A stretch of 64,000 nucleotides of DNA from Desulfovibrionales bacterium (GTDB taxonomy: Bacteria; Desulfobacterota; Desulfovibrionia; Desulfovibrionales; Desulfonatronaceae), in assembly GCA_007693505.1 (NCBI GenBank), contig REDL01000036.1:1-64000 (forward strand), given 5' to 3'. Within the stretch, counting starts at the first letter, position 1; each line of letters starts with the position of its first letter. The position numbers were made by a program, and so were the translations under genes. Of the stretch, positions 1-64,000 are shown piece after piece. Under the pieces are notes generated by a model. The model saw only the letters and a list, made by a program, of their open reading frames with translations, was not told the origin of the DNA and did no database searches.

Positions 1-104
1 GCCACGATCCGCAACCCGGCGGTCTCGATCCGGGTCAACACATTTCCAATCAAATTCCGCTCCACGCCATCCGGCTTGATCATACAAAGGGTCCGTTCAG
101 ACAT
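1..104 (-). CDS. ndk: Nucleoside diphosphate kinase, N-terminal part (runs off window)
   Basis: The minus strand encodes 34 residues starting [20 protein letters not shown] and ending at the window edge. This is the N-terminal beta strand and first helix of nucleoside diphosphate kinase, with the conserved IKPD segment that begins the fold. The enzyme transfers the gamma phosphate of ATP to nucleoside diphosphates in the cytoplasm through a phosphohistidine; the catalytic histidine lies outside the window. A GGAG Shine-Dalgarno sits about 10 bases before the ATG. The identification rests on the short but highly conserved N terminus. Confidence 0.9.
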
Positions 105-143
105 TGAGAATACTCCGTTGGGTTCTGTTGTATGGTTGGTGTA

Positions 144-220
144 TCGAAATCGAGATCGAAATCGCTCAATCCGTCATTCAATGACGTACTTGTATCGCTC
201 GATTTCGATTGCGATTTCGA
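144..220. repeat. Imperfect inverted repeat of CGAAATCG units upstream of ndk
   Basis: Two 21-base arms (144-164 and 200-220) built from CGAAATCG-type words pair with two mismatches across a 35-base loop. The same vocabulary recurs in other gaps of the window (about 10160-10196 and 22617-22640). It lies in the 182-bp gap between ndk and the ABC operon and could be a hairpin in the ndk leader or low-complexity intergenic sequence. Confidence 0.55.
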
Positions 221-239
221 TTGCGATTTCGTTCTAATC

Positions 240-281
240 CTGACTCCTGACTCCTGACTCCTGACTTCTGACTTCTGACTC
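240..281. repeat. Tandem CTGACTC/CTGACTT short repeat
   Basis: About six tandem copies of a 7-base unit, CTGACTC followed by CTGACTT variants, lie directly after the stop codon of the ABC ATPase gene. No coding potential is seen. This is a simple-sequence tract that could vary in length by slippage. Confidence 0.7.
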
Positions 282-286
282 CCCCC

Positions 287-1084
287 TCAAACCAGCAGCA
301 TTTTATCCGAAGCAAAGGCGTCCTGCTTCAGACTGTAGAACCGGGCCAGCAGGTCGTCCACCTGCAGGCGGGACTTTTCCTCGCCGGTGATGTCCAGAAT
401 GATCTCGCCCCGGTGCATCATGATCAGCCGATTCCCCATGCGCAAGGCCTGGTGCATGTTGTGGGTCACCATCAGGGTGGTCAACTCCATGCCCTCCACC
501 AAGCGCTCGGTCAGATCCAGAATCTGCCGGCCGGTTTTGGGATCCAGGGCCGCGGTGTGCTCGTCCAGAAGCAGGATGTCCGGCCGGACCAGGGTGGCCA
601 TGACCATGGTCAGTGCCTGGCGTTGTCCTCCGGAAAGCAGGCCCACGGCATCCTGAAATCGATCCTCCAGCCCCAAATCCAGCATGCGCAGCTTTTCCCG
701 GAACAGATCCCGGTCCAGTCGGCGCACCCCGGCGGAGAGCCCCCGGAAACGCCCCCGCCGCAGCGCCAGGGCCAGGTTCTGCTCAATACTCATGGTGGCG
801 CAGGTACCCAGCAGCGGATCCTGGAAGACCCGGCCAATGAACTTGGCCCGCTTGTATTCCGGCCAGCCTGTAATGTCCCGCTCATCCAGCACAATAGTGC
901 CCTGATCCGGAAAAAAACACCCGGCCAGACCGTTGAGCAGCGTGGATTTGCCGGCCCCGTTGGAGCCGATGATGCAGATAAAGTCCCCGCGACGCACGTC
1001 CAGGCAAACGTTCTGCAGGGCCAGCACCTCGTTGACGCTGCCCCGGTGAAAATATTTCACGATATTTTTCAGGGAGAGCATCAT
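287..1084 (-). CDS. ABC transporter ATP-binding protein (ABC_sub_bind-type importer)
   Basis: This 265-residue cytoplasmic ATPase should power uptake by the permease and binding protein encoded just upstream. Visible motifs are Walker A GSNGAGKS (residues 40-47), signature LSGGQ (150-154), Walker B ILLLDE (about 170-175) and a switch histidine in TLMVTHNM. The start overlaps the end of the permease gene by four bases, indicating translational coupling. Systems with this permease and PF04392-type binding protein are known mostly as putative tryptophan or other small-molecule importers, so the substrate cannot be named. Family assignment is firm; specificity is unknown. Confidence 0.9.
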   Translation of the reverse strand: MMLSLKNIVKYFHRGSVNEVLALQNVCLDVRRGDFICIIGSNGAGKSTLLNGLAGCFFPDQGTIVLDERDITGWPEYKRAKFIGRVFQDPLLGTCATMSIEQNLALALRRGRFRGLSAGVRRLDRDLFREKLRMLDLGLEDRFQDAVGLLSGGQRQALTMVMATLVRPDILLLDEHTAALDPKTGRQILDLTERLVEGMELTTLMVTHNMHQALRMGNRLIMMHRGEIILDITGEEKSRLQVDDLLARFYSLKQDAFASDKMLLV

Positions 1085-1965
1085 GAGAAAAACCGCGCCT
1101 TGATTTTCGGCGCGGTGAGCGCCAGGACCACCAAAACCGCGGTGATCAGGTTCAGGTCGCTGGGAGTGAAGGTAAACCCGCCCAGATTCATGCCCAGGGC
1201 CATGGCTATGGCCAATCGATAGAGGATCGATCCCAGCAGCGCAGCGATCACGGCACGCATGATGCCGCCCCGGCCAAAAATCGTCTCGCCGACAATCACC
1301 GAGGCCAGGCCGGCAACAATGGTTCCCACGCCCATGTTCACGTCCGCGGCTCCCTGGTTCTGGGCGATCAGGGCCCCGCTGAAGGCCACCATGGCGTTGG
1401 ACAGTCCCACGCCGAGAATGATCACGCTGTGCGTATTCACGCCCTGGCTGGTGATCATCCGGGGATTGTCCCCGGTGGCCAGCATGGTCTGGCCGAACTC
1501 CGTGTGCAGAAACCAGATCAGGAAAACCACAATGGCCGCGCCAATAATCGAAAACAGGATGATCGAGGAAAGATAACCCGGCAGGCCGAATCCGATCAGC
1601 GGATCAAGGATGGAATCCTGGCCCAGCAGGGAAACGTTGGGCCCGTTCATCACCCGGATGTTGATGGAATACAGGGCGATCATGGTCAGGATGGAGGCCA
1701 GAAGATGCAAAATGCCCAGCTTGGTGTTCAGAAACCCGGTGACCATTCCGGCAAAGAACCCGGCGAACATGGCCAGAAACAGGGAGAGAAACGGATCGAT
1801 CCCGGAAGTGATGGCCACGGCGCAGACCGCGGCTCCCAGGGGCAAACTGCCGTCCACGGTCAGGTCCGGAAAGCTGAGCACCCGAAACGTCAGATATACG
1901 CCCAGAACCATTATCCCGTAGACCAGCCCCTGCTCCACCGCACCCAGAAAGGCATACCAGGTCAT
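1081..1965 (-). CDS. ABC transporter permease, branched-chain amino acid type
   Basis: A 294-residue inner-membrane protein with about eight to nine hydrophobic segments, beginning MTWYAFLGAVEQGLVYGIMV. The fold resembles LivH/RbsC-type permeases, and the early segment LSFPDLTVDGSLPLGAAV is typical of permeases paired with ABC_sub_bind proteins. It should form the channel through which the periplasmic binding protein (2142-3176) delivers its ligand, driven by the ATPase encoded next. A 176-base spacer with a perfect palindrome separates it from the binding-protein gene, while it overlaps the ATPase gene by four bases. Confidence 0.88.
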   Translation of the reverse strand: MTWYAFLGAVEQGLVYGIMVLGVYLTFRVLSFPDLTVDGSLPLGAAVCAVAITSGIDPFLSLFLAMFAGFFAGMVTGFLNTKLGILHLLASILTMIALYSINIRVMNGPNVSLLGQDSILDPLIGFGLPGYLSSIILFSIIGAAIVVFLIWFLHTEFGQTMLATGDNPRMITSQGVNTHSVIILGVGLSNAMVAFSGALIAQNQGAADVNMGVGTIVAGLASVIVGETIFGRGGIMRAVIAALLGSILYRLAIAMALGMNLGGFTFTPSDLNLITAVLVVLALTAPKIKARFFS

Positions 1966-2087
1966 GGGCAGGCTCCGGATGCCGCGATCCTGAAAACAGC
2001 AAATAGCATGAGTATATTCATGAGGAAAATAACGTCATGGAGAGAAGTTGAAGAGAGCAATGTTTGTTCTTGCGTGAGCGGGACATT

Positions 2088-2115
2088 GGAGGGGCGACCG
2101 GCCGGTCGCCCCTCC
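2088..2115 (-). terminator. Perfect 28-bp palindrome between binding-protein and permease genes
   Basis: The sequence around GGGGCGACCGGCCGGTCGCC is a perfect 28-base palindrome with no loop. It lies inside the importer operon, downstream of the binding-protein gene and upstream of the permease. No T-run follows on the minus strand, so a processing or mRNA-stabilising stem that lets the binding protein exceed the membrane parts is more likely than a strong terminator. A palindromic protein-binding site is the alternative. Confidence 0.55.
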
Positions 2116-2141
2116 AGCATTTCCACGGCAGATGGCGTCGA

Positions 2142-3176
2142 TTATTCGATAATCTTCACGGCTCGGTCCAGGACGGCCTGGGGAATGGTCACTCCCATGG
2201 CCCTGGCCGCGGGAAGATTGATATGCAGATTCAGCTCCTGTTGGGTTTCCACCGGCGTGGTCGCCGGATCTGCTCCGCGAAAAATCCGGGCGGCCATGGC
2301 CCCGGCCTGGCGACCGTGTTCAAAATAGTCAAAACCCAGCGCGGCCACCGCGCCTCGGGGAACGGAATCCACGTCCGCGGCATAGAGGGGCAGCTTGTTG
2401 TCCTGGCAAACCTTGGCCAGGGCTTCAAAGGCCGAAACCACGGTGTTGTCCGTGGGCACGTACACGGCCTGTGCCCGGCCCACCAGGCTACGGGCGGACT
2501 GAAAAACGTCGCTGGACCGCGCCACTGTGGCCTCCTCCAGGGTGATCCCGGCCTTGTCCGTCTCGGCCCTGAGCAAATTCACCAGCGCCCGGGAATTGGC
2601 CTCGCCGGAGTTGTAGATCACCCCCAGGGAGGTCAGTTCCGGATGGATTTCCCGGATCAACGCCAGGTGCTGATCCATGGGCGTCAGATCCGAGGTGCCG
2701 GTAATGTTCTCGCCGGGATGCTGCAGGTCCTTGACCAGGCCGGCTCCCAAAGGATCGGTCACCGCGCTGAAAAGAATGGGGGTCCGCTGCATGGAGGGAT
2801 TCATCTTCACGGTCTGAGCCATGGCCTGGGCCGAAGGCGTGGCAATGGCCAGCACCAGGTCCGAACGCTCCCCGACGATCTGCCGGGCAATCAGGTTGGC
2901 CGTGGCCATGTTGGCCTGGGCATTATGCACCCGGTACTCCACCTGAAACCCTTCATCGCGGAGCTGTTCCTGAAACCCGCGGAGCACGGAATCCAGAGCC
3001 GGATGTTCCACGAACTGGTTGACCGAAATCGTTCGGGTCTGTTCCTGGGCCTGTCCCGGGGCCTGTCCCGGGGCCTGTTCGGCCATGGCCGCAGAGACGA
3101 GTCCAAAGCCCAGAAAAACGACACAGCATGTGAGCGCCCATGTGAACGCCCATGTAAACACCAGGATACGATTCAT
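2142..3176 (-). CDS. ABC transporter substrate-binding protein (PF04392 family)
   Basis: A 344-residue secreted protein. An N-terminal signal peptide (about residues 1-32, hydrophobic core then AMA before EQAPGQAPGQ) is followed by a short Pro-Gly-Gln-Ala repeat linker and a two-lobed periplasmic binding domain of the ABC_sub_bind type, with segments such as PILFSAVTDPLGAGLV and VIYNSGEANS. It should capture a small ligand in the periplasm for the permease and ATPase encoded downstream. The ligand cannot be read from sequence; some relatives bind aromatic amino acids. Confidence 0.88.
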   Translation of the reverse strand: MNRILVFTWAFTWALTCCVVFLGFGLVSAAMAEQAPGQAPGQAQEQTRTISVNQFVEHPALDSVLRGFQEQLRDEGFQVEYRVHNAQANMATANLIARQIVGERSDLVLAIATPSAQAMAQTVKMNPSMQRTPILFSAVTDPLGAGLVKDLQHPGENITGTSDLTPMDQHLALIREIHPELTSLGVIYNSGEANSRALVNLLRAETDKAGITLEEATVARSSDVFQSARSLVGRAQAVYVPTDNTVVSAFEALAKVCQDNKLPLYAADVDSVPRGAVAALGFDYFEHGRQAGAMAARIFRGADPATTPVETQQELNLHINLPAARAMGVTIPQAVLDRAVKIIE

Positions 3177-3609
3177 AAAGCGTACCTCATCTTCGCAAAG
3201 CGGATAAAGGGGGGATGAATTAAAAAACGGTCATCGATATCCGAAATTGTTCCAAAGAACAAGAACCGCGCACTGCGTCACAACGCCCCAGTATCCTTCA
3301 CAATCAAGACAACCTCTGCGTGAGCATTACGCACTTATGACACAATTTTGCGATCGACTGAGGGAGGTTGCCCTTACAGGGATCCTCCTGCTTTGCCGTT
3401 ATTGTCTGAAATCATGCCCTGAAAGGACGAAGCAAGCCCAGGGCGACGCCCTGGGATATCCAAATGATGCTTTATCCAACCCTGAAGGGGCGGCCTGATA
3501 AGGGTGAGGGACATCAAAAAATGCGGATTGATCCCTCCTCAGCCATCCTTGACAGACTGGGCCCGAACAGCGAAAGACAGGCTGTATCCCCCAAAACAAG
3601 GAGACCACC
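3177..3609. other. 433-bp intergenic region with a short palindrome
   Basis: This gap separates the divergent importer operon and the CBS/panB pair, so promoters for both are expected. A perfect hairpin CCCAGGGC/GCCCTGGG with a 3-base loop lies at 3437-3455, followed by CCCTGAAGGG near 3481. The words resemble the CCCAGGG...CCCTGGG hairpins of the mobile repeats near 59-60 kb but the surrounding layout differs. A TTGACA at 3549-3554 could be a -35 box, but no good -10 follows at normal spacing. No convincing gene is seen. Confidence 0.5.
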
Positions 3610-4044
3610 ATGCTCAAAGTCACCGATCTGATGACCAAAAAGGTCTTTTCCCTGCTGGAGCACGACAACGTCCAGACCGCCCGGTCCATCATGAACCTGG
3701 GCCGCATCCGGCACATCCCCATCGTGGACAAGGAGGAGCAGTTCGTCGGCCTGCTGACCCATCGGGACCTGCTGTCCGTGACCATCTCCAAGCTGGCGGA
3801 CATCGAGGACGAGGTCCAAAACGAAATCGACGCGGCCATTCCCATCCGGGAAATCATGCGCCGGGACGTGACCACCATCGGGCCGGGTCTGGATCTGCGC
3901 GAGGCAGCGGAACTTTTGCTCCAGCATAAGTATGGATGCTTGCCGGTTGTCGACAATGGAAAACTCATCGGCATCCTGACTGAGGCGGACTTTCTCAAAC
4001 TGACCATCAGCCTGATGGATGCCCTGGAAAAAATGGAATCCTGA
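3610..4044 (+). CDS. Two-CBS-domain protein
   Basis: A 144-residue cytoplasmic protein made almost entirely of a CBS pair (about residues 1-60 and 78-138), with the typical start VTDLMTKKVFSL and second repeat IREIMRRDVTTIGPGLDLREAAELL. Stand-alone CBS pairs bind adenosine nucleotides and act as regulatory modules; no catalytic domain is attached. An AAGGAG site lies seven bases before the ATG. It sits 19 bases ahead of panB on the same strand, so the two are probably co-transcribed, but no specific partner can be named. Confidence 0.9.
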   Translation: MLKVTDLMTKKVFSLLEHDNVQTARSIMNLGRIRHIPIVDKEEQFVGLLTHRDLLSVTISKLADIEDEVQNEIDAAIPIREIMRRDVTTIGPGLDLREAAELLLQHKYGCLPVVDNGKLIGILTEADFLKLTISLMDALEKMES

Positions 4045-4063
4045 CGATTGCCGGAGGTCCGGA

Positions 4064-4864
4064 ATGCAAACGACAACCACCGCCACACTCCTGGAGATGA
4101 AACGCCGCGGGGAGAAGATCACCGTCCTGACGGCCTATGACTGGGCCACGGCCAAATTACTGGATGATGCCGGGGTGGAGATGCTCCTGGTCGGGGATTC
4201 CCTGGGAATGGTCATGCTCGGCCTGGAAAACACCCTGGCAGTGACCATGGACGACATGCTCCACCACTGCAAGGCCGTGGCCCGCGGGGCAAAGCAGGCC
4301 CTGCTGGTGGGCGACATGCCCTTCATGAGCTACCAGGTTTCCCCGGAACAGGCCCTGGCCAACGCCGGGCGCTTTCTGCAGGAAGGCGGGATGCACGCGG
4401 TCAAGGTGGAGGGCGGCCGGGACATCCTCCCGGCGGTACGCAAGATGACCAGGGCCGGGATTCCTGTACTGGGGCACGTCGGCCTGACCCCCCAGCACGT
4501 CCACCAGCTTGGCGGATTCAAGGTCCAGGGCCGAACCGACACCGCGGCCCAGCGCATCCGGGAAGATGCCGTCGCCCTGGAGGAAGCCGGGGCCTTCAGC
4601 CTGGTTCTGGAATGTGTCCCCGCCCCCCTGGCCCAGGTCATCTCCGAGCATTTGACCATTCCCACCATCGGTATCGGCGCCGGACCGGGTTGCGACGGCC
4701 AGGTCCTGGTCTTCCACGACGTGGTCGGACTCTACGACCGCTTCACCCCGAAGTTCGTGAAACAGTACGCCCAGGTCGGCGCCGCCATGCGCGAGGCGGT
4801 CCGGCAGTATGTTCAGGAGGTCAAGGACGGAATATTTCCCGGAGAAGAACATACCTTCAAGTGA
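4064..4864 (+). CDS. panB: 3-methyl-2-oxobutanoate hydroxymethyltransferase
   Basis: PanB (266 residues) transfers a hydroxymethyl group from 5,10-methylene-tetrahydrofolate to 2-oxoisovalerate, giving ketopantoate, the first committed step of pantothenate and coenzyme A synthesis. The hallmarks are KITVLTAYDWATAKLLDDAG, the metal-binding VGDSLGMVMLG segment, GHVGLTPQHVHQLGGFKVQG and the catalytic region TIGIGAGPGCDGQVLV. The reading frame is open further upstream, but the ATG at 4064 is preceded by GGAGG and matches family length. It follows the CBS gene by 19 bases. Confidence 0.96.
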   Translation: MQTTTTATLLEMKRRGEKITVLTAYDWATAKLLDDAGVEMLLVGDSLGMVMLGLENTLAVTMDDMLHHCKAVARGAKQALLVGDMPFMSYQVSPEQALANAGRFLQEGGMHAVKVEGGRDILPAVRKMTRAGIPVLGHVGLTPQHVHQLGGFKVQGRTDTAAQRIREDAVALEEAGAFSLVLECVPAPLAQVISEHLTIPTIGIGAGPGCDGQVLVFHDVVGLYDRFTPKFVKQYAQVGAAMREAVRQYVQEVKDGIFPGEEHTFK

Positions 4865-4879
4865 ACGTTGCCCGGAAGG

Positions 4880-5989
4880 CTACTCCGGCTGCACCGGAAA
4901 CCCGTTCAGCGGCCCCAGGTTGACCCGATCCCGGGGCACGACGGGCTCGGAAAGCATGTAGGCGGCGATCAACTCGGCCGTGGCCCGCAGGGAATCGAAA
5001 TGGGTCCGCTCGTAACCGTGGGTGCCGTCCACGCCGAAACAGACCAGGGAAGTACGCAGATCATTGCCCGCTTCCACGGCCGAGGCCGAATCGCTGCGAT
5101 AGTAGCGAAACACGTCCCGCCGATGCAAAATCTGGTGTTTGCGGCACAGTTCCAGCAAACGGTGGGTCAAATGGTAATCAAAGGGCCCACTGGAATCCAT
5201 AAGAGCCACGCTGACCCCGCGCTCGCAAAGATTGTGCCCGCCATGCAGGGGCGCCGTATCGATGCTGACCATCTCGGCCACGTCGCCGTGCAGGGCAGCG
5301 GAAGCCCCGGTCCCCACCTCCTCGGCGATGGTGAACAACAGGTGGCAATCCAACGGGGGCTTGACGTCACTCTCCAGCAGGGCCTTGGCCACGGCGAACA
5401 GAATTGCCACCCCGGCCTTGTTGTCCAGATGCCGGGAATTCACATAGCCACTGGGTCGGACCTCACAGAGCGGGTCCACGGCCACCCAATCTCCGACATG
5501 AATACCAAGACCACTTAAATCGTCCACGCTCAGGCACGGCTCGTCCACACGCACTTCCACGTTGTCCCAGGTTACGGGCTGGGTGTCGATCTCGTCTCCG
5601 TAGACATGACCGGAGGCCTTCAGCGGCAGGATGGTGCCCCGCAGGGATCCCGTATCCGTAAAAATGGTCACCCGCGCGCCCTCGGCGAACCGGCTGGACC
5701 AGGTTCCGATGGGCGCGACGCCCAGCCGGCCGTTGGGCTTGAGTTCCCGAACCATGCACCCAATGGTGTCCAGGTGGGCCACCAGTGCCCTGTCCGGATT
5801 GCTGGTTTTGCCTTTCAAATCCGCCCGGATGGCTCCCCGGCGGGTGAGTTCAAAGGGAATGCCCAGCCGTCCCAGTTCTTCTCCGGCAAAGTGAACAATG
5901 CGATCGGTATAGCCTGTCGGGCTGGGAATCTCCAAAAGCTCCAGAAGCAATCGCTTCAAGTAGTCCATATCAATGGCTACCTTGGTCAT
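4880..5989 (-). CDS. M42-family peptidase of the NAGGN osmoprotectant cluster
   Basis: A 369-residue cytosolic metallopeptidase of family M42. Expected metal-site segments are present: ALVAHLDTIG, SRHLDNKAGVAIL, TIAEEVGTGAS, SIDTAP and DGTHGYERTHF. It is the last gene of the asnO-ngg-peptidase operon; in other NAGGN loci an M42 peptidase occupies the same place and is thought to turn over the dipeptide or its amide, but this role is inferred from context. The ATG at 5989 is chosen because it has GGAG at proper spacing and begins the conserved region; the frame is open further upstream. It is convergent with panB. Confidence 0.88.
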   Translation of the reverse strand: MTKVAIDMDYLKRLLLELLEIPSPTGYTDRIVHFAGEELGRLGIPFELTRRGAIRADLKGKTSNPDRALVAHLDTIGCMVRELKPNGRLGVAPIGTWSSRFAEGARVTIFTDTGSLRGTILPLKASGHVYGDEIDTQPVTWDNVEVRVDEPCLSVDDLSGLGIHVGDWVAVDPLCEVRPSGYVNSRHLDNKAGVAILFAVAKALLESDVKPPLDCHLLFTIAEEVGTGASAALHGDVAEMVSIDTAPLHGGHNLCERGVSVALMDSSGPFDYHLTHRLLELCRKHQILHRRDVFRYYRSDSASAVEAGNDLRTSLVCFGVDGTHGYERTHFDSLRATAELIAAYMLSEPVVPRDRVNLGPLNGFPVQPE

Positions 5990-6056
5990 GATTTTCTCCG
6001 TTTTGGGTCTATGTCCGCGGTTCGCGCGCATCGGCGCTCCACCCGGGTAGGTAAAC

Positions 6057-7799
6057 TTATCGGATCGCGGTCTGGGGGAAGAGCAGGTCCACAAAGCGCT
6101 CCGCCGTGGGCTGGGGTTCGTGGTTGGCCAATCCCGGACGTTCGTTGGCCTCGATGATCACATACTCCGGGCCGCTGATGTCCGGAACCAGAAAATCAAA
6201 CCCAACCACCGGAATGTTCAGCAGTCGGGCGGCCCGTTCCGCGGCCTGGATCACCACGTCGTGAACCTGATCCGTAACATCGTGAATGGTTCCTCCGGTA
6301 TGCAGATTGGCGGTCTTGCGAACCGCCAGCACCTCGCCGGCAGGCAGCAGGGTATCCATCGTCCACCCACTCTGGGCAACGCAGCGTTCGGTCTCATCGT
6401 CAAGGGGAATACGGCTTTCACCGCCTGTTGCCGCGGCTCGACGACGGCTTTGTTTTTCAATCAGCTCCCGGACGGAATGGTTCCCGGTTCCAACTACCTG
6501 AGCCGGTCGGCGTACCGCAGCGGCCACAAAAGTATAGTCAATGACAATCATCCGCAAATCCTGTCCCTGCACGAACGATTCCACAATAACCTTGTCACTG
6601 ATCGCTTCGGCCTGACGAACGGCCTTGACCAGCTCCTCGTCATCTCGGACGTCCACGCTGATACCCCGGCCCTGCTCCCCCCGAGCCGGCTTGACCACCA
6701 CCCGTTCATGGCGTTCAAGAAAAGCGCGATTTTCAGCTTGCGTACCGGCCACGGCCTGCTCGGGTACCGTCAATCCGGCCCCCTGTAGCAGGCGAAGCGT
6801 CAGGCTTTTATCATCGCACCGGCAGAAGGCAATGGCACTGGTCAACTCGCTCAAGGATTCCCAGCAGACAATACTCCGACCACCAAAGGACAACTGGAAA
6901 TGCCCGCTGACCTCGTCCAGCACCTCCACAGCAATGCCCCGCCGCCGGGCTTCCTTGATAATGATCATGGCGTAAGGATTCAGGTTTCCGAGCGGCTCCT
7001 CCCCCACGAAAAGCGGTTCATTAATGGCGTTTTTGTGTTTCACGGTGAAAACCGGCACCCGGACGAAACCCAATTTTTCATAGAGGGCGATGGCCTGGGT
7101 GTTGTCGTGCATCACGGACAGATCCAGGTAGGACCTCCCCCTGGCCTGGAAATATTCCACCACATAGCGCACCAGGGCCTCGCCCACACCGGGGGCTCGG
7201 CACTGGGGAGCAACGGCCAAACACCACAGGCTGGTTCCGTTCTCCGGATCATTGAAGGCCCGTTTGTGATCAATGGCCGTGACCGTGCCGACCACCTGCT
7301 GGGTGCTCATGTCCTCGGCCACCAGGGGCACCATGGATCGGGAATGGCGATGGTCCCAGAGAAAGTCCTCGTCCGAGACCACCATGCCCCTGCTGGAAAA
7401 GATGATATTGATCTGTCGGCAATCCTCCCGGGTCTGCACCCGGCGGATAACGATCCGCTTGCTGGCGACCTGATCGGGATGGTACCGGTCCAGCCACAGC
7501 CGATACGTGTGGGAGGGGTCCATGAAGAGTTCCTGCGGGGCCATGGCCAGGACCACATGGGGGTCACGCAGGTACAGGGCGATGTCCCTGCGGCCCGGCG
7601 ATTCATCTCGAATCGTTCGGACCAGTTCGCGCTGGTCCGCGAATGTATGGGCAAAAATTAACCGCCCCCAGCCGCATTCCAGGATGACGTTCTTCGGTAG
7701 CTTCAGGTTCGGAAGCGTATTCGCCCGCTTCCAGTTGCGCAGGGAAGGCAAATTGTCCCGGTCCAGGCGATAGTCCGGACGGTGTTTGGCATGGCCCAT
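6057..7799 (-). CDS. ngg: N-acetylglutaminylglutamine synthetase (GNAT plus ATP-grasp)
   Basis: A 580-residue fusion enzyme. The N-terminal third contains a GNAT acetyltransferase (about residues 110-280; LWCLAVAPQCRAPGVGEALV is the acetyl-CoA loop region) and the C-terminal half an ATP-grasp ligase (about 300-575; VVVKPARGEQGRGISVDV and VVGFDFLVPD...IIEANERPG). Together they acetylate glutamine and join a second glutamine to make N-acetylglutaminylglutamine. The ATG at 7799 has GGAGGG upstream. It starts 13 bases after asnO ends and is followed by the M42 peptidase. The product, once amidated by AsnO, is a compatible solute made under salt stress. Confidence 0.93.
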   Translation of the reverse strand: MGHAKHRPDYRLDRDNLPSLRNWKRANTLPNLKLPKNVILECGWGRLIFAHTFADQRELVRTIRDESPGRRDIALYLRDPHVVLAMAPQELFMDPSHTYRLWLDRYHPDQVASKRIVIRRVQTREDCRQINIIFSSRGMVVSDEDFLWDHRHSRSMVPLVAEDMSTQQVVGTVTAIDHKRAFNDPENGTSLWCLAVAPQCRAPGVGEALVRYVVEYFQARGRSYLDLSVMHDNTQAIALYEKLGFVRVPVFTVKHKNAINEPLFVGEEPLGNLNPYAMIIIKEARRRGIAVEVLDEVSGHFQLSFGGRSIVCWESLSELTSAIAFCRCDDKSLTLRLLQGAGLTVPEQAVAGTQAENRAFLERHERVVVKPARGEQGRGISVDVRDDEELVKAVRQAEAISDKVIVESFVQGQDLRMIVIDYTFVAAAVRRPAQVVGTGNHSVRELIEKQSRRRAAATGGESRIPLDDETERCVAQSGWTMDTLLPAGEVLAVRKTANLHTGGTIHDVTDQVHDVVIQAAERAARLLNIPVVGFDFLVPDISGPEYVIIEANERPGLANHEPQPTAERFVDLLFPQTAIR

Positions 7800-7812
7800 G
7801 AATCCGACCCTC

Positions 7813-9579
7813 CTATACCCTGTGTTCCTGAAGCCAAAGCTCCAGAACGGCAACCTGCCAGAGCTTGGAGCCGCCCAGGGGAGTAATGTGTTCCTCCGGA
7901 GAACGCAGCAATTTCTCCAGGTAGCTTTGGCGCACAATGCCCCGTTTACGTGCCTCGGGTTGCCGCAAAGCCTCCTCAACGAAATCCAGGAACGGACCCC
8001 GCAGGTACTTCAAGGCCGGAACAGGAAAGTACCCCTTGGGACGGTCGATCACCTCATGCGGAATCACGGCCCTGGCCGCTTCCTTGAGGATGTATTTCCC
8101 GCCGTCGCGAACCTTTAGTTCCGCTGGCACCCTGGCGGCCAGTTCCACCAGTTCATGGTCCAGAAAGGGCACCCGGGCCTCCAGCCCCCAAGCCATGGTC
8201 ATGTTGTCCACCCGTTTGACCGGATCATCCACAAGCATGGTCAGGGCGTCCATGCGCAAAGCCTTGTCAATGGCCCGGTCCGCGCCTGGAGCGGCAAAAC
8301 CGTTACGAATAAACTCCAAACTCACATCTTCCCCGACCCAGCGGTCCTCCACCAGTCTCGCGTAGTCCGCATGATCCCGGTCGCAAAACAACCGGGCATA
8401 GTCCGCTACCGGATCCCTGCTGTCCATCATCGGTGGATACCAATGGTAGCCGGCGAACACTTCGTCCGCGCCCTGACCGCTCTGGACCACGGTGAGATGT
8501 TTGGCCACCTCACGGGACAGCAGATAGAACCCGATGTTGTCGTGGCTGACCATGGGTTCGGACATGGCCCGGACGCAGGCTCGCAGGTTGCCGAGGGCCT
8601 CGGCCGAGGAGATGGAAATCTTGTGGTGCACGGTACCGAACCGCTTGGCCACGATGTCCGAGTACCGGAACTCATCGCCGGATTCGTCGTCCACCGCCTC
8701 GAACCCAATGGAAAAGGTATTCAAATCCCGTGCTCCGGCTTCGGACAGCAAGCCCACCACCAGACTGGAATCCAGGCCTCCGGAAAGCAGCACGCCCACC
8801 GGGACGTCCGCCACCATCCGCCGGTCCACCGCGGTGCGCATTGCGGCCAGCACGGCATCGCGCCAATCCGCCTCGTCCTTGTCCGGCTCCTGGCAGTTGA
8901 ACTCCGGAGACCAATAGACCTGTTGCCGACGCGTCCCGTCCGCCTCGATCCGCAACAACGTGGCCGGCGGCAGTTTGCGTATGCCGCGCAGCATTGTATA
9001 CGGTGCCGGAACCACGGCATGGAAGGAAAAGTAATGGTGCAGGGCAACGGGATCGAGTTCCCTGCTGATGCTGCCGGTGGCCAACAGCGCGGGCAGGCTG
9101 GAGGCGAACAGCAGTCCGTCCTGGATGTCGGCGAGGTACAAGGGCTTGATCCCCAGGCGATCCCGGCCCAGAAGAGCCCTGCCGGAATCCCGTTCCCAAA
9201 CGGCAAAGGCAAACATGCCCATGAACCGCTGCACGCAGCCCTCCCCCCAGGCGTGGTAGGCCTTCAGCAGTACCTCGGTGTCCCCGGAGGAAAAAAAGTT
9301 GTAGCCTTGCTCCTCTAGTTCCCGGCGCAGTTCCTTGTAGTTGTAGATGATGCCGTTGAACACGCAGGCCAACCCCAGTTGCGGATCAACCATCGGCTGG
9401 TGCGAGGCGTCACTGAGGTCGATAATTTTCAAACGCCGGTGACCCAGAGCCGTCCCTTTCTGCACGAAGATGCCGCAACCGTCCGGACCACGGCCGGCCA
9501 TGACGTCCGCCATGGCCTGGACATGCTCCGCCGTGGCCTGTTTCCCATCAAACCGCAATTCTCCACAAATACCGCACAT
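7813..9579 (-). CDS. asnO: N-acetylglutaminylglutamine amidotransferase (asparagine synthetase-like)
   Basis: A 588-residue class II glutamine amidotransferase and asparagine synthetase homologue that amidates the C terminus of N-acetylglutaminylglutamine. The protein starts MCGICGE, exposing the catalytic Cys2 after Met removal; the synthetase half carries the pyrophosphate-binding loop LLSGGLDSSLVVG. The ATG at 9579 is fixed by this N terminus and by AAGGAG upstream, although the frame is open for another 65 codons. It is the first gene of the NAGGN operon. An 817-base gap precedes it, where osmotic regulation would be expected, but no promoter could be assigned. Confidence 0.94.
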   Translation of the reverse strand: MCGICGELRFDGKQATAEHVQAMADVMAGRGPDGCGIFVQKGTALGHRRLKIIDLSDASHQPMVDPQLGLACVFNGIIYNYKELRRELEEQGYNFFSSGDTEVLLKAYHAWGEGCVQRFMGMFAFAVWERDSGRALLGRDRLGIKPLYLADIQDGLLFASSLPALLATGSISRELDPVALHHYFSFHAVVPAPYTMLRGIRKLPPATLLRIEADGTRRQQVYWSPEFNCQEPDKDEADWRDAVLAAMRTAVDRRMVADVPVGVLLSGGLDSSLVVGLLSEAGARDLNTFSIGFEAVDDESGDEFRYSDIVAKRFGTVHHKISISSAEALGNLRACVRAMSEPMVSHDNIGFYLLSREVAKHLTVVQSGQGADEVFAGYHWYPPMMDSRDPVADYARLFCDRDHADYARLVEDRWVGEDVSLEFIRNGFAAPGADRAIDKALRMDALTMLVDDPVKRVDNMTMAWGLEARVPFLDHELVELAARVPAELKVRDGGKYILKEAARAVIPHEVIDRPKGYFPVPALKYLRGPFLDFVEEALRQPEARKRGIVRQSYLEKLLRSPEEHITPLGGSKLWQVAVLELWLQEHRV

Positions 9580-10396
9580 GTTTTTCTGTTCTCCTTCGGA
9601 ATGTTTCGCACTCGCTCCCTGACCTCGAGCAGAGTGCTCAGAGCCGTATTCAGATGGCCCGCCCCTCGTGACGACTCCATGCAGCGAGGCAAAGAGGCAG
9701 GAGGAACCGAGTGCCGAACAATCCCTATCTGGTCGTCCGCTCAAAAACCGCTCGTGCACGGAACAACACGGCACTGCCTGAGACGTTCCTTATGGATAGA
9801 CAACGGAACATCCTCGACGCAACCAGTCCGTGCCGGAGCAGCATCGCAGCAATTGAGCGGCATTCAAGAGACCGTCCAAGGTGTCGAAAGTACCGTGAAG
9901 CATACGGAAACATCCAGGCGAGGTCAAAACAAGAGCCCCGAGTCCACAATGAACCCGTCTTGCGCAGATCACTTCGTGCACCATCACCGGGAAAGACTCG
10001 TGGCAGGTAATCTCTTGAGGCCACTGCAAAAAGTCCGGAGGCTGCCCCCAGAACCTTGCGATATTCCGGCAACATGTTGATTTTACGGACCACCAACCAC
10101 TGATCACTGACCACTGCTTTGTGCAAAATGACTTTTTGCACAAAGCTCATTACTTGATCAGGCAGCTCGATTTCAATCGTGTTTTCGATTACGATAGCAC
10201 CGTTGCACGGACAGCATTTGGCCGTGAATCCAGGGGGATTTCCTCATCAAACATTTTGTCCTGACGTTTTGCCCTGATCCGGCTTGTGCAAGGCATTGCC
10301 TTGACGGACGGGCCTGGATAAGAACCGCCTTGGCCGTTGGCTTGGGCGACGAGCCTTCCTTTCACGACGATCCTCAACCAGATCAGGAACAGACAT
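9580..10396. other. 817-bp intergenic region between divergent asnO and ftsY
   Basis: No convincing gene is seen. Frames that stay open on both strands overlap one another and lack ribosome sites or recognisable protein. The region includes the hairpin at 10116-10146, a short ACCACTGATCACTGACCACT-like direct repeat at about 10090-10115, and a CGATTTCAATCG-type low-complexity tract at 10160-10196. Promoters of asnO and ftsY must lie here. Confidence 0.6.
10116..10146. repeat. 13-bp perfect inverted repeat with A and T tracts
   Basis: Arms GCTTTGTGCAAAA (10116-10128) and TTTTGCACAAAGC (10134-10146) pair perfectly around a 5-base loop. The layout with A-rich and T-rich inner stems could act as a terminator in either direction or as a palindromic operator. 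It lies far upstream of both flanking genes. Confidence 0.6.
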
Positions 10397-12478
10397 ATGG
10401 GTTTTTTCTCCAAGATGAAGAAATGGTGGGCCACCGAGGAAGCGGTCAAGACGGAAGAGTCCGTCGACCAACCGCAGCCGGAATCGCCTTCTCAAGCCGG
10501 CGAGCCCCAGGATTCCCCGAAACCTGAACACGCCTCGGCCCTTCATGACGATGTCGCTCCGAAAGACCAGACGGCAACCAGCCCTGAATCAGAACCGGAA
10601 CGCATCGAACCGGCCCCGGAACGTATCGCGGACGACGCGCCCCACGCCTCTTTCAACGCGGAAACCATCGCCGGGCCAGAACGCATTCCCACTCCGGAAC
10701 CCACGGCGGATGCACCGGACGAAACACTGCAACGGCCAACAGATGCTGTTTCTGAGACGCCATCCCCGGCACCAGCAAAAACTTCACCGGACAGCCCGGA
10801 AATATCTCCAGGACAACTCCCCGAAGAAATTCCCGAAGAAATTCCCAAAGGAGTCCTGGGAGACGCTCTTGAAGAGACCCGTGATGCCCCTCCAGCCCAG
10901 GCTCCCAAGCAGGCTTCCACTGTCGCTTTAGAAACAGAGCCTTCAGCCGCTTCGCCAGAGGCTCCACGGACAGCTACATCAGAGCCTGAAGATGAGCCAA
11001 CCGGGACACCGCACCAGAACCTCGAGGCGGAGCCTGAACCCGATACGGTTCTGAAGCCGCTTGCTGATTCCACCAGCGAATCCTCTGCGGTGCCAGATGC
11101 GCTAACCGAGGATCAGCCTGCCGCAAAGACCCGCCAGGGGCTTTTCGCACGGCTTTTTTCCCGGAAGCCCGCCAAGCCGGTCTCCCCCCCAAAGCCGAAG
11201 CTGACTCCTCGGACGACTTCAGAGCCCCGGACAACAACTGCTCCGGAATCTCCCATTGAGCCGGGGCGGACACCCGGCGCCCCGGCATGGCAGGCCCAGT
11301 TGATGCAAGCCTTGCGTGGAGCCGAGCCCAAGCTCAGCGTCTGGCTGGAGCACACCCTTTCCGGGGTGGAGACCATGGGCGACGAGCTGTGGGATCGCCT
11401 GCGCTTTCTGTTCCAGGCCCTGGAGGCTCCGGAGGACGAGGCCGAACTGTTCATCACCAAGTTTCGGGACTGGCTGGAGGACATGGGCTACGAACATGTC
11501 GGTGAATTTCGCTCCGAACTGCAGTATCGGCTGGCCCTGGCCTTGGAGCTCGAAGACGAGGAGGACGAGCGGGACCGCCTCTTCCTGAAGCTTTCCGCGG
11601 GTCTGAACAAGACTCGGGAACAGCTCACCAGGCGCATCGACGCCCTGCTCTCGGCACACCGCACGTTCGACGACCCGTTCTGGGAGGAACTGGAGGAAGT
11701 GCTGATCATGGCCGATGTGGGCCACCGTTCAGCGGTCATGTTACTGGATCGACTCAAGGCCCGGGTGCGCAAGGAACAGATCAGCGAGCCCGAAGCGTTC
11801 CGGGAGATGCTCCGACAGGAATTGGCCGCCATTTTTCCCTCGCCCAAGGCCGTTGACCTCACTCAGGGGCCGGAGGTCGTTCTGGTGGTGGGCGTCAACG
11901 GCGTGGGCAAGACCACGACCATCGCCAAACTGGCCCATCGCGCCCAGATGCAGGGCCGCAAGGTTCTCGTGGCCGCCGGAGACACCTTCCGGGCCGCGGC
12001 CATGGAGCAGCTCGGCATCTGGGCCAAGCGCACCGGAGCGGATTTCTTCAGCAAGGGGGAAGGCGCGGACCCGGCCGCCGTGGCCTACGAAGCCGTGGAC
12101 GCGGCCCTGCAAGGCGGCCACGACGTAGTCTTTCTGGACACCGCGGGCCGCCTGCACACCAAGGTCGACCTGATGGACGAACTGCGCAAGATCAAACGCG
12201 TCCTGGCCAAAAAACTTCCCGGAGCGCCCCATCGCAGCCTGCTGGTGGTGGACGCCACCACCGGCCAGAACGCCCTGTCCCAGACCAAGCTGTTCCACGA
12301 GGCGGTCAGCGTGGATGAGATCATCCTCACCAAGCTGGACGGAACATCCAAAGGCGGTATCGTGGTGGCCATTGCCTTGGAATTCGACATGCCCATCAGC
12401 TTTGTGGGCTTGGGAGAAAAGATGGAGGATCTTCGACCGTTCAGCGGAGAAGATTTTGCCAAGGCCTTGGTGAACTGA
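10397..12478 (+). CDS. ftsY: Signal recognition particle receptor FtsY with long acidic N domain
   Basis: FtsY docks SRP-ribosome complexes at the inner membrane. This copy is long, 693 residues. It begins with a short basic-hydrophobic patch (MGFFSKMKKWW), then about 290 residues rich in Glu, Pro, Ala and Ser (the acidic A domain), then a helical region and the NG GTPase. GTPase motifs are G1 GVNGVGKTTT (499-508), DTAGRLHTKVD (about 581) and TKLDGTSKGG (about 645). The ATG at 10397 gives the conserved amphipathic start, although the frame is open 20 codons further upstream. It heads a plus-strand run of envelope genes. Confidence 0.95.
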   Translation: MGFFSKMKKWWATEEAVKTEESVDQPQPESPSQAGEPQDSPKPEHASALHDDVAPKDQTATSPESEPERIEPAPERIADDAPHASFNAETIAGPERIPTPEPTADAPDETLQRPTDAVSETPSPAPAKTSPDSPEISPGQLPEEIPEEIPKGVLGDALEETRDAPPAQAPKQASTVALETEPSAASPEAPRTATSEPEDEPTGTPHQNLEAEPEPDTVLKPLADSTSESSAVPDALTEDQPAAKTRQGLFARLFSRKPAKPVSPPKPKLTPRTTSEPRTTTAPESPIEPGRTPGAPAWQAQLMQALRGAEPKLSVWLEHTLSGVETMGDELWDRLRFLFQALEAPEDEAELFITKFRDWLEDMGYEHVGEFRSELQYRLALALELEDEEDERDRLFLKLSAGLNKTREQLTRRIDALLSAHRTFDDPFWEELEEVLIMADVGHRSAVMLLDRLKARVRKEQISEPEAFREMLRQELAAIFPSPKAVDLTQGPEVVLVVGVNGVGKTTTIAKLAHRAQMQGRKVLVAAGDTFRAAAMEQLGIWAKRTGADFFSKGEGADPAAVAYEAVDAALQGGHDVVFLDTAGRLHTKVDLMDELRKIKRVLAKKLPGAPHRSLLVVDATTGQNALSQTKLFHEAVSVDEIILTKLDGTSKGGIVVAIALEFDMPISFVGLGEKMEDLRPFSGEDFAKALVN

Positions 12479-12501
12479 CAATCCCATCTTGCGAGCTTTT
12501 T

Positions 12502-13254
12502 ATGCCCTCCCCAGCCAGCCCACCGGCCCTCTCCTGCATCCTGCCCATCTTTGATGAAGAGGGCTGCCTGGAACCGCTACTTAAGGAGTTGGAGGCAACG
12601 CTGGGCAAGCTGGGCCGACCCTATGAGATTATCTGCGTGGACGACTGCAGCCGCGACGGCAGCCTGACCCTGCTCAGCCGACTGCGGGAGCAAAACGACC
12701 GACTGCGTCTGATTCGTCACACCAGCAATCTGGGCCAAAGCGCGGCCTTTGCCACCGGATTCCAGGTTGCCGCCGCGCCGATCCTGATCACCATGGATGC
12801 GGACATGCAGCATGACCCGGCGGACATTCCCCGTCTGCTCGCAGCCCTGACCCCGACAACCGACATGGTTTGCGGCGTGCGGGCCAACCGCCGGGACACC
12901 TGGATCAAGCGGCTTTCCTCCAGGGTAGCCAATCGGTTTCGGGATATTGTCTCCGGGGACCGCATCACGGATGCCGGTTGCACCTTCCGGGTACTGCGTC
13001 GCAGCGCCGTGGCGGAACTTGCGGTATTCAACGGCATGCACCGCTTTCTGCCCACCCTGTTGCGTTGCCGGGGGCTGAGCGTTACCGAACTGCCCATCAA
13101 CCATCGTCCCCGGACCAGCGGCATTTCCAAGTATGGCATCGGCAACCGCCTGTGGCGCGGCCTGCTGGACTGCATTGCCGTGCGCTGGTACGTTCACAGA
13201 GCCATCCCGGCACGGCGCTGGGAGCACATCCCCCCATCTTTGCCGCTGAAATGA
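12502..13254 (+). CDS. Glycosyltransferase family 2 (polyprenyl-phosphate type)
   Basis: A 250-residue GT2 enzyme with the GT-A fold: LSCILPIFDEEGCLEPLL at the N terminus, the nucleotide-sugar DDCSRDGS motif (about residues 50-57) and the metal-binding MDADMQHDPADIP (about 96-108). It resembles DPM1/ArnC-like enzymes that load a sugar onto a polyprenyl phosphate, but lacks their long C-terminal membrane segments. It overlaps the next gene by four bases (ATGA) and sits near a GT39-type membrane transferase, which suggests a lipid-linked sugar donor for envelope modification. The sugar is not predictable. Confidence 0.88.
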   Translation: MPSPASPPALSCILPIFDEEGCLEPLLKELEATLGKLGRPYEIICVDDCSRDGSLTLLSRLREQNDRLRLIRHTSNLGQSAAFATGFQVAAAPILITMDADMQHDPADIPRLLAALTPTTDMVCGVRANRRDTWIKRLSSRVANRFRDIVSGDRITDAGCTFRVLRRSAVAELAVFNGMHRFLPTLLRCRGLSVTELPINHRPRTSGISKYGIGNRLWRGLLDCIAVRWYVHRAIPARRWEHIPPSLPLK

Positions 13255-14021
13255 TCAATTTGCCCCGTTCCGCTTGTCCCCCCCCGGCTGATCAACACCA
13301 GGCCAACCTGTTAGGCACCCCAGCCCGGCCTGACCGCGATCGCGAACGTGCCGGATTCTGGACGCGTTCACGGCTCATGGGTCTGGTTTTGATCACCATC
13401 GTCCTGCTGGGGTTGATCCTGATGCACATCACCCCCCTGCGGTCCTTGCTGGCCAGAACCGAACTGCTCGGCCAGTGGTTCATGGCCCGGGGAGTGATGG
13501 GCATGCTGCTGTACATTGCCGGGGTGACGCTCCTGGTCTGCCTGGGTGTTCCCAGGCTGCTCCTGTGCTCCATCGGCGGAATGGCCTTTGGTTTTTGGCA
13601 GGGATTATTCCTGACTCAGGCGGGAACGGTCGTCGGGTTTTACACCATCTTCATCCTGGTTCGCCATGCCGGGTGGAATTTTGCATTTCTGCGCAAACGC
13701 CCCAGCCTGGACGCCATTCAACACCGCATCGGCACCGGGGGCGTCCTGTCGGTTTTCGGAATCCGGATGATGCCCCTCTCCGGATTCTACTCCACGATCA
13801 TGATGGGCATGCTGCCCATCCGCCACCACCACTTTCTGGTGGGCACCTTTCTGGGAACGTTTCCCCAGGCCATTCCGGCAACCCTGATCGGCTCCGGCGC
13901 CACCCAGGAAACACTGCAGAACAGCATTGCCTTCATCATTGCCGCGGTGATCGCCTTTGTCATCATTTGGCTCTGCATCGACGCCTACCGCAAAAAATGC
14001 ACCACACCAACACTCCCCTGA
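13251..14021 (+). CDS. VTT/SNARE-associated (TVP38/DedA-like) membrane protein
   Basis: A 256-residue inner-membrane protein with about five hydrophobic segments and the VTT domain signature (GVTLLVCLGVPRLLLCSIGGMAFGF and GIRMMPLSGFYSTIMMGMLP). DedA/VTT proteins are linked to lipid scrambling, including undecaprenyl phosphate recycling. The start is the ATG overlapping the stop of the GT2 gene (ATGA), and the next gene follows after four bases, so the three are co-translated. A link to flipping of the lipid-linked sugar made by the neighbours is inferred. Confidence 0.85.
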   Translation: MINLPRSACPPPADQHQANLLGTPARPDRDRERAGFWTRSRLMGLVLITIVLLGLILMHITPLRSLLARTELLGQWFMARGVMGMLLYIAGVTLLVCLGVPRLLLCSIGGMAFGFWQGLFLTQAGTVVGFYTIFILVRHAGWNFAFLRKRPSLDAIQHRIGTGGVLSVFGIRMMPLSGFYSTIMMGMLPIRHHHFLVGTFLGTFPQAIPATLIGSGATQETLQNSIAFIIAAVIAFVIIWLCIDAYRKKCTTPTLP

Positions 14022-14025
14022 CCCC

Positions 14026-15741
14026 ATGACAACCCACTTTGACAACGTTCTCGCCAACGCAACAGGATACCTGCTCCTGATCTGCCTTTGCCTGGTATTG
14101 TTTTTGCCGGGGATCACCACCCTCCCCCCCTTTGACCGGGATGAAGCCCGGTTTGCTCAAGCCTCCCGACAAATGGCGGAGGATGGCGACCTGATCCGCA
14201 TCAGGTTCCAGGACCGGGACCGGCATAAAAAGCCCGTGGGCATCTATTGGCTCCAAACCGCCTCGGCACGGCTCACCAATCCGGATGCACTCTGGCCCTA
14301 TCGCCTGCCGTCTGTGCTCGGAGCCGTGCTGGCTGTGCTGTTGACCTTTTCCCTGGCGAAGCGGAACATGGAGCTTCGTTTTGCCCTGGCCTCCGCCGCC
14401 CTGTTGGCCTGCACCATTCTGATGGTGACCGAGGCCCGTCTGGCCAAGACGGACGCCATGCTCCTGGCCTCCATCACAGCCATGCAAGCTGCCCTGGCCC
14501 GCTGCTATATCCGGCCGAAAGACCAGCAGCCGGAATCCTGGCTCTGGCTGTTGTTCTGGGTGGGCATGGGCGGTTCCATTCTGCTCAAGGGACCGGTGGG
14601 GCCGATGATCTCCGGACTGACCCTGCTCGCCCTGTACATCGCCGACCGTGGCGACCAGCATCGCTTGACCTGGCTGCGTGGCCTCCGGCCCAAAGCCGGA
14701 CTGCTTCTGACAGCGGCCATGGTCCTGCCCTGGCTGATTGCCGTCAGTCTGGCCACAGACGGATCCTTTGTCTCCGACGCGGTCACCGGCGACCTGTTGC
14801 CCAAACTGATCTCCGGCCATGAATCCCACGGGGCGCCGCCGGGGCTCTACCTGCTGCTGTTCACGCTGACCTTTTGGCCGGGATCACTTTTGGCATGGCC
14901 GGCCCTGGTCCAGACCTGGCCCCTGCGCAAATCGGATCGGCTGACCCGCTTTCTCTGGGCCTGGATTATCCCCTCCTGGATCGTCTTCGAGCTGGTGCCC
15001 ACCAAACTGCCCCATTATGTCCTGCCCATGTATCCGGCTATCGCACTGCTTATCGGCATCTGGCTGACCAGACTTTCGCAACGTTCAGCCCATCCCGAGG
15101 CCCCATCGGCAATTGACACATGGCCGTCGGGACGGTTCGCGGCCTGGATTCCCAGAATCGGTTCCGGACTGTGGCTGACCATCGGGGGACTGCTCGGCCT
15201 CGGATTGATCATCGCTCCACTCTACCTGGACAAGTCCGTTTCCTGGTGGGGCGTCCTTGCGGCCTTGATTGTCCTGACCATGACCACTCTGGGCTGGCAA
15301 GCATACCGGGAGGGGCGCATGAACCGACTTTGCGGGATTGTCCTCCTGGGTGCCGTCTTGGTGTTTCCGATCATTTTCGGCAAGGGGCTCCCGGAGCTGC
15401 GGGGATTCTGGGTCAGTCGAACCATCGTGCAGGCGGTGGAAGCGTTGCGCCAGGAACACCCCAACCTGGACGGGGTGGTTGCCTCCGTTGGATTCCATGA
15501 ACCCAGCCTGGTTTTCCTGCTGGGCAGAACAACCATGCTGACCAATCACCTGAAGGCCGCGGCGCATCTTAAGGACCAGCCTGATGGATTGGCGTTGATT
15601 GAATCCCGCTACTCGGAACGATTCCACCTTGCCCTTGATGAACTTGAGCTTGACGTGGAACGGCTGGCCATTATTCGTGGTTTCAACTATTCCAAGGGGC
15701 AGTGGGTGACCATCGGTTTTTACGTCGCCGCAGGCCGATAA
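14026..15741 (+). CDS. ArnT/PMT-like membrane glycosyltransferase (GT39/GT83 family)
   Basis: A 571-residue polytopic membrane protein. The conserved luminal FDRDEARFAQASRQMAEDG acidic motif lies at about residues 32-50, followed by KKPVGIYWLQTASARL and about eleven hydrophobic segments. Such enzymes move a sugar from a polyprenyl phosphate onto lipid A, proteins or other envelope targets. With the GT2 and VTT proteins encoded just before it, it forms a small envelope-decoration cassette. The acceptor and sugar are not predictable. The ATG at 14026, four bases after the preceding stop, is preferred to in-frame starts inside that gene. Confidence 0.87.
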   Translation: MTTHFDNVLANATGYLLLICLCLVLFLPGITTLPPFDRDEARFAQASRQMAEDGDLIRIRFQDRDRHKKPVGIYWLQTASARLTNPDALWPYRLPSVLGAVLAVLLTFSLAKRNMELRFALASAALLACTILMVTEARLAKTDAMLLASITAMQAALARCYIRPKDQQPESWLWLLFWVGMGGSILLKGPVGPMISGLTLLALYIADRGDQHRLTWLRGLRPKAGLLLTAAMVLPWLIAVSLATDGSFVSDAVTGDLLPKLISGHESHGAPPGLYLLLFTLTFWPGSLLAWPALVQTWPLRKSDRLTRFLWAWIIPSWIVFELVPTKLPHYVLPMYPAIALLIGIWLTRLSQRSAHPEAPSAIDTWPSGRFAAWIPRIGSGLWLTIGGLLGLGLIIAPLYLDKSVSWWGVLAALIVLTMTTLGWQAYREGRMNRLCGIVLLGAVLVFPIIFGKGLPELRGFWVSRTIVQAVEALRQEHPNLDGVVASVGFHEPSLVFLLGRTTMLTNHLKAAAHLKDQPDGLALIESRYSERFHLALDELELDVERLAIIRGFNYSKGQWVTIGFYVAAGR

Positions 15742-15767
15742 CAGCAACACTCCATACCAACACGTTC

Positions 15768-16445
15768 ATGCGCTACTACCCGATTCTTCTCGACCTGCAC
15801 GACAAGGCTTGCCTGGTTGTCGGCGTTGGCCAGGTGGGCACCCGCAAGGTGCGCACCCTCCTGTCCTGCGCGCCTGGGAGATTGCGTATCGTGGACACCC
15901 GCGAGCCGGATGTCTGTTGGCAGGAGTTGATCGAGCAGGGCATGGTGGAGTATCATGTGCGCTCTTTTTGCCCGGAGGACCTGGATGGCTGTTTTCTGGT
16001 GATTGCCAGCACCAGCGACGAAACCCTGAACTGGCGGATCAGCCGCATGTGCGCGGAGCGGGGCATTCTCTGCAATATCGTGGATCAGCCGGAGAAATGC
16101 AGCTTCATCCTCCCGGCCATGCACTCCCAGGGGGATCTGACCATCGCTGTCTCCACATCCGGCTCCAGTCCGGCCCTGGCCAAAAAGATTCGCGAGGATC
16201 TCGGGGCCTGCTTCGGACCGGAATACGCCCGTTTTCTGGCCATTATGCGCCGCCTGCGGCCAATCCTTTTGGAGCAGGGCCTGCCCACGGCCACAAACAC
16301 CGCGCTTTTCCGCGAGCTGACCCAATCCCAACTGCTGGATGCCGTGCAATCGGGAGACGACTCCCGAATTCTGGAGGTTCTGCGCCGACACCTCCCGGAA
16401 AGCCTGCATCACGCCTTGGAGGACGTAATCGGTGAATCTGACTGA
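15768..16445 (+). CDS. Precorrin-2 dehydrogenase / sirohydrochlorin ferrochelatase (Met8/CysG-N type)
   Basis: A 225-residue cytoplasmic enzyme with the N-terminal NAD-binding fold typical of Met8 and CysG (YPILLDLHDKACLVVGVGQV, residues about 4-23) and the signature NIVDQPEKCSFILPA, in which the Asp region serves oxidation and metal insertion. It converts precorrin-2 to sirohydrochlorin and possibly adds iron, giving sirohaem, needed by dissimilatory sulfite reductase and, in these bacteria, as a haem precursor. It overlaps the CcsA-like gene by 14 bases and lies two genes before hemA. Confidence 0.9.
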   Translation: MRYYPILLDLHDKACLVVGVGQVGTRKVRTLLSCAPGRLRIVDTREPDVCWQELIEQGMVEYHVRSFCPEDLDGCFLVIASTSDETLNWRISRMCAERGILCNIVDQPEKCSFILPAMHSQGDLTIAVSTSGSSPALAKKIREDLGACFGPEYARFLAIMRRLRPILLEQGLPTATNTALFRELTQSQLLDAVQSGDDSRILEVLRRHLPESLHHALEDVIGESD

Positions 16446-17259
16446 AACCCTGGAACTGATCGTCCTGGCTCTTTACTTTCTTGGTGCCGTGCTGCACATC
16501 CTGGCGATGCTCGTTCGCGGCCCCCTGCTTCGATACGGTGGCCAGGCCGCGACCTTGCTCGGTTTCGGCCTGCACACCTTGGATATCGGGCTTTACATGG
16601 TCCGTTACGAGGCCATGGCCCTGGGGCACGGCCCCTTTTACTTCAGCCTGCTGGCCTGGACCCTGATCATCGTTTCCCTGGTCCTGAACTGGCGGTTGCG
16701 GATGCATTTCCTGGCCCTGACCGCACTGCCGTTGGCACTGATCATCTTCTCCTTCGCCACCACCCTGCCCACCGTGGAGGTGGTTCTGCCGGAGAGCTTC
16801 ATGGGCCTGTGGTTCGGACTGCACATCGGAACCTTGTTTTTCAGCATCTGCCTGCTGGCCATGGCTGCCAGTTCCGGAGTGGTCTACCTGTTCCTGGAAA
16901 ACAAGATCAAAGGCAAGGCCAAGATCACCGGACTGAGCAAGGATTTGCCCTCCCTCTCCCTGTTCGACCAGGTCAATGCCTGGGCCGTGAACCTGGGATT
17001 TCCGCTCTTCACCGTTGGGCTGCTTTCCGGTTTTCTCTGGGCGCATTTCACCTGGGAACGCTTTTTTTCCTGGGACCCGAAGGAAGTGGCGGCCATCATC
17101 GTCTGGCTGCTGTTCGCATTTCTTTTCCACCAGCGGCTGGTCAATGGCTGGCGCGGCCGCAAGCCCGCCAAGTTGGCCATCTGGATTTTCGCCCTTTCCC
17201 TGGTTTCCATGCTGGGGATCAACTTTTTTCTTGAGACCCATCACAGTTTTCAACCCTGA
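16432..17259 (+). CDS. CcsA/HemX-like cytochrome c assembly membrane protein
   Basis: A 275-residue integral membrane protein with about eight hydrophobic helices and the tryptophan-rich haem-handling motif FFSWDPKEVAAIIVW (about residues 218-232). It belongs to the CcsA/HemX family; CcsA proteins deliver haem for cytochrome c maturation, whereas HemX encoded beside hemA can affect GluTR levels. Adjacency to hemA makes the HemX reading attractive, but both are possible. The GTG start at 16432 has GGAGG upstream and overlaps the sirohaem gene; three bases separate it from hemA. Confidence 0.87.
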   Translation: MNLTETLELIVLALYFLGAVLHILAMLVRGPLLRYGGQAATLLGFGLHTLDIGLYMVRYEAMALGHGPFYFSLLAWTLIIVSLVLNWRLRMHFLALTALPLALIIFSFATTLPTVEVVLPESFMGLWFGLHIGTLFFSICLLAMAASSGVVYLFLENKIKGKAKITGLSKDLPSLSLFDQVNAWAVNLGFPLFTVGLLSGFLWAHFTWERFFSWDPKEVAAIIVWLLFAFLFHQRLVNGWRGRKPAKLAIWIFALSLVSMLGINFFLETHHSFQP

Positions 17260-17262
17260 GAC

Positions 17263-18597
17263 ATGAACCAATCCATCTGTCTGCTCGGACTCAACCATCG
17301 TACCGCCCCGGTCGAGGTTCGGGAGCGCTACGCCCTGCCCGACGTCGATCCGCGGGAACAGGGTCTCATCGCTCCCGGATCTGGGGTCAAAGAGGCCATG
17401 ATCCTCTCCACCTGCAACCGGGTGGAATTTCTGTCCGTCGGGCGTGAAAAGCCTGGCATGGCCCTGGAGATCCTCCGATTCTGGGCGGACTTTTGCGGTG
17501 GCAATGTCCATGAATTGCAGGCCCACACCTACCAATACAACAACCTGGACGCGGTATCCCACCTGTTCTCCGTGGCCTCCAGCCTGGACTCCATGGTCCT
17601 GGGAGAGCCACAGATTCTCGGCCAGCTCAAACAGGCCTACCGCCGCAGCGTCAAGCAGGGCACCTCCGGTGTGGTGCTGAACCGGCTGCTGCATAAATCC
17701 TTTTCCGTGGCGAAACGGGTGCGAACCGAGACCAGGGTTGCCTCCAACGCCGTATCCATCAGCTTCGCCGCCGTGGAACTGGCCAAGCGGATCTTCGGCG
17801 ATCTTTCCAACCAGACGGCCATGCTCGTGGGAGCCGGCGAAATGGCCGAACTGGCCGCCACCCACCTGCTCTCCGCCGGAGTCAAACGCCTGCTCATCGC
17901 CAACCGCACCCATGCCCGGGGCTGTGAATTGGCCTCCCGGATTCAGGGCGAGGCCGTCCTTTTCGCCGAACTCTTTGAACGGATGGCCGAAGCGGACATT
18001 ATCATCAGTTCCACCGGTGCCACCCAAACCGTCATCCAGCGCCGTGACGTGCAGACGATCATGAAACGCCGCCGCAACCGACCGATGTTTTTCATCGACA
18101 TCGCCGTGCCCCGCGACATCGACCCGGATGTGAACAACCTGGACAACACCTATCTGTACGACATCGACGACCTGAAGGAAGTGGTGGAGGAAAATCTCAG
18201 CCAGCGCAAGACCGAAGCGGCCAAGGCCATGGTCATCGTCCAGGAGGAAACGGAAAAGTTCGCCTGCTGGCTACGCTCTCTGGACCTCAAGCCGACCATT
18301 CTGGATCTGCTGGCCAGCGGGGAGCGAATCGCCCGCAAGGAACTCAAAAAAACACTGCGCCGCCTGGGGCCAAAAGCCGAGGACCCGCAAGTGCGCGAAG
18401 CCCTGGAAACCCTGGTCCTTTCCCTGGGGCACAAGCTGTACCACCAGCCGTTGGACTTCCTGAAACGCCGCGCCAGGGAAGAGGACGCCGGTACCCGGTA
18501 CATCGACATCACCCGCCGGATGTTCAACCTGGATAACGAACCCCCGGCCCCTGACGCCCATCCGGATCGACGCCAACCCAAACCAGACGAAGATTAG
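17263..18597 (+). CDS. hemA: Glutamyl-tRNA reductase
   Basis: HemA (444 residues) reduces glutamyl-tRNA to glutamate-1-semialdehyde, the first step of the C5 tetrapyrrole pathway. It shows the N-terminal catalytic segment GLNHRTAPVEVRERYALP, the active-site cysteine in ILSTCNRVEF, the NADPH fold AMLVGAGEMAELAATHL and the C-terminal dimerisation helix. Its clustering with sirohaem synthesis and the CcsA-like protein fits heavy demand for sirohaem and c-type haem. The last 15 residues form a Pro/Asp-rich tail. Confidence 0.97.
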   Translation: MNQSICLLGLNHRTAPVEVRERYALPDVDPREQGLIAPGSGVKEAMILSTCNRVEFLSVGREKPGMALEILRFWADFCGGNVHELQAHTYQYNNLDAVSHLFSVASSLDSMVLGEPQILGQLKQAYRRSVKQGTSGVVLNRLLHKSFSVAKRVRTETRVASNAVSISFAAVELAKRIFGDLSNQTAMLVGAGEMAELAATHLLSAGVKRLLIANRTHARGCELASRIQGEAVLFAELFERMAEADIIISSTGATQTVIQRRDVQTIMKRRRNRPMFFIDIAVPRDIDPDVNNLDNTYLYDIDDLKEVVEENLSQRKTEAAKAMVIVQEETEKFACWLRSLDLKPTILDLLASGERIARKELKKTLRRLGPKAEDPQVREALETLVLSLGHKLYHQPLDFLKRRAREEDAGTRYIDITRRMFNLDNEPPAPDAHPDRRQPKPDED

Positions 18598-18686
18598 ACC
18601 GACCGCCCCCCCGGTCCAACTGCATTTTTCCTGAACCAGACATTCCGGCGCAAATTTTCCGGTCCAAACAACATGGAGTGAATAAC

Positions 18687-19022
18687 GTGCGCGCATACCT
18701 GATTGACGAACTCAACCCCACCGATGTGCAACGTCTCGCATCCCACCTGGAAACCCGGGCATTGAAGGCCCCGGTGACAGATATGTTTTGGCTGGAAATC
18801 CCGGAGCATCTGCTCTCCGCGGAACAGCACGAACACGGGGCCCAGTGCGGACCGTTTGTCTGCTCCCTGGAAATCGGCCGGGACTGGCTGAAAGTAGAGT
18901 TGTTGCTCCGAGGTCGGGGTAAGCTGCGCTGCTCCTGTATTGCCTATGCCGACCAGAACCAACGGGACTGGATTCTGGACCAGGTCGACGCCATGCTGGC
19001 GGAGTTGGACATCCCAGTTTAA
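18687..19022 (+). CDS. Conserved hypothetical protein, about 111 aa
   Basis: I do not recognise this protein. It is soluble and mixed alpha/beta, beginning MRAYLIDELNPTDVQRLASHL, with two cysteine pairs (CGPFVC and CSC) that could be structural. A GTG at 18687 with GGAG eight bases ahead is preferred; another GTG lies three codons earlier. It sits between hemA and tilS on the same strand with about 100-base gaps on each side, so it may have its own promoter. No function is offered. Confidence 0.65.
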   Translation: MRAYLIDELNPTDVQRLASHLETRALKAPVTDMFWLEIPEHLLSAEQHEHGAQCGPFVCSLEIGRDWLKVELLLRGRGKLRCSCIAYADQNQRDWILDQVDAMLAELDIPV

Positions 19023-19124
19023 GCTCAATACCAACCGGGACTCGCGACGACCTTCCGCATGATTCTCTCCTCGCTGGGATTGTTCATCTCCCTGCTGAAA
19101 TAGTCTTCCGCTTCAGCCTTGCGT

Positions 19125-20222
19125 ATGCCCAGCCCCGCCCTGCCTTCCTGCATCCAGGACCTGCCACCGATCTGGGCGCGGTTCTGTCTGGACATCGAAC
19201 GGCTTCTCCTCCACGACCTCGCCCTGCCTCTTGTCCATCGCCACCTGTTGCTGGCCTGCTCATCCGGGAGCGATTCCACGGCCCTGTTGCTGATCCTGCA
19301 CTGTTTGGCTCCTCGCATGGGATTCACGATCAGTGTCGCCCACCTGGACCATGGGTTGCGCCCGGAATCTGGCCGGGAGGCACATTGTATTACTGACTTG
19401 TGTCGCCGCTTGGGTGTCCAGATCAGCACTGGAAGCAGCAATGTCGCCCGGTACGCCCGGCTTACCAGGAGCGGACTGGAGGAAGCCGGACGAACCCTGC
19501 GCTATCGGTTTTTATTCGGGATGCGCCGCCGCCTCAATGCCGACCTGCTGCTCACGGCCCATCATGCCGATGACCTGGCCGAGGACATGATGCTGCGCCT
19601 GATCCGCGGGACCGGGTGGCCGGGACTGGCCGGCATGCCACGCTGGGATCCTTCCCGCCGCCTCCTGCGCCCCCTGCTGCACACCCCCAAACAGGATCTT
19701 CGCCGTTTTCTGAAGGCCATCAATGTCACCTGGTCTGAAGACGCCAGCAATACGGATACACGGCAAACCCGCAACCGCGTCCGCTGGGACCTGATGCCCT
19801 TGTTGATCCAGGAAAACCCCCGGTTCTTGCGAAACATCGTCCGTTTGCACCGACAGGCGGAGATGGATGCCGGGCTTTTTGCATCCATGGTCACCCCCCT
19901 TGTCCAGGGGGCCCAATCCGAGAATACACGCCCAACCGAGCGCGAGTCTGAACAGACCGGCCTCCTCCTGCAATCTTCCTTGCTCCGTAAGCTGCATCCG
20001 GGTTTGCGTCTGCGTCTTTACAAAGCCGTGATCGACGACCTTGGTCCCGGCCAGACCCTGCACGACTCCCTGTTGCGCCTGGAGCAAGCCTGGCAAAGCG
20101 GCAGAAACAGCGCAACCATTCAATTTCCTGGCAGTAAAACCGCCTGGATTACTCCAACTGGCATCCGATTCACCAGGTCGAGCCGCACCCCGGCAAAGGA
20201 GACACCCGCCCCATGCGACTGA
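19125..20222 (+). CDS. tilS: tRNA(Ile)-lysidine synthase
   Basis: TilS converts cytidine 34 of the CAU tRNA for isoleucine to lysidine, so that it reads AUA. This 365-residue copy has the N-type ATP pyrophosphatase domain. The P-loop reads SSGSDS where SGGxDS is usual. Further hallmarks are VAHLDHGLRPESGREAHCI, LLTAHHADDLAEDMMLRLIRGTGWPGLAGM and RNRVRWDLMPLL. The start could be the ATG at 19125 or a TTG two codons before. Its end overlaps the cyclase gene by ten bases. A CAU-anticodon tRNA, a likely substrate, lies at 38416-38491. Confidence 0.9.
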   Translation: MPSPALPSCIQDLPPIWARFCLDIERLLLHDLALPLVHRHLLLACSSGSDSTALLLILHCLAPRMGFTISVAHLDHGLRPESGREAHCITDLCRRLGVQISTGSSNVARYARLTRSGLEEAGRTLRYRFLFGMRRRLNADLLLTAHHADDLAEDMMLRLIRGTGWPGLAGMPRWDPSRRLLRPLLHTPKQDLRRFLKAINVTWSEDASNTDTRQTRNRVRWDLMPLLIQENPRFLRNIVRLHRQAEMDAGLFASMVTPLVQGAQSENTRPTERESEQTGLLLQSSLLRKLHPGLRLRLYKAVIDDLGPGQTLHDSLLRLEQAWQSGRNSATIQFPGSKTAWITPTGIRFTRSSRTPAKETPAPCD

Positions 20223-21670
20223 GCGTCAAACTTTTTCTGGGCATTTTGCTGATAGCTGTCTTGGCGTCCGGGGCCACTGGCTCCTTTTTCTATTATCAAG
20301 CCAGGTCAGCCATGGTGGAATCCGTTCGCGATCAACTTCTGTCCACGGCCAAAATCGCGGCCATGCTTGTGAATGGCGACGATCTGAAGACCCTGACCAG
20401 GCCGGAGCAAATGCAATCCCCCAGCTATCAATCCATCCAGGAACTCATGGGCATCATCGCCCAGACCAGCACTGAATATCTGTTTGCCTACACCATGCGC
20501 CTGGAGAACGGCCGGGTTCGTTTCATTGTTGATTCCCCGGCCCATGATGACGACGGTGACGGGATCATCAGTGAAGATGAACTACCAGAACCCATTGGCG
20601 CTCTCTATCCCAACCCGACCCGTGAGATGCTGCATGGTTTTGTCCGGCCGACCGTGGAACGGCGCCCTCACCTGGATCAATGGGGCAAGACCATCTCCGG
20701 ATACGCCCCCATTCACGATTCCTCAGGGCGCCCCGTGGGTCTCATCGGCATCGACATGTCCGTGACCATCTTGGAGGAAAAATTGGCTGCGATCCGACAA
20801 GCCGGTTTGATTTCCCTGGGTATAGCCCTGATCGTGGCCATCAGCATGGGCTGGTATTTCAGTCGGAGCATCTTTCGCCCTCTCGCCATGCTGCAACATG
20901 CATTGGTCAAGGTTGGAAAGGGAGACTACACCCAACGTCTGGATGAATCCGGAACGGGTGAGCTGGCCGCTTCGGCCAGAAGTTACAACATCATGGTTTC
21001 GGAGTTGCGCGAAAAAGCCCTGATGAAATCCAGCCTGGGCAAAGTGCTGGGCGCCCAGGCCATGCAGCACCTGCTGGACAACCAGCTGGAACTGGGTGGG
21101 AATATGCATCAGGCCACCCTGCTGGTCTGCGACCTGCGCGGTTTCTCCCGGTTGTGCCAGCGCCTGCCCCCCAAACTCCTGGTGAGTCTGCTCAACGACT
21201 ACCTCACGGCCATGGTCGAGGTTATTCAACGCCACGGCGGCATCGTCGACAAGTTTGTTGGCGACATGGTCCTGGCGGTTTTCGGACATCCCGTCCCCCT
21301 CAAGCAGGAACAGCACGCAGCCCTGAGCGCGGCCAAGGACATGATCACGCGTTGCGACGCCCTGAACGAACACTTGCCCCTGGACTCGGACTTGCGCTTG
21401 CACAATTCCATTGGCCTGCATTGCGGACCGGTTCTGGCCGGAAACATCGGCAGTCCGGAACGAATGGAATACACGGTCATGGGCCATTCCGTGAACGTGG
21501 CCAGCCGGATCGAACGGCTCACCCGGGCCCTGGATGTGCGGGTTGCGGCGAGCGCGGACTTTATTCACGCCCATGGCCTGGGCCACGGTCTGGAGGCAGC
21601 CGGTGACGTGGAACTCCCCGGCATGGACACCCGGTTGGCGATGTATGTCCTCCGCACCTCGCCAAAATAG
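20213..21670 (+). CDS. Membrane class III adenylate/guanylate cyclase with HAMP and EF-hand-like loop
   Basis: A 485-residue sensor cyclase: an N-terminal transmembrane helix (about 7-27), an extracytoplasmic sensor region (about 30-195), a second helix (about 196-215), HAMP (215-270) and a class III cyclase domain (about 300-480). The metal-binding aspartates are in LVCDLRGFSRLC and DKFVGDMVLAVFG, and the nucleotide-binding region is MGHSVNVASRIERL. The sensor part contains DDDGDGIISEDE (112-123), a perfect EF-hand calcium loop. It is predicted to make cAMP or a related nucleotide in response to an external cue, possibly divalent cation. It overlaps tilS by ten bases. Confidence 0.92.
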   Translation: MRLSVKLFLGILLIAVLASGATGSFFYYQARSAMVESVRDQLLSTAKIAAMLVNGDDLKTLTRPEQMQSPSYQSIQELMGIIAQTSTEYLFAYTMRLENGRVRFIVDSPAHDDDGDGIISEDELPEPIGALYPNPTREMLHGFVRPTVERRPHLDQWGKTISGYAPIHDSSGRPVGLIGIDMSVTILEEKLAAIRQAGLISLGIALIVAISMGWYFSRSIFRPLAMLQHALVKVGKGDYTQRLDESGTGELAASARSYNIMVSELREKALMKSSLGKVLGAQAMQHLLDNQLELGGNMHQATLLVCDLRGFSRLCQRLPPKLLVSLLNDYLTAMVEVIQRHGGIVDKFVGDMVLAVFGHPVPLKQEQHAALSAAKDMITRCDALNEHLPLDSDLRLHNSIGLHCGPVLAGNIGSPERMEYTVMGHSVNVASRIERLTRALDVRVAASADFIHAHGLGHGLEAAGDVELPGMDTRLAMYVLRTSPK

Positions 21671-21771
21671 TCTGGTACACATTGATACCCGGGAAAATAA
21701 GCAAAGTTGCCAGCGCACTGTGCACACAGCCTGAATGCCGGATGCGAAAAACCTGGTGCACCAAATAAAAA

Positions 21772-21821
21772 ACGCTTGCCCGCCCGGGGACCTCAGTGAG
21801 GTCCCCCGGGCGGGCAAGCGT
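21772..21821 (-). terminator. Strong hairpin terminator downstream of TPR gene (also faces cyclase)
   Basis: A stem of about 24 base pairs with one bulge, GCTTGCCCGCCCGGGGACCT paired to its complement, lies between the convergent cyclase and TPR genes. On the minus strand it is followed by a T-rich run (TTTTTTATTT), so it is a good intrinsic terminator for the ccmD-TPR transcript. On the plus strand no T-run follows, but the stem could still stop cyclase transcription. Confidence 0.8.
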
Positions 21822-21845
21822 CAAGGCCGGGTCAGAACGTATCCC

Positions 21846-22433
21846 CTACTCTTCAGAGCCAGGGCTCGGAGACATCTCGGCCAATTCGGCACGAACACGA
21901 TTGACCGTTTCTTCATCATCCGGATTGAGTTCCAAAACCCGTTGAAAGGCCATGCGGGCCAACTCAGGGTCGTCAAGATAATGCTTGTGGAGCATGCCCA
22001 GATTGAAATGCGCCCGGTAATTGTCTGGCGAAATTTCCACAATGCGCGCAAACTGCTCCGCCGACTCCGAGAACTGATCCATGTTGTAGTAGGCCACGCC
22101 AAGACCGTTCAAGGCTCGCTCCAGGTTCGGGTCCAGAGCAATGGACCGTCTCCAGAAAACAGCCGCTCGCTCATAGGATCCCATGCGCATGAATTGATCG
22201 CCCAAGGCCATCATGGTCGGCAGATGATTCGGTTCTCTGTCTAACCGAGCCATCAACTCGGTGATTTCACTCATGGCCATCGAAGTCTCCGATGGTCGGG
22301 AAACCATCGTCAAACTTGGATTCTGCAAACGGTAAATGACCGATCCGACAAACAACAGGACCAGGCCGAGGGCGATGACCGCCACGACCAGACGGCGCCC
22401 CTGATCATGAGGATCAACTGTCGTACTGCTCAT
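21846..22433 (-). CDS. Membrane-anchored TPR protein next to CcmD
   Basis: A 195-residue protein with one N-terminal membrane helix (about residues 15-35) and about three tetratricopeptide repeats (about 75-180; ALDPNLERALNGLGVAYYNM, ISPDNYRAHFNLGMLHKHY and LNPDDEE). It resembles the TPR part of CcmI/CcmH, which presents apocytochrome c to the haem lyase, and overlaps the ccmD gene by 20 bases, supporting that role. The topology would put the TPRs in the periplasm. The CcmI-like function is inferred from context. Confidence 0.8.
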   Translation of the reverse strand: MSSTTVDPHDQGRRLVVAVIALGLVLLFVGSVIYRLQNPSLTMVSRPSETSMAMSEITELMARLDREPNHLPTMMALGDQFMRMGSYERAAVFWRRSIALDPNLERALNGLGVAYYNMDQFSESAEQFARIVEISPDNYRAHFNLGMLHKHYLDDPELARMAFQRVLELNPDDEETVNRVRAELAEMSPSPGSEE

Positions 22434-22563
22434 TATCCAGAGCCTCCAGGTGTTGAAGCCGTTGTTCCATCATGGCCTGACGGCGGGCCAAAAAAACAAT
22501 GTACCCCCCCAGACCGATCCAGACCGCCGCATTGGCGGCCAACAAATAGTGTGCTGCATCCAT
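22414..22563 (-). CDS. ccmD: CcmD family protein (49 aa)
   Basis: This small gene encodes one transmembrane helix preceded by an Ala-rich N terminus and followed by a basic-coiled tail: MDAAHYLLAANAAVWIGLGG, a hydrophobic stretch, then ARRQAMMEQRLQHLEAL. That layout is the CcmD family, which releases holo-CcmE from the CcmABC haem exporter. The ATG at 22563 has GAGG upstream; a longer in-frame start exists but lacks family support. It overlaps the TPR gene. The remaining ccm genes are not in this window. Confidence 0.78.
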   Translation of the reverse strand: MDAAHYLLAANAAVWIGLGGYIVFLARRQAMMEQRLQHLEALDNEQYDS

Positions 22564-22871
22564 ATCCACCTCATATTCCGACTTGTATTCTCCTTGGCGT
22601 AACAACGCAGAACGAATTCGAGATCGAAATTGCAGTCCCCCAGCACGGTCGTTGCCTATTTCGTTTTCACTACCGATCGCAATGGAGATCCCGGCTCCTC
22701 CCCGAATTTGTTTGCGTAGTGTCATTTTGAAAACAAAACAGCATGACGCATCTTCCGCCAAAATGAACGCCAGAGCAAAGTAGGGTATGCATTTCCCGCT
22801 GATTCGTAAAGATCCACCTGCCCCTAAAACAGGGCAATTTTGTTCTCACGTAGGCGTTTGAAAAATAAGAC

Positions 22872-23039
22872 GCTGGTTTACCCTGTTTGGGACAAATCGA
22901 CTGTTTGACTGAACCAGGAATCGTTCATCAAGGCGTTGCCCATCGCAAAGAGCACAGGTGCTTGTTATTATAACGCAACAGCTTGATGGTCCGAGGCCGG
23001 TGATGGAGTTTCGAGCCGTTCCAAACTGGGTAAACCAGC
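22872..23039. mobile_element. Candidate miniature element with about 20-bp terminal inverted repeats
   Basis: CTGGTTTACCCTGTTTGG at 22873-22890 is repeated inverted at 23021-23038 as CCAAACTGGGTAAACCAG, differing at one position; the match extends weakly a few bases outside and inside. The enclosed 168 bp has no open gene and low similarity to its surroundings. This is the layout of a MITE or a solo pair of transposon ends. No target-site duplication could be confirmed by eye. Confidence 0.45.
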
Positions 23040-23085
23040 TGCCTTTGCAGGAAAAATTCAGTGAGAACAATATTGCCCTGGACCC

Positions 23086-23128
23086 AAAAAAGCGGATGAC
23101 CGGACCCTGCTTGGGCCCGGTCATCCGC
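23086..23128 (-). terminator. Intrinsic terminator of the ech operon
   Basis: Arms GCGGATGACCGG (23092-23103) and CCGGTCATCCGC (23117-23128) form a perfect 12-bp stem. On the minus strand the stem is followed immediately by TTTTTT, the classic rho-independent pattern. It lies 56 bases beyond the echF stop codon. Confidence 0.85.
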
Positions 23129-23183
23129 CGTCTCACTCTTTGCAGCACCCCCCCCCGCGTAGCACTGCACCTTAAAGGTGTGA

Positions 23184-23576
23184 TTATCCGCTCGCCTCCT
23201 CTTTCTTGGCCGCGGCTTTTTTCTTGGATTTGGGGGGAGTGCCTTGCATTTCTATCATCTCCCGCTGTCCGGACACCGGACGCCACGTTCGCTTATGGTG
23301 CAGACAGTGAGTAGGGCAGGCCTCCATGCACGTTCCACAAAAGACACATACAAAGGGGTCGCAGGTCCAGATTCCCTTTTCCTTGTCCACGGTAATGCAC
23401 TGGGAGGGGCACTTCCGGGCACAGGTCGAACAGAAGATGCAATTATCGATATCATTATACAGCTCACCGCGAGATTCCTCAAATGGCTCGCGGATCACAA
23501 ACGGATAGGGTCGCGTGGACTTCTTGGTGATCAAATTCTTCAAGATGTTTTTGGTCATCGGTGTAATCTTGAACAT
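23184..23576 (-). CDS. echF: Ech hydrogenase subunit EchF, 2x[4Fe-4S] ferredoxin-like
   Basis: A 130-residue cytoplasmic electron-transfer subunit. It contains two [4Fe-4S] motifs (CIFCSTCARKCP and CVFCGTCMEACP, about residues 45-90), homologous to the NuoI subunit of complex I, and carries electrons between ferredoxin and EchC. The C terminus is a Lys/Ala-rich tail. The ATG at 23576 is chosen because upstream codons belong to the echE overlap frame and lack similarity. It is the last gene of echABCDEF and starts ten bases after echE ends. Confidence 0.93.
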   Translation of the reverse strand: MFKITPMTKNILKNLITKKSTRPYPFVIREPFEESRGELYNDIDNCIFCSTCARKCPSQCITVDKEKGIWTCDPFVCVFCGTCMEACPTHCLHHKRTWRPVSGQREMIEMQGTPPKSKKKAAAKKEEASG

Positions 23577-23586
23577 GACAGGTCTC

Positions 23587-24663
23587 CTAGCGTTCCGTGC
23601 AGCTGATGCAAGGGTCAATGGAGAGCACGACCACCGGTACGTCCGCCAGCTCAATCCCCGGCAACATGGCTGCCAAAGGAGGGATATTCGCGAAGGTGGG
23701 TGTGCGAATGCGTAAGCGTTCCAAGTGCTTGGTACCGTTGCCCTTGAAGTAGTAGAACAACTCCCCACGCGGTTGCTCGACACGGGCCACACCCTCACCC
23801 TCCGGATTTCCCTTGACCTTGACGTTGATCTCGCCATCGGGAAGCTTGTGCAGGGCCTGGCGGACAAGATCGATGGACTGCAGGGTTTCCCGATAGCGAA
23901 CCTTGCTGCGGGCATAGGAATCGCCGTCATATTCCACCACCGGCTCAAACTCCAGGTCGCTGAACGCGGCATAGTTCAGCTGCCGGCAATCCTGGGCGAT
24001 ACCGCTTCCGCGCAGGGTCGGCCCGGCGGCGCCCAGATCATAGGCCTGTTCCTTGGTCAACATGCCCTTGCCCACGGTGCGTTCCTTGACTGTGTAATCG
24101 TCCAGAATCGTGGACTCCAGAGCCTTGAGTTCGCTTTCCACCAGCTCGAGTTCGGAGAGGATCCAGCGGATCTGTTCCAGGCTGAGGTCCTTGCGTACGC
24201 CACCCATCACATTCACGGACACGATGACCCGGTTGCCGGTGGTGGCTTCGTTGATGTCCATGACCCGCTCACGGATTTTCCAGAGCTGGTAGAACAAGGC
24301 CTCGAAGCCGAACCCATCCGCAAACAGCCCCAGCCACAGCAGGTGGGAGTGGACCCGGTGCAACTCGGACCAGATGGTTCGCAGGTATTTGGCCCGGGGC
24401 GGCACCTCGACCTGCATCATTTCTTCGAGGCCATGGCAATAGCACATGGCGTGAATTTTGGAACAAATACCGCAAACCCGTTCCACAACCTGGATCATAT
24501 GATGGTAGTCGCGAATGTCGCAGAGCTTTTCCAGACCGCGGTGGACGTAGCCCAACGCCGGTACAGCCTGGGTCACGATCTCGTCCTCCACGGTCAGGGA
24601 CAGATGGATCGGCTCTGGCAGGACCGGATGCTGCGGACCGAAAGGTATAATGGTCTTGGCCAT
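23587..24663 (-). CDS. echE: Ech hydrogenase large subunit EchE ([NiFe] active site)
   Basis: The 358-residue catalytic subunit, a NuoD homologue. The four nickel-binding cysteines appear in RVCGICSKIHAMC near residue 64 and in the C-terminal DPCISCTER. In this family the C-terminal extension is short, so little or no maturation cleavage would be needed; the chain ends four residues after the last CxxC. It reduces protons with electrons from ferredoxin or runs in reverse, coupled to ion movement through EchA/EchB. Gap to echD is 31 bases, to echF ten. Confidence 0.95.
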   Translation of the reverse strand: MAKTIIPFGPQHPVLPEPIHLSLTVEDEIVTQAVPALGYVHRGLEKLCDIRDYHHMIQVVERVCGICSKIHAMCYCHGLEEMMQVEVPPRAKYLRTIWSELHRVHSHLLWLGLFADGFGFEALFYQLWKIRERVMDINEATTGNRVIVSVNVMGGVRKDLSLEQIRWILSELELVESELKALESTILDDYTVKERTVGKGMLTKEQAYDLGAAGPTLRGSGIAQDCRQLNYAAFSDLEFEPVVEYDGDSYARSKVRYRETLQSIDLVRQALHKLPDGEINVKVKGNPEGEGVARVEQPRGELFYYFKGNGTKHLERLRIRTPTFANIPPLAAMLPGIELADVPVVVLSIDPCISCTER

Positions 24664-24694
24664 AAAAACTCCTCGGAAAGTTCAAAAAAAATGG

Positions 24695-25099
24695 TTATTG
24701 CGCGTCCTTGCGAATGACGCTGTACTTGCAAAACGGTGTCCTGGCCACTTCCTCTTCCAGGTACAGATAGTTTTCAAAATTCAGCACCAGACCGTCAAAG
24801 CAGATGCCGAACTGGTCCTGGATCTCGTTCTCCACAAGAAAGGCCCCGAACAGGATATCGGAAATCGACGGTGCAGGCGTGCTCTTGGGTTGCTGCATGC
24901 GCAGATGGACCATCTCCAGATCCTTGTCAAAGGAGTACAGCAGATCGACATGTTCTTCATCCAGGTCCACGCAGGTCAGGGTCACGAGGCGATAGCCCTC
25001 GGACTTGAGCCGTCGAATCTCGGCCTTCAGATTGTCGTTTTCAACCGCCTGGGTTGCCAGGACGGGAATCTTTTTTTCAGTGGTTTTCGCTTCAGCCAT
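24695..25099 (-). CDS. echD: Ech hydrogenase subunit EchD
   Basis: A 134-residue soluble subunit homologous to the 30-kDa (NuoC-like) subunit of complex I, identified mainly by its place between echC and echE and by the segment GYRLVTLTCVDLDEEHVDLL with the later NQFGICFDGL-like region. It has no cofactor and probably helps assemble the peripheral arm. Its sequence is the least conserved of the operon, so the call leans on gene order. Confidence 0.86.
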   Translation of the reverse strand: MAEAKTTEKKIPVLATQAVENDNLKAEIRRLKSEGYRLVTLTCVDLDEEHVDLLYSFDKDLEMVHLRMQQPKSTPAPSISDILFGAFLVENEIQDQFGICFDGLVLNFENYLYLEEEVARTPFCKYSVIRKDAQ

Positions 25100-25110
25100 T
25101 GGAGAACTCC

Positions 25111-25548
25111 TTACGACTTGGCGGCGAACAGTTCCAGCGCCTTGACCACGCCGTCGATGATCGCTTCGGGTTTAGGCGGACAACCGGGGACATAGACATC
25201 CACGGGGATGACCTTGTCCACGCCGCCGACGACATTCGGAGCGTCACGAAACACTCCGCCGGACAACCCGCAGGCCCCAATGGCAATGACCGCCCGGGGT
25301 TGCGGCATCTGATCATAAAGATTCTTGAGCACTTTCTTGTTGCGGTGATTCACCGTGCCCGTGACAAGAAAGACGTCCGCATGCTTGGGGTTGCCCACGT
25401 TGATGATTCCAAAACGCTCCACGTCATAGACGGGAGTAAGCACGGCCAAGGTCTCAATATCGCATCCGTTGCAGCTGCCACAATCGAAATGCAGCACCCA
25501 GGGCGATTTGATCCGGGATGTTTGCAGGAATTTGGAAAGCATATTCAT
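25111..25548 (-). CDS. echC: Ech hydrogenase small subunit EchC
   Basis: A 145-residue subunit homologous to NuoB, holding the proximal [4Fe-4S] cluster; ligands are visible in FDCGSCNGCDIE, GACGLSGG and VPGCPPKPE. It passes electrons from EchF to the [NiFe] site of EchE. The ATG at 25548 fits the short family length and begins just before the conserved region; the longer open frame overlaps echB. It starts five bases after echB ends. Confidence 0.94.
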   Translation of the reverse strand: MNMLSKFLQTSRIKSPWVLHFDCGSCNGCDIETLAVLTPVYDVERFGIINVGNPKHADVFLVTGTVNHRNKKVLKNLYDQMPQPRAVIAIGACGLSGGVFRDAPNVVGGVDKVIPVDVYVPGCPPKPEAIIDGVVKALELFAAKS

Positions 25549-25553
25549 AAGAT

Positions 25554-26411
25554 TTACCCGTAGTAGAGCCAGAGCAGGTTGATCAAGGAGAAGGTGATGC
25601 CGGTGATCCAGGCGGTTCCAAGCATCCAGCGCCAAGTCATCCGCGAGGTTGTGTTATCGACCAGGATTTCCACGAAATACGTAATACCCAGGAGCAGCAC
25701 CAGGCCGACGACGCCCGTGGACCAGAACAGGGACAAGAGGCACAGGATCAGGACGATCTCAAACCAGTGCGCGATTTCCACGATGGCCAGGTAGGGACCG
25801 GAGTATTCCGTATAGACTCCTCTGACGATTTCCTGGTGCGCGTGGTGCGACGCGGAAATGTCAAAAGGAGATTTCCGCAGTTTGATGGTCAGGGCAATTC
25901 CCAGCACCAGGAACAGGAGCGGAAGCTTGAAGAGCAGGGGCTGCTCCATGGCATAGACAGCCTCGATCTTGAAGCTGCCAGTCGCCAGAAAAATGCCCAC
26001 GATGACCAGGATCAGCAACGGTTCATAGGCAATGATCTGCAGCAGTTCCCGATGTGCTCCGATCTGGCTGTACGGGGAGGGCACGGTTAATGCCCCGATC
26101 ACCAGAAAGACCGATCCGACAGCCTGCACGAAGAAAATCAACAGAAGGTCTGCCTGCAGGAAGAAGAGCACGACCGAGGTTACGGCACCAGCCAGGTAGA
26201 GGAAGGAGCAGAAGGCCAGCCAATGGTTGGCGAGCATTGGTTCCTTGCCCAGCAACTTTCCGATATCATAAAATGGTTGCAAAATGGGCGGCCCCAGGCG
26301 GGACTGCATCCGGGCCGTGATCCTTCTGTCCACTCCGGTGAGCACGCCAACTGCCAAGGGCGCCAAAAAAAGTGCCGCGATCAATGCCAAGAATACTTGC
26401 GCGCTTGTCAT
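25554..26411 (-). CDS. echB: Ech hydrogenase membrane subunit EchB (NuoH-like)
   Basis: A 285-residue polytopic membrane protein with about eight helices, homologous to complex I NuoH. Conserved features are GVDRRITARMQSRLGPPILQ at the start of the first loop and LRKSPFDISASHHAHQEIV, an acidic/histidine loop typical of group 4 hydrogenases. It joins the hydrogenase module to the ion-translocating subunit EchA. One base separates it from echA. Confidence 0.94.
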   Translation of the reverse strand: MTSAQVFLALIAALFLAPLAVGVLTGVDRRITARMQSRLGPPILQPFYDIGKLLGKEPMLANHWLAFCSFLYLAGAVTSVVLFFLQADLLLIFFVQAVGSVFLVIGALTVPSPYSQIGAHRELLQIIAYEPLLILVIVGIFLATGSFKIEAVYAMEQPLLFKLPLLFLVLGIALTIKLRKSPFDISASHHAHQEIVRGVYTEYSGPYLAIVEIAHWFEIVLILCLLSLFWSTGVVGLVLLLGITYFVEILVDNTTSRMTWRWMLGTAWITGITFSLINLLWLYYG

Positions 26412-26412
26412 T

Positions 26413-28335
26413 TTAGAGCCCCCCTCCGAGCATCAGGAGAATCAGCACAATCGCCGCGGTGTTCACCCAGCGGTTGATGGCGACTTCACCAAAAATCTTC
26501 TCCAGGTAATAGTTGGATGATGATGGGATAATGGATTGACGCAACGGGCCGGCATACGCGGACGCGTCGTCCGGCGTCTGCGCTCCGGACAGATAGGGCC
26601 CCGTGGGTTTAACCTTGCCGGCCAGTTTATAGAAGTAGATCGCCGCGAACAACCCCAAAGCGGCGACGAGGAACAGGGGGATCACCGGAAACGATCCGCG
26701 ATCCAGAACCAGGATACCCCAGGAAGTTGCCGGAACGGTGTCCACCATGGCCAGCGGAAGCGCGGAGATTGCCGGATAAATCAGGGAATTGTAAATGGCC
26801 GGCGCGTAAAAAGAAAGCAGCAAGGCACCACCGATCAAACCCAGCAGAGGGAGTCGGGTCAGCGCGGGCTGCGACTCGGGATAGATCCGCCCCTTGAACG
26901 GATAGGACATGAGCAAGCCCGCCCAACGCGCCCAGTACAGAACGGTGATCGCACTGCCCAAGGCAAGAATGATCACCAGCAGGATGTTGTGCGCCGAAGC
27001 CTCGATGGCCATCCACTTGCCCAGAAGCATGCCGAATGGCGGCAGGATCATGGTCAAGGCGCCCAATACGGTGATGATCGCGGTTACGGGCATGATCGCA
27101 TACAGACCGCGCATGTCTTCAATATCCCGGCTGGCGATACGTTGTTCAATGGTTCCCACGCAGAGGAAAATCAGGGCCTTGCTCACGGCATGGAACATGA
27201 TCAGGAACATGCCTGCGGCAATGGCCGCCGGAGTACCGATACCAGCACAGGCGATAATCAGCCCCAGGTTGCTCACCGTGGAGTAGGCCAGGATCTTTTT
27301 GCCGTTGGACTGACTGATGGCCAGTGCCGCGGCAGCCAGAAACGTAAAGCCGCCCACAAAGGCCACGGTCGTGGAGAAAAACGTTCCGGAATAGGCCGGT
27401 GAAAAGCGCAGGAACAGATACACACCCGCCTTGACCATCGTGGCTGAATGCAGCAGGGCCGAAGTCGGCGTTGGGGCAACCATGGCGCCCAACAGCCAGC
27501 TCTGGAACGGCAGCTGCGCGGCCTTGGTCAGTCCGGCGAAGCACAGCAGGCCGATGGGCAGCAGCAGGAAGGCGGCTTCAGGGGTCTGGGCCAGAATCTG
27601 CTGAATGTTGACCGTGCCCAGATCCAGGGAGATCCAGAGCAGGCCGATCAGCAGGGCCAAACCACCAAGACTGTTGATCCACAGAGCCCGCAGGGAGTTG
27701 GCCTTGGCTTCATCCGTGAGGTCATGCCGGATCAGCAGGAAGGAGCACAGTGTGGTGACCTCGAAGAAAAAGTAAAAATTTCCCAAATCGTTGGTCAGAA
27801 CCAAACCGTTCATCGCCCCAAGAAACAGGACCATGACCGCAAAAAACTGTGGTTGCCGTGATGTCGTCAGGTGCAGATGCTCTTCATGATTCTTCATGTA
27901 GGGCAACGCGTGAAGGATAATGACGGAACCAACAACGCTGACCACGAACACCATCAGTTTGGCCAAGGGGTCGACAAGAAACATGGCCTGTCCCGTCGCC
28001 TCCGCCGGCGACACCAGCTTGAAAATGGCCAGAAGCACAATCTGCGCCCCGGCGAGGTAGATGATCAGGCGATGCTTCGCGCTGAGCCCAACCGCTAAAA
28101 TGATGAACAGCACCACGAAATCCAGGAGCACGATCAACGGCTGCGGATTGACCCCCAGCAGCGTCGTTGAGAAGGCAACGGTTTCGTGGGAGAACAAGGC
28201 CAGCGAGGAACCCGTCAAGAGAACCGCAGTGGCCAAAACCAAAACCATGCGCAGGGATTCGATCCGCAGCGCGTAGAGTCCCAGTGCCGCAATAAACGGG
28301 ACCACTACCAGGATAAACAGGAGGGTATCAGGCAT
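26413..28335 (-). CDS. echA: Ech hydrogenase antiporter-like subunit EchA (NuoL/MrpA-like)
   Basis: A 640-residue protein with about 16 membrane helices, of the NuoL/MrpA ion-pump family. The typical core is seen: FFEVTTLCSFLLIRHDLTDE, PFQSWLLGAMVAPTPTSALLHSATMVKAGVYL and the lysine-containing transmembrane helices. It should pump H+ or Na+ coupled to hydrogen/ferredoxin redox chemistry. It is the first gene of the ech operon. A candidate sigma-54 promoter lies about 55 bases upstream. Confidence 0.94.
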   Translation of the reverse strand: MPDTLLFILVVVPFIAALGLYALRIESLRMVLVLATAVLLTGSSLALFSHETVAFSTTLLGVNPQPLIVLLDFVVLFIILAVGLSAKHRLIIYLAGAQIVLLAIFKLVSPAEATGQAMFLVDPLAKLMVFVVSVVGSVIILHALPYMKNHEEHLHLTTSRQPQFFAVMVLFLGAMNGLVLTNDLGNFYFFFEVTTLCSFLLIRHDLTDEAKANSLRALWINSLGGLALLIGLLWISLDLGTVNIQQILAQTPEAAFLLLPIGLLCFAGLTKAAQLPFQSWLLGAMVAPTPTSALLHSATMVKAGVYLFLRFSPAYSGTFFSTTVAFVGGFTFLAAAALAISQSNGKKILAYSTVSNLGLIIACAGIGTPAAIAAGMFLIMFHAVSKALIFLCVGTIEQRIASRDIEDMRGLYAIMPVTAIITVLGALTMILPPFGMLLGKWMAIEASAHNILLVIILALGSAITVLYWARWAGLLMSYPFKGRIYPESQPALTRLPLLGLIGGALLLSFYAPAIYNSLIYPAISALPLAMVDTVPATSWGILVLDRGSFPVIPLFLVAALGLFAAIYFYKLAGKVKPTGPYLSGAQTPDDASAYAGPLRQSIIPSSSNYYLEKIFGEVAINRWVNTAAIVLILLMLGGGL

Positions 28336-28388
28336 ACCTTCTCCAATAGGGTGAAAGGGTTACAAAAACTCGGGTTCTCCCCGTTCCC

Positions 28389-28403
28389 GCAGCCTGCGGG
28401 CCA
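28389..28403 (-). promoter_or_regulatory. Candidate sigma-54 (-24/-12) promoter of the ech operon
   Basis: The minus strand reads TGGCCCGCAGGCTGC, with GG and GC elements exactly 12 bases apart, matching TGGCACG-N4-TTGC at most positions. The -12 C would place transcription start near 28378, about 43 bases before the echA ATG. The same bases form a small hairpin (CCGCAG/CTGCGG), so a chance match is possible. Confidence 0.45.
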
Positions 28404-28602
28404 CCTCAACCATAGTTTACGACACCCTATGCCGGATGGCCATGTTTCCGTCAACCCCAAGATGAAAGCTTTCCCCTTTTGCATACGAAATCTAAAATAG
28501 TAAAACCAGCTACTCCTTCCTTTCCCTGGACCTGCACCTCGAACTTGCCATTTTCCACCTGGAAGCGCACAACCACGTCACCGGAATTCCAAGGAGGAAT
28601 TT

Positions 28603-29649
28603 GTGTCTTCATGGTTTGATCAACGACGTTTCTTCTCAGAGCACCTGCGCCATGGCATAAAAACAGGCCTGGCCGCTGTCCTGGCCTACTCCATCGTGAC
28701 GGTTTTTGATCTGGCGTATGGCTTCTGGGGAGTACTTTCCGCGGTGATCGTCATGCAGATCAACGTCGCGGATTCCTTACAGATGTGTTGGAATCGCCTG
28801 ACCGGAACGGCCATAGGAGCAGCCATTGGATTGCTCACGCTGTTGGCCCTCCCCGGCCCGGGCTGGCCCACGGCATTGGGATTGCTCCTGTCCGTCGGGT
28901 TTTGCGCGTACATGACCCGTTACAACCCTCGCTACCTGATGGCCGCGATCACTGTCGTCATCATTGTGGTCGCCGGCAGCGAAGAGGAGCGGAAAATCCT
29001 CTTCGGAATCTATCGTATCCTGGAAATCGGCATCGGGGTCGGCAGTGCGTTTCTGGTCACGGTCCTGATCTGGCCGCACCGGGCCGGCAGCACCTTGCGT
29101 GAACAGTTGCGCGACAACTTCGCCGAAGCCTCTCGCTGCGCCACGATCCTCGTTGAAGCATTTCTCTCCAAGCAAACTTCCGTATCGCCGGATCTGCTGC
29201 ATGACGTCAGTGCCAGGACCAGGCAGGCCCGTGACCTGTTGTCCAAGGCCCTGGGACACGAGCGGCTGGTTTCCTCGGAGGATCTCGATGCATTAAGTCG
29301 CCGGGTGACGGCTTTGGAAAACTGCGTGGAGCAAATGCGGGCCATGCTGCACGTGCTCAACGATTTTGATGAAGGGGAGGGGTACGAGATCATCATGTCC
29401 GCCCAGGTCCGGGAACTGGCCCAGGCAGTGAGCGAAGTCATGGTTTCCATCGGCGAGGGCCGTGACGCGGCCTTGGACGAATTGGAAAAGGCCGTGGCTG
29501 CCTTTGAGTCGCGTCTGGAAGAGTTGCGGGCAGCCGGGGTGACCAGGCGGTTCAATTTACACAAGCTGCTTCAGGTCTTTTCCTTTTTGCACGCCATGGA
29601 GTCCATGGCCAAGGGACTCTTGAAGACCAGAAGCAACTTGGCCGTCTGA
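28603..29649 (+). CDS. FUSC-family / aromatic acid exporter membrane protein
   Basis: A 348-residue protein. The N-terminal half has about five to six membrane helices with the ArAE/FUSC signature (GIKTGLAAVLAYSIVTVFDL and NRLTGTAIGAAIGLL), and the C-terminal half (about 165-348) is a long alpha-helical cytoplasmic domain. The family includes exporters of aromatic acids and efflux proteins such as AaeB, but no substrate can be inferred. The GTG at 28603 has AAGGAGG upstream. It is divergent from ech and convergent with the NlpC/P60 gene. Confidence 0.83.
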   Translation: MSSWFDQRRFFSEHLRHGIKTGLAAVLAYSIVTVFDLAYGFWGVLSAVIVMQINVADSLQMCWNRLTGTAIGAAIGLLTLLALPGPGWPTALGLLLSVGFCAYMTRYNPRYLMAAITVVIIVVAGSEEERKILFGIYRILEIGIGVGSAFLVTVLIWPHRAGSTLREQLRDNFAEASRCATILVEAFLSKQTSVSPDLLHDVSARTRQARDLLSKALGHERLVSSEDLDALSRRVTALENCVEQMRAMLHVLNDFDEGEGYEIIMSAQVRELAQAVSEVMVSIGEGRDAALDELEKAVAAFESRLEELRAAGVTRRFNLHKLLQVFSFLHAMESMAKGLLKTRSNLAV

Positions 29650-29680
29650 AACGGACGGTAGCCTTGCAGGATACCCGCGG

Positions 29681-31081
29681 CTATGAATCGACCAGAATGG
29701 TCATGCTGGTTACCCGCTCCACCAGCATTCCTTCGGGCCTGAGCAGTCCGGGAAGCTCCGCCCCGGGGGCCAACGTGGTGATCACGGTTCGCCCCAGAAC
29801 CCAGCGGCCGGGCGTGGCGTGTTGCGCCCTCCAGGCTCGCGGTTCCTGGATGCGCAAACCCCAAAGGGCATGCAGCATCACGGGGCGGCCTGAGACCGGG
29901 TCCGGACCGAGGTACAGCAGCACGTGGCCTGGCATGTTGACGATGGTCAGTAAAGGCACGCCAAGCTCCACTATGCGGTGTTCCTTTTGTGCCGCATCAA
30001 GCCCTGCAAGGTCCACAACCCTCCCCGCCCGAGCCTGGGCCCGGGAATTTCTGGGCAGAGCAATGCCAAACAGGGCCTGCACGTCCTGGATCAGCGCGGA
30101 ACAGTCCCGGTTTTCATACATTCCGCCCCAGCCATAGGGTTGCCCCAGAAGTCCATCCAGAACATGAACATACCGATCCCAGGTTGCCGGCACGGGCCAG
30201 GATTCTATGGCGCTGTCCGCGATAAAGCCGCATTTGAGCTCCGCCCACCCGTCGGCCCGACGCTGCGGAGCCTGCACGGCAACGGTCCCGGCTGGCGCGG
30301 GCAAAGGGCACCGCGGCAGGAGCATCCCCACTCGCCCATGCAGGGCATACATGCCTTGCGCGGTCCGCAGGACATCTCCGTCACGGGTCACCGCAACCAG
30401 CTCCGCGTCTCGCATCGCCTCCATCACGGGCTGATCCACCCAGGCCACTTCCCAGGGACGCACCCAGCCGGAGACGTGCGGGGCCATGGCCAGATACCAG
30501 TCGCCGTCCGGGGTGGCATGCACCACCCTTACAGGCGTCCCGGCCGGGACCAGGGAATTCTGGAGCATGTCAAACGGAAAACCTTGCCCGGGCAAGGCGG
30601 GATTGTGAAATACCGGCTTATGGGACGGCAGAACGCGCAGTGACGTCGGGGTGACGGTCACCGCCGGATGGACCAGGGCGGGGAAGGAGTCCGGTGCACT
30701 GCGCCGGTTCATTTCTTCCAGCCAACAATCGGAGACAGGTAAAAGATTTTCTCCAAAAACGATCCTGTCCCGGTAGCGGCGTAACCCCCAGAACAGGTCC
30801 GAACCGTCTTCCCTGGTCATTTCCCGGTCATCCCACGGTGCAAAATATCGCGCGTGAAATGTCTGGGCCAAATGCTCCTGTCGCATGGGAGAAATCAGGG
30901 GGCGGTCATCCTCCGGCATGGGCACGTAGCGGGCAACATTCTGGGGCAGCAGACGCAGATCCACAATCTCGCCTGGTGGCGGCAAGGTGGGCGCGCAAGC
31001 GGATACCACAAACGCAACAACCAGGTAGCAACAGATCCGCACGAAATAAGATGTCGTCACAAACCAGCCTCCGGGCTTCAC
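29681..31081 (-). CDS. NlpC/P60 lipoprotein peptidase with SH3 domains
   Basis: A 466-residue envelope protein. A signal peptide ends in a lipobox (VVSAC, Cys at about residue 28), then come bacterial SH3 domains (about 120-290) and a C-terminal NlpC/P60 cysteine peptidase (about 300-440). The catalytic cysteine is in YENRDCSALIQD and the histidine in MPGHVLLYLG. It should cleave stem-peptide bonds of peptidoglycan at the cell surface. It begins two bases after the histidine kinase gene ends, so the two are probably one transcript. Confidence 0.88.
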   Translation of the reverse strand: MKPGGWFVTTSYFVRICCYLVVAFVVSACAPTLPPPGEIVDLRLLPQNVARYVPMPEDDRPLISPMRQEHLAQTFHARYFAPWDDREMTREDGSDLFWGLRRYRDRIVFGENLLPVSDCWLEEMNRRSAPDSFPALVHPAVTVTPTSLRVLPSHKPVFHNPALPGQGFPFDMLQNSLVPAGTPVRVVHATPDGDWYLAMAPHVSGWVRPWEVAWVDQPVMEAMRDAELVAVTRDGDVLRTAQGMYALHGRVGMLLPRCPLPAPAGTVAVQAPQRRADGWAELKCGFIADSAIESWPVPATWDRYVHVLDGLLGQPYGWGGMYENRDCSALIQDVQALFGIALPRNSRAQARAGRVVDLAGLDAAQKEHRIVELGVPLLTIVNMPGHVLLYLGPDPVSGRPVMLHALWGLRIQEPRAWRAQHATPGRWVLGRTVITTLAPGAELPGLLRPEGMLVERVTSMTILVDS

Positions 31082-31083
31082 CG

Positions 31084-32784
31084 TTACACTGAGCGCCTTG
31101 GTTGCGGCAAACGGACGGTAATGGTCGTCCCTCCCTCATGGGAGGTGGTCATGGAGATGGTTCCACGATGGGCCTGGGCGATGAGCATGGCCGAGTACGT
31201 GCCCAGGCCGGTGCCGTCTGGTTTTCCATGGGTGGCGTACTTCTCGAAAAACGTGTCGCGAATTGCCTCGGGAACCATACCCCAATTATGCAGTTCCAGT
31301 TCGACTTCCGATTCATGACGTTCCGGCGGTTGATGCAAATTCGCGCGAACAGCCACGATTGTATCCTCCGGAGCGGCTTCAACGGCATTTTTGATCAAAT
31401 TGGACAACAGAAATGGCAGGAGCGCCTTATCGCCGAAAATCCGGGATAAATCCGCTTGTCCGGCCCCGAGTTTTCCATGTTCGGTATGCAGCTGGATCCG
31501 CTTTCTCCGGAGCAGATGTTCCACCTCCTGACCGACTCGCTGGATCTCCTGCCCCAGATCCAGCCATTCCCCTTGAAACGAGTAATCCCCGGCCTCCAGC
31601 TTGTAGAGCTGTACGGACTCGTTGAGCAGGTTCAGCATTTTGTGCCCGGAGACACTGATCATGTCCAGCATCTCCAGGCCATGTTCAGAAAGCGTTTCCG
31701 ACTCCGCGATGAGTGCCGGCAGATTGATCACAGCATTGAGTGGGCTCTTCAAGTCGTGACGCACGATCCGGGCAACGTTGTCCTTGAGTTCCTCCAGACG
31801 CTCCCGTCGCGACAACTCCAACTGTAGCGTTTCGGAGAGGCTTCGGAAGTCGCGTTCGCGTCGCAGCAGCACATCTTCCATTTTCCGCTGCTGGGTCACG
31901 TCGCGCACAATGGTCAAGAGTTGCTGGTTGTCAACCGGGGTAATCCGGGCCTCGAAAACCCGTTTTCCAATACCCTGATCCAGTTCATACTCCAACATCT
32001 GGGTCTCGCCGGATGCCATGGCGTCCGCGAATCGTCCCAACATTACCTCGGCAAGGTCAGGAGGCAAGACCTCGTCCAGTCGCTTGCCGGACAAAGACTC
32101 GGGAGAGGCCGGGAGTTGATCCGGGTTGGAGGAGCGGCAATCAAGGTAGGCTCCGCTACGGCAATGCAAAAACATCGCGTCAGGAACAGCCCGTAACATG
32201 GCCCGGTTGCGCTCTTCGCTCCGGCGCAATGCCTCCTCGGCCGCAACCTGCCCGCGAATATCGCTGAGAACCAGCAGCAGATAGGGCTGCCCTCCCCAGG
32301 GAGTTGTGGGCATTATTCCAAACTCCCGTCGGCCGATACAGCGGACCGGCAAGACATCCTCCGCTCCCGCCACGGCCAGGTCCATGACTTTTCCTTCCGG
32401 GCTACGAAAAAATGCCCGGAACCGCCCCAGGAAAATCGTGCGATCATCGGGTGACAGGAAATTGCTCAGGGACTGTCCGTGAATCTTCCGCACCGGGAGC
32501 CCGACCATACCGGCAAAGGTCTCGTTGACCTGAAGGATCACCCCGTGATCGTCCAAAACCAAATAGCCGACAGGGGCGACGTTGAACAGTTGATCGAAGC
32601 GATCTCTGGCCTCTTCCAGCAGGTTCTGCGTCCGCCGCAGTTCTTCGTTCTGAATCTGCAACTCGATCTGATGCACCTGGTAGTCATGGATCAGTGCCTT
32701 GATCTCCGCCGGAGACATCGTCTCCACAGGCAGAAGATCATGCTCAGTCACCCGGGCTTCGGCCTGTTCCCGCAACGTTCTCAT
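31084..32784 (-). CDS. PAS-domain sensor histidine kinase
   Basis: A soluble sensor kinase of about 566 residues with no membrane helix. An N-terminal coiled coil (QVHQIELQIQNEELRRTQNL) leads into two to three PAS domains (about 55-310), a HisKA domain with phosphoacceptor histidine in VRHDLKSPLNAV (about 355), and HATPase_c with SNLIKNAVEAAP and GTGLGTYSAMLIA. The ATG at 32784 has GGAG at six bases; an upstream ATG would add 30 residues. No response regulator is adjacent, so its partner is unknown. The downstream NlpC/P60 gene may be in its operon. Confidence 0.87.
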   Translation of the reverse strand: MRTLREQAEARVTEHDLLPVETMSPAEIKALIHDYQVHQIELQIQNEELRRTQNLLEEARDRFDQLFNVAPVGYLVLDDHGVILQVNETFAGMVGLPVRKIHGQSLSNFLSPDDRTIFLGRFRAFFRSPEGKVMDLAVAGAEDVLPVRCIGRREFGIMPTTPWGGQPYLLLVLSDIRGQVAAEEALRRSEERNRAMLRAVPDAMFLHCRSGAYLDCRSSNPDQLPASPESLSGKRLDEVLPPDLAEVMLGRFADAMASGETQMLEYELDQGIGKRVFEARITPVDNQQLLTIVRDVTQQRKMEDVLLRRERDFRSLSETLQLELSRRERLEELKDNVARIVRHDLKSPLNAVINLPALIAESETLSEHGLEMLDMISVSGHKMLNLLNESVQLYKLEAGDYSFQGEWLDLGQEIQRVGQEVEHLLRRKRIQLHTEHGKLGAGQADLSRIFGDKALLPFLLSNLIKNAVEAAPEDTIVAVRANLHQPPERHESEVELELHNWGMVPEAIRDTFFEKYATHGKPDGTGLGTYSAMLIAQAHRGTISMTTSHEGGTTITVRLPQPRRSV

Positions 32785-33021
32785 GACCGACTCCGGGAGG
32801 TTGAGGCTCCATCCACCACGTTGTCGCGACCCCATCCTCCTCCAGATGCGTGCGAGGGCCTCGCAGTCGGACACGGGGTGCGTTGCTCGATACCGCCACC
32901 AAATTCAGCGGGTCCATGCGGACGGCTCCACGTTACGGATGTATGCATGCGGAATCAGTGGTGGACAAGTTTTTTGGGGAGGAAAAACACTGCTGTCAGG
33001 TGCCGCTACCGTTAAAAACGG

Positions 33022-34479
33022 CTAAAGTACGTCCCAGCGTTGACCGTCCGGTGTATCCCGGACCGCCACGCCCATGGCGCTGAGTTCCGCACGCAGGGCG
33101 TCGGCCTGTTGGAAGTCCTTGGCCTGTCGGGCGTCCTGCCGGGCGGCGAGCAACTGCTCCACCTGGCCCACATCCAGGTTGTTGCGCGAAATTCGGGTCA
33201 GTTTTAACTGTTCCAGCCACTGGCCCGGTTTATCTTGAAACACCCCCATGGCCTGCCCCCATTGCTGGAAATCCCGCAGAATTCGCGCCCCCAGATCACG
33301 GCCTCCGCTGCTCTTTTGCCAGCTCTTGTTTTCCAGCATGCGATTTGCCAACCGCACTGCACCAAAAACATGTCCAAGCGCCCCGGCAGTGTTGACGTCA
33401 TCTTCCATGGAACGGGTCCACTCGTTCTCCAGGGAGGCCAACTCGGCCGGCACCTCTGGCGGCAGTTCCGCATCGCTCCATTTGGATCGCCCGGCGTGCT
33501 CCTCGAGCAGGGCAATGGTCTGGTAGATGCGGTGCAGCGCCTTTTCCGACTCCTCCATGGAGGAGTACGAAAAATCCAAAGGACTGCGATAGTGTTTGGA
33601 AATCAGAAAAAAACGCAGGACCTCGGGCTGGAATTTGGCCAGAATATCCCGGATTGTCACAAAATTTCCAAGAGATTTGGACATCTTCTCCGCATTGACC
33701 TGTACGAAACCGTTATGCACCCAGAAACGGGCGAATTCCTCTCCCGTGTCCGCCATGGACTGGGCCATCTCGTTTTCATGGTGCGGAAAAGTCAAATCCT
33801 GGCCCCCTCCATGGATATCCAGTGGCAGGCCCAAAAGCTCCTCGCTCATCACCGAACACTCCAGATGCCACCCGGGCCGTCCAGGGCCCCAAGGACTCGA
33901 CCAGGACGGTTCACCAGGCTTTGTGGATTTCCACAGGGCAAAATCCAGAGGGTCTTCCTTGCTTTCACCCGGCTCAACGCGGGCACCGGAGCGCATTTCC
34001 TCGATATTTCGACCGGACAGCCGACCATAGCCGGGAAAGGATCGCACACGGAAATACACGTCGCCCTGGTCCGTGGCATAGGCATGCCCTTTGGCGATGA
34101 GAGACTCGGTGAGCCGGATCATGCCTGGGATATGCTCGGTGGCGCGTGGTTCAAAATCCGCACGCAGAATGCCGAGGCGGTCCATATCCTCGTAGAATGC
34201 GGCGATGTATTTCTCTGCCACGGCTTCGGGACTGATGCCCTCGGCTGCCGCCCGAGCGATGATCTTGTCGTCGATATCCGTAAAATTTCGGACAAAGGTG
34301 ACTTTCCAGCCTCGAAAACGCAGGTACCGGACCAAGACATCAAACACCACCGCCGATCGGGCGTGACCGATATGACAATAGTCGTACGCCGTGATCCCGC
34401 ACACGTAGAGACGGGCATGGTCCGCCTGCATTGGTGCAAAGGGTTCCTTTTTTCCGTGCAAACTGTTGTATAAAAGCAT
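33022..34479 (-). CDS. cysS: Cysteinyl-tRNA synthetase
   Basis: CysRS (485 residues) charges tRNA-Cys. The class I motifs are HIGH (CGITAYDYCHIGHARSA, about residues 27-43) and KMSKS (EKMSKSLGNFVTI). Zinc ligands include the first Cys, the downstream Cys in LECSVM and the histidines of FPHHENE. It follows ispDF by 19 bases in the same direction. A small CCGTT/AACGG stem with a T-loop lies just after the stop, too weak to call a terminator. Confidence 0.97.
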   Translation of the reverse strand: MLLYNSLHGKKEPFAPMQADHARLYVCGITAYDYCHIGHARSAVVFDVLVRYLRFRGWKVTFVRNFTDIDDKIIARAAAEGISPEAVAEKYIAAFYEDMDRLGILRADFEPRATEHIPGMIRLTESLIAKGHAYATDQGDVYFRVRSFPGYGRLSGRNIEEMRSGARVEPGESKEDPLDFALWKSTKPGEPSWSSPWGPGRPGWHLECSVMSEELLGLPLDIHGGGQDLTFPHHENEMAQSMADTGEEFARFWVHNGFVQVNAEKMSKSLGNFVTIRDILAKFQPEVLRFFLISKHYRSPLDFSYSSMEESEKALHRIYQTIALLEEHAGRSKWSDAELPPEVPAELASLENEWTRSMEDDVNTAGALGHVFGAVRLANRMLENKSWQKSSGGRDLGARILRDFQQWGQAMGVFQDKPGQWLEQLKLTRISRNNLDVGQVEQLLAARQDARQAKDFQQADALRAELSAMGVAVRDTPDGQRWDVL

Positions 34480-34498
34480 AGCGCCTCACTTGGTCTCG

Positions 34499-35749
34499 TC
34501 AGTGTTCAGCGGTTTTCGGCCCAGAAGGACGCATGGCCGAAACCACGGCCATGGCCTTGATACCCTGTTTGGCGCCGGTAAATCCCAAACCTTCTTCCGT
34601 CGTGGCCTTGACCCCGACCAGACCATATTCCAGCTCCAGCAGTCTGGCCACATTGCGCCGGATTTCTTCACGTCGGGGAGCGACCTTCGGCACCTGGGCG
34701 ACAATGGTCAAATCCACATGAGTCAAAAGAAGCCCACTTCGACGAACCTGTTCCAGGACTTCGGACACCAGGACGGCACTGTCGATCCCTGCATACCGGG
34801 TGTCCGAATCCGGAAACAATTCCCCGATATCCCCTTTCCCCAAACACCCCAACAGGGCGTCGGCCAGGGCGTGCAGGAGCACATCTCCATCGGAGTGGGC
34901 GATGATTTCCGGAGCGCCGGGAAACGGGACACCGCCGAGGCGCAACGGGCGTCCGGGGCCAAAGCGATGCACGTCGTAGCCAAAGCCCACGCAGGGCACG
35001 GATATGGCCGGCACGGGAAGCTCCTTGAGCAGGTTGAGATCGTCCGGATGAGTGATCTTGATGTTGTCGACGTCGCCGGACACGACCCGAACTTCCGCGC
35101 CCAACCGTTCCACCACCGAGGCGTCGTCCGTGACTGTCCATCCGTTTTGTCGACAACGTTGATGGGCTTTTTCAAGGTGCTCACGCAGGAAAACCTGGGG
35201 GGTCTGAACTGCTCGCAAAGAGGACCGATCCGGTGTGGACAGCACCTGACCGTCATGAACCTGTTTCACGGTGTCGGTCACGGGCAGACCGGGCACAACT
35301 CCCACCGCAGAGGTGTTCCGCAGTTCGGTCAACAAATTGACCACCAGGGCAGGCCGAACAAACGGTCGTGCCGCATCATGAACAAACACGACGTCACACT
35401 CACGGGGAAGACCGGCCAATCCTTCCCGGACCGAATCCTGGCGCAGTGTGCCTCCTTGCACGACCTTCACGGGGATCCCCGGATGCTCTGCATCAACGAG
35501 CCGGCGCACTCTGGCCTCGCCTGCTACCAGTTCCTCAGCGGGAAAAACAACCACGACCCCGAACAGTCCGGCTGTGCGGGCGAAGACCCGCACGCTGTGC
35601 CAAAACAGTGGAACACCCTGCCATTGCAAAAACTGTTTCTTGGTCTGCACACCGGCCTTTCCCAGACGGGAACTTTTGCCGGCGGCCAGGACAACGGCCC
35701 AGGGGTGATGCGTGGGAGTATTTGATGGTCGCAAGGGAATGGGGGGCAT
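34499..35749 (-). CDS. ispDF: Bifunctional IspD/IspF of the MEP isoprenoid pathway
   Basis: A 416-residue fusion. The N-terminal half is IspD, the cytidylyltransferase (WAVVLAAGKSSRLGK, with FVHDAARPFVRP); the C-terminal half is IspF, the cyclodiphosphate synthase (VGFGYDVHRFGPGRPLRLGG with the metal-binding Asp/His, and AHSDGDVLLHALADALLG). The enzymes act at steps 3 and 5 of MEP-pathway isoprenoid synthesis; the fusion is common in alpha-, delta- and epsilonproteobacteria. The ATG at 35749 is chosen because the longer frame runs into rnpB. Confidence 0.96.
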   Translation of the reverse strand: MPPIPLRPSNTPTHHPWAVVLAAGKSSRLGKAGVQTKKQFLQWQGVPLFWHSVRVFARTAGLFGVVVVFPAEELVAGEARVRRLVDAEHPGIPVKVVQGGTLRQDSVREGLAGLPRECDVVFVHDAARPFVRPALVVNLLTELRNTSAVGVVPGLPVTDTVKQVHDGQVLSTPDRSSLRAVQTPQVFLREHLEKAHQRCRQNGWTVTDDASVVERLGAEVRVVSGDVDNIKITHPDDLNLLKELPVPAISVPCVGFGYDVHRFGPGRPLRLGGVPFPGAPEIIAHSDGDVLLHALADALLGCLGKGDIGELFPDSDTRYAGIDSAVLVSEVLEQVRRSGLLLTHVDLTIVAQVPKVAPRREEIRRNVARLLELEYGLVGVKATTEEGLGFTGAKQGIKAMAVVSAMRPSGPKTAEH

Positions 35750-35800
35750 GAAAAAATGATAAATGAAAAGGGGAGTCGGGCGATAAGCCGGGTTCTGTCT

Positions 35801-35870
35801 CCCCGCGCTCACTTTGCCACTGCCATCCTCTTGTTCATTGATAGATGTTCACGGCAAAGAAAGCGCGGGG
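35801..35870 (-). repeat. Palindromic expansion 3 in rnpB (P19 position)
   Basis: Arms CCCCGCGCTCACTTTGCC and GGCAAAGAAAGCGCGGGG pair over 18 positions with two adjacent mismatches. It sits between GAATGACAGCC and GACAGAACCCGG, where many bacteria have a P19 hairpin and E. coli has none. Confidence 0.82.
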
Positions 35871-36045
35871 CGGCTGTCATTCCTCTTGGACCGGAATTGC
35901 TTCCGGCCTCCAGCAACCTACCCGAGGACCTTGGCCGGGCCGGCCTCAGGCGTCCTCCTATTTGGTCTTGCTCCGAACGGGGTTTGCCGAGCTTGCCGCG
36001 TCACCACGGCAACTGGTGGGCTCTTACCCCACCGTTTCACCCTTA

Positions 36046-36114
36046 CCCCGCACTCAGTTTGCCCTGGTGAAATGTCATTTCGAGACACTTTCCCTGGGCA
36101 AACTGAGTGCGGGG
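36046..36114 (-). repeat. Palindromic expansion 2 in rnpB (P12 position)
   Basis: Arms CCCCGCACTCAGTTTGCCC and GGGCAAACTGAGTGCGGGG form a 19-bp perfect stem. Compared with expansion 1, one C-to-G change in the arm is matched by a compensating change in the opposite arm, so pairing is conserved. It lies at the tip of the helix between CAGACCG and GTAAGGGTGAAACGG. Confidence 0.85.
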
Positions 36115-36198
36115 CGGTCTGCTTTCTGTGGCACTTTCCCGGGGTCACCCCCACTGGACGTTATCCAGCGTCCTGCCCTATGGAGCCCGGACTTTCCT

Positions 36199-36267
36199 CC
36201 CCGCACTCACTTTGCCTGGGAAAAAGGTCTCAAGAAGATCAATTTCCAGGGCAAAGTGAGTGCGGGG
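36199..36267 (-). repeat. Palindromic expansion 1 in rnpB (P3 position)
   Basis: Arms CCCCGCACTCACTTTGCC and GGCAAAGTGAGTGCGGGG form an 18-bp perfect stem around a loop of about 33 nt, inside the P3 helix just 5' of the GAGGAAAGTCC core. The arm is shared with the two other expansions. Confidence 0.85.
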
Positions 36268-36388
36268 CGACAGCCTGCCCGACTCCCAATTCGTTATATA
36301 AGACAGCGCCTCGCGCAGGTCAAAGTCATTAGTGCGCGAACTGAGGAGGACGTCTCGGGGAGCGGGGGATCTGGAATCAAACCAAAAA

Positions 36389-37150
36389 TCAGGCCACCGC
36401 GGCCTTGCTCTCTTCCGTTTCCTCTTCCTTGGCAAAATGCTCGGACCAGTAAATGATCCGTTGACAATTGGGGCAACTGAGAATTTGTTCTCCTTTCTGC
36501 AGCACATTGTACGTCTGCGGCGGGATACTGATATTGCACCCTTTGCAGATCCCCTCACCCACGGAGACCACCACAGGCTGGGAAAGGCGGGCACGGATGA
36601 ATTGATACCGACTCAGGATCGGTTTGGGAACAACCTCCTCGGCTCCGGCACGCAATCCCTGCAGCGTTTCCAACCGAGCCTTGGCCGACTGCAGCTTCTG
36701 GTTGATCTGCTTCTTTTTCTGAGAAATCTCCTGCTGCAGGGCCGTCAGCTCGGACTGTGAGGCCGCCAAGGTTTCCTCCTGCCTTGCGAGTTCCTCCAAG
36801 AGCGAAATTTTTTCCTCTTCCCGGCCGCGGTTGGTCTTTTCCAGGTTGTCAATCTCGCGCATCATGGCCTGATGCTCCTTGGAATTGTTGACCATCATCA
36901 GCTTGTTCTTACTTTTCTTGATTTTCATCCCCGTGTCTTCGATATCCCTGTCCAACTGGTCCCGCTGCGTAACGATCATGGCGATCGTCTCCTTGAGATG
37001 CGCCACCGTTTCTTTCAGCTCCAGAAGGCGCGACTCCATTCGCTCCATCTCGGCGGGAGCACTTTTCAGGAATGTGTTCAACTGCATGATCTCGTCATCA
37101 ATCATCTGCAACGCAACCAACTGCTCGACCTGTTTCAAATACAAGCTCAA
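36389..37150 (-). CDS. Coiled-coil protein with C4 zinc ribbon
   Basis: A 253-residue protein made of a long antiparallel coiled coil (about residues 5-195, rich in Glu, Lys and Gln) and a C-terminal C4-type zinc ribbon (CKGCNISIPP and LSCPNCQRIIYW, about 200-240). It belongs to the widespread coiled-coil plus zinc-ribbon family (CT398-like) whose exact role is uncertain. The start is read as TTG at 37150, because AAGGAGGG lies just upstream and the conserved YLKQVEQLVALQMIDDEI follows at once; the open frame extends 60 codons further without similarity. It lies between the Nif3-like gene and rnpB. Confidence 0.83.
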   Translation of the reverse strand: MSLYLKQVEQLVALQMIDDEIMQLNTFLKSAPAEMERMESRLLELKETVAHLKETIAMIVTQRDQLDRDIEDTGMKIKKSKNKLMMVNNSKEHQAMMREIDNLEKTNRGREEEKISLLEELARQEETLAASQSELTALQQEISQKKKQINQKLQSAKARLETLQGLRAGAEEVVPKPILSRYQFIRARLSQPVVVSVGEGICKGCNISIPPQTYNVLQKGEQILSCPNCQRIIYWSEHFAKEEETEESKAAVA

Positions 37151-37202
37151 TGTCCTTCCCTCCTTACCGGTCCATAATCCGCTACTTCCTGATTTTCTCC
37201 AC

Positions 37203-38264
37203 TCATTGCGGATGCTTTTCCCCAAAACCCGAGTGGCCATTGCCATACCCTCGGCGCAACGGGTCGCTTCCAACAAAAAAAGCCACGTCCACCCCCTGGG
37301 GAGCCAGGATGTGCCGAAGCGTCTCGGCAAATTCCCGCATCATCCGCTCCTCAAGGACAAAGTGACCCACGTCCACCACCAAAACCCCCTGCTCCAGTGC
37401 GGCCTGGGCATCGTGATATTTCATGTCGCCGGTCACATAAACCTGCGCCCCTGCCTGGCCGACCCGCCCCAGCAGCGAAGCCCCGGATCCCGGGCAGCAT
37501 GCTACCCGGCGCACCATGACCGGTGCTTCCCCGGCCAGACTCCTTGGGGGTCCTCCCAGAATCCGCTCCAGATTCGCGGCAAAGGTGCTCCAGGGCAAAG
37601 GCTGCCCCAAATCCCCAACGAAACCGAACCCAAGAGGCTCCACGGGCATGTCCAGTTCCTGGGAGACCACATGCAACAGCTCACCCTCCACCCCGGAAAC
37701 GGCTCGTAAAACCTGATGGTCGCCTCCTGGGGCGGTCACCACCTCCATAGCCCGTTTCCCACACGGATAGACCTCGACGGCCGGATACCCGGAGAGAGTT
37801 CGAGCAAGCTCTTCGAGCTGCGCGGCATGTCCCAAAACCCGAAACCACCGGCCTGCACGCCGTCCGGTTTCCTCAAGAACCTGGAGGTTTTCCAGACCCA
37901 ATTCCCGCGCCAGCCAGCGTACCGGTCCGCGCGGCTGAACATCCAGGCTGGTATGTGCGGCATAGAGCCAGACGTCTTGCCGAAACACCATCCTCAACAC
38001 CTTGGCATATCCGTTGTCACGAGCAGGCAGTCCCGGCTTCAAGGCAACGGGGTGGTGCACCAAAAGAAAATCCGCCCCCCAGGCCAGGGACTGCTCGATC
38101 ATCTCAGACGTCGGGTCCAAACCAACACCCAACTTGCGCACATCTTGTCTCTCGCCAACAGCCTGCACCCCGCTTTGGTCCCAGGCCGCCGCCCAGCGCG
38201 GCGGGGCCAACGCCTCTATCTCAGCTATCAGTTCCCGAACCTGCATCAATTCTCTGCGCTCCAT
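37203..38264 (-). CDS. Nif3-like dinuclear metal-centre hexameric protein
   Basis: A 353-residue member of the Nif3/YbgI/YqfO family. Metal-site features are the HHP motif in LLVHHPVALKPG (about residues 67-78), AAHTSLDVQP and the C-terminal GDMKYHDAQAALEQG with GHFVLEE. The family is annotated as GTP cyclohydrolase I type 2 or as a structural metal-binding protein, and its reaction is unsettled. It starts 52 bases upstream of the zinc-ribbon gene, a pairing seen in other deltaproteobacteria as far as I recall. Confidence 0.88.
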   Translation of the reverse strand: MERRELMQVRELIAEIEALAPPRWAAAWDQSGVQAVGERQDVRKLGVGLDPTSEMIEQSLAWGADFLLVHHPVALKPGLPARDNGYAKVLRMVFRQDVWLYAAHTSLDVQPRGPVRWLARELGLENLQVLEETGRRAGRWFRVLGHAAQLEELARTLSGYPAVEVYPCGKRAMEVVTAPGGDHQVLRAVSGVEGELLHVVSQELDMPVEPLGFGFVGDLGQPLPWSTFAANLERILGGPPRSLAGEAPVMVRRVACCPGSGASLLGRVGQAGAQVYVTGDMKYHDAQAALEQGVLVVDVGHFVLEERMMREFAETLRHILAPQGVDVAFFVGSDPLRRGYGNGHSGFGEKHPQ

Positions 38265-38294
38265 ATGCTAGAAAAGGCCTGTCTTCCTGAAAAA

Positions 38295-38341
38295 AGACAA
38301 AAAAAAGGTGTTTCCCGGATAAACTTTTCCAAGAAACACCT
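38295..38341 (-). terminator. Intrinsic terminator downstream of the CAU tRNA
   Basis: Arms AGGTGTTTC (38306-38314) and GAAACACCT (38333-38341) form a 9-bp stem. On the minus strand the stem is followed by a run of eight T residues. It lies about 75 bases beyond the 3' end of the tRNA and before the Nif3-like gene. Confidence 0.8.
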
Positions 38342-38415
38342 CTCGTAAGAACGGCGAACATTGTTTTAACAGGATGGTCAAACGGGGTATACTCCTTCGG
38401 CACCAGAATCCTCTG

Positions 38416-38491
38416 TGGTGGGCCTACCAGGACTTGAACCTGGGACCTGCCGGTTATGAGCCGGTGGCTCTACCAACTGAGCTATAGGCCC
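38416..38491 (-). tRNA. tRNA with CAU anticodon (tRNA-Ile2 or elongator tRNA-Met)
   Basis: A complete 76-nt cloverleaf with acceptor stem GGGCCTA/TAGGCCC, D arm AGCTCAGTTGGTAGAGC, anticodon loop CTCATAA, T arm GGTTCAAGTCC and an encoded CCA. The anticodon CAU occurs in initiator Met, elongator Met and the lysidine-modified Ile2. The G-C rich anticodon stem ending GGCTCATAACC resembles bacterial tRNA-Ile2 more than elongator Met, but I cannot exclude Met. Confidence 0.95.
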
Positions 38492-38585
38492 TTCTTGCTC
38501 GAATTTGCAAAAGAGACAAGAATTATCCGGAAAATGGCGATACTGTCAAGACTTTATGTCGCCCAAATCATCCCCGGGAACCCGC

Positions 38586-39482
38586 TTATTTTGGCCGAAC
38601 AGATTTGACATGCTCAATGGCGGCCCGGGCCGCCAAGGCCCCTTCACCGACAGCCACGCTGATCTGCAAAAATCGACCAACGCAGTCTCCGGCGGCAAAC
38701 AGACCGGGAATATTGGTCAACTGGTGATCATCCACTTCAATGAATTGTTTACGCATCACCAATCCAAGACTGATGGCGAAGTCCGACGTTCCTGCCTGGC
38801 CCATGGCGATGAACAGCCCATCCACCGTATCCTGCGTGCCATCAACGTACCGCACCGCCGCCAATCCATCAGCCCCTTCCAGCCTGGCAATCTTGTTCTG
38901 GATCACCGGGATGCCGGCCTGTTGGAGCTTGCCCTGAAACTCTTCACCCATATTCACGTCCTTGCCCTGGGTGCAAATCCGGACATCAGGCGTGTAATGG
39001 AGCAGCTCCAGGGCCTGGTTCGCGGCGAAATTGCCTTCCCCCAGGACCATGACCGCCTTTTGGCGAAAAAAGAATCCATCGCAGCTGACACAATAGGAAA
39101 CGCCTTTGCCTTCATACTCGGAAAGATTCTCGATGCCGGGCCGAACCCTGGCCACGCCGGTGGAAAGAATCACCGCCCGGGCGCGATACTCGGCCTGCTC
39201 TGTACGGATGTGAAAGAAATCCTTTTCCTCCTGGTGGATGGAAAGAACCCGGTCACAGAGCACTTCCGCCCCGAATCGCTGGGCTTGTCGCGTTCCGCGT
39301 TCAATCAAATCCCGGCCGGAGATGGTTTCCGGAAAACCAAAGTAGTTGTCGATGTCGTAATCGCCGGCCACCTTCGGTGCACAGCCCAGGACAAGGGTGT
39401 GCATGCCGGCCCTGGCGGTATAGATGGCCGCGGAAAGACCGGCCGGTCCCTGGCCGATGATCATTACGTCTACGTCCTGCAT
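38586..39482 (-). CDS. Thioredoxin reductase-like FAD/NAD(P)-dependent oxidoreductase
   Basis: A 298-residue flavoprotein of the low-molecular-weight thioredoxin reductase fold. FAD binding is seen in VMIIGQGPAGLSAAIYTARAG (residues about 6-26) and GLFAAGDCVG, and the redox disulfide in YCVSCDGFFF. The pyridine-nucleotide segment VMVLGEGNFAANQALELL lacks the usual GGGDSA form, and the following RRD-type arginine pair that reads the NADPH phosphate is replaced by CTQGKD. So the donor may be NADH or another reductant. The ATG at 39482 has GGAG at proper spacing. No thioredoxin gene is adjacent. Confidence 0.85.
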   Translation of the reverse strand: MQDVDVMIIGQGPAGLSAAIYTARAGMHTLVLGCAPKVAGDYDIDNYFGFPETISGRDLIERGTRQAQRFGAEVLCDRVLSIHQEEKDFFHIRTEQAEYRARAVILSTGVARVRPGIENLSEYEGKGVSYCVSCDGFFFRQKAVMVLGEGNFAANQALELLHYTPDVRICTQGKDVNMGEEFQGKLQQAGIPVIQNKIARLEGADGLAAVRYVDGTQDTVDGLFIAMGQAGTSDFAISLGLVMRKQFIEVDDHQLTNIPGLFAAGDCVGRFLQISVAVGEGALAARAAIEHVKSVRPK

Positions 39483-39548
39483 GACATGCTCCTGCCCCGA
39501 CACTGTCGGGAAGAATGTTGAGCTGAGTGTTGAAAAAGTCCTTATCCA

Positions 39549-39671
39549 CAGTCCGTTCAAAAACCCCAAGTGCAAGGAACAAAAAAATTCAAGGTTGAAG
39601 CGTATTTATCCATACGTGAGAGCTTGAACTTTTTGCAGCGACGCAGCAATTGGGAGTTTTTCAACGGACTG
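39549..39671. repeat. 123-bp palindromic intergenic repeat ending in CAGTCCGTT-type arms
   Basis: CAGTCCGTTCAAAAA (39549-39563) is repeated inverted as TTTTTCAACGGACTG (39657-39671) with one mismatch, enclosing GCTTGAACTTTTTGCAGCGA. I recall similar repeats ending in AGTCCGTTGAAAAA from many deltaproteobacterial genomes; that recollection is not verified here. It probably is a non-autonomous mobile or REP-like element. It lies in the 293-bp gap between the divergent reductase and ABC ATPase genes. Confidence 0.6.
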
Positions 39672-39775
39672 GTAGGGCCTTTGAGAAATGTTGTTTGCCT
39701 GCTGCACTCCCTGTAATGGGAATCCTAGGAGGGCCTGACTGAATTGTCAAAAACAGCTGGACGCGTTAGGGAGGC

Positions 39776-40588
39776 ATGATGATCTTGAGCGCCCACTCCC
39801 CGGTAGCGTCCCCCCTCCTGGAAATTCGCAACGCCTCTGTCTTCAGGGGACGAACCAGTGCCTTGGAGAATCTCCACCTGACCATTGATCATGGCCAGCA
39901 TACCGTCATTCTCGGACCGAATGGGGCCGGAAAAACCACGCTGCTCAAGCTTCTGGCCCGGGAACTCTACCCGGTCGCCGAACCGGACCTACTGTTGCGC
40001 CTTTTCGGGCAGGTACAGTGGGATATCTGGACGTTGCGCTCCAGGCTGGGCATTGTCTCCCAGGATCTGCAAACCAGCTATCCTGGGAAGGTCGACGGCC
40101 TGGAGGTGGTCCTATCCGGGCTGAGGTCGACCATTGGCACCTACGCATACCAGCAGTTCAGCCAGGCCGAGCAGGATCAAGCCCTGCGCATCCTCACAAG
40201 CGTCGCCGGAGCGGATCTGGCTGACAAGCCCTTTCAATCCCTGTCCTCCGGCCAGCAGCGCCGGCTGCTGCTGGCCCGCGCCCTGGTCCACGACCCCGAA
40301 GTTCTCCTGCTGGACGAACCCACTTCGGGCTTGGACTTGACCGCCTGTTTCCAATACCTGACCACGGTCAGAGAGCTGATGCACCAGGGCAAGACCATCA
40401 TCCTGGTGACCCACCATATCCACGAAATCCCTCCGGAAATCCACAGGGTGGTTCTGCTTCGGGAGGGCAAGATCGTGGCCGACGGCCCCAAGCTGGAGGT
40501 CCTGACCGAAAAGACTCTGACCAACTTGTTTGCCGTCCCGCTGCGCCTGCTGGAATCCGGAGGCTTTTTTCAGGTCGTCCCGGCCTGA
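39776..40588 (+). CDS. Stand-alone ABC ATPase (YlmA/ModF-like)
   Basis: A 270-residue ATPase with Walker A LGPNGAGKTTL (about residues 43-53), signature LSSGQQRRL, Walker B VLLLDEPTSGLD and the switch histidine in TIILVTHHIHEIPPEI. The close match of the HHIHEIPPEI region is typical of the YlmA/ModF group of ABC ATPases with no cognate permease nearby, some connected with molybdate or iron uptake. No transporter membrane gene is adjacent, so its partner is unknown. A GGGAGG ribosome site precedes the ATG. Confidence 0.85.
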   Translation: MMILSAHSPVASPLLEIRNASVFRGRTSALENLHLTIDHGQHTVILGPNGAGKTTLLKLLARELYPVAEPDLLLRLFGQVQWDIWTLRSRLGIVSQDLQTSYPGKVDGLEVVLSGLRSTIGTYAYQQFSQAEQDQALRILTSVAGADLADKPFQSLSSGQQRRLLLARALVHDPEVLLLDEPTSGLDLTACFQYLTTVRELMHQGKTIILVTHHIHEIPPEIHRVVLLREGKIVADGPKLEVLTEKTLTNLFAVPLRLLESGGFFQVVPA

Positions 40589-40594
40589 ACGTGG

Positions 40595-41062
40595 TCATGA
40601 CCACAGAATCGTTCGCACCCGCGACTCCACCGGAAGGCCCAGTTTGCGAGCCATCTCGTCCGCCTCGCTTCGCGCCCGTTCCAGACCGAAGTACATCCCC
40701 GGCAGGACCAGCCGGGACCGTCCCCGCAGTTCAACCACATGGGCCAGATAGACCGGCCGCAGATCGCCGCCCAAGACAGCACCCACGCCCACGGCACGAA
40801 AATTACTGAGAAGATAGCCCCGGTGCCGCTCCCAGATCAGGAACCGTCGGGACTGTTCCACCATATTGGCCTGAACGTCGATATGCACCACGTGGCGGTA
40901 TGAGAAACACCCCCCGGCCACAGCCAGCAGCATCAGCCCGGCAACGGCGCTGAGCTCTCCACCAGGCCGCAACCCGAGCCATATTGCCAAAAGAACCCCG
41001 GCCAGCACGACGGCAAACCAGCCGATGCTGCGGGCAAGCCCCAGATCCGCCTGAACATCCAT
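40595..41062 (-). CDS. Hypothetical membrane protein with two N-terminal helices
   Basis: I do not recognise this 155-residue protein. Two hydrophobic helices (about 12-30 and 37-52) are followed by a soluble beta-rich domain (about 58-150) with FLIWERHRGYLLSNFRAVGVG, reminiscent of small membrane-bound PH-like domains that respond to lipids. It shares one base with the PilZ gene upstream (TGATG overlap), so the two are translated together. A role linked to cyclic di-GMP control is possible from context only. Confidence 0.68.
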   Translation of the reverse strand: MDVQADLGLARSIGWFAVVLAGVLLAIWLGLRPGGELSAVAGLMLLAVAGGCFSYRHVVHIDVQANMVEQSRRFLIWERHRGYLLSNFRAVGVGAVLGGDLRPVYLAHVVELRGRSRLVLPGMYFGLERARSEADEMARKLGLPVESRVRTILWS

Positions 41063-41757
41063 CAGTCCGCATCCACGAACACAATGGTTTGCTCGATATA
41101 GCTCGTAATCCGTGCCAACAACTCATCGGGAGCCTCGATAAGCTTCAACCCCAGTTCCACCTTTGTACTGTTTTTATTGATCCGTTTGACCATGCAGACA
41201 ATCTCTGCCTGCTCCGAGGCAAACAGCAGAGGACATCGCAAGGTGAGATGGTCGTCGATTTCCACGGAAACAACCCGATTCTTCTCCATCGGGAGCGTGA
41301 TGCTGTAGCCGGACTTGCTGATATCGGACAACGCGCCGGAATATACTCCCGCATCCTGAACATCCTGAACCACATAGGCAGGGAAAAGGCAGGACACCCG
41401 GCCGTCCTTGCGCAAGTTGAAGGATTCGATCCGTTCGGGATATTCGAGAAACAGAAGCGGTACCGGTGTGAAGGAGACATGCATGATCGGGACGGTAAAT
41501 CCCAGCACCGTTCCGGAATGGATATACCGGACCGTCATTGTATTGCCCTTGTACAGATGTTCCAGGAGCAGCGATCGATTCATCTCCGGCACAATCGGAA
41601 ACATGGTGATTATGCAGCGCTTGGTGATGTACCCGACAAAAAAAGACTGCAGCCTGCCCTTCATCCCGGCCAGTTCCATCATGACTTTCGTTCCGACCTG
41701 AATCTTACCCAATGGGAACCTCCGTGCCCAAGGCAGGGTTTCATCATCTTCCATCAC
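41062..41757 (-). CDS. PilZ-domain (YcgR-like) protein
   Basis: A 231-residue cytoplasmic protein. The N-terminal half (about 15-105) is a YcgR-N-like beta barrel and the C-terminal half (about 110-215) a PilZ domain. The cyclic di-GMP binding arginines lie in LRKDGRVSC and the second motif is DISKSG. It probably links cyclic di-GMP levels to motility or surface behaviour. The open frame begins GTG at 41757 with an ATG one codon later and no clear ribosome site. It precedes the two-helix membrane protein by a one-base overlap. Confidence 0.85.
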   Translation of the reverse strand: MMEDDETLPWARRFPLGKIQVGTKVMMELAGMKGRLQSFFVGYITKRCIITMFPIVPEMNRSLLLEHLYKGNTMTVRYIHSGTVLGFTVPIMHVSFTPVPLLFLEYPERIESFNLRKDGRVSCLFPAYVVQDVQDAGVYSGALSDISKSGYSITLPMEKNRVVSVEIDDHLTLRCPLLFASEQAEIVCMVKRINKNSTKVELGLKLIEAPDELLARITSYIEQTIVFVDAD

Positions 41758-41784
41758 GGGACCTGACCGAAACGGTACCAGCCC

Positions 41785-42588
41785 CTACATTCTGAACGCG
41801 TCGTATATCCGAAACATGTCCTGATAAGAGGTGCCCTTGCGAATCCCCAGGAACATCTCCAGTGACATTTCCATCTTGTTTTCCATGTCCGCCAGAATTT
41901 CTTTGCGCAAGAGGATCAACCGGTACTTCACAAAGTCGTGATCAAACCCGTCCTGGATCAAGGCCATTCCCTCTGAAAAATAGTAGGAACGAATGTACTC
42001 GGAAAACAGGTCAAACTTCCGCACATCGTTTCGCCGAGCATACATTGAATAGACCATCATATTGATAATCAGGGCTTCGATCTTCATGGACTGGTCAATG
42101 AGCAGAAACCGTTCTCGGGTTTTGGGATTATCCAGGCCCCGCAAGGCCTGCTGTGCAATATCAAAGACTTCCTTTTCAAAAACAGGAGATATCGAGAACT
42201 TGGAGATAATCCGGATCAGCACCTTTTGCGGATTCTCATTGTCCGCAATACCCAAGAGACAAATGGCCAACAGGTCCAGTTTGCGATGCAAATCCCGGAG
42301 CAGGTTGCGCTGCTTGACCGCGGCCAACCGGCGGCAGTCCTCTGGTGAAAAAGCGGACTGCAAAAGGTTCAGAAGATGCTTGATAAACGATTCACGAGCG
42401 TGCTTGGCTTCCTCCGCCAGAAAGGCGCCGTTCTTGCGCTGATCCAGCGTCCTTTTCAGGGAGAGCCAATAGGTGGCCACAGCTTCCAAGGGCGTATGCA
42501 CCAGGTCAACCAGAGGCCCGTCCTGCAACCCCTGCGGTACGGGAACCTGCTGTTCAGACTGGAGCTTGTGCATGGCGCCCCTGGTCAT
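41785..42588 (-). CDS. Conserved hypothetical alpha-helical protein
   Basis: I do not recognise this 267-residue protein. It is predicted almost wholly alpha-helical, with no signal peptide or membrane segment and a charged C-terminal half (DLFSEYIRSYYFSEGMALIQ and LRKEILADMENKMEMSLEMF). The start is taken as the ATG overlapping the VTT gene stop by four bases (ATGA), which argues for coupled translation. The PilZ gene follows after 27 bases. The VTT, helical, PilZ and membrane genes appear to form one operon. Confidence 0.7.
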   Translation of the reverse strand: MTRGAMHKLQSEQQVPVPQGLQDGPLVDLVHTPLEAVATYWLSLKRTLDQRKNGAFLAEEAKHARESFIKHLLNLLQSAFSPEDCRRLAAVKQRNLLRDLHRKLDLLAICLLGIADNENPQKVLIRIISKFSISPVFEKEVFDIAQQALRGLDNPKTRERFLLIDQSMKIEALIINMMVYSMYARRNDVRKFDLFSEYIRSYYFSEGMALIQDGFDHDFVKYRLILLRKEILADMENKMEMSLEMFLGIRKGTSYQDMFRIYDAFRM

Positions 42589-43298
42589 TGGTCGTTCAAC
42601 TCGCGGTTTTGGTCTTTGGATACGTCGTACCATTTCTGCAGCCCAAAGCCGGCGATGAACAGCACGGCCAAGACCACCAGCGGCCACAAGACCTCCAGGG
42701 TGAACAGGTCCGCCGCTTTATCGGCATCGACAACATTGTGCAGAATGGACGTGTACAGCAGGCCCTTGATCAGATATCCCACCGCCGCACTACAGATAAA
42801 TCGTTTCCACGGCACGTGCAGCAGTCCGGAGCCGTAATTGATAACGGAATGGGGAAACCCTGGGAGGGTGCGCATGGCCGAGAGCATCAGGAAATTCGAA
42901 TTTCTTTGCAGCAACTGGAAGAGCCGGTGGTGCTGAACACGCTGCACCCAGCTGTCCGCAAGACGCCACGACAACCAGTAGGCCGCCATGCTGCCCAGGA
43001 CACCACCGGCAACGATCATCGCCGTTGCCGGCAGCGGATCGTACAGCAGTCCAATGACGAAAAACATCAATGAACCCGGCAAGGCAAAGGCAAAGGGCAG
43101 GGCTTGGCCCAAAATCAGAACAGGCACCAGCCACCAGGCATTGGCCCACTGTGCGGCCTGAAGGTGCACGAATTTCCAGTCAAAAGCCGCCCCGATCCCC
43201 AGCAGCACTCCCAATACCGCCAACACGAAGACTCCGCTCATGATGGACGGCAGAGTGGGCTTGACCCAGCGATCGTTGATAGATTTCACCGGTGACAT
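42585..43298 (-). CDS. VTT-domain (TVP38/TMEM64-like) membrane protein
   Basis: A 237-residue inner-membrane protein with about five helices. The family signature is visible in FAFALPGSLMFFVIGLLYDPLP-like sequence and MRTLPGFPHSVINYGSGLL. It is distinct from the other VTT protein at 13251-14021. Family members are thought to act as lipid scramblases or small-molecule transporters. It heads the small operon with the helical hypothetical protein and the PilZ protein. Confidence 0.83.
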   Translation of the reverse strand: MSPVKSINDRWVKPTLPSIMSGVFVLAVLGVLLGIGAAFDWKFVHLQAAQWANAWWLVPVLILGQALPFAFALPGSLMFFVIGLLYDPLPATAMIVAGGVLGSMAAYWLSWRLADSWVQRVQHHRLFQLLQRNSNFLMLSAMRTLPGFPHSVINYGSGLLHVPWKRFICSAAVGYLIKGLLYTSILHNVVDADKAADLFTLEVLWPLVVLAVLFIAGFGLQKWYDVSKDQNRELNDQ

Positions 43299-43391
43299 AA
43301 GCTTCAGAGCAACTCGAGTTGAAGGAACGGCAACGTCACGTTTTTGGCGATGCCTTGGAACACCTGAACAAACAAAACTGCCCTTGCCGAA

Positions 43392-43418
43392 TAGCGGCGC
43401 CGCGGCGCCGCGGCGCTA
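43392..43418. repeat. GC-rich CGCGGCGC hairpin tract
   Basis: Between TAGCG and CGCTA the sequence repeats GCGCCGCG and can fold in more than one register. It recalls the GCGGCGG...CCGCTA loop of the palindromic elements at 59 and 59.9 kb but lacks their CCCAGGG arms, so relatedness is uncertain. Confidence 0.45.
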
Positions 43419-43651
43419 CGGCATGGCATCCCGGGAATCGAATATCTCAATGTGCGCGATTGGTATCGTCGAAACAGCGGGAATCTAGCCCAAAGCCGTG
43501 ACCAGGTACAGCCATCACCTTTTAAAAAAACTTTACAATAACGTAAACCATCTTGACACCAATGCGCATTTTTGTCTGGGAAAAACCGATTTAACACGCG
43601 AGCACAACTTTTATTTCATTTAATTTCAATTGACTATACATTTTTTTTTTT

Positions 43652-43666
43652 TGGAATACTTTTTGC
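43652..43666 (+). promoter_or_regulatory. Candidate sigma-54 element at the start of the NifA-like gene
   Basis: TGGAATACTTTTTGC has GG and GC 12 bases apart and a TTGC -12 box, a fair match to the sigma-54 consensus. Transcription would begin within a base or two of the proposed ATG at 43679, leaving no leader. Either the mRNA is leaderless, the start codon is further in, or the match is accidental. Confidence 0.35.
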
Positions 43667-43678
43667 GATACCCGAAGC

Positions 43679-45280
43679 ATGCCTTTAGATACCAGAGACC
43701 TCAAGTTAAAAGTCTTATCCAGTATCAGCGAAATCATCGCCAACCTTCCTGACCTGGAAAACACCCTCATCGAGGTCTTGCGAATTCTCTCGGACACCTT
43801 GAGCATGAAGCGGGCCACGGTGACTCTGTTGGATCGCAAGACCGGTATGCTGTTTATCACCGCGTCCCACGGCATGAGCCAGGAGGAGATGCGCCGCGGT
43901 GTGTATCGTCTGGACGAAGGGGTCACCGGCAAGATCTTCCAGACCGGCAAGCCCTACGCCATTCCGGACATCCGCAAGGAACCCCTGTTTCTCAACAAGA
44001 CCCAGTCCCGGACCCTGGAAAAGCAGCACCTGACCTTCATCGGCGTTCCGATCATGCTCCAGGGACAGGCCATCGGGGTGTTGAACGTGGACCGGCTTTT
44101 CGAGGATCATGTTTCCTCCCAGGAAGACATCGAATTTCTCCAGGTCGTGGCCGTGCTGATTGCCCAGTTCATCAGCCTCAACGAGAAATTCCAGGAACTG
44201 CGGGCCGAAAACGCCTCCCTGCGCTACAAGGTCTTCAAAAATTCCGATGGACCGTATATCGTGGGGCGCAGCCTGGCCATGCAGGAGGTCCAACGCCAGA
44301 TCGAACGGGTCGCGCCAACAAAAGCCACGGTCCTGCTCCAGGGCGAATCAGGCACGGGAAAAACCTTGATCGGCCAGATCATCCACGATTTATCGGAGCG
44401 GAAAAACTACCCATTCATCAAGGTCAACTGCGCATCCATCCCGGAAAACCTGTTGGAGTCCGAACTGTTCGGCTTTGAAAAGGGGGCCTTTACCGGAGCC
44501 ATGGGCACCAAGCCGGGCAAATTTGAAGAGGCGGACAAGGGAACCATCTTTCTGGATGAAGTCGGCGAGCTGCCCCTGGGCCTCCAGGCCAAACTGCTCC
44601 GGTTCATCCAGGAAAAGGAGTTCGAGCGCCTGGGCAGCAACAAGACGCGCAAGGTCAACGTGCGTATCCTGGCCGCGACGAACAAGGATCTGGAAAAATT
44701 GTCCGACCAGGGTGCCTTTCGGCCGGATCTTTACTACCGGCTGAACGTCTTCCCCATCCATACCCCGGCCCTGCGGGAACGCAAGGAAGACATCGAGGGC
44801 CTGCTGATCCACTTCCTGCGCAAAGTCAGTCGGGAATACGACCGGGAGATCCACTTCTCCATGGAGGCTCTGGAGTTGCTCAAGAATTACGACTGGCCCG
44901 GAAATGTCCGGGAAATGGAAAACCTGATTGAGCGGCTGGTGATCCTCAGTGAGCTGGACCGCATCCAGCCGGAACTGATCCAGCCCTACCTCTCTCCCCG
45001 CATGGCCGCGGGAGGGGTGGAAACCCCGACTGGTTCTTCACCCAAAATGGAGCAGCCCGTTGCGACGGACAAGCCGGCTCTGCTCCGGGAAATGGAAAAA
45101 CGGGAGGTCATCGCGGCCCTGCGCCGCAATGATTGGATTCAGGCCCGGGCCGCCAAGGAACTGGGGCTGACTCAGCGCCAGATGGGCTACAAGGTCGCCA
45201 AATTTGCATTGGACGCCATGGTTTCGGTACAGCGGGTCAAGGCCAGAAAACGCAAGGCCGAACTGCGCACGGATGCCTGA
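43679..45280 (+). CDS. NifA-like sigma-54-dependent transcriptional activator
   Basis: A 533-residue activator: GAF sensor domain (about 15-165), AAA+ domain (about 195-430) with Walker A GESGTGKTL, the sigma-54 contact loop GAFTGA and Walker B GTIFLDEVGELP, and a C-terminal Fis-type helix-turn-helix (about 485-520; ARAAKELGLTQRQMGYKV) very like NifA. The linker between AAA+ and DNA-binding domains has no cysteine, unlike the oxygen-sensing NifA class. It may control nitrogen fixation or another sigma-54 regulon; no nif genes are in the window. No clear ribosome site precedes the ATG. Confidence 0.86.
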   Translation: MPLDTRDLKLKVLSSISEIIANLPDLENTLIEVLRILSDTLSMKRATVTLLDRKTGMLFITASHGMSQEEMRRGVYRLDEGVTGKIFQTGKPYAIPDIRKEPLFLNKTQSRTLEKQHLTFIGVPIMLQGQAIGVLNVDRLFEDHVSSQEDIEFLQVVAVLIAQFISLNEKFQELRAENASLRYKVFKNSDGPYIVGRSLAMQEVQRQIERVAPTKATVLLQGESGTGKTLIGQIIHDLSERKNYPFIKVNCASIPENLLESELFGFEKGAFTGAMGTKPGKFEEADKGTIFLDEVGELPLGLQAKLLRFIQEKEFERLGSNKTRKVNVRILAATNKDLEKLSDQGAFRPDLYYRLNVFPIHTPALRERKEDIEGLLIHFLRKVSREYDREIHFSMEALELLKNYDWPGNVREMENLIERLVILSELDRIQPELIQPYLSPRMAAGGVETPTGSSPKMEQPVATDKPALLREMEKREVIAALRRNDWIQARAAKELGLTQRQMGYKVAKFALDAMVSVQRVKARKRKAELRTDA

Positions 45281-45314
45281 GGATACCTGAAAAACTGAGA
45301 GTTCGCCCTCGCGC

Positions 45315-46100
45315 CTATTTGATCAACCTCCGCCGCATCGCCCGAACCGCCAGCCCGAAAAACACCCCACTGAAAAGCAAGAGATAGCCCAGACTGACCA
45401 GAGCTGAGCTCTCCATCCGGCCCATGACCGCCCACCTGGACAGTTCCACAAGATGGTACAGCGGAGAGGCCCAGGCAACAATCTGGGCCCAGACCGGCAG
45501 TCCGGCGACGGGAAAGAAGGTCCCGCTGAACAGAAAAAGCGGCGTGACGAACAGGAATATCGGCAGATTGAACATGTCGATGGTCGGGGTGATGCCGGTA
45601 AAGTACATGCCCACCGCCCCGAAAGCCATGCCGCCCAGGAAGGCCAACGGCAGAACCCAGAGCCCTTCCGGCAGGCGAACCAGCCCGAACAGAGCGATGA
45701 CCAACAGCATCAAGCCAGCGGCTAGAACCGACTTGGTCGCACCCCAGAGGATTTCCGCGGTGATGACCTCCTCCAGGGACAACGGCGTGGAGAGCATGGC
45801 ATCGAACGTCTTCTGATAGTACATGCGTACGAACGAGGCAAAAGTGGTCTCGTAAAAGGCATTGAACATGATCGCCGTGGCCAACAAGGCCGGGGCAATA
45901 AAGGCCACGTAGGTCAGTTCCTGGCCGGCGTACATCACGTCACCCACCAACCTGCTGAAACCGATCCCGAACGCCAGCAGGTAAAACAGCGGTTCCAGAA
46001 GCGGAACCAAAAAATTGACCTTCCAGATCCGCCGATAGACCACCAGGTTGCGCCGCCAGACCCGCAGCAACCGTGGTGAATACCTTCCAGCTCGGCTCAC
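45315..46100 (-). CDS. ABC-2 type permease (NodJ-like)
   Basis: A 261-residue membrane protein with six helices, of the NodJ/DrrB group of ABC-2 exporters (LEPLFYLLAFGIGFSRLVG, MYYQKTFDAMLSTPLSLEEV and the C-terminal LVELSRWAVMG). It works with the ATPase encoded just before it to export an unknown, probably hydrophobic or glycolipid, substrate. The GTG at 46100 overlaps the ATPase stop (GTGA); the longer open frame lies within the ATPase gene. It is convergent with the NifA-like gene. Confidence 0.87.
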   Translation of the reverse strand: MSRAGRYSPRLLRVWRRNLVVYRRIWKVNFLVPLLEPLFYLLAFGIGFSRLVGDVMYAGQELTYVAFIAPALLATAIMFNAFYETTFASFVRMYYQKTFDAMLSTPLSLEEVITAEILWGATKSVLAAGLMLLVIALFGLVRLPEGLWVLPLAFLGGMAFGAVGMYFTGITPTIDMFNLPIFLFVTPLFLFSGTFFPVAGLPVWAQIVAWASPLYHLVELSRWAVMGRMESSALVSLGYLLLFSGVFFGLAVRAMRRRLIK

Positions 46101-47029
46101 TCCCGCAACCCCCTTCCCGTCAAGCGCAGAAAAACGTCTTCCAAGGATCCCTGACGAAACGTGCAGGTCTGGTCGCAAAACGCTCCCCGCAGCTGATGTT
46201 CCAGATCCGGTCCCAGGGTATTGTAGATGATCAGCCGGTTTCCCAGATCGTCATGCTGCAGGTTCCGCGACCGGGTAAATTCCCGCAGCGCCTCTGAAGG
46301 CGTTTCCACCTCCACCACCGAATCCCCGGCATGCTCCCGGATCAGCGCCCGGGGCGTGCCTTCCACAAGGATTTTACCGTGGTCCACGATGATCAAGCGG
46401 TCGCAGAGCCAAGCCGCTTCCTCCATGTAGTGCGTGGTCAGAAGCATGGTCAGCCCCCGGCTCCGGAGTTCCTTGAGCTTGTCCCAGACCTGATGCCGCG
46501 ACTGCGGATCCAGTCCGGTGGTCGGCTCGTCCAGGATGACCAGTTCGGGGTCATTGATCAGGGCCCGGGCCAGCATCAGTCGTCGGGCCATCCCTCCGGA
46601 AAGATGTTCCACCTTGGCCTGCTTTTTGTGCTCCAGGGCAAAGTACTCCAGCAGTTCCCGGGACCGCTGCCCAGCGATCACCTTGGGCAGGGAAAAATAT
46701 CCGGCAAAGAGCAACAGGTTCTGCTCCACTGTCAGGTCCGGGTCCAGGGTATTCTCCTGCTGGCAGACTCCCAACCGGGAGCGAATCTCCCGCCAGCCTT
46801 GTTCGATGTTCAGCCCGAAAACCCGCATGCTTCCGGAAGTCAGCGGGGAAAAGCCGTAGATCATCCGAATCGCCGTTGTCTTCCCCGCCCCATTGGGCCC
46901 CAGGACTCCAAAAAACTCTCCCTTCTCCACGCGAAAGCTGAGATCGTCCACGGCCGTGAACGTCCCGAACCGCTTATGCAGATTGCGGGCCTCGATGATC
47001 GGTGTCATCGATCGTGTGTGATCAGTCAT
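46097..47029 (-). CDS. ABC exporter ATPase (NodI-like)
   Basis: A 310-residue ATPase with Walker A LGPNGAGKTT (about residues 42-51), signature LSGGMARRL, Walker B LVILDEPTTGLD, and a C-terminal extension with RQGSLEDVFLRLTGRGLRE typical of DrrA/NodI exporters. The ATG at 47029 overlaps the end of cas6 by eight bases; an alternative ATG seven codons later would avoid most of the overlap. With the NodJ-like permease it forms an export pair attached to the 3' end of the CRISPR operon. Confidence 0.9.
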   Translation of the reverse strand: MTDHTRSMTPIIEARNLHKRFGTFTAVDDLSFRVEKGEFFGVLGPNGAGKTTAIRMIYGFSPLTSGSMRVFGLNIEQGWREIRSRLGVCQQENTLDPDLTVEQNLLLFAGYFSLPKVIAGQRSRELLEYFALEHKKQAKVEHLSGGMARRLMLARALINDPELVILDEPTTGLDPQSRHQVWDKLKELRSRGLTMLLTTHYMEEAAWLCDRLIIVDHGKILVEGTPRALIREHAGDSVVEVETPSEALREFTRSRNLQHDDLGNRLIIYNTLGPDLEHQLRGAFCDQTCTFRQGSLEDVFLRLTGRGLRE

Positions 47030-48026
47030 TGTCTGGTTGTCCCGTGGAAAAATCATCGATGTTCGCGCCCTGTACCCTGATCCGCCCCAGCCCCATGGCC
47101 GCGCCCTTGCCCACGTGCACCAAAGATGCGCAGCGCAGCCATTGCCAGAGTTCCTGGGGCGCCTGGTCAATCACGGCGTGGCCAGCCAGCCCGCCCATGG
47201 GCACCTTTTTGCGCTGGCGATTGGAATAACGATTCCAATCCTTCCAGGTAAGGTCTGTTTTGGCCGACGGCCCCATTGTCGCGAAATGTTCCTTGAGAAG
47301 CATCCAGCGTTCCCGCCCCAACGGCGCCATGGCATCAAAAATCACGGACAGCATTTCCAGCTTCTGGGCCAGGGAGGCGAGCAAAGCAGCCCAGTCCATG
47401 GCCGTCAGATAGCTGCCCCGCACCCGCAGCCGCAAAGGGGGATTCACCGTCACGGCCCAGGGCAGGGACGGGGCCGGCTTCAGATAGTGCTTCAGGGTCA
47501 AACCGCCCTGGATGTGTCGATAACTCTCCGCCTCGGGCAGATCAACCCAGCCCTGGCCCGGCCGCTCCTCTTTCCAGCCCCGGGCCGCAAAACCGACTCG
47601 CTCCCGTCCCAGGCCGGTCCGGCCGGCCTCCTGGATGGTTTTCCAGAGCAGGGGCGCGGTGCGCACCGCCTTGCCGACCAGAGTGATGGTCAGATGCTGA
47701 CAGCCCCTGCCATCTGTCTCCGAAACCGTCTCGGGCAGCAGGATGTACGGTCGCGGCGCGTCCCGGAAACCCGGCAGCTCGCTTTGCAGCTCGTAGAGCA
47801 CGAAATACGGGCACTGCTCCCGGATCAGACAGCTTGGACAAGCACGCCTGGGCCCAAAGGGGCAGCACAGCCGTTGCATCTGCCAGCCCAGGATCCCGCG
47901 CCAGCTGGAGCCGAGGTAGTCCGGCAGCAGTTCCGGATCGTCCACGGAGTACTCCATGCGCAGCCGCAGGAGGGGCAGGTCGCCGAACAGGGTCGCGGGG
48001 GAGAGGTTGTCTTGGAAGGTATGCAT
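47022..48026 (-). CDS. cas6: CRISPR pre-crRNA endoribonuclease Cas6
   Basis: A 334-residue RAMP-fold protein of the Cas6 family. It has an N-terminal cysteine-rich segment (LCCPFGPRRACPSCLIREQC, about 50-69) characteristic of this Cas6 branch, and the C-terminal glycine-rich RNA-binding loop GKGAAMGLGRIRV. It should cut CRISPR transcripts to make crRNAs for the Cmr complex. The start ATG at 48026 lies downstream of a 211-bp gap containing a palindromic mobile repeat, which sets cas6 apart from csx1. It overlaps the ABC ATPase gene by eight bases. Confidence 0.87.
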   Translation of the reverse strand: MHTFQDNLSPATLFGDLPLLRLRMEYSVDDPELLPDYLGSSWRGILGWQMQRLCCPFGPRRACPSCLIREQCPYFVLYELQSELPGFRDAPRPYILLPETVSETDGRGCQHLTITLVGKAVRTAPLLWKTIQEAGRTGLGRERVGFAARGWKEERPGQGWVDLPEAESYRHIQGGLTLKHYLKPAPSLPWAVTVNPPLRLRVRGSYLTAMDWAALLASLAQKLEMLSVIFDAMAPLGRERWMLLKEHFATMGPSAKTDLTWKDWNRYSNRQRKKVPMGGLAGHAVIDQAPQELWQWLRCASLVHVGKGAAMGLGRIRVQGANIDDFSTGQPDND

Positions 48027-48098
48027 GGCGGTATGGCGAACCTTACAGATAGCGTGTTGATAAATTGGAAAAAATCCGGAAGACAAGCCCCCAGGACG

Positions 48099-48203
48099 CA
48101 ACCCCTTTGAGGTTGACGGAGCCCCCCCCTAGTTCCCAGAGTAGCGTCAGCAACTGCGCTATGCCGCTACTCTGGGCTATCGGACGGAATCCCGTTGGGA
48201 TTC
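48099..48203 (-). mobile_element. Solitary palindromic element between csx1 and cas6
   Basis: Three hairpins in order: CAACCCC/GAGGTTG (48099-48115), CCCAGAGTAGCG...CGCTACTCTGGG (48135-48176) and GAATCCCGTTGGGATTC (48187-48203). The order matches the right-hand end of the IS200-like element at 59747-59847, so it is a solo end or miniature derivative of that family. It lies 34 bases beyond the csx1 stop and about 70 bases ahead of the cas6 start. Confidence 0.75.
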
Positions 48204-48237
48204 CCGGAGAAAGAAAACAGTCCGACACGCTGAACCA

Positions 48238-49569
48238 TTATACCCTGTTCCCCTGTTGGTCGTCCGTGCCCGAGCCGTGATCGCTCAACAGGCCGGACCG
48301 GCTGATTGCCGCGAACACGGCTTCCAGTTCCGCGAGGATATGGTTACCCCTGCTCTTGATATTTTCAAAGTCCGCGACCCTGGAAGTCCAGGCATGGTCA
48401 AACCCGTTGCGGAAATTACTCAAGTCCTCCATCACCCCCCTGATCCGCCCCACGACGTGAAGCCGTTCCAGTTCTTCGTAAAGTGGGGTCAGCTTGTTCA
48501 CCCGCACCTGATTCTCTGGTGAAAACGTCCACTCTTCCCGCGGCCAGTGCATCATCTGGATGAACACGTCGCCATATCGAGCACGGCGCTTGCGACCCTC
48601 GGAATTGGTCATTCGCAATTCCTTTCGGGGGATCAAGGCCAGTGAACCGATGGACTCCCGCATGACCGTGAAGGCCTGCATGTACAGCCGATGCTCAAGG
48701 AGCAGGCGGGCGATGGCCAATTGCACCTGGAAATAGTCGGCGTCGTAGTGGCCGGAAACAGGTGTTTGCGTGGATAACGAGGCAAACTTGTCCACCACCA
48801 GCCCGAGCAACAGCTTACCAGAGACGGATGCCCCGTCCCGGCGTTGCTCGACCTGGGCCAGGGCCCTGTTGGCCCGCTCGGCCACGGTGTTCACTTCCAC
48901 GTTGCGCACGGCATTGGTCAGTTCTTCGAGGGCCATAACCAGTGCCTTGTCGTTCAACTCCCCGGCCTGAAAACCGGAGGACTGGTCAGCCACCTCGGCC
49001 AACTTCCGGGCGTCCGCGTCTTCCACCAATCGAGATACGGCCTCGGCCCACTCGTTGACCACGTAGAAATCCTTCATGTCGATGATTGGAGGACGCGCAT
49101 TATCCATCTCAAAAGCCCCGTAATATACAGCCTCCAAATGGATTTTTCGCGCACGTTGCAGGAAATTGATCGCCGCGGAAAAGACGATTGCCGTCGATCT
49201 GAAGCCATGAGTCAGATCAACGGTCAGTCTGTCTTCGTGCTCGATGCAAGCCAGTAATTTCTCAAAAAGATCCCACTGTCCCCGTGAACCAAGGTCGTCA
49301 TCTATCAAAAGCGCCTCAGGGAAAACATGCAGATGCTCCATTTCCCGTTGCACTTTTTGGAAGTGATCCGCCTTGGATTGCTTGGTGCAAAGGATAAGGA
49401 CAAGATCAAAGGACTTACCACTCAGCAGCTCCATTTCCGCGACCTGGACGAAACGGGTTTCTGAAGACTCCCTGCCGTCAAGCATGTACCTTGTCGGCCG
49501 GTAGTCGTAACATTTCCTCTCCTTATCATAGCCGCCTCGACCAAGAAACGACATGTACACGTTGCGCAT
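48238..49569 (-). CDS. csx1: Csx1-family CARF-HEPN ribonuclease (DxTHG type)
   Basis: A 443-residue type III accessory protein. The CARF half contains the hallmark DLTHG (residues about 118-122) of the Cas_DxTHG/TM1812 group, and the C-terminal HEPN domain has RNGFDH (Arg387 to His392), the R-x4-H ribonuclease motif. Cyclic oligoadenylate made by Cmr2 should bind the CARF part and switch on RNA cleavage. The ATG at 49569 follows the csx20 stop by 16 bases. It is intact by length and motifs. Confidence 0.9.
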   Translation of the reverse strand: MRNVYMSFLGRGGYDKERKCYDYRPTRYMLDGRESSETRFVQVAEMELLSGKSFDLVLILCTKQSKADHFQKVQREMEHLHVFPEALLIDDDLGSRGQWDLFEKLLACIEHEDRLTVDLTHGFRSTAIVFSAAINFLQRARKIHLEAVYYGAFEMDNARPPIIDMKDFYVVNEWAEAVSRLVEDADARKLAEVADQSSGFQAGELNDKALVMALEELTNAVRNVEVNTVAERANRALAQVEQRRDGASVSGKLLLGLVVDKFASLSTQTPVSGHYDADYFQVQLAIARLLLEHRLYMQAFTVMRESIGSLALIPRKELRMTNSEGRKRRARYGDVFIQMMHWPREEWTFSPENQVRVNKLTPLYEELERLHVVGRIRGVMEDLSNFRNGFDHAWTSRVADFENIKSRGNHILAELEAVFAAISRSGLLSDHGSGTDDQQGNRV

Positions 49570-49585
49570 GACCACTCCCTTCCAG

Positions 49586-49978
49586 TTATTTCCCGTATTC
49601 CCGAAACCGCACATGCCGGAAATGATGGACCAGCTTCACGGTCCCATTTGGCTGGTGCAGTTCCTCGGCCTGCCTGCGGGTGGTGGAATAGACCGGGCGC
49701 AGGCCGTTGTCCCGGGCGTAGCGAACCATCAGCCAGCAGGCCCCGAAGTCGCCCTGGATGAGTACGAAGTCCCCAGGCCGGGCGTTTCCGGCCAGCCACT
49801 GGCGGATCGGGGCCAGAAAATCAAAAAGCCCTTCGGATTCAGGTGGCAGGTTGGACCACAACCCGCGTAAGGCCTCGGGCGGTTCGACAACCTCGCCGGC
49901 CTCCAGGCTGGCCCGGGCGTCGGCGCGTTGTTCCGGGGTCAGGGCGTGGTTGAAGAGGAGGAAGAGGTTTGGGAGCAT
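49586..49978 (-). CDS. csx20: Csx20-like protein (predicted cyclic-oligoadenylate ring nuclease)
   Basis: A 130-residue protein beginning MLPNLFLLFNHALTPEQRAD, the N terminus typical of Csx20 (LFLLF-H-LT-EQ-DA). Csx20 proteins have a minimal CARF-like fold and are predicted to degrade cyclic oligoadenylate, switching off Csx1-type effectors. It lies directly before csx1 in the same operon. The upstream frame is open for 16 more codons that overlap the spacer; the ATG at 49978 matches the family start although its ribosome site is weak. Confidence 0.8.
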   Translation of the reverse strand: MLPNLFLLFNHALTPEQRADARASLEAGEVVEPPEALRGLWSNLPPESEGLFDFLAPIRQWLAGNARPGDFVLIQGDFGACWLMVRYARDNGLRPVYSTTRRQAEELHQPNGTVKLVHHFRHVRFREYGK

Positions 49979-49997
49979 CAAATCACTGAACCACGGG

Positions 49998-50426
49998 TTA
50001 CTGCACGGTGGTGCTTCCAGGCGCAAGCGTCAGCCCTTTGCCGGGGATGACCGTTCCCGTAAAGCGGATAAAAGACATATCACCAGATTCCATGGAGCGG
50101 ACGATCATGATCATGCCTTTTTTCAACTCCTCAAAATAGAAAAAGTTGGAAAGATGGGGGCCAATGAAGAATGCGCCGTGAAGAAAAGGAAATCCTTGGA
50201 GCTGAATCATGACCAATTTCATCATTTGCTGATCCTTGCTGATGAAATCATCGCAGGCTTTACGGATTATTTTCTTGAGCATAGGTTTTTTGACAGCCTT
50301 GCCATGCTGAATAAATGCTCTGTCTTCGGCCATGTTGTCAAAAAAGTACTTCCCTATTGCCGGCAAATGATCCTCATGCACCAGCAGCTCCCGCAGATTG
50401 TCAATATGTTCCTTGAATTCGGTCAT
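49998..50426 (-). CDS. Unassigned small protein in the cmr operon (142 aa)
   Basis: I do not recognise this protein. It overlaps the end of cmr6 by four bases (ATGA) and lies 19 bases before csx20. The N-terminal 65 residues look helical and charged (MTEFKEHIDNLRELLVHEDH), the centre has LVMIQLQGFPFLHGAFFIGP, and the C-terminal 40 residues are beta-like with RFTGTVIPGKGLTLAPG. No membrane segment or nuclease motif is evident. Its coupling to Cmr6 suggests a complex partner or regulator specific to this type III-B system. Confidence 0.72.
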   Translation of the reverse strand: MTEFKEHIDNLRELLVHEDHLPAIGKYFFDNMAEDRAFIQHGKAVKKPMLKKIIRKACDDFISKDQQMMKLVMIQLQGFPFLHGAFFIGPHLSNFFYFEELKKGMIMIVRSMESGDMSFIRFTGTVIPGKGLTLAPGSTTVQ

Positions 50427-51865
50427 GATACTTCCACTCCTGATTCAACGCAGAGTTCCGTGAGCTTCACAGCCCAGGCTTTCTGGTCCTTGACCGCGGA
50501 TTTAAATTTTTTCTTGTTCGTCTGCGCCAACTCCAAAAGGGCCTGGCAGCACTGCTTGCGGGTCTCGGCGTCACCCCTGGCCCGAATGGCCCCCAGCAGG
50601 CTGTCGATCTGCCCGGCCAGGGCGTCCGGACGCGGCAGGGCGCTCTTGAAGGCGGCCACGTCCTCCTGGCGCTGGGCATCGGGGTCTTTTTCGGGTGGTG
50701 CGATGGAGCGGGAGGGGGGCGGCGTATGGTTCTCATTTGCAAGGGCGGGTTGCCCTTTTGAAGAGTTCCCTGAAGCGTCTTGCTGATTGTGTGAACCAGT
50801 TCCGAACCGGCCGTGCCCAATGGCTGTTTTGGCCCCCAGCCCGTGTTCGTTCAAAGCCGAGCGCAAAGCAGCCTCAAATTCCTTTTCCATTTCCTGTGCT
50901 GCTGGCGATAGCAAGGCCCGAAACACAAAAAGGAGGGGCTTGCCCTTGTCATCATGGGTATCAACGGCCCAGAACTTTTGCGGGTTGAGCTGCTGATCCT
51001 CGGTTGGGCCCCGGCCAGCCTTGCTGTTCAAGTACTCAGGGTAATGGCAGTTCATGATTTCGGCCTTGAGCCTGGGCATGGTTTGCGGCCAGGCATCCAT
51101 AAAAATTACATTCCCCCTGCAGGCTTCTTGCTCCTTTCCCACAACGCCGCACCCAAAGAGATTGCGTGCCGTATCGGGCAACAGGCCGCCGACAACAGCC
51201 TGCCAAAACTGCTTTGCCTTTTCCAGGCCTTGCAGTTCATTAAGCCTGTTTACCAGAAAGGCCAGACGCACCACGCCTTTAAGGGAGGAAGCGGGTATAA
51301 ATGGGATACCCAGGTTCCAGTCAAACTTGAAGCCTTTTTCGGTCGGATGTTCTCCACCCAGGCCGATCACCAGAGAACTCGCAAGAGCGGCTTCAATTCT
51401 GATCTCGGTGAACCCGAGCTGCTGGTATGTCGATGTGACCGCGTCGAGCCTGGCATTTTTCTCGGCAAGCAACTGCGCTGCCGTCCCACGTTCCCAACTG
51501 TTTTTTACCTGCTGACTTTTGAGCTGGGCATTGTATTTACCATTCTTTTCATCGGGAAATGGGCGCAAGTAGCTATTATCACCATTGAATAATGATATCG
51601 AGACCGAAAGGTTGTCCAGATGAACATTTGGCTTGCAATAATCAAACTTTTTAGCAACGGTGGTCTGATCATCAGTAGGGCAAGTTAGGTCTTTGGTCCT
51701 ATCCCTATCCCATCTACCCGGATTTTTCAGCCTTGAATGATCAGCTACATACAACCATTTGTTGAAATACAGACCGTAGTTGAAATTGCCATTCGGAATT
51801 TCACCGATGATCCTATTCACATCCAGGGACACATGGCGAGTTGCGGGTGTCATTTCATATTCCAT
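50423..51865 (-). CDS. cmr6: Type III-B effector subunit Cmr6 with C-terminal extension
   Basis: Cmr6 is a Cas7-like RAMP subunit at the 3' end of the crRNA in the Cmr complex. The RAMP signatures are ASSLVIGLGGEHPTEKGFKF, GIPFIPASSLKGVVRLAFL and GLGAKTAIGHGRFG. At 480 residues it is longer than usual: after a Pro/Ser-rich linker (about 355-385), an extra helical domain of about 95 residues ends the protein. The ATG has AGGAGGG upstream. It follows cmr5 by nine bases and overlaps the 142-aa gene. Confidence 0.92.
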   Translation of the reverse strand: MEYEMTPATRHVSLDVNRIIGEIPNGNFNYGLYFNKWLYVADHSRLKNPGRWDRDRTKDLTCPTDDQTTVAKKFDYCKPNVHLDNLSVSISLFNGDNSYLRPFPDEKNGKYNAQLKSQQVKNSWERGTAAQLLAEKNARLDAVTSTYQQLGFTEIRIEAALASSLVIGLGGEHPTEKGFKFDWNLGIPFIPASSLKGVVRLAFLVNRLNELQGLEKAKQFWQAVVGGLLPDTARNLFGCGVVGKEQEACRGNVIFMDAWPQTMPRLKAEIMNCHYPEYLNSKAGRGPTEDQQLNPQKFWAVDTHDDKGKPLLFVFRALLSPAAQEMEKEFEAALRSALNEHGLGAKTAIGHGRFGTGSHNQQDASGNSSKGQPALANENHTPPPSRSIAPPEKDPDAQRQEDVAAFKSALPRPDALAGQIDSLLGAIRARGDAETRKQCCQALLELAQTNKKKFKSAVKDQKAWAVKLTELCVESGVEVS

Positions 51866-51874
51866 CTCGCCCTC

Positions 51875-52231
51875 CTAGAACAAATCAGAGTTTGCATACC
51901 GTTTAAGCCACTCCAGCATCTTAAGGGTTTCACTTTGGGCCCTCAGATAATCCTGCTGTGAGAGTTGTGAAATCCCATGAACAGCCTGCCTATCGTTAGT
52001 GCTTTGCAAGATTTTTTCCTTACCCAGCCATTTAATGATTATTGAGAAACCGGCTTTGTGCTCATCTTTTCCCTTGGCCAGCAAAAAAGCCAAGGCTTGG
52101 CCCAGGCCATTCTGAAGAATCAAGGACGGAAGGCCTGCCGAGAATTTCGCGAACTTTTCCCGGTCGCAACCCAGGGACAAGAGTTCTTCAAGGGCATACC
52201 CCGAACGTTGTTGGGCTTTGGTCGTATTCAT
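51875..52231 (-). CDS. cmr5: Type III-B effector small subunit Cmr5
   Basis: A 118-residue all-helical protein matching Cmr5 by length, gene order and segments such as RSGYALEELLSLG, LPSLILQNGLGQALAFLLAKG and LSQQDYLRAQSETLKMLEWL. Cmr5 copies stack along the minor filament opposite the Cmr4 backbone and help hold target RNA. Fifteen bases separate it from cmr4 and nine from cmr6. Confidence 0.92.
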   Translation of the reverse strand: MNTTKAQQRSGYALEELLSLGCDREKFAKFSAGLPSLILQNGLGQALAFLLAKGKDEHKAGFSIIIKWLGKEKILQSTNDRQAVHGISQLSQQDYLRAQSETLKMLEWLKRYANSDLF

Positions 52232-52246
52232 TGTTTGCTTTCCCCC

Positions 52247-53152
52247 TTATGCATTTGGCGCGTACCATCTGATTTCCATGATGCCCCTGCCCATGGTCAT
52301 GTCCCCGCCCATCTGGACATGGCTGGAAAGAGCCGCCTTGACACTGCTTCTGATCAGTTCCACCTTTTCAGGCTTCATTTCCGCATTTGGAGTTCGTTCG
52401 CTGGTAAAAAAAGTCATGACATAAAGCACGCTGTCCGAGGGAAGCAGCTCCTGGTACCGCAAAGAGCCGTCCTGGGTGGTGCCGGTATCTTCCTTGATCC
52501 TGATTTGAGGCTGCACTTCCGTCGCGGTTTCAACCAGGAATTTGAAATTCTTGTCATGAACCACAAGGATCCTGGTGGCGTGCGGAGCCAGGCCGGCCAT
52601 CAATTCCCTGATCTCGCCAACCTCTTCCTCTTTTCGGGTAACTGCCATGTCTTCCAATATGATATCGGAGTCATCAAGACCTTCAGTCAAAAAAACAGCG
52701 GCATCTTTTGGCGGCTCCGGAATTTGAAAGTCCCACGTTACCCCCAGAAGTCGCATGTCCCGCTTGAGCCGTTCCAAAATGGCCGGACAGATCAGCCAGA
52801 CAAACGGGGCGACGTTCGATCGAACAGGAAAAAGGAGCAGCCTTGCGTCAGATACGGAGAGCGCCCCGGCATGGCCGGCGTCGCCGCTTTTTTCCTCCTT
52901 GCCAAAAACCAGATCGTCCAGTTTACGGGCCTGATCCTGTTGCCCGGGGTTTTCTGGATTGGCCGTGTAATATCTGGTGAACCAGTCCCGGAAGGCACCC
53001 TTGACACCGGAAGCCTGCACCATGGGCCAGCCGGTATGGCGCTCCCGCTGGATGGGAAGATCGACGACCCCGGTGGCCTGACCAGATCCGGCATGCAACG
53101 GGGTGACACCGTACAAGACGCACATCTCGACATTGTTTTTGTCAAACATCAT
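52247..53152 (-). CDS. cmr4: Type III-B backbone RNase subunit Cmr4
   Basis: A 301-residue Cas7-type RAMP that multimerises along the crRNA and cuts target RNA every six nucleotides. The N-terminal segment LYGVTPLHAGSGQATGVVDL carries the conserved loop; the Asp near residue 31 is the expected catalytic residue. GWPMVQASGVKGAFRDWF is the RAMP family motif. A GGAG site lies ahead of the ATG, and 12 bases separate it from cmr3. Confidence 0.94.
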   Translation of the reverse strand: MMFDKNNVEMCVLYGVTPLHAGSGQATGVVDLPIQRERHTGWPMVQASGVKGAFRDWFTRYYTANPENPGQQDQARKLDDLVFGKEEKSGDAGHAGALSVSDARLLLFPVRSNVAPFVWLICPAILERLKRDMRLLGVTWDFQIPEPPKDAAVFLTEGLDDSDIILEDMAVTRKEEEVGEIRELMAGLAPHATRILVVHDKNFKFLVETATEVQPQIRIKEDTGTTQDGSLRYQELLPSDSVLYVMTFFTSERTPNAEMKPEKVELIRSSVKAALSSHVQMGGDMTMGRGIMEIRWYAPNA

Positions 53153-53164
53153 GGTTCATTCTCC

Positions 53165-54247
53165 TTATGTGCTCAGAAAGCCGAAAAAAGTGTTCGCTGT
53201 GTCAGGGCCAATATGGATTGCGGTTCCAGGCGGAAAAAATGAGGATACGGGCTTGTGGAAATTGGTCTTCATGTCCCAACCCGCGGTTCTTATCATCGGT
53301 CCCGAGGCACGGGGAAAATCTGCCAGGTCAGACGCTTGACCCTGAATCGATTCCGCCCGCACCGGGCCCAAGGAAAATATCCATTCTGAATTTTTCCTGG
53401 GCAGGTCAATATCCGCGACTACTTCGTACTTGACGATTCTCTGTTCTCCACCCAGTTGCATCAACCCTTCATTGTCAAGGCTTTTTGGGGCAATCGCGCG
53501 GGAAAGGCCGATCAAAAGGCTTGTTCGCGGATGCATCCGGACTTGTGTAAAGGTATAGAGGTATCCCTTTTTGACGCGACGCGAACGGTTTGGTTCCAGT
53601 GCAATGCCGGTCCTGATCTCGGATGTATGAAAAAAACCGGCCTGGGCAACGGTTGGGATACTCGAATCGTGGACGTACAACTTGTCGGGATCGCGCCGGG
53701 CAAAACACAGTTCCCCGCCGCCCCTGCTTACCGTTTCCAGGGCTCGTAGATTAATCCACGCCCCACTCAAGGATTTGAGGCCTTCCTGCCGTGGTTTGTG
53801 CACCCAAAGGGGCTGGGGCACGGAGCCCTTGAGACCGAGACTCTTGAATTGGGAGGCGCAGACCTGGGCGGGGCTGGCCTGGACCCGGTCGCCCGCGCCC
53901 ACCTTTTTCAGACTGCCCGCAAACCAGTGGGCAGGAGCGGGCACAAATACGTCCCTGGTGCTCTCCATGACCTCGAAGATAGGACCGGTTATCTCAAAGC
54001 CCGGCTGCGCGGGCGTACCCAGACAGGAATGTTCGGCGTATTTCCCCTGATCCCCACTCAGAAAATCCTTGAGCGGGATGCGGCGCTGTCCAAGCATGGC
54101 ATTGCGTATCGCGCCCATCAGAGTTTCCGGCATGGGCGGGAATACGCTTGCCGCCTCATGGTTCTGGCCGGCAACCATCGGCTCCGACCCCTTGAAAAAC
54201 AGCGTGTCCACCGGAGTCATCCGGATCCATTGCTCAATCTTTTTCAT
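53165..54247 (-). CDS. cmr3: Type III-B subunit Cmr3 (Cas5-like)
   Basis: A 360-residue RAMP protein of the Cas5 group that caps the crRNA 5' tag and contacts Cmr2. It starts MKKIEQWIRMTPVDTLFFKG with the typical Cmr3 phrase SEPMVAGQNHEAASVFPPMP and has the later GLSRAIAPKSL region. The ATG has AGGAGG upstream and overlaps the end of cmr2 by 14 bases, indicating coupled translation. Confidence 0.93.
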   Translation of the reverse strand: MKKIEQWIRMTPVDTLFFKGSEPMVAGQNHEAASVFPPMPETLMGAIRNAMLGQRRIPLKDFLSGDQGKYAEHSCLGTPAQPGFEITGPIFEVMESTRDVFVPAPAHWFAGSLKKVGAGDRVQASPAQVCASQFKSLGLKGSVPQPLWVHKPRQEGLKSLSGAWINLRALETVSRGGGELCFARRDPDKLYVHDSSIPTVAQAGFFHTSEIRTGIALEPNRSRRVKKGYLYTFTQVRMHPRTSLLIGLSRAIAPKSLDNEGLMQLGGEQRIVKYEVVADIDLPRKNSEWIFSLGPVRAESIQGQASDLADFPRASGPMIRTAGWDMKTNFHKPVSSFFPPGTAIHIGPDTANTFFGFLST

Positions 54248-57077
54248 GGGTATCCTCCTTCAAGCCCGCAAAGCGCTGGCCCATGAATCTGGCAATGACC
54301 AGGGCTGTTGTATCAATGACCACCTTCCCGTCTTTGGTCCAACGCATGACCAGCGCGGCGCATTTTTTGGCAAGATCGTCGAGTTCCTTGTTCTTGTTGT
54401 CGCCTCTTTCGCCGGACATTCTGTTGTGGGTACTGCGCCCCAATTGGTTGCGTAAAAATTTAAACATGCCATCTGGTTTTTGTTCAGCCAGGGTAAGCAG
54501 CCCGTCACGGTACATTTCAAGACGGTAGATGAAAGAGGAACTCATATCCTTGAACTCAGGGCGGCCAAGCTGGACGGCAATGTCCATGAAAAGCTCCACC
54601 AATGTGCGGCGCATGATCAAGGCGTCACCATTGTCCCGGCTGTCTTTGGGATCCAGGGCAAGGTTTTTTGTCGGCGTGTCCTTCCAGGAAGCCATAAAGG
54701 ATCTTGCCCCGCCGGATCGTTTGTCCAGCTCCAGTGCCAGACAATCACGACCGCCTTTTTCCTTTGCCTCGTCCAGGAGTTGATGCGCCCTTTTCAAGGC
54801 TCCGATCAAAGGTCGCTTGTGATGGGTCAACAGGATTCCGGCTGAAATGGAAATATCGTCTCCAGTTCCAAGATGATGGAACAAACGGCCGTTGCTCGGC
54901 GTCCACGTGTCCTTTACAGGTGCCGGGCGTCCATTTTCAAGGCACAGGAATGGATAGTTGTATGCAATGGCGATATCCCGCGCGGCTTGCAATACCGTGG
55001 AAACAGGCAGGACCGCGCATACGTCATCACCACCGGCATAGATGAGCCTTCCCCTGTTCATCTCAACAATATGCGGCACCGTATGCAGGGCAAAATCTCC
55101 AAGGGCTTCGGAAATGGCCGCATGGACCGCGGGGCTGAGCATCCGTTTTTTGTCAAGGTAGCTGTCCCAGAATTGTCTGTATCCGTCCCTCCCTTTGGGC
55201 CAGCTCCGCAATTTTTCCACCAGCCGGGGATGAATCACATTGCTCCAGTTCGCGGCTATGGTTTCACCGTTGACCAGCCTGCCCATTTTGTCGCCGTCCA
55301 TGAGCAGGACGGCATAATATTTATCAGCCTCGGTTATGGGATGTTTCTGCTTGATTGCATGCAGCAGGGCAGTATCCTGATCCTGACTGTCGCCATCTTC
55401 ATCCAAGGCGTGAAACTGGTCAGCGATACGCATTTTCCATTTGGAACCCAGATCCCGTTCGAGTCCGCGCCTTGTGTCAGCGCCGAGTCTCGTAAACCAG
55501 TCGCTTAACGCCATCTCGGTCGTGGCTGGAAATGAGTTGTCATCCTTGAAAAATGGATACAAGGGGTGCTTCTTGTCTTTGTGGATGGCGTAGCCGGCCA
55601 ATCTTTTGATCATTGCGACGGAACTGAGACGCTCACTTTCCTTGAAGTCCGCTTCCCCGCCCATGGATGCGGCCCACTTTTCCTTGAACGTCGACCAGAA
55701 AGGATCGTTTTCCGGTCGCGGATTCTTGTCTTTGGTCGTTTCGTGATCCAGGTGGAGAATTTCCAGGTCACCGTGAAGCTGGCACTTGATGCCCTCTTCC
55801 GGGCTCCTTTTCTCCTTCTTGCAGGTCTTGCCCGCGGCCATGAACCCTTGGGCCAGGCCATGCACCGTTCCATAGAAAGCGCCCTTCCCCCTGATCGGAT
55901 AGGGAAGACCTTTTGAATCATTGAAAATCTCCAGAGACTGCGTCCAGACCTGTTCCGGCAACAGCTCGGACGCTGTTTGTATGCTCGTCTCGTCTATCAA
56001 GGGACAACTTGACCAATGAAAATCAAAATACCCGCCAAGCTGCTTTGCAAACAAGGCCCTGACCATCTTGTCCTGACCCGCGTGTTTTTCAATCAGGTCA
56101 AGAACCTTGCTCCCCATATCCTTCCAGGCATCGACGATCCCGCTTTCAATGGAGTTTGCCATTACTTCTTCCTCGCCGGCTGGAACAAGGCAGACGAATT
56201 TGTTTGGAAAAGAGGCCACTCCGGTTTCAGGGGCAACAAACAGGCCCAGCTTGTCCAGGGAGCATTCATCGGCGAGCAGATTTTCAATCATGGGCTGGTC
56301 GATCAGGCTGGGATAAAGGATGTGGTCCGAGCCCAGGTCGTAGACAACCTGCCTGATGCCTTCGAATGCCAGCCAGGAAAGGATGAGCGAACCCGTCCAG
56401 AAATCCCTGAGTTTTCTGGCTCTGACAATGAAATCCTGCACCGGCGTCAACCCGAAAACCATCAGGGATGCTTGTCTGGTTTTGGAAAGCTGGGAGCAGG
56501 AATAGAGGGCTGAAACAAGGGCGCAATGCTGCCACACGGAATGGTCCGGGATGCGCGTGTCCGCCGGCATCTTGGCCCAAAGTCCACCGAGGCCGCCCAG
56601 GTTCTTTTTGATCAACTGCCCACGCAGTGCATGATGGACGTAATGAAAGCGGGCTGCCGCCATTTCTTCCGGCTTGCCCGTAAAGGAGTTGGCAAGCAAT
56701 GAGATGTCTTCCCCGACCATGGCCGCCATTTGACTGCCAATAGCCTTGATGTCGGGAATCTGTCCCAAAATTTTTAATTCTCCCTCCCGGGATGTCGGAT
56801 GCGTCAGCTTTGGTTCCGTGCTGAAATCAATTGCCCCGCTGCTTTCATCATCCTTTGAGAACCCAGGAAACTGCATCCGATCCATGCCGGCCGCAATGGC
56901 GTCCAAACCGCTATAAGCCGCCTTGTCCAAAGTCCCGTCAATGCCCATGGCATCAAGCAGTTTCCTGCTGCGGGCCTCATGGCCAGGAATGTGAAGCGCC
57001 TTGTCCGGCGGGTCGTGCAGATAGGCCTGCAATTTGCCATTCCAGTAGTCTGCGTCTTTTCGAAAAGTCCTGTTCAT
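54234..57077 (-). CDS. cmr2: Type III-B large subunit Cmr2 (Cas10) with GGDD cyclase motif
   Basis: Cas10 of the Cmr complex, 947 residues. The N terminus has the permuted HD signature LQAYLHDPPDKALHI (about 14-28), a cysteine pair (CKKEKRSPEEGIKC) may bind zinc, and the second palm domain has the cyclase motif YAGGDDVCAV (GGDD at about 682-685). On target RNA binding it should make cyclic oligoadenylate from ATP, the signal for Csx1 and probably the second CARF protein at 60210-61496. It overlaps cmr1 by one base and cmr3 by 14. Confidence 0.95.
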   Translation of the reverse strand: MNRTFRKDADYWNGKLQAYLHDPPDKALHIPGHEARSRKLLDAMGIDGTLDKAAYSGLDAIAAGMDRMQFPGFSKDDESSGAIDFSTEPKLTHPTSREGELKILGQIPDIKAIGSQMAAMVGEDISLLANSFTGKPEEMAAARFHYVHHALRGQLIKKNLGGLGGLWAKMPADTRIPDHSVWQHCALVSALYSCSQLSKTRQASLMVFGLTPVQDFIVRARKLRDFWTGSLILSWLAFEGIRQVVYDLGSDHILYPSLIDQPMIENLLADECSLDKLGLFVAPETGVASFPNKFVCLVPAGEEEVMANSIESGIVDAWKDMGSKVLDLIEKHAGQDKMVRALFAKQLGGYFDFHWSSCPLIDETSIQTASELLPEQVWTQSLEIFNDSKGLPYPIRGKGAFYGTVHGLAQGFMAAGKTCKKEKRSPEEGIKCQLHGDLEILHLDHETTKDKNPRPENDPFWSTFKEKWAASMGGEADFKESERLSSVAMIKRLAGYAIHKDKKHPLYPFFKDDNSFPATTEMALSDWFTRLGADTRRGLERDLGSKWKMRIADQFHALDEDGDSQDQDTALLHAIKQKHPITEADKYYAVLLMDGDKMGRLVNGETIAANWSNVIHPRLVEKLRSWPKGRDGYRQFWDSYLDKKRMLSPAVHAAISEALGDFALHTVPHIVEMNRGRLIYAGGDDVCAVLPVSTVLQAARDIAIAYNYPFLCLENGRPAPVKDTWTPSNGRLFHHLGTGDDISISAGILLTHHKRPLIGALKRAHQLLDEAKEKGGRDCLALELDKRSGGARSFMASWKDTPTKNLALDPKDSRDNGDALIMRRTLVELFMDIAVQLGRPEFKDMSSSFIYRLEMYRDGLLTLAEQKPDGMFKFLRNQLGRSTHNRMSGERGDNKNKELDDLAKKCAALVMRWTKDGKVVIDTTALVIARFMGQRFAGLKEDTHEKD

Positions 57078-58159
57078 TATCTCAGCTCCGCCATTGTTGC
57101 GCGTTGAATGCTGGAAATGGCATCCAGCTTCTGGTGCACCTTTTTCCAGACCTCAATCTGCTTTGTTTTATTCTTGTCCAGGATGGGCTGCTGGTCGCTG
57201 TGTTTGTGGGGCAGATGCAGGATAACGCCGTGATAGGAGTTGCCCAGCTTGACTACCTTGAAATGCAGAGGTGAAGCATGACGTGCTTTTTTGTCGAAGG
57301 CCGCATGATTCGTCAGGGGGATCCCGAGCAGATGCCTTTCATTCGCTGATCCCTCACCGGGATTCAGCTTGTCCAGGGTTTTACCCTTGACGGAGAGCGA
57401 TCTGGCCCGCACAGCGATATACGTGTCGGCTAGAACGGTCATGGCACTTTCCCATTTATTTTTATCATCTTTTTGGGACGGTACCGTCTTCCAGATCAAT
57501 GCTCCCGCGTCATCACGACCAAGCAGTGCAGGATAATCCCGCTCGAATCCCTTTTCCCATGATTCAAATTTTGGCTCGGCGAGAAACTCATCCCCGATCT
57601 TGAAGCTGAAACTGCCCCAGGCGTTGCGCGACCTGCCACCAATCGTGCCAAAGGCCTGGATGAGCCTCAGAACTGGTTTTAATTTTTCAATGTCATCTTT
57701 ACCTGCTTCAATAGTCAGCTGAAATTTTTCACCAGGCTTGAAATATGAGTGTTTGACATTGCCGTTCGGGGCCATCAGTCCCATACCCGCCAGATAGAGA
57801 AGTGGTGAAACATCGCCATTATTACGCTGACACTCAGGTTGATTTACTTTTGGGACATTTGGCATTCGTTCTTCAGATGACTTGGCATCCGCCCACAGTG
57901 AGACAATCACTCTGCTTTTACCAAGGTCACTGCCTTTTTCACCAGCAGCGCCGAAAAGTTCAGATTCTTTCTGATACAGCTCATCATGTTTCAAGCCCTG
58001 GCCATGGGCCACCCTCCACCATTTACGGAGCAGGGCCTTGAACGGCGCAGCCCGCCATTGCGCGCTCTGATCAGGTCCCCCAAGAAACATGGGAGTGAGA
58101 ATCTCGCATTCCGCAGTCACTCTTTCGCGCTTGTAATAGCGCATGAATCCGTTGTTCAT
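57077..58159 (-). CDS. cmr1: Type III-B subunit Cmr1
   Basis: A 360-residue RAMP protein found at the 3' end of the Cmr filament. The family start AECEILTPMFLGGPDQSAQW is present, followed by RAAPFKALLRKWWRVAHG and the glycine-rich AFGTIGGRSRNAWGSFSF. It is the first canonical cmr gene here; its ATG overlaps the stop of the HD mini-gene (ATGA). The order cmr1-2-3-4-5-6 is canonical. Confidence 0.94.
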   Translation of the reverse strand: MNNGFMRYYKRERVTAECEILTPMFLGGPDQSAQWRAAPFKALLRKWWRVAHGQGLKHDELYQKESELFGAAGEKGSDLGKSRVIVSLWADAKSSEERMPNVPKVNQPECQRNNGDVSPLLYLAGMGLMAPNGNVKHSYFKPGEKFQLTIEAGKDDIEKLKPVLRLIQAFGTIGGRSRNAWGSFSFKIGDEFLAEPKFESWEKGFERDYPALLGRDDAGALIWKTVPSQKDDKNKWESAMTVLADTYIAVRARSLSVKGKTLDKLNPGEGSANERHLLGIPLTNHAAFDKKARHASPLHFKVVKLGNSYHGVILHLPHKHSDQQPILDKNKTKQIEVWKKVHQKLDAISSIQRATMAELR

Positions 58160-58341
58160 GGCAAACCCATCCCTTTACGATTATGGCTTGTGATAATCCC
58201 GCTGTGGCCATGTCCTGGCGGTACTTGCGTTCCTGTAAATATCCGACCTCGAGAAAAAGATCCTTCCCCCCGCTCCAGGAGCTTGCCCACGTCGTGCAGC
58301 AAAGCCGCCAGCACCACAGATGTTATCCTATCCCGATCCAT
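58156..58341 (-). CDS. 61-aa HD-domain mini-protein, Cas10/Csm1 N-terminal remnant
   Basis: A short gene with a strong AAGGAGG ribosome site. It encodes MDRDRITSVVLAALLHDVGK followed by LLERGEGSFSRG and a GHGHSG motif, closely like the first 50 residues of Csm1-type Cas10 (HD nuclease domain), then stops. The canonical metal-binding H-D and a later histidine pair are kept, but the rest of HD and all palm domains are missing. The stop overlaps the cmr1 start by four bases. It may be a relic of a type III-A/D cas10, or a retained leader or mini-HD protein. Confidence 0.72.
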   Translation of the reverse strand: MDRDRITSVVLAALLHDVGKLLERGEGSFSRGRIFTGTQVPPGHGHSGIITSHNRKGMGLP

Positions 58342-58574
58342 TGAACCTCCTTCCCAAGCGCCTCGCATCAGATATGATGAGGCACGGCTTGGCTCGTCAT
58401 CCATTCCTTACGGCCCGACAACCATTTTTTTCAAAATCTCGCCAAAAAAATTTCCTCTTGCCATTCGCACCGCAATGCAACCACCTCTCGGGCCAAGTCC
58501 GGCACTGTCATACCGTGTTGTCATCCCGTCTCGCCGATGCCATAATGCAACAAAAATGGAACCAGGAGGCCGAC

Positions 58575-58817
58575 ATGACCACCATCACCGTAAAAAACAT
58601 CCCCGATGACGTATATCAGCGACTGAAGGTTGCCGCCCAGTCAAATCGGCGTTCCATCAACAGCGAGGTCATCTGGCGCATCAGGCAAAGCCTCGGGGGA
58701 CGGGCCGCGTCGCCTGAAACAATACTGGCCGAGGCCGGAGAGCTGCGGCGCTTGACCGAAAACCATCCCATCAGCGACAAAACTTTCAACCAGGCCAAGC
58801 AGGAAGGAAGACCATGA
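58575..58817 (+). CDS. FitA/VapB-type ribbon-helix-helix antitoxin
   Basis: An 80-residue protein beginning MTTITVKNIPDDVYQRLKVA, with AQSNRRSINSEVIWRIRQSL completing the ribbon-helix-helix fold typical of FitA/VapB antitoxins. The C-terminal half would wrap the PIN toxin. CAGGAGG lies six bases ahead of the ATG. Its stop overlaps the start of the truncated vapC (ATGA). On its own it would still bind DNA and could repress its promoter. Confidence 0.88.
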   Translation: MTTITVKNIPDDVYQRLKVAAQSNRRSINSEVIWRIRQSLGGRAASPETILAEAGELRRLTENHPISDKTFNQAKQEGRP

Positions 58818-58972
58818 TTGTCGTGGACACCAATGTCCTCGGCTATCTTTTTTTGACCAGTGAACATTCTCCCTGGGCCGAGCGTGTTCTGGCCAAAGAT
58901 CCTGAATGGGCCACGCCTCTGCTGTGGCGCAGCGAATCTTTCTGCGAATCCCAACGGGATTCCGTCCCATAG
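58814..58972 (+). pseudogene. Truncated VapC-like PIN toxin gene, cut by palindromic element
   Basis: The frame starts MIVVDTNVLGYLFLTSEHSP, the first catalytic aspartate strand of a PIN domain, and continues to TPLLWRSE at about residue 41. From there the sequence is the palindromic element beginning at 58946 (GAATCCCAACGGGATTC), which adds a dozen unrelated residues and a stop. A full PIN toxin has about 130 residues with two or three more acidic residues, so this is inactive. No 3' remainder was found on the far side of the insertion cluster. Confidence 0.85.
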
Positions 58973-59226
58973 CCCAGGGTTGCGGCGGCCGCGCCGCTAC
59001 CCTGGGACCAGCGCCTTACTCAGCCAACCCCAACGGGGTTGCGTCCTCCTGCATCACCATCAATCTCCATCAATCCTCCACGCATCGACCATACCATCCC
59101 GGATTACCGGTTTCCCGAAAAAGCAGACGCAACCCCGTCGGGGTTGATATAAAATGGTTCATTTACCCAGAGTAGCCCGCCTCTGGACGGGCAACCCTGG
59201 GCTGGGGGACGATGCCCCGTTGGGGC
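58946..59226. mobile_element. Internally deleted copy 1 of the IS200-like palindromic element
   Basis: Six hairpins: GAATCCC/GGGATTC (58946-58962), CCCAGGGT...ACCCTGGG (58973-59006), CAACCCC/GGGGTTG (59025-59041), CAACCCC/GGGGTTG (59130-59146), CCCAGAGT...ACCCTGGG (59166-59201) and TGCCCCGTTGGGGCA (59212-59226). Between the third and fourth, about 60 bases on the minus strand read as a degenerate last stretch of the transposase (GNPGWYGRCVED). So this is a non-autonomous derivative holding both ends and a stub. Its left edge lies inside vapC. Confidence 0.8.
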
Positions 59227-59847
59227 AAGGAGCGTTGGTTGCGTCCTCTCTCGCTTCCCTTCAATTTCCATCAATCCCACACGTACCGATCGTCCCAATC
59301 CATTCCGTGTTTTCGGAACAATGCCCGGTATTCGTCCTGAAAAGATACCTTCTGGTGATGGTCCACCTGCCCGACGATATATGCCCGTACCATTTCCACA
59401 TTCGATGCGCTTACCGAAAATGCTCCGTATCCGGCCTGCCAGGAAAACGACTGCAATCGTGGATTGTGTTCCTTGATCCATGTGCTGGAGACACGTTTGA
59501 GTTCCTTGACCCAGTCCGCCGTCGTGATTGTACGCCCCAGCCGACAGAGCAGATGTACATGATCCTCGGTACCGCCAACGAGGGTCGGCGGACAATCCAG
59601 GTGGGCGGAGATGCCGCCGAGGTAGGCGTGCATTTCCGAGCGAAGGTCGGCGTCGAGCAAGAATGGTGCGCGGTTTTTGGTTGAGAAGATGAGGTGGATA
59701 TGGATGAGAGCCAAAGATTGGGGCATGGCGGAAACTCTTTTGGACGCAACCCCTTTGGGGTTGATACGATGTTGGTCAACAAACCCAGGGTAGCCCAGCC
59801 CTTGGCTGGTCAACCCTGGGCTAGGGGACGGAATCCCGTTGGGATTC
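59227..59847 (-). mobile_element. IS200-like element with transposase and right-end hairpins
   Basis: This unit holds the intact transposase gene (59271-59726) and on its upstream side three hairpins: CAACCCC/GGGGTTG (59747-59763), CCCAGGGT...ACCCTGGG (59784-59820) and GAATCCCGTTGGGATTC (59831-59847). The opposite side abuts the hairpins of deleted copy 1. Subterminal hairpins rather than terminal inverted repeats fit IS200/IS605-type single-strand transposition. Confidence 0.78.
59271..59726 (-). CDS. IS200/IS605-like Y1 (HUH) transposase, REP-associated type
   Basis: A 151-residue transposase starting MPQSLALIHIHLIFSTKNRA. The HUH histidines are in GTEDHVHLLCRLG and the likely nucleophilic tyrosine is in VEMVRAYIVGQVDHH, preceded by WQAGYGAFSVSAS. 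The length is normal, so it is probably intact. It cuts and joins single-stranded DNA at hairpin-marked ends. The ATG at 59726 is chosen for family fit; the longer frame is made of translated palindromes. It may also mobilise the deleted copies at 48.1, 59.0 and 60.0 kb. Confidence 0.9.
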   Translation of the reverse strand: MPQSLALIHIHLIFSTKNRAPFLLDADLRSEMHAYLGGISAHLDCPPTLVGGTEDHVHLLCRLGRTITTADWVKELKRVSSTWIKEHNPRLQSFSWQAGYGAFSVSASNVEMVRAYIVGQVDHHQKVSFQDEYRALFRKHGMDWDDRYVWD

Positions 59848-59858
59848 AAGAAAAGCCA

Positions 59859-60169
59859 ATGCCCCAAAGGGGCATCGTCACCCAGCCCAGGGTTGCGGCG
59901 GCCACGCCGCTACCCTGGGACCAGCGCCCCATTCTCACCCCCAACCCCAACGGGGTTGCGTCCTCTCCCATTCCCGTCAATCCCAGACGTACCGGCCATC
60001 CCATCCGATTTCGTGTCTGGAATTATCCGTGGAGTCGACCAGACCGGCACGTCCCACAAGACGGGACGCAACCCCGTTGGGGTTGTTTCTCTCTCCTTGC
60101 ATAATCCCAGGGTAGGCCAGCCTGTGGCTGTCCAACCCTGGGCTATGGGACGATGCCCCGTTGGGGCAT
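59859..60169. mobile_element. Internally deleted copy 2 of the IS200-like palindromic element
   Basis: Six hairpins: ATGCCCC/GGGGCAT (59859-59875), CCCAGGGT...ACCCTGGG (59886-59919), CAACCCC/GGGGTTG (59942-59958), CAACCCC/GGGGTTG (60069-60085), CCCAGGGT...ACCCTGGG (60106-60142) and ATGCCCC/GGGGCAT (60153-60169). Between the third and fourth hairpins the minus strand reads HEIGWDGRYVWD, almost the last residues of the transposase (HGMDWDDRYVWD). The layout mirrors copy 1. Confidence 0.82.
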
Positions 60170-60209
60170 GAGGCGAGGATTGTACCAAAGCGTTCACACC
60201 GTCCCAATA

Positions 60210-61496
60210 TCAAAGACTCGCGTAATCCCGCGGAAGCTGCTTCGGAACCTGCTTCATGCCGGATGCGGACAATTCCTGTTCAAAGGCCGACATGATTTCC
60301 TGTTCAAACCAATCCCGCATGGTTTTCCAGCCTTGCTCGCCAATGGGCTGGTTGCCGTGGGCCAGAATGGAGTTGTTCCGCACCTTGGTGAACGTCAACA
60401 GGGATTTCCCGTTGTTCCTGGCCCATTGGCCCAAGGCCCCTTGGGACTTGAGCCGAACAAGTTCCCAGGCGTAATACAGGGGAGCTTGATACTTCCCTTC
60501 CCGATTTCTGCGCAGTGCCCGATCCCGAGGCTCTCTCAGTTCATCGGGGATAAACTCCTCGGGAATATCCTTCGTATCGATGTCGAAATCCTTGCGCAAC
60601 ACCCACTGGGCGATCCACTCAACAATCCGGTACAGGCGGGCCACGGCATCATCGAAACGGCCCTGATCGCTTCTGCGCAGGGCGTTCAGCCACAGATCAT
60701 AAATTCTGAAAGGCTCACTGAGCGGTTTGTCGGAACAAAGCAGGTCAATGGCCATGAAGTAGTGCGGATCCTTGGACGCGATACCGCGCCGATAAAGCGC
60801 CAACAGTTCCCTTGCCCGTTGATGATCGAAGCGGTCCCAGGCATCAAAGGCCTGGCTGAGATTCATGGCCCGGATGTGTTCCTGCTGCAGTTCCATGGAT
60901 CGGGGCCGGTCCATGCGCCGAATGCCGGCAAAAGCCTGGGCGTAGGCATGATCGGACCATGCGGCGAGATGGCGGCGCAATTCTCGGGAGAACCTGACCC
61001 GCTCCACGCTGGCCGGGAAACCCCATTGCGTCCCATCGCAGACCCGCTCCAGGTTATTGCGCGCCCCCCGGACAAGATGCAGCTCGGCGTTGTTCTCCAA
61101 GGCCGCCAAGACCAGGCCGGCGGTCATGGATTTCGTGCCGCCGGTGTAATCGGCATAGAGCGCGCCCCCCTGGTCTTCCTGGGCAGCCTGTTTCATGCAC
61201 TGGTCCACGTTCAGCACGATATCGTCAATGTCGTCCGGATCCACGAGCACGACGGAGTAGTGTTCCTGTTCGATTCCCAACTGGGTTGGAATGTTCGGCA
61301 AAGTGGGCTTCTGATCCTCTCGGTTCGCCTTGATCACGCTCCCCTTGCCGGTGATCATCGGCTCGGAGCTTTTGCTGCCCGGCGCATCCCTGGAGCAGAT
61401 AAAGCAAGTGTGATCCGGGCAGATGGTTTGATATGCCGTTAACAGCGGCTCATGCGAACCGCCGACCGTGCAAAAAAGGACTTTCCCGCGCATCAT
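60210..61496 (-). CDS. CARF-HEPN effector resembling the TIGR02710 CRISPR-associated family
   Basis: A 428-residue protein. The N-terminal CARF-like domain starts VLFCTVGGSHEPLLTAYQTI and has LYADYTGGTKSMTAGLVLAA (about 120-140), the ligand-loop phrase of TIGR02710/Csm6-like proteins. The C-terminal HEPN domain has VRNNSILAHG (Arg373 to His380, R-x6-H). It is likely an RNase switched on by cyclic oligoadenylate. Unlike csx1 it is not in the cmr operon: its ATG overlaps the MNT gene stop (ATGA), making it the last gene of the Lon-HEPN-MNT-CARF operon. Confidence 0.82.
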   Translation of the reverse strand: MMRGKVLFCTVGGSHEPLLTAYQTICPDHTCFICSRDAPGSKSSEPMITGKGSVIKANREDQKPTLPNIPTQLGIEQEHYSVVLVDPDDIDDIVLNVDQCMKQAAQEDQGGALYADYTGGTKSMTAGLVLAALENNAELHLVRGARNNLERVCDGTQWGFPASVERVRFSRELRRHLAAWSDHAYAQAFAGIRRMDRPRSMELQQEHIRAMNLSQAFDAWDRFDHQRARELLALYRRGIASKDPHYFMAIDLLCSDKPLSEPFRIYDLWLNALRRSDQGRFDDAVARLYRIVEWIAQWVLRKDFDIDTKDIPEEFIPDELREPRDRALRRNREGKYQAPLYYAWELVRLKSQGALGQWARNNGKSLLTFTKVRNNSILAHGNQPIGEQGWKTMRDWFEQEIMSAFEQELSASGMKQVPKQLPRDYASL

Positions 61497-61810
61497 CCGA
61501 TCTCCTCACCGTGTCGCATGATCTCCTCCACAAGAATTCCTCCGTCCGCGAAGTCCTGGGGGGTGAAGGGCAAAGGTTCGATGTTGACGTTTATGCCCCG
61601 TCGCAAGGGAACGATTTTGCGACGATCCGAGAATCGATCCCCGGAAAAAAAACTGGAAATCACTGCAACGTCCACGTCGCTTTCCTCTCGCGCGACGCCT
61701 TTGGCCCAGGATCCAAAAAGCAGTGCCCGTTGTACCGGGATGCCTTTTGCCTTGAGCAATTCGATATAGCGTTTTACGTCGTTGACGACGGAATCTTTTG
61801 AAGCAGCCAT
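61493..61810 (-). CDS. MNT-type minimal nucleotidyltransferase (antitoxin-like)
   Basis: A 105-residue minimal nucleotidyltransferase. The catalytic motif is LLFGSWAKGVAREESDVDVA (about residues 30-49), with the GS and paired Asp that hold metal and NTP. In HEPN/MNT pairs the MNT protein neutralises HEPN, in studied cases by adding AMP. The start lies inside the HEPN gene (37-base overlap) with AGGAG at good spacing, and its stop overlaps the CARF gene. Whether it acts on its HEPN neighbour or the HEPN domain of the CARF protein is open. Confidence 0.88.
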   Translation of the reverse strand: MAASKDSVVNDVKRYIELLKAKGIPVQRALLFGSWAKGVAREESDVDVAVISSFFSGDRFSDRRKIVPLRRGINVNIEPLPFTPQDFADGGILVEEIMRHGEEIG

Positions 61811-62169
61811 TTCTTCATCTCCTCAATCCTGACCAAGTATTGTCGTGTGAATTCCTTGTTGCATCGTTTGTAAAACGAGAACTTCTCATCGGGATATCTG
61901 GCTTCCAGGTTGAAATCGGTCACAGCTTCCAAAAGTTCGAGTTGTTCATCTGTAAGGCTCAATCCAGCCTTGTCCGCGAGGAAAACCAATCTGTGCGTGA
62001 AGGGCGGGTTCTCTTGCATTACCTCGACACATAGTGCTTTCAACACCTTCTCCAGGGTCAGATGACCAAAAAACAGGGCATACGAATAGTCACCTTTCTC
62101 ATAAAGATGACCGGCGACCTTCCAATCATTCTCAGCCGAGTTAAGCCAGTATTGAATTTTTCGATCCAC
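61774..62169 (-). CDS. HEPN-domain protein of a HEPN/MNT pair
   Basis: A 131-residue all-helical protein of the PF05168-type HEPN family (MDRKIQYWLNSAENDWKVAG, FFGHLTLEKVLKALCVEV and PPFTHRLVFLADKAGL). It lacks the R-x4-6-H ribonuclease motif, so catalysis is not evident; it may bind nucleotide or RNA or form a complex with MNT. The GTG at 62169 has AGGAGGG that overlaps the stop of the Lon-like gene, arguing for coupled translation. Confidence 0.84.
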   Translation of the reverse strand: MDRKIQYWLNSAENDWKVAGHLYEKGDYSYALFFGHLTLEKVLKALCVEVMQENPPFTHRLVFLADKAGLSLTDEQLELLEAVTDFNLEARYPDEKFSFYKRCNKEFTRQYLVRIEEMKKWLLQKIPSSTT

Positions 62170-62183
62170 TCAGGAATTCCCTC

Positions 62184-63986
62184 CTACCGATACCCAAACG
62201 GAAACAACCGCGCCTCGCATTCCCTGACGCACTCCAGAATCTCACTCCCCGTTTCGTCCAGCAGCATCGCGAAATGTTCCCTGTCCAGGCCGCTGGTCCG
62301 GATTTCCTCGACCACGTCTTCGGCCATCTTCGCCACCTGATTCCGTTCCATGAGCCCGGCCTGATCCAGCCACGCCAGGGGCAGCAGGGCCATGGCCCGG
62401 ACCGTGGGGCCGGGGGCGGCGCGGCACAGGCGCAGGGAGGCGCGGAGAAAACGGATCTTGTCCTCTCGATTCGTGGCCGCCTTGCCCAGGTTCAAGGCCC
62501 AGAGGGGCCAGGGGTGGTCCGGTGTCGCGTCCGCCAGGTTGGCCGAGGCCCAGTCCGGATAGTCCGGCATGTCCTCTCCGGTGAACGCCAGGAACTTGGC
62601 CAGATGGAAATGCTCGAAGGGGTTCAGGGCCGTGAAGTCCAGGGCGTTCAGGGGCCGGTCCAGATAGGCTTCCAGGTGCTCCCGGACGGACTGCAACTCC
62701 CCTGCGTCCAGCAACGCATGCAACAGATAGGAAAAGCCCCGCCGCCAATCCGCCCGGTAGTCCGGCACGGTTCCCCGGCCAAAGGCTTCCTGTGCCGACC
62801 GGACATGCCGCTCAACCTCCTCCAGATGCTCCGGCCCGCAAAATCCATAGTGCTGAGCCAGTGTGCCATGGTAGCGGCCCAAAGATGCGCAGCAGGCGTT
62901 GGGGATTCGTCGCCGCCTGCGTTGCCGGTCCCCTTCCAGCTCTTCAAGCAGTCCGGCCAGGGGCCGAACCTGCTCTTCCAGATCCGCGGCGGAAAAGGCA
63001 TAGCGGTTGTGCAACCCGCCCACCAAGAGATGGATCGCGGCCAGGAGTTCGTCAGCCCGGGCGTCCCGCAACGCGAACAGCCGGGCGCAGGCCTGGCGCA
63101 GCACCGGTTCCCAGGCGGCGAACTCATGGAGCAGACCCTGGTGGTTGGCCGCCTCCACATGCAGACGGGCCACGGCGATGCCGATACCAGGCGTCTCCAG
63201 CGCCTTGGTGCGCCAGACATCGAAGGGGAAAAGTCTTTGGGCCAGTCGGGAAATTTCGGTCAGGGGGGTTGAGCGATCGGCCATCCGAGCGTGCAGCCGG
63301 TCCAGCAGCGGAGTCGCGCTCTCCGGGCAAAGGTAGGCCGTTGCCAGGGTTTCGCGAAAGTCCGGTTCAGCCTCGGACAGCCAGTCCAAAAATGCGGGCG
63401 GGACGGAGTAAACGGCGTCCGCCACACGGGCCGGATCGCGACGTCGGCGATACAGGGCGATCATGTCCGGGGCATGGTCAGGATGAAAACAGGCGGCCAG
63501 GGCCTGGGCTTCGTCCAGGGTCCGCACTCCCGCGCAGACCAGGGAGACGGGGCAGGCCGGTTCGTTGGGATCAAACGCCCGTTCCGGATGCAGCAGCGCC
63601 CTGAACCCCATATTCGCGGCGACCCGGGCCTTGACCGGCACGTTGTCCACTGGCGTGATCCGTCCGTCCCCAGCCAGTCCGCCGGTGCAGACCAGCCCTT
63701 CAGGCCAGACATGCTTCCGGCGCAGCAGCCAGGCCCCCAGGCCCACGGGCAGGGCCAGGGAATCGCCGTGCAGAGCCGGGCCGAGAATATGAGGATCGAC
63801 CATCGGCCAGACATAGGCTTCGGGCAGTCCGGCCAGGTCCAGCGCCAGCTCCACGGCCTCGGCTGCGGCCCGGTCCATCCGCCCCGTGGGAAAACGATTC
63901 CCGCGCTCCCCTCGACCCAAGAGGACGGAGCGCATCACTCCCCGCCGGCTGTCGGCCAGCAACGTGGGCACACGGATCCAGTCCAT
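62184..63986 (-). CDS. Lon-type (S16) protease domain with helical C terminus, possibly 5'-incomplete
   Basis: At least 600 residues. Residues about 1-155 resemble the Lon proteolytic domain: ALHGDSLALPVGLGAWLL (Ser76) and GGLAGDGRITPVDNVPVKAR (Lys119). The Ser-Lys spacing of 43 equals that of E. coli Lon (Ser679, Lys722). No AAA+ domain is present. The remaining 440 residues are helical, Leu/Ala/Arg-rich and TPR-like. The ATG at 63986 has no good ribosome site and the frame stays open to the window edge, so an upstream domain may be missing. It is the first visible gene of the HEPN-MNT-CARF operon. Confidence 0.78.
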   Translation of the reverse strand: MDWIRVPTLLADSRRGVMRSVLLGRGERGNRFPTGRMDRAAAEAVELALDLAGLPEAYVWPMVDPHILGPALHGDSLALPVGLGAWLLRRKHVWPEGLVCTGGLAGDGRITPVDNVPVKARVAANMGFRALLHPERAFDPNEPACPVSLVCAGVRTLDEAQALAACFHPDHAPDMIALYRRRRDPARVADAVYSVPPAFLDWLSEAEPDFRETLATAYLCPESATPLLDRLHARMADRSTPLTEISRLAQRLFPFDVWRTKALETPGIGIAVARLHVEAANHQGLLHEFAAWEPVLRQACARLFALRDARADELLAAIHLLVGGLHNRYAFSAADLEEQVRPLAGLLEELEGDRQRRRRRIPNACCASLGRYHGTLAQHYGFCGPEHLEEVERHVRSAQEAFGRGTVPDYRADWRRGFSYLLHALLDAGELQSVREHLEAYLDRPLNALDFTALNPFEHFHLAKFLAFTGEDMPDYPDWASANLADATPDHPWPLWALNLGKAATNREDKIRFLRASLRLCRAAPGPTVRAMALLPLAWLDQAGLMERNQVAKMAEDVVEEIRTSGLDREHFAMLLDETGSEILECVRECEARLFPFGYR

Positions 63987-64000
63987 GGCGAGCAGCTCTT

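Follow-up and report, generated by a model that had tools for sequence, protein, structure and literature searches.

Three peripheral helices of a Desulfovibrionales RNase P RNA carry members of a dispersed family of short palindromic elements

In this study we report that three stems in the RNase P RNA gene (rnpB) of a Desulfovibrionales bacterium are members of a dispersed family of short palindromic elements, found in three families of one order of sulfate-reducing bacteria. The element family itself is new, while a short palindromic element in rnpB is already known from Rickettsia. The gene was studied in a window of 64,000 nucleotides (positions 1 to 64,000 of contig REDL01000036.1, assembly GCA_007693505.1), and the term is used below for this whole stretch. 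According to the reading we prefer, to which we assign a probability of about 0.7, the dispersed family seeded helices P3, P12 and P19, and recombination, template switching or re-insertion overwrites the copies within one gene.

The gene belongs to class A RNase P RNAs, as it gave a full-length match to Rfam model RF00010 above the curated cut-off of 100 bits, with all core helices present (Table 1). The first-pass annotation had described one 18-nt arm, CCCCGC(A/G)CTCA(C/G)TTTGCC, shared by the P3, P12 and P19 hairpins above an intact core, with a change in the P12 copy compensated in the partner arm, and all of this was confirmed. It had placed the gene at 35771-36287, which is the right locus with ends 1-3 nt off the Rfam match, and its description of each arm as accompanied by its complement is exact for P3 and P12, whereas the P19 arms pair at 16 of 18 positions only. 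It was also right that such sharing is not accidental: by our own estimate, chance would produce about 2e-6 matches of 18 nt among unrelated segments of an RNA of this length (519 nt). Assembly error is excluded, because the same arms recur in several independent assemblies of the genus, one of them a single contig. As to the idea that identical arms might pair across helices, this would be possible and is not favoured, because calculated cross-duplexes are in every case 1.9-7.5 kcal/mol weaker than the pairing with the own partner arm, and in the predicted core fold the arms of P3, P12 and P19 all form local hairpins (z = -13).

Table 1. Features of the window discussed in the text (positions in the 64,000-nt stretch)
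Feature	Position	Strand	Details
rnpB, class A RNase P RNA, 519 nt	35768..36286	-	RF00010, 320 bits, model 1-367, not truncated
Palindromic element in P3	36199..36267; arms 36199-36216 / 36250-36267	-	arms perfectly complementary; exact match to family pattern
Palindromic element in P12	36046..36114; arms 36046-36063 / 36097-36114	-	perfect pairing, C-to-G change compensated
Palindromic element in P19	35801..35870; arms 35801-35818 / 35853-35870	-	two mismatches, 16/18 complementary (89%)
IS200-like Y1 transposase	59274-59867	-	PF01797, 78 bits; one of eight Y1_Tnp matches in the genome; no arms nearby

A search of the source genome for the 18-base arm, which had been proposed along with the original observation, returned rnpB only, and among about 85,000 species scanned there were, apart from one Desulfonatronum contig, about 24 scattered single matches, a number close to chance expectation; the exact 18-mer was on these grounds rejected as a dispersed repeat. 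The core of the arm is dispersed all the same and is missed by the 18-mer. Its 10-mer is over-represented in relatives, equally on both strands, and the family was searched with the pattern GCRCYYACTT-N10-70-AAGTRRGYGC, both arms exact, using the reversed pattern as a control. Exact hairpin copies number 108 in genome G302, 32 in G141, 15 in G305, 14 each in G300 and G303, and 0-4 per genome in the source genus, while the control yielded 0 copies in nearly all genomes (0 vs 108 in G302). The source genome itself holds one further exact copy outside rnpB, at C71:4723-4782 (contig 71). The palindromic element suspected of having spread within rnpB is therefore real, and its dispersal extends beyond this gene.

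The ends of the element are defined by 83 distinct copies, which have the form YCCN-GCRCYYACTT(T/G) ... AAGTRRGYGC-N'GGR. Positions -2 and -3 are C-G in 82 of the 83 elements, and at position -1 all four base pairs occur, paired in 75 of them (77 with G-U). Pairing drops at position -5, and neither -5 nor -6 has conserved bases. Within the arms, the Y-R positions switch by transitions which are compensated in the partner arm; the interiors are diverse in both sequence and length, with 31-117 nt between the GC ends. Being short and dispersed, bounded by terminal inverted repeats of fixed sequence and coding for no protein, the copies have the basic features of a MITE or a small palindromic repeat.

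Location of the copies was studied in 540 kb of G302 containing 51 of them. Open reading frames of at least 150 aa cover 68% of the sampled DNA and contain 3 of the 51 copies, all three in or beside an RNA gene, and the non-coding copies are mostly found at the tips of other hairpins. Among the hosts are 23S rRNA (two genomes, two sites, one a 5'-domain hairpin and the other apparently helix 68), every one of the four cobalamin riboswitches detected in the G302 sample together with further riboswitches, a hairpin directly after the SRP RNA, hairpins resembling terminators, and larger palindromes that are themselves dispersed. One of the latter, AGTCCGTTSAAAAA...TTTTTSAACGGACT, occurs in Desulfonatronum genomes and bears the small element at its tip (L182, L279, L280, L281, L185, L186), and G302 has several dispersed repeat families (L187-L201, L226-L245), for example with arms GCCGGAAGCC/GGCTTCCGGC, that hold the element in the middle. 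In G302 these carrier repeats multiply the small element, and because many of the 108 copies ride in them, the independent contexts are few. For 25 non-redundant contexts the flanks outside the element pair better with each other than with shuffled partners (-14.4 vs a mean of -12.0 and a best value of -13.8 in 200 shuffles). With rnpB and redundant contexts left out and the riboswitch copies taken as one context, 2 of 10 contexts in G302 fall in Rfam RNAs, which account for 1.6% of the DNA (p 0.011), a modest enrichment. A separate observation was made in genome G027 of family f3, where a match to the type II hammerhead ribozyme (L202:1489-1576, 57 bits) has in its stem the exact arm GCACCCACTTTG...CAAAGTGGGTGC; rnpB of this family is without the element.

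Eight genomes, the source genome included, make up a family with a single genus. Apart from these hairpins, the rnpB core of the genus is 91-97% identical to that of the window. The P12 arm type is present in 8 of 8 genomes and the P19 type in 7 of 7 readable ones, while the P3 type occurs in 5 of 8, P3 being shortened in the other three. The source assembly contains no SSU rRNA; a contig deposited as Desulfonatronum sp. has the same rnpB hairpins as genome G004, and on this comparison we take the genus to be Desulfonatronum. Sampled rnpB helices of families f2 (a large one), f3 and f4 are short and unrelated to the arm. The arm core GCACYYACTTT is present in P12, and often in P3 as well, in families f5 and f6, which partly bears out the objection that the arms could be an ancestral feature of distant genera; the P19 arm is present in the source genus and, separately, in G317. 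In G307 helix P12 is minimal where G144 holds the element, and because the cores of these two genes are 90% identical, the P12 element has been gained or lost recently.

The gene conversion invoked by the first-pass annotation finds support for P3 and P12. Their alignment score averages 39.7 within the same genome vs 19.4 between genomes (p 5e-5; 0 of 20,000 permutations reached the observed value, with the shared ancestry of genomes uncorrected), and families taken singly point in the same direction, weakly in the source genus (p 0.025) and with p 0.0003 and 0.033 in the others. Three close relatives with cores 93-97% identical form a mosaic of hairpin types in P3/P12, namely A/A in G315, A/B in G316 and B/B in G314; G306 has a nearly identical hairpin in both helices, and in P12 of G302 one element is nested within another. 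The P3 and P12 copies of these relatives have visibly overwritten one another. Between the source gene and that of the sister species G006, the apical interior of P12 matches at 30 of 33 positions only as the reverse complement, while P3 has the same orientation in both; this inversion is accounted for by recombination between the hairpin's two arms or by re-insertion the other way round. The suggestion of conversion does not extend to P12 and P19 in the source genus. Their likeness shows no within-genome excess there (p 0.28), recent homogenisation of this pair was rejected as not significant, and the likeness may simply reflect a shared subfamily.

Put together as a mechanism, elements of about 45-120 bp, with ends YCCNGCRCYYACTT and its complement around a free interior, would insert mostly at the tips of existing hairpins, lengthening a peripheral helix and leaving the RNA core untouched. 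Helix P12 would have been occupied earliest or most widely, followed by P3, and P19 in the source genus and separately in G317. Once a gene holds two copies, recombination, template switching or re-insertion would overwrite one of them and could flip its interior. We infer that the elements are mobile at the DNA level, that the tips of hairpins or cruciforms are preferred as targets beyond being merely tolerated, and that the homogenising step is conversion and not repeated insertion. The mover would be a transposase or a process of hairpin copying. Counting against this reading are the lack of any mobilising enzyme among the genes examined, the rarity of flanking direct repeats, the replaced 23S tip described below, the small number of independent contexts, the modest Rfam enrichment and the weak or absent homogenisation in the source genus.

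A narrower form of this explanation, with a probability that overlaps with it, takes the elements as ordinary MITEs, that is, non-autonomous copies derived from an insertion sequence that shares their terminal inverted repeats; we consider it somewhat unlikely. It agrees with the fixed inverted repeats, the small size, the intergenic location, the nested copies and the convincing direct repeats that flank the element in two contexts, GCAAG in the L232 riboswitch (a related riboswitch has GGCAAGTAGG there) and GGGACTGTCCC at L240:11390. Against it stand the absence of such repeats from most contexts and of any general target-site duplication, the very diverse interiors, and the search for a parent insertion sequence in 400 kb of G302, where arms occur almost only as close pairs and no long copy was found. 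The transposases argue in the same sense. Genome G302 gave 31 Y1_Tnp matches, and no paired arms were found near 30 such loci, apart from one isolated arm-like match, while G005, G300 and G317 carry elements and have no Y1_Tnp gene; as far as the flanks of these genes show, an IS200/RAYT-type transposase was for both reasons rejected as the mobiliser. No mobilising enzyme was found, and a plasmid search with the whole rnpB gave distant partial matches only. Carriage by phages was also rejected: nine viral contigs fit the bare pattern, none of the nine has the YCCN/NGGR ends, and they were judged chance or unrelated palindromes. Viral contigs L286, L292 and L294 contain palindromic repeats of the type CTAAGTTAGTRAGCACTYACTT, the ends of which are unrelated to the element. 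Elsewhere in the window, 60213-61496 on the reverse strand encodes a 428-aa protein with a Csm6 HEPN domain (PF09670), a candidate CRISPR ancillary nuclease.

Compared with L228, the 23S site of L214 is missing the native tip TCGTGTCTTCGGGCACGG and has the element in its place; at this one compared site the tip is replaced and not interrupted, unlike in classical insertion. A new class of selfish hairpins might spread by replacing hairpin tips in DNA, or through structured RNA, and repeatedly colonise catalytic, ribosomal and regulatory RNAs at positions where nothing but a helix grows longer, a proposal we regard as unlikely. If it were true, hairpin copying and not a classical transposase would yield the paired variation at position -1, the replaced 23S tip, the nesting and the inverted interiors.

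It is likewise unlikely that the arms are a selected RNA module, in which a GCRCYYACUU/AAGURRGUGC duplex is recognised by a protein or by a nuclease, for example an RNase III-like trimming enzyme such as acts on the intervening sequences of 23S rRNA, and the helices converge on it. The compensated arm changes with their Y-R transitions would be expected of such a module, as would hosts that are mostly transcribed structured RNAs and the occupation of every cobalamin riboswitch sampled in G302. Recognition of the arm alone does not predict that helices of one genome have interiors in common, even inverted ones; moreover, many copies lie inside other dispersed palindromic repeats without known RNA, and close relatives with a normal core miss the arm in P3, P12 and P19 (e.g. 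P12 of G307). A purely intragenic origin, in which a single helix, probably P12, gave rise to the P3 and P19 copies and conversion kept them alike with no mobile element, fits the confinement of the exact 18-mer and the real P3-P12 homogenisation. It is very improbable: the paired arm cores at dozens of unrelated sites in relatives (reversed control 0), including 23S rRNA and riboswitches, and on contig 71 of the source genome itself largely refute it as a full explanation, and it could survive for the P19 copy only.

Among known systems, the closest precedent for a dispersed family in rnpB is the Rickettsia palindromic elements (RPE), which, according to the review PMC2229807 (citing Ogata et al. 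2002), occur in rnpB and tmRNA. Both are short palindromic dispersed elements found in rnpB and in one further structural RNA. Compared by description, RPE measure 105-146 bp and are known for in-frame protein insertions, whereas the present elements avoid protein-coding DNA; unlike RPE, they are located at the tips of hairpins, are present in three helices of a single RNA and undergo homogenisation between P3 and P12. As far as the literature searched shows, hairpin-tip reuse, three helices in one RNA and exchange between helices exceed the RPE precedent, and no paper describing this element family was found there. Repeats are said, by the title of a 1997 paper by Vioque, to lie within the cyanobacterial RNase P RNA gene, and Elhai et al. 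in 2008 reportedly dealt with small dispersed repeats of cyanobacteria nested in themselves. Location inside rnpB and nesting are points of likeness with the present elements; the cyanobacterial STRRs are tandem heptamers and not palindromes built of a fixed arm around a free interior. The known intervening sequences (IVS) of 23S rRNA occupy mainly helices 25 and 45. The Coxiella IVS sits in helix 45. Our elements resemble IVS in being hairpins that extend a peripheral 23S helix and differ in that both 23S sites lie outside helices 25 and 45. Like REP sequences, which bear an unpaired GTAG or CGTC tag (PMC3733652), they are short palindromes in intergenic DNA; unlike REP/RAYT systems, they have no conserved unpaired tag at the foot of the hairpin (-5, -6) and no paired arms at the Y1_Tnp loci described above. 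YPAL/RU-2 of Yersinia is comparable in that its targets include or border on dyad symmetry (PMC2229807). These elements are of 168 bp, with internal inverted repeats and an unrelated host, and copies in structural RNA are not reported in that paper.

The lengths of peripheral helices vary in RNase P RNA, 23S rRNA and riboswitches, and the source of new segments is seldom visible. Here it is visible: one palindromic family furnishes several essential RNAs with finished stretches of helix, and where an RNA holds more than one copy, these then overwrite one another. Likeness of helices inside one RNA can therefore mean recombination and not common function, a point that matters for covariation analysis and for phylogenies built on RNA. 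The elements also offer a natural system for asking whether hairpin or cruciform tips attract insertion. Lastly, unusually long rnpB matches of 420-573 nt were noticed in families f45 and f13 of the same phylum (L162-L170).
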